This document shows positions 1 through 20,405 of a stretch of DNA of 20,405 nt, piece after piece. Every line of letters begins with the position of its first letter. The stretch's first letter is position 1. The notes beneath the pieces are model-generated. The model was given only the letters and a program-made list of their open reading frames with translations, ran no database searches and was not told the origin of the DNA. Location of the stretch: the NCBI GenBank assembly GCA_037442505.1, contig JBBIPZ010000028.1, positions 1 to 20,405 on the forward strand, in the 5' to 3' direction. Source of the DNA: JBBIPZ01 sp037442505 [NCBI: Deltaproteobacteria bacterium] (GTDB taxonomy: Bacteria > CALINM01). The translations under genes and the position numbers were made by a program.

Positions 1-1
1 A

Positions 2-61
2 AATGGATTATGGACCTGTCCCCTATGGTAAGGGAGGAGAATGGATTAAAGGTCTGTCCCT
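2..61. repeat. Imperfect direct repeat upstream of hemE
   Basis: Two copies of a roughly 21-base unit lie at 2-22 and 40-60, 38 bases apart, matching at 17 of 21 positions. Both begin AATGGATTA and contain CTGTCCC. Read on the minus strand the core is GGGACAG followed by RCC. Short units of this look (GGGACAGACC or GGGACAGGCACC) commonly recur around REP-associated IS200-like transposases; that link is inference, because no transposase is in the window. The second copy also forms a weak hairpin (48-52 with 59-63) followed by T-rich sequence, so it may help end transcription arriving from upstream. Confidence 0.5.
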
Positions 62-76
62 TTTTATTCTTTTTTC
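48..76 (+). terminator. Weak candidate terminator before the hem operon
   Basis: AAAGG (48-52) can pair with CCTTT (59-63) around a 6-base loop, followed by TTATTCTTTTTT. The stem is only five pairs, so this is a low-confidence call. It would separate the hem operon from whatever lies upstream of the window. Confidence 0.25.
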
Positions 77-78
77 TG

Positions 79-107
79 TGTATTTTTTTTAATTTTTTTT
101 TTATAAT
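79..107 (+). promoter_or_regulatory. Candidate sigma-70 type promoter for hemE-hemH-hemY
   Basis: A perfect TATAAT lies at 102-107 within a very T-rich tract (81-110). The -35 position (79-84, TGTATT) is poor. Transcription would begin near 113-114 and leave a leader of about 30 bases carrying the hemE ribosome-binding site AAGGAG at 133-138. The T-rich context makes a chance -10 match possible. Confidence 0.45.
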
Positions 108-144
108 TTTAAGATTGTTCAAACAAAATCCTAAGGAGTTTTTC

Positions 145-1176
145 ATGCCCAGAAATAACAGATTTTTAAACGCTTGCAAAAGACTACCTGTCGATTGCAC
201 CCCAGTCTGGATGATGAGACAGGCAGGCAGGTACCTTGAGGAGTATAGAGAAATCAGAAAAAAACATGGTTTTTTGGAAATGTGTAAGACACCAGAACTT
301 GTGGTTGAAGTTACAATTCAGCCTGTCCGCAGATTTGATATTGATGCTGCAATAATCTTCGCTGATATACTGTTGCCATTGGAACACATGGGGATTGATT
401 TTGAATTCACAAAAGGCGAAGGTCCTCACATTAAAAATCCCTTAAGGACATTAGATGATGTCAAAAAAATGCGAGAAATTTATCCAAAAGAACAGATGAC
501 CTACCTTATGGACTCGATAAAAATGGTTCAAAGAGAGCTAAATAGTAAAGTCCCGCTTATTGGTTTTTCTGGCGCTCCTTTTACGCTCGCAAGCTACATT
601 ATTGAAGGTGGTGGTTCTCGAAACTACGAAAACACCAAAACCATGATGTATAAAGAGCCACAAACATGGCATCTTCTTATGGAAAAGTTAACCGATATGG
701 TGGTGGTTTATCTTGAAGCACAGATAGAAGCAGGTGTTCAGGCTGTTCAGGTATTTGATAGCTGGGTAGGTTGTCTTTCACCATTGGATTACGAAGAGTT
801 TGTTTTTCCACACCAGAAAAAACTGTTTGATAAATTGAACAAAACTGTTCCTCACATCCACTTTGCGTTTGGTGCATCTCATCTGGTTAATATTGTTCCT
901 AAGGCAGGTGGCGATGTAATTGGAATCGACTGGAGGATCAACATTGATGAGGCATGGGAAAAGATTGGCTACTACCGCGGCGTTCAGGGCAATCTTGATC
1001 CAGTAGCTCTTTATGGTTCAAAGGAGTATATTGAAAGGCGGATAAAGGATATTCTGAGCAGAGCACAAAATAGAAATGGGCATATATTTAATTTAGGCCA
1101 TGGGATACTCCCAACCACACCTGTTGATAACGCCAAATTTATGATAGATAAGGTTCATGAGTTGAGTGCAAGATGA
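145..1176 (+). CDS. hemE: Uroporphyrinogen decarboxylase
   Basis: HemE removes the four acetate carboxyl groups of uroporphyrinogen III to give coproporphyrinogen III in the cytosol, the branch step committing tetrapyrroles to haem. The 343-residue product has the usual family length. PVWMMRQAGRYL is at residues 20-31 (family signature 1, with substrate-binding Arg25 and Arg29), FADIL holds the catalytic Asp74, GFSGAPFTLASY is signature 2, and FNLGHGI..TTPVDN closes the protein. The open frame runs upstream to base 10, but that part translates to a Phe-rich, unconserved stretch over the promoter. ATG at 145 has AAGGAG six bases upstream and gives the normal N-terminus. The stop overlaps the hemH start by 4 bases (ATGA), so translation is probably coupled. 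Confidence 0.97.
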   Translation: MPRNNRFLNACKRLPVDCTPVWMMRQAGRYLEEYREIRKKHGFLEMCKTPELVVEVTIQPVRRFDIDAAIIFADILLPLEHMGIDFEFTKGEGPHIKNPLRTLDDVKKMREIYPKEQMTYLMDSIKMVQRELNSKVPLIGFSGAPFTLASYIIEGGGSRNYENTKTMMYKEPQTWHLLMEKLTDMVVVYLEAQIEAGVQAVQVFDSWVGCLSPLDYEEFVFPHQKKLFDKLNKTVPHIHFAFGASHLVNIVPKAGGDVIGIDWRINIDEAWEKIGYYRGVQGNLDPVALYGSKEYIERRIKDILSRAQNRNGHIFNLGHGILPTTPVDNAKFMIDKVHELSAR

Positions 1177-2069
1177 AAAAGGCGGTTTTATTAGTAACAC
1201 TTGGCGGTCCCCGAACCTTAGGTGAAGTAAACGACTTTCTTGTTAGATTTATTGGCAGAGAGTTACCACCTCCTGCAGTTCGCTCTGCTATTGAACGATA
1301 TAGGCTTATTGGTGGTGGCTCGCCTTTAAACAGTATCACAGAAAATCAAGCTTTGCTTTTAAATCAGTTGTTGGGTGAAGATTTTTTCTGCCTTCCCACA
1401 TTTAGGTATATGCCGCCTTATATTGAGGATTCCATTGATCTCGCTATGAATTCTGGGGCTTTGCATATTTATTTTTTATCTATGTCTCCATATTACGCAA
1501 CAGTTACCACAGGAAACTATATTGATTGCGCTAAAAGATATATATCCAAACTGGGCGTTGAGATGCCAATCACATATATACACAGCTGGCATGAAAACGA
1601 GTTTTTTTTAAATAGCTGGGCAAATAAGATAAATGATGAAAAGATTGGTGAAGATACCTTTCTGCTTTTTTCTGCCCACAGTTTGCCTGTAAAATATGCT
1701 TCTGACCCTTACAAAACCCAAATTGAGCAGACAGTTGAAAAAATCGTTGAAATGCTTGATATCAAGAACTTTTCTCTGGGATGGCAGAGTGTACCTTCAA
1801 ATGTTTCTGAAGAGTGGTTTTCGCCTTCTGTAGAAGATCGCATCGATTATGCTGTTCAGAAGGGTTTTAAAAAGATTGTTCAAGTCCCTGTCGGTTTCAC
1901 AGCAGATCATATCGAAACTCTTTATGATATAGATATCGTTCACAGGGGGTATGCAGAACAAAAAGGTGTAGAATTTAAGCGAATTTCATCACTTAACACC
2001 AACGACATGTTTATAAAGGCTTTAGAAGACATCATTAGAAATGTAGAAAAAAGAGGTTTAAATGAGTAA
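1173..2069 (+). CDS. hemH: Ferrochelatase
   Basis: HemH inserts Fe(II) into a porphyrin, the last or near-last step of haem synthesis. The 298-residue protein is slightly short but complete for bacterial ferrochelatases. Visible motifs are LVTLGGP (residues 7-13), GGGSPLN (47-53), FSAHSLP with the metal-site His169, and VGFTADHIETLYD with Glu248. In coproporphyrin ferrochelatases of Gram-positives the first motif carries a Tyr (MAYGTP); here that position is Leu (VTLGGP), the form found in protoporphyrin ferrochelatases. That argues for the classical protoporphyrin route, although the operon order resembles Bacillus hemEHY. The gene overlaps hemE by 4 bases and hemY by 8. It has no strong ribosome-binding site, consistent with coupling to hemE. 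Confidence 0.95.
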   Translation: MKKAVLLVTLGGPRTLGEVNDFLVRFIGRELPPPAVRSAIERYRLIGGGSPLNSITENQALLLNQLLGEDFFCLPTFRYMPPYIEDSIDLAMNSGALHIYFLSMSPYYATVTTGNYIDCAKRYISKLGVEMPITYIHSWHENEFFLNSWANKINDEKIGEDTFLLFSAHSLPVKYASDPYKTQIEQTVEKIVEMLDIKNFSLGWQSVPSNVSEEWFSPSVEDRIDYAVQKGFKKIVQVPVGFTADHIETLYDIDIVHRGYAEQKGVEFKRISSLNTNDMFIKALEDIIRNVEKRGLNE

Positions 2070-3450
2070 AGTAGCTATCATTGGCGGGGGCATCTCTGCA
2101 CTTGCATGTGCAGTCACGTTAAAAGAAAAGGGTATCGATTTCAAACTCTTTGAAAAGAATAATACCTTGGGCGGCAAGATCTTAACTGAAAACGTTGACG
2201 GTTTTACCGTTGAGGCAGGTCCGGACAGCTATCTGCCAGAAAAATTTTGGTCAGTTCAATTAATCAAAAAGGTCGGTTTAGAAAAAGAGATGTTGTGCTC
2301 CAACGACGAATATAAAGGAACTTTCATTTACTCAAATGGAAAACTACACCCGTTGCCAGAAGGCGTAATGCTTATGGTGCCAACAATGATTATGCCACTT
2401 GTAAAATCAAGTTTAATCTCCTGGCCTGGGAAAATTAGAATGGGGCTTGAGCTTTTTATATCCCCTAAAAAAGATGATAAAGACGAAAGCCTTGCAGAAT
2501 TTGTAACGAGAAGGCTTGGAAGGGAGTGCCTGGAAAAGATTGCAGAGCCACTTGTTGCCGGCATACATACGTCAAATCCTGATAATATGAGTGTTCTTGC
2601 GACATTTCCTCGATTTGTTGAGATGGAAAAAAAATATGGTAGTCTTATAAAAGGTATGCTTGCTGTATTAAAAAAGATGCCACAAAAGAATGAAAACTCC
2701 CCAAACAAGATGACATATTTTATGTCGCTTAAGAATGGTATGAGGGCACTTGTTGATGGTTGCGTAAACTATACCGGAAAAGATAGTATTTTTACAGGAA
2801 AGGCAGTAAAAGATATCAAAAAAGATGGTGATGAATATCTGCTAATATTTGATAATGGCGAAACTCAAAAGTTTTCTCAAGTTATTTTTGCCACGCCTTC
2901 TTATGTGACAAAAGACATATTGTCTTCTTTAGACAACCAGCTTTCACAAATGTTATCACAAATAGAATGGTCTTCATCCGCTACTGTTTCGTTAGCGTTT
3001 AAAAAAGATGAAGTCAGAGCAAAGCTACCCGGCTTTGGTTTTATCGTCCCCCGCATTGAAAACAAAAGGATAAATGCGTCCACATGGAGTTCAATTAAGT
3101 GGTCATACAGGGCACCAGAAGATTATGTTTTAATAAGAAGTTTTGTGGGTGGTGGACACCACGAAGAGCTTGTTGATTTAAAAGACGAAGAACTGCTCAA
3201 CATAGTTTTAGATGAACTTAAAGATATTGTTAAAATTGAATCAAAGCCAGTGTTTTATAAAGTCTACAGATGGTATAAAGGCATGCCTAAATACACTGTT
3301 GGGCATTTAGAACGGATAAATCGCATTTTTGAATCAATTAAAAAGCATAAAGGGCTTCATCTTATAGGGTGCAGTTATCGTGGAATAGGGATTGGCGATT
3401 GCGTCAAAAGTGGCTTCGATGCCGCCGCTGAAATAGCAAAACAGCTATAG
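2062..3450 (+). CDS. hemY: HemY-type protoporphyrinogen oxidase (FAD)
   Basis: This flavoprotein removes six electrons from protoporphyrinogen IX (or coproporphyrinogen III in the alternative pathway). The 462-residue length is typical. The N-terminus holds the dinucleotide-binding fold VAIIGGGISAL (residues 4-14), then FEKNNTLGGKI and EAGPDSY. The C-terminus has LHLIGCSYRGIGIGDCVKSGFDAA, the second FAD contact. The third glycine of GxGxxG is Ala13 here, a tolerable but unusual change. HemY normally uses O2; in an anaerobe it must pass electrons elsewhere or use traces of oxygen, which the sequence cannot decide. The start has GAGGT about five bases upstream and overlaps hemH by 8 bases. The same family is often labelled hemG in delta-proteobacterial genomes. 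Confidence 0.93.
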   Translation: MSKVAIIGGGISALACAVTLKEKGIDFKLFEKNNTLGGKILTENVDGFTVEAGPDSYLPEKFWSVQLIKKVGLEKEMLCSNDEYKGTFIYSNGKLHPLPEGVMLMVPTMIMPLVKSSLISWPGKIRMGLELFISPKKDDKDESLAEFVTRRLGRECLEKIAEPLVAGIHTSNPDNMSVLATFPRFVEMEKKYGSLIKGMLAVLKKMPQKNENSPNKMTYFMSLKNGMRALVDGCVNYTGKDSIFTGKAVKDIKKDGDEYLLIFDNGETQKFSQVIFATPSYVTKDILSSLDNQLSQMLSQIEWSSSATVSLAFKKDEVRAKLPGFGFIVPRIENKRINASTWSSIKWSYRAPEDYVLIRSFVGGGHHEELVDLKDEELLNIVLDELKDIVKIESKPVFYKVYRWYKGMPKYTVGHLERINRIFESIKKHKGLHLIGCSYRGIGIGDCVKSGFDAAAEIAKQL

Positions 3451-3456
3451 AATAAC

Positions 3457-3485
3457 TAAAAGTTTTTACTGCTTTTAATTTTTTT
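3457..3485 (+). terminator. Candidate AT-rich terminator after hemY
   Basis: TAAAAG (3457-3462) pairs with CTTTTA (3472-3477) and is followed by a run of seven T (3479-3485), seven bases after the hemY stop. The stem is AT-rich and weak, but position and T-run fit an intrinsic terminator. Confidence 0.4.
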
Positions 3486-3501
3486 ACAAATAAATAATTT
3501 A

Positions 3502-3548
3502 GCACAAAGGGGATGTGCACCAGAGAATGAGACTTTTTCAAAGGTCTC
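3502..3548. repeat. Two adjacent small hairpins between hemY and the ABC operon
   Basis: GCACA (3502-3506) pairs with TGTGC (3514-3518) around AAGGGGA. Directly after it the 20-base palindrome GAGACTTTTTCAAAGGTCTC spans 3529-3548. The half CTTTTTCAAAGGTCTC (3533-3548) recurs exactly, inverted, at 17841-17856. This suggests a dispersed repeat or the remnant of one, rather than a gene-specific regulator. The remainder of the 136-base gap (3451-3586) holds the promoter listed separately. Confidence 0.45.
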
Positions 3549-3551
3549 TAT

Positions 3552-3580
3552 TTGGTATTTAATGCTCTTTAAGGTATAAT
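3552..3580 (+). promoter_or_regulatory. Sigma-70 type promoter abutting the permease start
   Basis: TTGGTA (3552-3557, four of six matches to TTGACA) and a perfect TATAAT (3575-3580) are separated by 17 bases. The expected start of transcription is about 3586-3588, on the ATG at 3587. The message would therefore be leaderless or nearly so. The only ribosome-binding-like stretch (AAGG, 3571-3574) lies upstream of the -10 and would not be transcribed from this site. Confidence 0.6.
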
Positions 3581-3586
3581 TTTGCC

Positions 3587-5299
3587 ATGAAGTTACAAAA
3601 AAGCTTTCCCGCAATAAAGGGATTCTCCTTGCCTGACATTATTGTGATGTTGATGTTTCTTTCAGTAATAGGCATCATCTTTTTTCTTGGCTCACAATGG
3701 AAAGGCGATCTATCAAGCGTTGCAAATATAAGTCTGGATTACAAATATTTGCCTCTTTACGTTATACAATCTATATCTCGTATTGCAATAGCTTATTTTT
3801 TATCCCTTATTTTTTCCATCATTTATGGATACATTACGAAAAGAAACAAAGTGACAGAGGTAGTAATGATATCTTTACTTGATATCTTACAATCAATTCC
3901 CGTGCTATCTTTTCTGCCAGGCGTTTTATTAGCGATGATTAGTTTATTTCCCAATAAAAGAATTGGAGTAGAACTCGCATCGATTATATTAATATTCACC
4001 GGACAGGTTTGGAATATGGCTTTTAGTTATTACCATTCAGTTTCAACAGTTCCAAGAGATATAATTGAGGTTGCAAAGGCAAATCATTTTTCTAAATTCT
4101 ATAAATTTTTGCGTATAGACCTGCCTTTTAGTAGCATTGGGCTTGTCTGGAACAGTATGATGTCTGTAGCTGGCGGTTGGTTTTTTCTAATGGCATGTGA
4201 GATGTTTGCTGTTAAAGGCAAAGATTTTAGACTGCCCGGTATAGGCTCTTACATCCAGCTTGCTGCCAACCAAGGCGAGATGCAAAAGGTTACATTGGGA
4301 TTGATTGTGATGGTAGTAATCATCCTTATACTTGACTTTCTAATCTGGCGTCCATTAGTTGTATGGTCTCAAAAGTTCAGAGTGGATAACATTCAATCTG
4401 AAGATGATAAAGAATCCTTAGTGTTAAATCTTTTTATGACTTCCAACATTATCGATAGATTATCCAGAAAATTCGACCAGCTTATAGACAAATTAAACCT
4501 TATAATGCTTCGATTTGAAAAACGCACTGAACAAATAACCACAAAAAAACACCGTTCTTCTATTATATACTTATTGTTGCTTGCTACGCTTTGCGTAATG
4601 TTTTTTGAAGGCACAAAAAACGCAATCAACCTGATATTAAAGTTAAACAGAGATGATGTTTTAATGCTTTTAAAGGCAGGTGTTCTTTCATTATTAAGAA
4701 CCTTAGCCGCAATACTTATAGCCTCACTATGGACCATTCCCTTAGGCGTAACAATAGGACTGAAACCAAGAGTCGCAAAGATTTTACAACCTATTATACA
4801 AGTAACTGCTTCTGTTCCGGCAACTGCACTTTTCCCTGTGATTATATTTTTCTTGATAAAGTTAGGTGGGGGACTTAATTTTGGATCGGTTTTTTTGATG
4901 TTGTTGGGAACACAATGGTATATTCTTTTTAATGTTATTGCAGGCGCTACAGCCATTCCGCAGGATTTGAAAGATATGGCAAAGTTATATAATCTGGAAG
5001 GCTGGAAAAAATGGAAAGTACTTATCCTGCCGTCTATATTTCCGTATCTTATAACAGGGTTAATAACCGCAACGGGTGGTGCATGGAACGCAACAATAGT
5101 TTCAGAATACGTGGTGTTTGGTGGAGAAGTTAAAAAAACTCTCGGGTTAGGCAGTCTTATCAGTGAGGCGAGTGCAACGGGGAACTATAGTATTTTGCTT
5201 GCAAGTACTTTACTTATGGCTATTATAGTGATATCTTTAAACAGGTTGATATGGAAAAGGCTATTTTCATTATCAGAAGAAAAGTTCAGAGTAGAATAG
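3587..5299 (+). CDS. ABC importer, fused double permease (NitT/TauT-like)
   Basis: A 570-residue inner-membrane protein made of two homologous BPD_transp_1 permease units in one chain, about twelve membrane helices in all. Unit 1 is roughly residues 55-270, with coupling (EAA) loop PRDIIEVAKANHFSKFYKFL at about 156-175. Unit 2 is roughly 365-560, with the matching loop PQDLKDMAKLYNLEGWKKWK. Between them lies a charged linker of about 60 residues. The loops and the SVAGGWFFLMACEMF segment resemble the nitrate/sulfonate/taurine (NitT/TauT) branch. The substrate cannot be read from the sequence. The ATPase follows one base after the stop. No periplasmic binding protein is encoded in the window. 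The ATG at 3587 has no usable ribosome-binding site but the next Met (3647) is no better, so this start is kept. Confidence 0.88.
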   Translation: MKLQKSFPAIKGFSLPDIIVMLMFLSVIGIIFFLGSQWKGDLSSVANISLDYKYLPLYVIQSISRIAIAYFLSLIFSIIYGYITKRNKVTEVVMISLLDILQSIPVLSFLPGVLLAMISLFPNKRIGVELASIILIFTGQVWNMAFSYYHSVSTVPRDIIEVAKANHFSKFYKFLRIDLPFSSIGLVWNSMMSVAGGWFFLMACEMFAVKGKDFRLPGIGSYIQLAANQGEMQKVTLGLIVMVVIILILDFLIWRPLVVWSQKFRVDNIQSEDDKESLVLNLFMTSNIIDRLSRKFDQLIDKLNLIMLRFEKRTEQITTKKHRSSIIYLLLLATLCVMFFEGTKNAINLILKLNRDDVLMLLKAGVLSLLRTLAAILIASLWTIPLGVTIGLKPRVAKILQPIIQVTASVPATALFPVIIFFLIKLGGGLNFGSVFLMLLGTQWYILFNVIAGATAIPQDLKDMAKLYNLEGWKKWKVLILPSIFPYLITGLITATGGAWNATIVSEYVVFGGEVKKTLGLGSLISEASATGNYSILLASTLLMAIIVISLNRLIWKRLFSLSEEKFRVE

Positions 5300-5300
5300 G

Positions 5301-6599
5301 ATGAGTAAAATAATTTTAGAGGCTCATAATTTAAGTAAGGCTTATCCAATGAGAGCAGGCAGTCAGCTGACTGTTCTTGAAGATATTAATCTGTCAGTAA
5401 AAGAAGGGGAGTTCATCTCAATATTAGGGCCTTCTGGTGCAGGTAAATCTACCCTATTAAGAATTCTTTCTGGCTTAATCGTTCCTACTTCTGGCAAGAT
5501 ACTCTATTATGGCAAGGATTTCGAAGGAGCCAAACCAAAGATAGGAATGGTTTTTCAGAGTTTTGCCCTTTTCCCCTGGCTCACTGTTATCGAAAATGTG
5601 GAAGTGGGTCTTAAAGCTCAAGGAACTCCTACTGATGTTGCCAGAGAAAAGGCATTAAAAATGATCGACCTTGTGGGATTGGATGGTTTTGAAGAGGCAT
5701 ACCCAAGAGAGCTTTCGGGTGGAATGAGACAACGAGTTGGAATCGCAAGGGCACTTGCTATAGAACCAGATCTGCTTTTTATGGACGAACCTTTCTCTGC
5801 GCTTGATATACTAACAGCAGATAACTTAAGAAGCGAGCTCGCAAGATTGTGGAACGAGAAAAAACTGCCAATAAAATCAATTATCTTTGTAACCCACAAC
5901 ATTGAAGAGGCGGTATTTTTATCAAATCGTGCAATTATACTCAGTCACAATCCTGCCAACATCAGAGCCGAGATTAATATAGATATTCCATATATCAGAA
6001 ATAAAAATTCAAAAGAGTTTGCCTTGCTTGTTGATGATATTTACACAATACTTACACAGCCCAAGAAGGAAATCCCTTTTGTTTTAAGGAAAGAGAGATA
6101 TCAGTTTTTGCCTCACACAAAAGTTGGTGCAATCGCTGGACTTTTAGAACTGGCTCAACAGAACGAAGAAGGTGTAGATATATCAAAGCTAACATCTGAT
6201 CTGGGGCTGGAAGTTGACGATGTTTTTCCATTAATAGAGGCTTCTGCCTTATTAGGATTAGCAGAAGTAAAAGAAGGCGAGATAAGGTTAACACAGGCTG
6301 GAAAGGCTTTTTCAAAGTCTGATGTCCTTGAAAAGAAGGTTATCTTTAAAGAGATGGCTTTAAAAAATATTCAGTTAGTTAAACAGATACACCAGGTTTT
6401 GTTAAACGCAAAGAATAAACGTATTAGTGAGGCATTTTTTCTGGAGATACTGGAAAACCATTTTACCAAAGAAGAGGCATGGAACCAACTTGAGATAGCG
6501 ATAGATTGGGGACGTTATGCAGAGCTTTTCGCTTATGATTACGACACAGGTGAGTTTTATATCGAGGAAGAGACACCTGTTCAACAAGAAACTGTTTAA
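5301..6599 (+). CDS. ABC transporter ATPase with C-terminal AAA-associated domain
   Basis: The 432-residue cytoplasmic ATPase partner of the upstream fused permease. Residues 1-250 are a NitT/TauT-type nucleotide-binding domain: Walker A GPSGAGKST (43-51), Q-loop Gln86, signature LSGGMRQR (138-145), Walker B LLFMDEP (158-164) and switch His199. Residues about 265-425 form an extra domain resembling the 'AAA-associated C-terminal' family, with winged-helix-like content (AIAGLLELAQQNEEGVDISKL). It could gate the transporter in response to a ligand; that role is inference. The start lies one base after the permease stop, so the two are co-transcribed and probably coupled. The stop is two bases from the stop of the convergent rimO. 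Confidence 0.9.
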   Translation: MSKIILEAHNLSKAYPMRAGSQLTVLEDINLSVKEGEFISILGPSGAGKSTLLRILSGLIVPTSGKILYYGKDFEGAKPKIGMVFQSFALFPWLTVIENVEVGLKAQGTPTDVAREKALKMIDLVGLDGFEEAYPRELSGGMRQRVGIARALAIEPDLLFMDEPFSALDILTADNLRSELARLWNEKKLPIKSIIFVTHNIEEAVFLSNRAIILSHNPANIRAEINIDIPYIRNKNSKEFALLVDDIYTILTQPKKEIPFVLRKERYQFLPHTKVGAIAGLLELAQQNEEGVDISKLTSDLGLEVDDVFPLIEASALLGLAEVKEGEIRLTQAGKAFSKSDVLEKKVIFKEMALKNIQLVKQIHQVLLNAKNKRISEAFFLEILENHFTKEEAWNQLEIAIDWGRYAELFAYDYDTGEFYIEEETPVQQETV

Positions 6600-6601
6600 C
6601 T

Positions 6602-7906
6602 TTAAATCTGTTCTGCTATTAAATCATAATCTTGTGCGTCACTAATTTTAAGCGTTACAAAACTACCTTTTGAAGGTGAGCAGTTGGTTACATAAGTTAC
6701 GCCATCAACATCTGGTGCTTGAGAATAAATTCTTCCTGTCCATACAGCACCAAAATCATCAACAGGATATTCTAAAACACCTTTAAACACTTTCCCTACC
6801 AGATTTCGGTTTTTCTCAAATGCTATCTCCGATTGAATAGACATTAATATCCTTTTTCTGTTTTGCTTTATTTTTGAAGTGATTTTTGGCTTTAAACTTT
6901 TTGCAAGCGTATCTTCCTCTGGAGAATACACAAAAACACCAAGATGTTCAAACCTAACTTCCTGTACAAACTCGGCTAATTTGTCAAATTCAACTTCAGT
7001 CTCGGTTGGAAATCCAACAATAAATGACGTTCTCAAAAAGAGAGATGGTATATTTATCCTCAATTTTTCTAATAACGCAAGAATGTCATACTTGCTGTAC
7101 GTTCTGTTCATCAGCTTTAAAATCCTGTCTTCACTATGTTGAAGTGGTATATCAAGGTATTTTACAATCTTTTCTTCTGAGGCAATTATCTTTATTAATT
7201 CATCAGAAATTCTGGTAGGATACAGATAGAGCAGCCTAATCCAGTAATCACCCTTAATTTTTAATAACTCTTTAAGCAATCTTTCCAATGAAGGATTGCC
7301 GTAAATATCGGCACCATAAGCAGTTATGTCCTGAGCTATCAGATTAATTTCTTTTACTCCCTCTTTAAGTTTTTCCCGAACTTCTGTGACAATATCGTCA
7401 ATTTGTCTGCTTTTTAGAGTGCCTCTTATAATTGGAATAGCACAATAAGAGCAAAAGTTTTTACAACCATCAGCGATTTTCACATATGCATAACTTTCCG
7501 GTGTGAAGAGTATTTTGGAGTCTGGTTTTTTTACAGCAATTTTTGTTGAGGGAAATTCAGAAGCTATTTTTTCCGCAAGCTCTTCGTATGGCATTACAGG
7601 CAGAAATAAGTGAACTTCTGGCAATGCATTGCGCAACTCATTCAGGTATCTTTGCACCATACAACCAAATACTACAACCCTGGTTGATTTAGACTTCTCT
7701 TCAACTGCCCCAAGTATTGTCTGTATAGACTCTTTCTTAGCTTCTTGAATGAAACCACATGTGTTAATTATTATAACAGCGGCTTGTCTTAAATTGTCGG
7801 TAAGGTAAAAACCTCTTTTTGCGAGGGCGTTACTTAGCTTTTCGCTCTCAACAAGGTTTTTAGCACACCCCAAACTGATTAAATAAAAGCTGTTCTTTTT
7901 AATCAT
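6602..7906 (-). CDS. rimO: Ribosomal protein S12 methylthiotransferase RimO
   Basis: RimO is a radical-SAM enzyme that adds a methylthio group to the conserved aspartate of ribosomal protein S12. The 434-residue chain has the full family layout: an N-terminal UPF0004 domain with auxiliary-cluster cysteines Cys14 (SLGCAKN), Cys50 (NTCGFI) and Cys82 (FGCMVQ), then the radical-SAM motif CKNFCSYC (Cys148, Cys152, Cys155), and a C-terminal TRAM domain containing QAPDVDGV. SLGCAKNLVESE and QAPDVDGV favour RimO over the related tRNA enzyme MiaB. Its ATG overlaps the lolA stop by 4 bases (ATGA). It is the last gene of a long minus-strand run and ends tail-to-tail with the ABC operon with no room for a terminator between them. 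Confidence 0.95.
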   Translation of the reverse strand: MIKKNSFYLISLGCAKNLVESEKLSNALAKRGFYLTDNLRQAAVIIINTCGFIQEAKKESIQTILGAVEEKSKSTRVVVFGCMVQRYLNELRNALPEVHLFLPVMPYEELAEKIASEFPSTKIAVKKPDSKILFTPESYAYVKIADGCKNFCSYCAIPIIRGTLKSRQIDDIVTEVREKLKEGVKEINLIAQDITAYGADIYGNPSLERLLKELLKIKGDYWIRLLYLYPTRISDELIKIIASEEKIVKYLDIPLQHSEDRILKLMNRTYSKYDILALLEKLRINIPSLFLRTSFIVGFPTETEVEFDKLAEFVQEVRFEHLGVFVYSPEEDTLAKSLKPKITSKIKQNRKRILMSIQSEIAFEKNRNLVGKVFKGVLEYPVDDFGAVWTGRIYSQAPDVDGVTYVTNCSPSKGSFVTLKISDAQDYDLIAEQI

Positions 7907-8646
7907 TGAGCCCTTAATGTTGCTGGTGGCTCTATCACTTTAACATCAGCTGGTGGAACAAAGTGAAAGACCGCACCGGGTATAGCAACCGCTCCATTTG
8001 CATCATAAGCGTCGATGTTGTAAAAAGTGATTTTGTTCATATTGCCAAACTGATCATAAATTGTAGTTTGTAAAATCTGGTATAAACGTTCGCCTTTAAA
8101 ATTTATCGGTTTAGCAGTAACAAATAGTTTTGTCAAATTTACCATTGGCTTTCTTGGAACAAACTGCAACAAAATATTCCCCTGCTCGTCAAATGGTCTA
8201 ACATCATAATTAACCTGAAAGTCTTTAGAAATATTGCCAAAACCAGACAGAAAATTTTGAGGCGTGTTAGTCATAAACGCTTGATTTGTTCTGTTTTTTA
8301 TAACCTGCTTATTTTCTGGCAGATACATCCAGAGATATAAACCATCACTGATAATCTTTTGCTTTGTAGGCTCTTCGTAAAGCCAAGCCATTTTACCCGG
8401 TTTCTTAAAATAAACCCTGCCCTTTGATGTTTGCACTTTATTAATGCTTTTTATTGTTGCCTCCTGTACGAAAACAGCAGAAAGACCATATGTAAGGTCA
8501 TAAAACCTTTGAATGCCATTAATGACACTCTGTAAAGACACCCTTTCTTCCTTTTTCATCACTCTATTGGAATTGAAACCTACCTGTGCCGCTGCCTCTA
8601 ACGCAAAAAATATCAAGACTATAACAGATACAAAAAGCTTTCTCAT
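7903..8646 (-). CDS. lolA: Outer-membrane lipoprotein carrier protein LolA
   Basis: LolA carries lipoproteins across the periplasm from LolCDE to the outer membrane. The 247-residue precursor begins with a signal peptide (hydrophobic 4-16, likely cleavage after EAAA at about residue 20). Then comes a single LolA domain with the characteristic run SKGRVYFKKPGKMAWLYEEP and ISDGLYLWMYLPENKQV. It is somewhat longer than the usual 200 residues, mainly through an N-terminal linker and a C-terminal tail. GGAGG lies six bases before the ATG. It sits 16 bases after the ftsK stop and overlaps rimO by 4 bases. Its presence is the best evidence in the window for a diderm envelope. Confidence 0.92.
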   Translation of the reverse strand: MRKLFVSVIVLIFFALEAAAQVGFNSNRVMKKEERVSLQSVINGIQRFYDLTYGLSAVFVQEATIKSINKVQTSKGRVYFKKPGKMAWLYEEPTKQKIISDGLYLWMYLPENKQVIKNRTNQAFMTNTPQNFLSGFGNISKDFQVNYDVRPFDEQGNILLQFVPRKPMVNLTKLFVTAKPINFKGERLYQILQTTIYDQFGNMNKITFYNIDAYDANGAVAIPGAVFHFVPPADVKVIEPPATLRAQ

Positions 8647-8662
8647 TGCTCGCCTCCAGTTT

Positions 8663-10798
8663 TTAGAATATTACTTCCCTTGGCTTTCCACCTTCTGATG
8701 GTGTTACGATGCCATCCTTTTCCATTCGTTCAATTAAACGTGCAGCTCTATTATACCCTATTCTCATCCTTCTTTGAAGATATGATATAGATGCCTGTTT
8801 TGTTTCTCTGACGATTTTAACCGCCTCTAAATATTTTTCATCATCATACTCATCCTCTGAAGAAAAGCTTTCTTCACCATCTTCTGGAAGTTCTATATAC
8901 TCAGGTTTGCCTTGCGCCTTCCAGAAATTAACGACGTTTTCAATTTCTGTCTCTGTAACAAAGGCTCCATGAATTCTTACAAGATTACTCGTACCGGGTC
9001 TCAAAAACAACATATCCCCCTGTCCCAACAAGCTATCAGCACCATTGGCATCAAGTATCGTTCTCGAATCTATCTTACTTGCAACCTTAAAAGCCACCCT
9101 TGCCGGAAAGTTCGCTTTAATAAGACCTGTTATGACATCTACAGAAGGCCTTTGCGTTGCAACAATCATGTGAATGCCTGCTGCACGAGCTTTCTGTGCA
9201 AGTCTGGTGATATATGTCTCTACCTCTTTTGCAGCCACCATCATTAAATCAGCCAACTCATCGATAACAATGATGATGTAAGGCAGTTTTTTTTCTTCTC
9301 CTGTGTCGTTGAACAAGGCTTTCTGCCCTTTTTCTGAGATTTTTGCGTTATACTGTTCAATATTTCTTACCGAGGCACCAGCCATCATTTCGTAGCGACG
9401 TTCCATTTCTTTTATTGCCCATTTTAAAATCTTTGCTGCATCTTCCGGTGAAGTGACTACAGGATAGAGTAAATGTGGTATATCGCTGTATAAATTAAGT
9501 TCAAGCATTTTGGGGTCAACCATTATAAGCTTTGCCTCATCAGGCATCATCTTATAAAGTATGCTAAGTATCATCACATTAAGAGACACGCTTTTTCCGG
9601 AACCAGTAGCTCCCGCTACAAGCAAATGCGGCATCTTGACAAGGTCTGCGACATAAGGCTCGCCTGTTGTATTTTTCCCCAGACATAAAGGTATTTTCAT
9701 TCCTTTGTTGTCAAACTCCTCACTACCGATAATCTCACGCACATAAACAGTAGCAAGCTTTTTATTCGAAATCTCTATGCCAATAGAAGACTTTCCGGGA
9801 ATTGGTGCTATTATTCTCAACGATATCGCCTTTAAAGCCATCGAAAGCTCATGCTCAAGAGATATGATTTTACTTATCTTTGTCCCCTGCTCGGGTATGA
9901 CTTCGTACATTGTTATTATTGGACCCGGATGCACTTCGGAGATAGTCACTTTTATATCAAAATGTTTTAGACACTCTTGAATAATATTTGAATTTTCTTT
10001 TATTTCAGCATCACCTGGTCCGGTGTATTTTTCTTTGTTAATGTTCAAAAGACTTATAGGTGGCAACGACATCTTGCCAGACTTAATAAACGTAGAAATA
10101 TCAACCTTTGGCTCAACAACAGGTTCTTTTTCCTCTTTTTTCTGTAGAGGTTTTATAACCTTAGGTGGTCTGGTCTCTACCTTAGCGCTTTTGCTTTTAA
10201 AAGCTGATAATACAGAAAGCTTTTTTATAACCGACAATAAAAGTAAAAAGATTTTTTTAAATATATTCTTTTCCAGCGCAAGTATTGTAAAAACCACAAA
10301 AGAGAGCAAAGAAACAAAAAAGCCACCTGTGTTGTTTAAATATTTCGCAAGAGTTTCTGCAATAATAAATCCAAAAAACCCCCCGAGTGGGAGTTTTAAA
10401 CCTAAAATTGATGCAGAATCCTGAACGCCAGACAATACCGACGACAGAGAAAAAAGTGATAAAATAAAAAATATAAACCGTGCTGCATTAAGCGAAAACT
10501 CTTTTAGAAATTTTGAATAAATAACAACAGATAGCAGATAAACAGGAATAAAGTATGCGGCAAGACCAAAAATCTGTATCAAAACTGCAGCCAGATTTGC
10601 GCCAAACGACCCGAAAAAGTTATTTATCTTTTCTTCAGGAAAAACCGGTCTTGTAAAATAAGTAGGGTCGTGTGGGTTAAATGTAGCAAGCGTTAACACA
10701 ATAAACAGGATGAAGGCGAAAATAAGTATTAGCTTTATCTCTCGTTTAAGGTGCTTCCTTTTTTCATCATTTCCTGTATTTTTTAGTGACTGTTCCAT
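8663..10798 (-). CDS. ftsK: DNA translocase FtsK
   Basis: FtsK pumps chromosomal DNA across the division septum and activates dimer resolution. The 711-residue protein has a short N-terminal anchor of about four membrane helices (roughly 21-41, 66-96, 105-125, 160-190), a brief linker rich in Lys and Glu (about 200-235), and the motor domain. The motor has Walker A GATGSGKS (396-403), Walker B with LIMVDPKMLEL, and DELADLMM. It ends with a winged-helix gamma domain (about 645-711: SYLQRRMRIGYNRAARLIERM) that reads KOPS-like orienting sites. The linker is far shorter than in E. coli and matches other compact FtsK/SpoIIIE proteins. The start lies inside the uppP 3' end (16-base overlap) without a clear ribosome-binding site, implying coupling. 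Confidence 0.95.
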   Translation of the reverse strand: MEQSLKNTGNDEKRKHLKREIKLILIFAFILFIVLTLATFNPHDPTYFTRPVFPEEKINNFFGSFGANLAAVLIQIFGLAAYFIPVYLLSVVIYSKFLKEFSLNAARFIFFILSLFSLSSVLSGVQDSASILGLKLPLGGFFGFIIAETLAKYLNNTGGFFVSLLSFVVFTILALEKNIFKKIFLLLLSVIKKLSVLSAFKSKSAKVETRPPKVIKPLQKKEEKEPVVEPKVDISTFIKSGKMSLPPISLLNINKEKYTGPGDAEIKENSNIIQECLKHFDIKVTISEVHPGPIITMYEVIPEQGTKISKIISLEHELSMALKAISLRIIAPIPGKSSIGIEISNKKLATVYVREIIGSEEFDNKGMKIPLCLGKNTTGEPYVADLVKMPHLLVAGATGSGKSVSLNVMILSILYKMMPDEAKLIMVDPKMLELNLYSDIPHLLYPVVTSPEDAAKILKWAIKEMERRYEMMAGASVRNIEQYNAKISEKGQKALFNDTGEEKKLPYIIIVIDELADLMMVAAKEVETYITRLAQKARAAGIHMIVATQRPSVDVITGLIKANFPARVAFKVASKIDSRTILDANGADSLLGQGDMLFLRPGTSNLVRIHGAFVTETEIENVVNFWKAQGKPEYIELPEDGEESFSSEDEYDDEKYLEAVKIVRETKQASISYLQRRMRIGYNRAARLIERMEKDGIVTPSEGGKPREVIF

Positions 10799-11556
10799 AA
10801 TGATATTATAATTAAAATTGCAATTAAAAATCTGTAATAGGCAAAATTGGCAAACTTATACCGCTTGATAAATTTTACAAGAAATACCAATGCCAGTAAA
10901 CCAAAAACAAACGAGCTTAACAATCCTACAGAAACTGCAGAAAACGGCACTGCATCACCAAGCATAACAGCCTTTTTCATCTCGTATATAAACGCTGCAG
11001 CAATCACAGGAATACTCATCAAAAAAGATATTAAAACTGCTCTATCTCTCTTTACTCCCAGCATGAATGCGGATGCGATTGTAACTCCCGATCTGCTAAC
11101 ACCGGGAATGAAGGCTAACGCCTGCATTAGCCCTAAAAATAAAAATGCCCTATAGTTGAGCTCTCTCAAACCCCTTTTTTCTTTATTAACTTTTTCTGAA
11201 ATCATCATATAAATGCCAAAAATCACCAGCATCACCGCGCAAACAGCGACATCTCTAAAAAGCGTATCCTTATACGGCTCTATCAAAAAGCCAATCCCAA
11301 ATGTAGGTATGGTTGAAACGGCGATAAGTGCTGTTAATCTTTTATTTTTTAATGTCTCGATTATATCTTTGAAAAAGAAAAACAAAATTGAAAGAAGTGT
11401 GCCTCCATGTAGGATACTGTCAAAAAGGTTAGATTTAAGTATCGAGCCACTAAAACTAAAATAGTGAGAAACTAAAATCAAATGCGCAGAGCTGCTTACA
11501 GGTAAAAACTCTGTCAATCCCTGAACAAAACCAAGTATGAGTGCCTCTAATAACAT
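10783..11556 (-). CDS. uppP: Undecaprenyl-diphosphatase UppP (BacA)
   Basis: UppP dephosphorylates undecaprenyl pyrophosphate to recycle the lipid carrier of peptidoglycan and O-antigen synthesis, and its overproduction gives bacitracin resistance. The 257-residue membrane protein shows the two family motifs: QGLTEFLPVSSSAHL (residues 12-26) with the catalytic Glu, and PGVSRSG (151-157) with the essential Arg. His50 in ILHGG is also conserved. About eight hydrophobic segments are visible. GGAGGG sits inside the last codons of the RNase J gene, four bases before the ATG, and the two genes overlap by 10 bases. The 3' end overlaps ftsK by 16 bases. Confidence 0.95.
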   Translation of the reverse strand: MLLEALILGFVQGLTEFLPVSSSAHLILVSHYFSFSGSILKSNLFDSILHGGTLLSILFFFFKDIIETLKNKRLTALIAVSTIPTFGIGFLIEPYKDTLFRDVAVCAVMLVIFGIYMMISEKVNKEKRGLRELNYRAFLFLGLMQALAFIPGVSRSGVTIASAFMLGVKRDRAVLISFLMSIPVIAAAFIYEMKKAVMLGDAVPFSAVSVGLLSSFVFGLLALVFLVKFIKRYKFANFAYYRFLIAILIIISLWNSH

Positions 11557-13160
11557 TTTCCCTCCATTATCTCTACTTTGACAACAGGCTTTTTTAATAA
11601 CGTCTTTTTTGTGTATGCCTTAATTATCTGTGTTATCGCCTCTTTTAAAGATGCGTAATCGCCCTCAGCCTTGTAATAATATGGAACTATATTTTGTTTT
11701 ATTTCCTGGCAAACAGAAGCTTCAAAAACCAGTTTTTCTTCCGCAGTTAAAAGTCCAAACGTTTCTATGCTAACGTTAAAGTAATCTTTTACATTAACCA
11801 GGGCAAAAATTACTCCATTTTCAGCCATTTTCCTTCTTTCTTTAATCAGCTTTTTATCAAGCCTGTATCCGCCTTCATCATCAAGAAAAATTCTATTTAG
11901 TTCTAAACTGTCCCTTATTCTTAAAGTATTATCTGCACGTTCCAACACATCACCATTTTTCAACATAAATATTTGTCTTTCCTCATACCCTGTTTCTATC
12001 GCAAGGTTTTTAAATGATTTAAGATGTCTTGCCTCTCCGTGAATTGGCACTAAGTGCTTGGGGCTCAAACGCTTAATAATCCTGCGTAAAGCCGCCCTTG
12101 AACCATGACCGGTAGTGTGAATTTTTGATGTTTTTGCATAAAACACATCTATATCTTTTTCCGCAAATCTGTTTATCATATTGTAAATATTCAACTCATT
12201 ACCGGGGATAATACTTGAGGATACAATGATTGTGTCACCTTTTTGAATATCAAAGCCGCGATATGTCCCCTTAGAAATCAAGCTTAATGATGAAAATCTT
12301 TCTCCCTGTGACCCCGTCGTGATAACAACAATCTTATTCCTTGGAACTTTGTTAATATTTTCCCAGTGATTAACAGGTGGGATTTTTATAATTCCTAACT
12401 TCTTTGCAATAGAGACAGTGTTTTCGATATTTTTACCGATTATAAAAAGTTCTTTTTCAAATTTATTCGCAAGCTGCATCAGCTTATTAATTCTCTCGAT
12501 ATGAGAAGAAAACGTCGTAGCTATTATTGCACCAGTTGCATTAGAAAATATATGTCTTATCGTTTTGTCAACATCATCTTCCTTAACATCCGTATCAGAT
12601 TCTGCGTTAGTAGAATCAGTAAATAAAACAAAAGGTGAACGCGGGATTGCATCTAATTCAGGCAGATCTTTAAAATCAGATGTAAACACAATATCGCCAA
12701 AATCTGTGTTGACGTAAAATCCATAACTCTGAGGTATGCTATGTTTCGTCTCGAAAAAATTAAAAAAAGTGTTGCCTATTTTGATAGTTTTGTTATCAGG
12801 TCTGATATATGTTAAGTTTTTAATAGCTGGCTTGCCCAATTCTTTTAGTTTGTGCTTTATCAATTCTACAGCAAAAGGTGATGCATAAACAGGCAGATCA
12901 AATCGTTCAGAATAATAAGGAAACGCACCAATATGATCATCGTGTCCATGTGTGAAGATAATTCCCTTCAGATTTAAACCAGTATTATCTAAAACAGATA
13001 TGTCAGGCAATATCAAACCTATAGAGGCAAAGCCATTTTCGGGAAAATCAATCCCCATATCAATGATAAAACTTTCTCCATAAATGGTCATTATGTAACA
13101 GTTAAGACCAATTTCGCCAATACCACCTAAGGAAAAGAAAGAAAAATCGCTATGTTTCAC
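11547..13160 (-). CDS. rnj: Ribonuclease J
   Basis: RNase J is a metallo-beta-lactamase/beta-CASP ribonuclease with 5'-3' exonuclease and endonuclease activity in mRNA decay and rRNA maturation. The 537-residue chain has the family length. It opens with LGGIGEIGLN (11-20), carries the zinc motif THGHDDH (70-76), and has TDSTNAESDT, the beta-CASP segment HTTGHGSRAALRRIIKRLSP and PIHGEARHLKSF. A C-terminal domain for dimerisation follows. The start is GTG, overlapping the stop of the upstream TPR-like gene (GTGA). The ribosome-binding site is weak, so it probably depends on translation of the upstream gene. Whether this organism also has RNase E cannot be told from the window. Confidence 0.93.
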   Translation of the reverse strand: MKHSDFSFFSLGGIGEIGLNCYIMTIYGESFIIDMGIDFPENGFASIGLILPDISVLDNTGLNLKGIIFTHGHDDHIGAFPYYSERFDLPVYASPFAVELIKHKLKELGKPAIKNLTYIRPDNKTIKIGNTFFNFFETKHSIPQSYGFYVNTDFGDIVFTSDFKDLPELDAIPRSPFVLFTDSTNAESDTDVKEDDVDKTIRHIFSNATGAIIATTFSSHIERINKLMQLANKFEKELFIIGKNIENTVSIAKKLGIIKIPPVNHWENINKVPRNKIVVITTGSQGERFSSLSLISKGTYRGFDIQKGDTIIVSSSIIPGNELNIYNMINRFAEKDIDVFYAKTSKIHTTGHGSRAALRRIIKRLSPKHLVPIHGEARHLKSFKNLAIETGYEERQIFMLKNGDVLERADNTLRIRDSLELNRIFLDDEGGYRLDKKLIKERRKMAENGVIFALVNVKDYFNVSIETFGLLTAEEKLVFEASVCQEIKQNIVPYYYKAEGDYASLKEAITQIIKAYTKKTLLKKPVVKVEIMEGKCY

Positions 13161-13543
13161 TGCTCAACTTTATTAATCAATTCTGCAATTTTAGAGTCGC
13201 AGAGGGCTATCACCTCTGGATATGGCAGATAAAAACTTTTGACCGAATACAACGAACTTCTCAAACTTTCGTAAGTTATCAATGCCCAACGATATTCATT
13301 ATTCTGCTCAAACACTTTTGCAATCTCGAGCATTCTATTCTTGGATTGCTCTATATAAGGACTCACAGGGGTGTACATGTGAAGTGCCGTTTCGTAATGC
13401 GTGGCAGCCTCTTTATAATCCTTAGCAGAAAAGGCAGCCTCGCCTTTCTTAAACTCTTTATATTGATGGATAAAAACTCTTACAAAAATCAGAATAATCA
13501 GGAAAATAATAATTGCTAAAACTTTTAATGCCTTTTTCACCAT
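13157..13543 (-). CDS. Small membrane-anchored TPR-like protein
   Basis: A 128-residue protein of unknown function. Residues 7-27 form one strongly hydrophobic helix after a basic start (MVKKALK), so the rest is probably periplasmic or exposed at the membrane. Residues about 31-100 read as one or two degenerate tetratricopeptide repeats (KGEAAFSAKDYKEAATHYETAL, then EQNNEYRWALITYESL), suggesting a protein-binding scaffold. It overlaps the RNase J start by 4 bases and the upstream small membrane gene by 7 bases. The ATG lies within the end of the previous gene, with AGGA about nine bases upstream. The tight overlaps argue that it is a real, co-translated gene. Confidence 0.75.
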   Translation of the reverse strand: MVKKALKVLAIIIFLIILIFVRVFIHQYKEFKKGEAAFSAKDYKEAATHYETALHMYTPVSPYIEQSKNRMLEIAKVFEQNNEYRWALITYESLRSSLYSVKSFYLPYPEVIALCDSKIAELINKVEQ

Positions 13544-13737
13544 ATAATTGTTTCCTGAAAAAAGTTAGGCAAGACTGTCAAAAGTATGCCAATAATAGCA
13601 ATAAGAAGACCTACAGGCATCAAAAGAGACAATACAACTGAAACATTTTTGCTGCCTTTATAAACAAATGCACCGTAAAATCCTGTAACTATTGCAGATA
13701 CGCCTACCACAACCAATATAAGAAAACCTAACGCCAT
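13537..13737 (-). CDS. Small two-helix membrane protein, function unknown
   Basis: A 66-residue protein with two hydrophobic segments (about 3-30 and 36-60) joined by a short charged turn (YKGSKN). The open frame can be extended six codons to a TTG at 13755, but that start has no ribosome-binding site. The ATG at 13737 is preferred. No Shine-Dalgarno precedes it; instead TACAAT (13748-13743) sits five bases upstream, as if the mRNA began at the start codon. It heads the run of genes leading to rimO and overlaps the next gene by 7 bases. No family was recognised; the conserved-looking operon position is the only clue to its role. Confidence 0.6.
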   Translation of the reverse strand: MALGFLILVVVGVSAIVTGFYGAFVYKGSKNVSVVLSLLMPVGLLIAIIGILLTVLPNFFQETIIW

Positions 13738-13742
13738 ATTAA

Positions 13743-13773
13743 TATTGTAAAACAAAAAATCTCATAAAAACAA
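13743..13773 (-). promoter_or_regulatory. Weak candidate promoter for the rnj-uppP-ftsK-lolA-rimO run
   Basis: On the minus strand TACAAT (13748-13743) is a five-of-six -10 match. A poor -35 (TTGTTT, 13773-13768) lies 19 bases upstream. Predicted transcription would begin at about the ATG at 13737. The 97 bases between the VCBS gene and this start hold nothing else except the hairpin listed below. Confidence 0.3.
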
Positions 13774-13786
13774 GGAAAAAGCTTGT
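13766..13786 (-). terminator. Weak terminator after the VCBS gene
   Basis: On the minus strand ACAAG...CTTGT (13786-13782 with 13774-13770) forms a five-pair stem with a seven-base loop, followed by TTTT. It lies about 50 bases after the VCBS gene stop and would separate that operon from the housekeeping run. The stem is short. Confidence 0.35.
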
Positions 13787-13834
13787 GTCATATTTTTAAA
13801 CATTATCCAGAGTAAAAAACCTATTTTAAAGGTC

Positions 13835-15310
13835 TCACCTCTGCAGTTTGAATATAAAAATTCTTCCTTCTTTGCTATCTGTAACCAATGACACAAACAC
13901 ACGGCTGTTAGGTAAGTCTAAAGCAAAATCAGATACATATCCGTCTATCATTTCTGTACTAAAAACCTCTTTGTAGTTAACCCCATCATAAGCTAAGACA
14001 GCCACGACACCTCTATCAAACTTTTTTGAGCGGCTAAACAACCTGCTACCATAGTTTTTCAACGTTAATAATGTGTCCGTTTCACCATTTTCAAGCCTTA
14101 TAATACGACTGTTTAAGCCCGTAAACTTTCTTTCTCTGGTCATCTCATCATATCCTTTAACAATACCCATAATTGAGCCATCGTAAGGTTCTTTAAGTCT
14201 TTCGATAACCTTTCCTTTTGTATCGGCAATCTTTAAAAAATCACCTTCACCAAAATACGCAAATGCATTGGTATTTTTATATCTAATAGGTGTAAACTGA
14301 TACAGGTTAAACTCTCTAAGTGTTGGTATAACAGATTTAGCAAATACCCCGGAGGTTTTCAAATCAAGCTGATAAACATCACCCGTAAAGGGGTCGTTCA
14401 TTCCCATTCGTTGTCCAATAAGAGTTTCGCCAAAGTCGGGATGATTAATCACTTTAACATACCAATCTGTTTTAGTTAACAACTGAAATTTACCGCTTTT
14501 GTCTGCTTCGTAAATGAATGTAAAGGCATCGTCTAAATTGATTGCTGTAACATAAATTTCATTCCTCCCGTTTTTATTAAAATCGCCAGAATTAATTGTA
14601 AGTATCTCATGCCCCTTTAGCTCTATTGTTTGCAGCAGGCTAAGTTTGTCACCATTTATGTCATAAATATAAACAGCACTGTATCCTGCAACTGCTAACT
14701 CTTTCGTACCATTGCCATCAAAATCAGCAACGCTAATACCATAAAGTGGCTGTTTTACATCAAAAACCTTCTCTCTTTTAAAACCCTTTGTCTCGTGTAT
14801 AGAGGGCGTTAGTGGAACAATTTCTACAGCTTTCGCACCCAATATATAAGCGGCTACTTTATCTGATAGTTCTGATACAGCTTCAAATATTTTGCTTTCC
14901 TTATCTTTTGTAACAAAAAAGCCTTTAAACTCTTTTTCGTCTTTTTTTAAAACCTTTATATCCAATGAAAACGAATCACCCATCTTTGTGTAAGCACCAA
15001 GCATCAGACAACTGAAATCTGTTTTTGACAAAAAGTATTGGGCTTGCTTTAATTCATCTCTTATATCAACATCTTTGAGTAATGCCTTTAGAGTATCTTT
15101 ATTGACAAGCTCTTTATTTGAAATATTAAGCCTGCTGAAAAACATTTCTGGCAGCGCATCTTTAAGATACTGAACTTCATAAGGTCCAAACACTTTAAAC
15201 GGCACAATCGCAACCTTTTGCTCTGCGTTTGCCTTGCCGACATTAATCAATAAGCAAAATAATAACAAGGTGATTAAACAAAACAGTGTGTTTTTATTTA
15301 TTTTTTTCAT
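13835..15310 (-). CDS. Exported FG-GAP/VCBS repeat protein with CsgG/TolB-like N-terminus
   Basis: A 491-residue secreted protein. A signal peptide (hydrophobic 9-24, cleavage after ANA at 29) is followed by about 130 residues beginning EQKVAIVPFKVFGP. This beta-strand start and the helix-rich continuation resemble the periplasmic nucleotide-binding-like fold seen in CsgG, FlgO and the TolB N-terminus. From about residue 185 the chain contains calcium-loop motifs of FG-GAP/VCBS propeller blades: DFDGNG (196-201, then TKELAVAG) and DFNKNG (243-248, then RNEIYVTA). A large, weaker beta-rich remainder follows. It was probably selected for protein-protein or surface assembly. GGGAGG precedes the ATG by about four bases. 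It overlaps the rhodanese gene by 17 bases, so the two are co-expressed. The precise function is unknown. Confidence 0.8.
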   Translation of the reverse strand: MKKINKNTLFCLITLLLFCLLINVGKANAEQKVAIVPFKVFGPYEVQYLKDALPEMFFSRLNISNKELVNKDTLKALLKDVDIRDELKQAQYFLSKTDFSCLMLGAYTKMGDSFSLDIKVLKKDEKEFKGFFVTKDKESKIFEAVSELSDKVAAYILGAKAVEIVPLTPSIHETKGFKREKVFDVKQPLYGISVADFDGNGTKELAVAGYSAVYIYDINGDKLSLLQTIELKGHEILTINSGDFNKNGRNEIYVTAINLDDAFTFIYEADKSGKFQLLTKTDWYVKVINHPDFGETLIGQRMGMNDPFTGDVYQLDLKTSGVFAKSVIPTLREFNLYQFTPIRYKNTNAFAYFGEGDFLKIADTKGKVIERLKEPYDGSIMGIVKGYDEMTRERKFTGLNSRIIRLENGETDTLLTLKNYGSRLFSRSKKFDRGVVAVLAYDGVNYKEVFSTEMIDGYVSDFALDLPNSRVFVSLVTDSKEGRIFIFKLQR

Positions 15311-16091
15311 TTATCCTCCCTTTCAAGATAAAGACATCAGAAAAACCTGCATAATATTTTAGTAAAAACGCTAATGCATAGCTTTCCTTTTTCAAATCTG
15401 GATAGATTATTACAACATTTTCCTTGTTTATTTTCAATCCCTTTAAAAGCTCTTTCAGTTCATCTACCGTTTTCAACACATCGTCTCTGAACAAAAGGTC
15501 AACATTAAAGGATATTTGATTGAAGCCTTTCCCCCTTAAACTTACATTATTATTGATATTTAACAAAACAATATTTTTTCTCTTTTTTGCATTCTTTACC
15601 CTTAGTGGTTTATAAAAGATAGCTTCATTATAAACAAAATTCCAGTATTGCGGGATAACTTCTGCGCCCAAAGAATAAACAGTAAATCCACTTTTTACCC
15701 ATCCTCCCATGCCACCATGTAGTATTTTGACATTCTTAAAACCGCCATACGCAAGCGAATAGGCAAAAGCTGCGTCAGATAAAAGCCGCTCTCGATTATT
15801 ATCATAGTTAACAATGACAATATTTTTTGTTGGAACAATACCCAGTGATGCCAGATAGGAAAAAAAATCTGCTCTATTATCAACAAACTTTTGCCACATC
15901 AAATCAAAAGGTAAATTTACAGAGTTTCTAATGTGTTGTTTTTTGTAGTCATTTGCATATCTAAAATCAATTATGATCGTGTTTCTATCCAAAATTTTTT
16001 TGTCTGGCTCCTGGAAAAAAGCGATTGCTGTCTCACAACGAAAAAATAAAACAGAAAACACTAATAAAATTAAAACAGATATTTTTTTCAC
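15294..16091 (-). CDS. Exported tandem rhodanese-like protein lacking catalytic cysteines
   Basis: A 265-residue precursor with a signal peptide (hydrophobic 5-17, likely cleavage after TAIA at 24). The first rhodanese domain (about 29-135) shows IIIDFR...YKKQHIRNSVNLPF and NVKILHGGMGGW. The second, more degraded, domain (about 172-262) ends FSDVFILKGR. At the active-site loop, where a catalytic rhodanese has Cys, domain 1 reads VNYDNNRE (94-101) and domain 2 reads IYPDLKKE (229-236). The predicted mature protein contains no cysteine at all, so it cannot form a persulfide. Binding or scaffold use is likelier than sulfur transfer. Cys19 lies in FFRC, a poor lipobox. The start is GTG with AAGGTG nine bases upstream. 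It lies 18 bases after the glycosyltransferase gene. Confidence 0.82.
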   Translation of the reverse strand: MKKISVLILLVFSVLFFRCETAIAFFQEPDKKILDRNTIIIDFRYANDYKKQHIRNSVNLPFDLMWQKFVDNRADFFSYLASLGIVPTKNIVIVNYDNNRERLLSDAAFAYSLAYGGFKNVKILHGGMGGWVKSGFTVYSLGAEVIPQYWNFVYNEAIFYKPLRVKNAKKRKNIVLLNINNNVSLRGKGFNQISFNVDLLFRDDVLKTVDELKELLKGLKINKENVVIIYPDLKKESYALAFLLKYYAGFSDVFILKGRINEKNK

Positions 16092-16109
16092 TTATAACTG
16101 CACCTTGAT

Positions 16110-17780
16110 TTATCTATTTTTTATTATCATCTCGTAATTTCTTCGGATATTTTCTTGATATGGCGATATTTTATAAGCCTCCTCAAAACACCTTTCAGCA
16201 TTATTTGAGTCCCCAGTATTTAAATAAATTATTCCCAAATTATTAAGTATATCAGCCCGTTCAAAACTGTTTTCGTTTGATAGTGCGTAAGCCTTTTCGT
16301 AAAGCTTCTTTGCCTTAACAATATCACCTATCTCTTGTTTTAATACGCCTAGATTATACAAAACAGAGACATTTTTGTCATCAAACTCTAAATAATTTTC
16401 TAACAACATCACTGCACCATTCAAATCGCCTTTAAGTTTGTATATGTAACTAAGATTGAGGTATGATTGTGCATATGGTTTGGAAGCCATTTTTAATGAT
16501 AACAACAACTCTTTTTCTGCTTCATCTATACGGTTTGCCATAAGATACGAGCTCCCAAGATTTGACCTTTCAATATATGATTCAGGAAACTCATTTACTC
16601 TTTGCAATGCGTTTGATAGATCATCATGCCAGATATTACACCTTATGTTGGAGAACACAGAAAAAAACACCACAAACAAACATAACATAACTGTGGTCAT
16701 AGCTTTGAATTTGTTGTAAATAGGTTTAAAAACTTCGGATACAAATAACAAAAATGCCATCAAAGGAATAAAAAGATATCTGTCAGAGATTAGAGACTTA
16801 TGAACAAGCGTGATTATTCCTGAAGATGGTAGTAAAGAAAGTATAAAGGTGGCCCCACCAAATAAAGCGATCTTGTTTTGTCTGACAATAATGATACAGG
16901 CTATTACTAACAAAAACACCAATATCGAAAGCACTACCTGTATATTAATCTGTGAGACAGCCTTTAAGTCATAATAATGCACCCGCAGCGCAAATGGATT
17001 GAATATTATTTTCAAATATTCTTTTACAATCAGAAACATACTGTAAAATCGTTCCGAAAATGGATAACTTTCGCCAGCAAATTTCTTTAAAAACAATAAT
17101 CTAAGGGTAAAATATATAATCAATACAAAAAGTGTGCTTAAAGCTATATTGCGTGTCAGCCTTTTATTAGCCTCTTTTCTAACAAGATATATATAGCCAG
17201 ATAGCCAGAAGATACTCACAATAAATATTTCGTGAAAAAATAATCCCATTAGTAAAATCACTGGTATAAAAATTAGTAGTATGTTTTTGGCTTCAATGTA
17301 ATGTTTTACTGATTTAATTAGCAGAAGCAGCAAAATTGCAATTATTAACTGGTTTCTTGCAGATACCCAACAAACAGGCTCTACATTAACGGGATGGATA
17401 GCAAAGATAGATGCAAAAAGTAAATTATAAAGTGGTTCATTCTTTCGGACATCGTTCAAAAAACTGTAAAACATTAAAACAGCAATAATGTGGAATGTAA
17501 GATTAGCAAGATGATACAAAAAGTAGCTATCTTTGAAGATATTAAAAGTTAAAAGAAAATAGATGGTGTCCAGTGGTCTGTAATAATTTTGATTTATAAA
17601 CTGAGGTGTAGAAAAAATTTTATCTAAATCAGATAATGAAACAACTCTGGCTGTGCCGTAAAAGTTTGAAAAATCGTCGGTAACAAAACCAAAAGTAAGA
17701 GACTTTCCGTAAACAAGTATGATTAAGATACACAGAACTGCAAAATAAACAAATCGCCTATTATTGTTTTCAATCACCAT
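16110..17780 (-). CDS. TMTC-like membrane glycosyltransferase (GT-C) with C-terminal TPRs
   Basis: A 556-residue protein with about ten to eleven membrane helices in residues 10-380 and four tetratricopeptide repeats in 402-541 (for example LYNLGVLKQEIGDIVKAKKLYEKAYAL at about 474). The first periplasmic loop holds the Asp-Asp pair of GT-C transferases (FVTDDFSNF, Asp35-Asp36). HPVNVEPVCWVSARNQL (129-145) and LISDRYLFIPL (330-340) match the pattern of TMTC-type O-mannosyltransferase relatives. It is likely to transfer sugar from a lipid-linked donor to an exported protein, with the TPRs binding the target. Donor and acceptor are unknown. The ATG has AAGGAT about eight bases upstream. It heads a three-gene group with the rhodanese and VCBS proteins, downstream of the cytochrome genes. 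Confidence 0.8.
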   Translation of the reverse strand: MVIENNNRRFVYFAVLCILIILVYGKSLTFGFVTDDFSNFYGTARVVSLSDLDKIFSTPQFINQNYYRPLDTIYFLLTFNIFKDSYFLYHLANLTFHIIAVLMFYSFLNDVRKNEPLYNLLFASIFAIHPVNVEPVCWVSARNQLIIAILLLLLIKSVKHYIEAKNILLIFIPVILLMGLFFHEIFIVSIFWLSGYIYLVRKEANKRLTRNIALSTLFVLIIYFTLRLLFLKKFAGESYPFSERFYSMFLIVKEYLKIIFNPFALRVHYYDLKAVSQINIQVVLSILVFLLVIACIIIVRQNKIALFGGATFILSLLPSSGIITLVHKSLISDRYLFIPLMAFLLFVSEVFKPIYNKFKAMTTVMLCLFVVFFSVFSNIRCNIWHDDLSNALQRVNEFPESYIERSNLGSSYLMANRIDEAEKELLLSLKMASKPYAQSYLNLSYIYKLKGDLNGAVMLLENYLEFDDKNVSVLYNLGVLKQEIGDIVKAKKLYEKAYALSNENSFERADILNNLGIIYLNTGDSNNAERCFEEAYKISPYQENIRRNYEMIIKNR

Positions 17781-17783
17781 AAT

Positions 17784-17812
17784 AATTTATCCTTTTTTTG
17801 TTTTAAAGTCAA
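17784..17812 (-). promoter_or_regulatory. Candidate promoter for the glycosyltransferase-rhodanese-VCBS group
   Basis: On the minus strand TTGACT (17812-17807, five of six) is followed after 17 bases by TAAATT (17789-17784, four of six). Initiation would fall at about the ATG at 17780, upstream of which the ribosome-binding site lies, so either the message is leaderless or this match is fortuitous in AT-rich DNA. A promoter somewhere below the terminator at 17989-18021 is expected if that terminator is efficient. Confidence 0.3.
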
Positions 17813-17823
17813 AATGTGAAAGA

Positions 17824-17976
17824 GATTGATTTGCAATATTGAGACCTTTGAAAAAGATATCAAAATATCGAAGAAAATCTCCCTCCCAGCCCCTATTTAA
17901 ACAAAAGAGGGGTGTATTTGAGAGTATTAATTCTAATTTTCCTCCTCGATAAAGGTTGACTGAGGTGGATTTGACC
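17824..17976. repeat. Degenerate palindromic repeat element
   Basis: About 150 non-coding bases fill the gap between the cytochrome terminator and the glycosyltransferase. They contain the hairpin CCCCT...AGGGG (17890-17894 with 17908-17912, inner TTT/AAA pairing) and a decayed second one (CCTCCTCGAT...AAAGG, 17941-17954). Their G/C-run palindromes, separated by AT-rich text, look like the CCCC-TTTT-AAAA-GGGG palindromic repeats scattered through many bacterial genomes. One end holds GAGACCTTTGAAAAAG (17841-17856), which is the exact inverse complement of 3533-3548. The element is probably a MITE-like or REP-like remnant. An open frame crosses it (17787-18056), but also crosses the terminator and is not credible. 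Confidence 0.5.
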
Positions 17977-17988
17977 TGTTGTGCAGAT

Positions 17989-18021
17989 AAAAAAAGCGTG
18001 CTTTTAATGCACGCTTTTTTT
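17989..18021 (-). terminator. Strong bidirectional intrinsic terminator
   Basis: The stem GCGTGC (17996-18001) pairs with GCACGC (18009-18014) around a seven-base loop. It is extended by seven A (17989-17995) facing seven T (18015-18021), so there is a T-run on either strand. It closes the cytochrome-peptide transcript 28 bases after the peptide stop. Confidence 0.93.
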
Positions 18022-18049
18022 GTGAAACAAAACTGATTGACTTTGGCAT

Positions 18050-18106
18050 TTAACAAGGGTGAACTGAACTTGTTCCTAATGCTTTTGGTTTAATGTAACT
18101 TTTCAT
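18050..18106 (-). CDS. 18-residue peptide gene downstream of the multiheme cytochrome
   Basis: The predicted product is MKSYIKPKALGTSSVHPC, 18 codons plus TAA. The evidence for translation is a full-length Shine-Dalgarno AAAGGAGGT (18123-18115) spaced eight bases from ATG, the best ribosome-binding site in the window. The gene starts 32 bases after the cytochrome stop and ends just before a strong terminator, so it is the distal gene of that transcript. The N-terminus (KxYxKPxxLG) resembles leader segments bound by PqqD-like RRE domains in ribosomally made, modified peptides (lasso-type leaders have YxxPxL...G), and it ends in a single Cys. There is no signal peptide or membrane helix. Function is unknown. 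A RiPP precursor, a tag-like cytochrome partner or a regulatory leader peptide are possible; the first is my preferred inference. Too short for standard gene prediction. Confidence 0.7.
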   Translation of the reverse strand: MKSYIKPKALGTSSVHPC

Positions 18107-18114
18107 AATCTGTT

Positions 18115-18123
18115 ACCTCCTTT
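18115..18123 (-). promoter_or_regulatory. Perfect ribosome-binding site of the 18-residue peptide gene
   Basis: AAAGGAGGT on the minus strand, fully complementary to the usual 16S rRNA 3' end, eight bases before the ATG at 18106. No other gene here has so complete a site, which is the main reason to accept the tiny reading frame. Confidence 0.8.
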
Positions 18124-18138
18124 ATACTTTTATCTATT

Positions 18139-20405
18139 TTACTGCCATGGAGTTATATCGTTCCACCTTGTCTGGTATGTATTATTTGTCACCAATGGGC
18201 TGTTGTGACAACGCACAGCTGTTGCTGGATTTACTTTAGTTTGGTTATTGTTATTAGCTGTTGGTGAAAAACGGCCTGCTATCATCATATTATTTGCATT
18301 TTCAGAATGTTTTAGACGCCACAACGTGTTTTGGTTATTCCAGTTATTTGCCTGATCTTTCGATTGCCAGACATCTAAACAGTTGGTCTTTAAAAGTCTG
18401 GGTAGCCTTGCCTGATGTGGCGTATGACATTTGGAACACGGGAAGTTGTGATACCCAACCTGTATATTTGTACTGGCACCTGTCTCTCTTACCTGTTTAT
18501 TATAGTCTAAGCCCCAGCTAAAACCAGTTCCTGGCACATAAGTACCACCAGCTAAAATCATCCTAAAACCTTGAGTTCCCGCAAAAAATAATCCCTGCGG
18601 TGCTAATGCAAGGTTGTTAGTATTGTTAAAAGCATTAGTTATATTAGCAACCCCTGACTTTCTGTTGATATAGTAATTGGGCACAACATCAGCTGCCCTA
18701 CCACTATCAACAGAGCTATACACACCCCAGCCTTTAACCGTTCTGTGAGCCCTTGTCTGGAAATTTTTGGTTCTTGTATTGTGCGAAGAACGTGTCCCTA
18801 GTAACTTGGTTTTTGGATGACAGCTAAGACAGAGCCCCCCAAACTGGGTGTCACTCTCGACAATTTTATTTATCGTGACACTTCCAGTTGTTCTAAAAGC
18901 AACACTTCCACCATTACCCGTTTTCCAAAATAAACTCATCACAGTATTTATGTTGTTATTGCTAAACAAATCTATATTTGCTGTACCGTTATTAATATAA
19001 ACTCCAAAAGTATTGTCATCAATATAAAAACCAGATGCACCGTTATTGGTAGTCTTGCCATAGCCATTTCCTATCCATGGAGAACGATTAAGTAGCTTAT
19101 GAGGAGAAAACCTTGGTGCACCTCTCTGGTTGGTAATCGAATTATTGCCGTTTAAGTTAATTGCAAAATAGCTTGCAGTAGCATTATACTTTTCTCCTGG
19201 TCTATCTTCATAATATAGTGCTGTTAGATGCATTCCCTTTAACTGAGGTGAGTAGTATCTGATATTGGCAAGTTTTGGACTATTAGCCATTGAGTTTACT
19301 CCGTGTGGGTCATGACAGTATGTGCACATTCCACGTAAACCCATACCACCGCCTAAAAAATTACTATTTGTGTTACCAGAGTTGGCGCTGTCCCTCCAGT
19401 TAAGTGGAGTAAAGCCAGTTACATTGTTACCTAAATGTTTCTGGAAGTGTGTACCGATTATTGTCCCTCTTTTATACAGAAACTCTCCTACCCAAAATGC
19501 AGGACTGTTATTGTTCGTTGTATTGGAATAGCCACTATTTGAGTTATCTATATACCATCTGCCTTTGCCGTGAATAGTCTGTCTATTTGTTGCTGCCTGT
19601 TCATAATTTATAGCATCGTAATAACCTGCTACGATATTGCCTTTACTCCTACCATACTGCATATAGTTTCTTGGCATACTCGTTGTTGCTGTACCAACAC
19701 CACCTGTTGTGGTATCTTCACCTAAATGACAGTCAAAACAAAGTGCAGCCTGTGCCGACCAGATAGCTGATCTACCACTATTAGCACCACCCAAGTTATT
19801 CACATAGTAGGCTTCTGTAGGAGTATAATTAGCAGCTACATATCCATTGTATGGCACATTATTTCTATAACCATGTAGATTTGTCCATACCTGTTTTAAA
19901 ATTGCCCCCTTATATTTTCCTGTAGCAGAACTATACGAGCTAAAGCCAAACTGACCAAATGGTAAGTTGGAGCCATGTGAATTGTGGCAATCAAGACAAG
20001 CAACACTCCCCGCATTGGTCGATGTATAGGTACCTGCTGCAGGCTCTGATGCGTCATTAGCCCACGTGGCATTGACCATAACGCCTCTTTGATGTTTCTG
20101 CATATAATAATGTGAACTTGAAGTCTTTATCTTTTGTGGAACTACATTGTAAGTAGCTGGATTGTAAAGATGCGAAGTATAGCTTTTAAAAGTCATAAAT
20201 CTTGCATAGATTGAACTACCGTCCCATGAATATTGATTGGGCGTCTTACCATCACCGAATGGCTGATTAACCTTTCCATTTTCGTTATGACAACTAAGGC
20301 AATGTGTGTTTGCCCCTGCTTGCGATAACGTTGATAATGGTTTGAATATCGTCCTTGTGTTTGTGTTTGAAGTAGTTGGTCTTGCGTTATTGGCTATATC
20401 AAAGA
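18139..20405 (-). CDS. Large multiheme c-type cytochrome (3' part; 5' end outside window)
   Basis: The frame stays open to the window edge, giving at least 754 residues; the first internal Met (20196) is not the true start. Six CxxCH haem-attachment motifs are visible: CLSCH (20301-20287), CLDCH (19998-19984), CFDCH (19740-19726), CTYCH (19326-19312), CLSCH (18831-18817) and CSKCH (18438-18424). Several are followed by HxxH or PHG-type contexts supplying distal His ligands. The spacer regions are Asn-, Thr- and Gly-rich, typical of exported or surface cytochromes. Near the end, FPCSKCHTPHQARLPRLLKTNCLDVW and a last lone VRCHN resemble a conserved C-terminal arrangement of cytochromes from metal-reducing Geobacter-like bacteria. 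The likely role is periplasmic or extracellular electron transfer; partner and location are not shown by this fragment. The 18-residue peptide gene follows. Confidence 0.9.
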   Translation of the reverse strand, partial: FDIANNARPTTSNTNTRTIFKPLSTLSQAGANTHCLSCHNENGKVNQPFGDGKTPNQYSWDGSSIYARFMTFKSYTSHLYNPATYNVVPQKIKTSSSHYYMQKHQRGVMVNATWANDASEPAAGTYTSTNAGSVACLDCHNSHGSNLPFGQFGFSSYSSATGKYKGAILKQVWTNLHGYRNNVPYNGYVAANYTPTEAYYVNNLGGANSGRSAIWSAQAALCFDCHLGEDTTTGGVGTATTSMPRNYMQYGRSKGNIVAGYYDAINYEQAATNRQTIHGKGRWYIDNSNSGYSNTTNNNSPAFWVGEFLYKRGTIIGTHFQKHLGNNVTGFTPLNWRDSANSGNTNSNFLGGGMGLRGMCTYCHDPHGVNSMANSPKLANIRYYSPQLKGMHLTALYYEDRPGEKYNATASYFAINLNGNNSITNQRGAPRFSPHKLLNRSPWIGNGYGKTTNNGASGFYIDDNTFGVYINNGTANIDLFSNNNINTVMSLFWKTGNGGSVAFRTTGSVTINKIVESDTQFGGLCLSCHPKTKLLGTRSSHNTRTKNFQTRAHRTVKGWGVYSSVDSGRAADVVPNYYINRKSGVANITNAFNNTNNLALAPQGLFFAGTQGFRMILAGGTYVPGTGFSWGLDYNKQVRETGASTNIQVGYHNFPCSKCHTPHQARLPRLLKTNCLDVWQSKDQANNWNNQNTLWRLKHSENANNMMIAGRFSPTANNNNQTKVNPATAVRCHNSPLVTNNTYQTRWNDITPWQ

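Follow-up and report, generated by a model that had tools for sequence, protein, structure and literature searches.

The 18-residue reading frame that lies behind a multihaem c-type cytochrome gene in the stretch of DNA analysed here (20,405 nt, referred to as the window) is a real, unannotated gene, and to judge from comparison with its relatives it belongs to a peptide family that is under protein-level selection. The peptide is likely the missing substrate of the orphan GeoRSP system and probably also a partner of haem proteins of very large size; taken jointly, it is quite probable that it is a precursor matured by GeoRSP and linked to giant multihaem cytochromes. In this way an orphan radical SAM/SPASM system gains a candidate substrate, and a peptide modification would be tied to giant multihaem cytochromes. 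Genes of this kind are so short that gene callers likely overlook them. A defined substrate of 18-20 residues, together with an enzyme and a protein partner, makes direct tests possible.

The peptide gene and its flanking signals

The features of the window that bear on the peptide are the following:

18050..18106, minus strand: peptide gene MKSYIKPKALGTSSVHPC-TAA, 18 residues, member of the VHPC peptide family (translation and family alignment)
18115..18123, minus strand: Shine-Dalgarno sequence AAAGGAGGT, with a gap of 8 nt to the ATG (exact-motif search)
17989..18021, minus strand: terminator-like hairpin AAAAAAAGCGTGC-loop-GCACGCTTTTTTT, 28 nt past the peptide stop (sequence and fold)
18139..20405, minus strand: gene of a multihaem c-type cytochrome, Paired_CXXCH_1, visible part with 6 CXXCH, 5' end past the window
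18145..18495, minus strand: C-terminal domain of this cytochrome, CSKCHTPHQARLPRLLKTNCLD ... CH ... WNDITPW, common to the peptide-linked cytochromes of relatives

An earlier note on this DNA had described an ATG frame of 18 codons with a Shine-Dalgarno site and a TAA stop, offset by 32 nt from the cytochrome stop codon, and translation and coordinates bear this out. It had also assigned the peptide to a cytochrome operon; the distance of 32 nt between the cytochrome stop and the peptide ATG stands, but the operon itself has to be inferred, because the cytochrome gene is truncated by the window edge. The argument that the ribosome-binding site is too good to be idle gains little from the motif alone, since AAAGGAGGT has a single exact copy within the window but at least one copy in 24 of 100 shuffled windows, which makes the site by itself weak evidence; it is better supported at the level of the family, in which 70 of 84 loci have a Shine-Dalgarno match of at least 5 nt vs 3.5% of 4530 control ATGs (the choice of starts favoured good Shine-Dalgarno sites). 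Likewise, the strong terminator proposed to follow the peptide is represented by a hairpin, the fold of this region (161 nt) having z = -3.09 with none of 200 shuffles equally stable, but the hairpin at 17989-18021 is missing from the list of the consensus terminator scan.

No RNA element was detected in the whole window by Rfam at gathering score, and neither the window peptide nor three relatives matched a model of NCBIfam or Pfam, a comparison in which filters may lose such short queries. The gene that adjoins the peptide (16110-17780, minus strand) encodes a membrane-type protein with C-terminal TPR repeats. Consecutive genes at 145-3450 were read as hemE, hemH and protoporphyrinogen oxidase, and a RimO-like gene (6602-7906) is the only one in the window read as radical SAM.

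Conservation of the peptide family

A query with HemE brought up 80 loci in other genomes. The spread of the peptide was followed in two samples, namely the phylum of genome G001, which holds the Syntrophaceae record L001 (395 genomes), and the phylum of genome G002, which holds the Nitrospirota record L004 (217 genomes); the sampled genomes are often in many contigs and a single absence may correspond to a gap. Homologues ending in HPC-stop were found in 28 of the 395 genomes of the first sample and 14 of the 217 genomes of the second, often several per genome. The 18-mer used as protein query at E <= 1 gave tblastn matches in 32 first-sample genomes, at most six in any one of them, and the number of 28 results from removing the weak matches of G144, G222, G336 and G379, which are not peptides once translated or rescored. 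A model built from 45 aligned members (A1; L101:2119 was omitted from 46 distinct peptides) matched 14 of the 217 second-sample genomes at E <= 1.2e-5, the next value being 0.029, and rescoring of 89 first-sample genomes with it produced 7 positives, each already known. With the same model, none of 149 genomes from the phylum of an Acidobacteria record had the peptide.

The family consensus is M-K-K-x-x-Y-x-K-P-[KR]-V-V-G-[ST]-[SA]-x-V-H-P-C-stop. Invariant positions in A1 are M1, P7, V15, H16, P17 and C18, of which P7, H16, P17 and C18 were fixed by the picking pattern itself, and the C-terminus reads VHPC in 45/45 A1 members and VHPC or IHPC in 14/14 true members of the second sample. Comparisons at locus level were based on 84 peptide loci (window included) chosen by P-x8-HPC-stop, so that Cys-stop is fixed by this choice; the set omits L169, which lies inside L271, and a frame of L176 without a start codon. 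Among the unfiltered translated matches (20, 20 and 15 loci), those that do not end in HPC-stop have E values of at least 0.24 in the first sample or of 0.029 in the second.

In 76 distinct cores of 15 codons, pN/pS amounts to 0.31, and to 0.42 with the four member-picking codons excluded, vs 0.98 in the 45 nt past the stop, and all four Pro codons are in use at the invariant Pro across the family. As seen in the 45-member alignment and in pN/pS, the peptides share the make-up of RiPP precursors, a short conserved frame with a leader-like part and an invariant core part. The earlier note had named a lack of conservation of the peptide or of its ribosome-binding site among the findings that would speak against its reading; both are conserved in the relatives, and this check did not refute it.

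Co-occurrence with the GeoRSP maturase

In locus L119 the peptide gene lies right behind a gene for a radical SAM protein that scores 406.8 bits to TIGR04303 (GeoRSP radical SAM/SPASM; cut-off 400). When the top five candidates per genome were scored against this model, 26 of the 395 first-sample genomes reached at least 379.8 bits (20 of them above the cut-off of 400), the next value being 192.8. Peptide and GeoRSP occur together in 25 of these genomes, the peptide alone in 3, GeoRSP alone in 1 and neither in 366 (Fisher p = 3.5e-35, kinship ignored). The second sample agrees, with both in 11 genomes (all above cut-off), the peptide alone in 3, GeoRSP alone in none and neither in 203 (Fisher p = 3.7e-16, kinship ignored). 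The peptide is thus present in 25/26 and 11/11 GeoRSP genomes, 36/37 together, G178 being the genome with GeoRSP in which the peptide was not detected. Conversely, 36 of the 42 peptide genomes carry TIGR04303, a count that refers to relatives; by extension, a GeoRSP system may be expected in the window's own genome too. The six peptide genomes without a strong GeoRSP match are G202, G249, G365, G418, G454 and G476; none of them has a GeoRSP SPASM gene above cut-off, and in G418 and G454, where one stretch each was looked at more closely, the radical SAM/SPASM genes were of other kinds and a GeoRSP cluster was not found.

The association is also one of position, as the peptide gene lies at most 175 nt behind the maturase gene in 12 of the 37 GeoRSP regions and occurs anywhere in the fetched region in 20. 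A PqqD homologue was detected by tblastn in 37/37 of these regions; the PqqD protein of L119 scores 55 bits to Pfam PqqD and 60.9 bits to TIGR04302, below the cut-off of 100. The proposals that the peptide is the substrate of a radical SAM/SPASM enzyme and that a PqqD-like protein is involved, both made from the window alone, therefore find support in the relatives.

Further contents of the GeoRSP regions include a GeoRSP_SPASM protein (TIGR04304; 339.4 bits in L189, cut-off 300), a SPASM protein being found by tblastn in 36/37 regions, a count to which the maturase's own SPASM domain may have contributed. The same searches gave YedE-type transporters and phosphonate-type binding proteins in 29/37 regions each, NosD-like beta-helix proteins in 32/37 and NicO in 8/37. 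ResB-like proteins (cytochrome c biogenesis) are encoded at L189:15546-16469 and, according to tblastn, in 10 more regions (11/37), which would fit an unusual attachment of haem.

Linkage to multihaem cytochromes

Away from the maturase, the peptide gene is often the last one in an operon of giant multihaem cytochromes. The earlier note had also considered the peptide as a small partner of the cytochrome and had suggested searching downstream of homologous cytochrome genes for frames ending in VHPC. Such frames were found in 16 relatives besides the window, and it is this position that supports the partnership: 17 of the 84 peptide loci start no more than 250 nt behind a frame that has at least four CXXCH. 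A frame of this kind lies within 6 kb upstream on the same strand in 13 more loci, downstream in 6 and on the other strand in 2, while 9 loci are placed behind GeoRSP and 37 in none of these classes. Three of the latter (L178, L179 and L184) are actually behind GeoRSP, the maturase having been missed by gene calling, which leaves 34/84 loci that lack both a cytochrome within 6 kb and an adjacent GeoRSP gene, some of them cut by contig or fetch ends; in L180:826 and L243, also among the 37, part of a cut WNxxTPW cytochrome frame, its end, can still be seen. A cytochrome scan of genome contigs returned 35 stretches and no confirmed relative, and comparison of the window cytochrome with solved structures gave a single match (E 0.033).

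Other neighbours of the peptide were observed as well. Big Ig-like-domain proteins with a C-terminal biotinyl/lipoyl-like domain are encoded just 5' of the peptide in L103, L173, L177 and L181, those of L103 and L177 standing after WNxxTPW-type cytochromes. In L160, L163, L164 and L114 the peptide gene immediately precedes that of an approximately 510-residue protein, with FG-GAP/UnbV_ASPIC in L160 and L114.

Many of the peptide-linked giant multihaem cytochromes share a C-terminal domain with the pattern CxKCHxxH...NC...CH...WNxx[TS]PW, which the window cytochrome has as well. In an alignment of 23 of 25 segments (A2; L253 and L155:12437 omitted), the invariant residues are, in window-domain numbering, C20, K22, C23, H24, H27, P32, L34, N38, C39, C96, H97, W111, N112, P116 and W117. 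Two invariant Cys, that of NC and that of a lone CH some 20-75 residues further on, have no CXXCH partner in the domain, and this NC...CH pair may be a haem motif of the type C-x(n)-CH with a very long spacing. The end motif WNxx[TS][PQ]W occurs in the last 60 residues of 20 of the 38 frames with at least four CXXCH that have a peptide at most 7.5 kb downstream, and further in for 4 more; in other such frames of the regions it was found at the end of 1 of 10, plus 1 inside.

The A2 domain was detected in 22 of the 395 first-sample genomes, and all 22 are within the 29 that have the peptide and/or GeoRSP, a figure to be read with a model tuned to peptide-linked loci, as the A2 members come from them. 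The domain is carried both by G178, which has GeoRSP without the peptide, and by G202, in which the reverse is the case, and was absent from 7 of the 28 peptide genomes, five of these seven having GeoRSP; since the best 11 of up to 119 candidates per genome were scored, such absences are no proof. Among 99 second-sample genomes the domain is present in 9, of which 8 have the peptide and 5 GeoRSP, and it was absent from 3 of 11 peptide genomes (G427, G435 and G442). The domain genomes without GeoRSP in this sample are G418, G454, G457 and G476 (4/9), and G457 is also without the peptide. In G457 (L290) a domain cytochrome ending in WNAVTGW is followed by a protein of 807 residues and no peptide, a natural exception.

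A model for peptide maturation and its alternatives

Based on these data, a model can be proposed in which the gene would give rise to a very short RiPP-type precursor peptide. Its first half, M-K-(K)-x-Y-x-[KA]-P-[KR], would act as the leader bound by the PqqD-type chaperone. The C-terminal V-H-P-C-COOH would be the core that the radical SAM/SPASM enzyme of GeoRSP modifies, with the terminal Cys as the most likely site. Once matured, the peptide would serve giant multihaem cytochromes, many of them with the specific C-terminal domain. The mycofactocin enzyme works on a peptide C-terminus and AhbD on haem side chains; by analogy with such relatives of the maturase by score, an oxidative decarboxylation or a Cys-centred link appears plausible. 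Production of each precursor beside its own cytochrome would account for the several paralogous copies per genome, and the dispersed copies next to cytochromes suggest a supply in step with each of them. As a tentative and rather doubtful extension, the matured peptide may serve giant cytochromes as a gene-encoded ligand or prosthetic group, whose modified His-Pro-Cys would bind or join the domain with two unpaired Cys, for example by completing an unusual two-chain haem site.

Other explanations share part of this evidence. The peptide may be processed into a small diffusible redox cofactor, similar to PQQ or mycofactocin, with the cytochromes as electron partners and not carriers. The best NCBIfam matches of the L119 maturase after GeoRSP are in line with this (mycofactocin radical SAM, 195 bits; PqqE, 114), yet a genome can hold as many as six tblastn matches, many in separate cytochrome neighbourhoods, which exceeds the need for one precursor, and the dispersed copies speak more for a peptide that acts on the cytochrome or together with it than for a single diffusible cofactor, which is thus regarded as a minority possibility. 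It is somewhat less probable that maturation yields a ligand for metal, sulfur or selenium, produced and handled by the GeoRSP cluster, and that the cytochrome link is secondary, e.g., due to co-regulation: the YedE-type, phosphonate-type binding, NosD-like and NicO genes of the GeoRSP regions and a C-terminal His and Cys able to bind metals would agree with such a role, which leaves the association with the cytochrome domain (22/22) and the dispersed copies unexplained. Both explanations overlap in the GeoRSP-precursor part with the preferred one, whose stated confidence covers the joint claim, so that the probabilities assigned here do not add up to one.

A small unmodified peptide that serves the cytochrome in its structure or assembly, with some other cause for the co-occurrence with GeoRSP, would be consistent with the direct cytochrome linkage and the strong ribosome-binding site; such a role is very unlikely, considering the 12/37 GeoRSP regions in which the peptide follows the maturase and no frame with at least four CXXCH lies within 6 kb in the fetched stretch. 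Finally, the recurrence of the ribosome-binding motif in shuffled windows and the terminator-like hairpin that comes next could be taken as signs of a chance short frame, or of a leader or attenuator without peptide function. Conservation at the protein level in two of the sampled phyla, a pN/pS of 0.31-0.42, the use of all four Pro codons at the invariant Pro and the position behind a cytochrome gene make this extremely improbable. The reading of the peptide as a GeoRSP-matured precursor linked to giant multihaem cytochromes is therefore preferred.

Comparison with known systems

Several known peptide systems resemble the present one in part. Sactipeptides, ranthipeptides and SCIFF involve SPASM radical enzymes acting on Cys, whereas the window peptide has a single Cys, located at its extreme C-terminus. 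PQQ biosynthesis (PqqA/PqqD/PqqE) is alike in employing a PqqD family protein (Pfam) and a radical SAM/SPASM enzyme. PqqA uses Glu and Tyr; in contrast, the window peptide contains no Glu and hence not this pair, and the one maturase compared, that of L119, stays at 114 bits to PqqE (cut-off 381).

The C-terminus of MftA, the mycofactocin precursor, is Val-Tyr, while the present family ends in VHPC or IHPC and its precursor is multicopy and dispersed. The L119 maturase, again the one tested, reaches 195.3 bits to TIGR03962, short of the cut-off of 265. The likeness to mycofactocin consists in a short peptide with an invariant C-terminus, a small chaperone and a SPASM radical enzyme, and mycofactocin partner enzymes often have several paralogues per genome (cf. 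PMC3023750).

Selenobiotic (SbtA/SbtM) or selenocysteine peptides are brought to mind by the many members that end in TGC-TGA and by the YedE 'selenium' transporter homologue of 29/37 GeoRSP regions. A Cys-Sec reading of TGC-TGA was rejected: the stop codons of the 84 loci are TGA in 59, TAA in 22 and TAG in 3, so that, in contrast to selenopeptides, 25/84 loci (window included) have TAA or TAG at that site and Cys is terminal in at least these 25. The simplest reading of TGA is as a stop, and selenocysteine is not general in the family.

Regarding GeoRSP itself, a search of mainly open-access literature found no paper naming it as a system or naming TIGR04303, and none on this peptide among the matches listed. 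The peptide is linked to this set of families, the radical SAM/SPASM enzyme TIGR04303, the PqqD family TIGR04302 and the SPASM protein TIGR04304, through its presence in 36/37 of the GeoRSP genomes and its position right behind the maturase in 12/37 of the regions.
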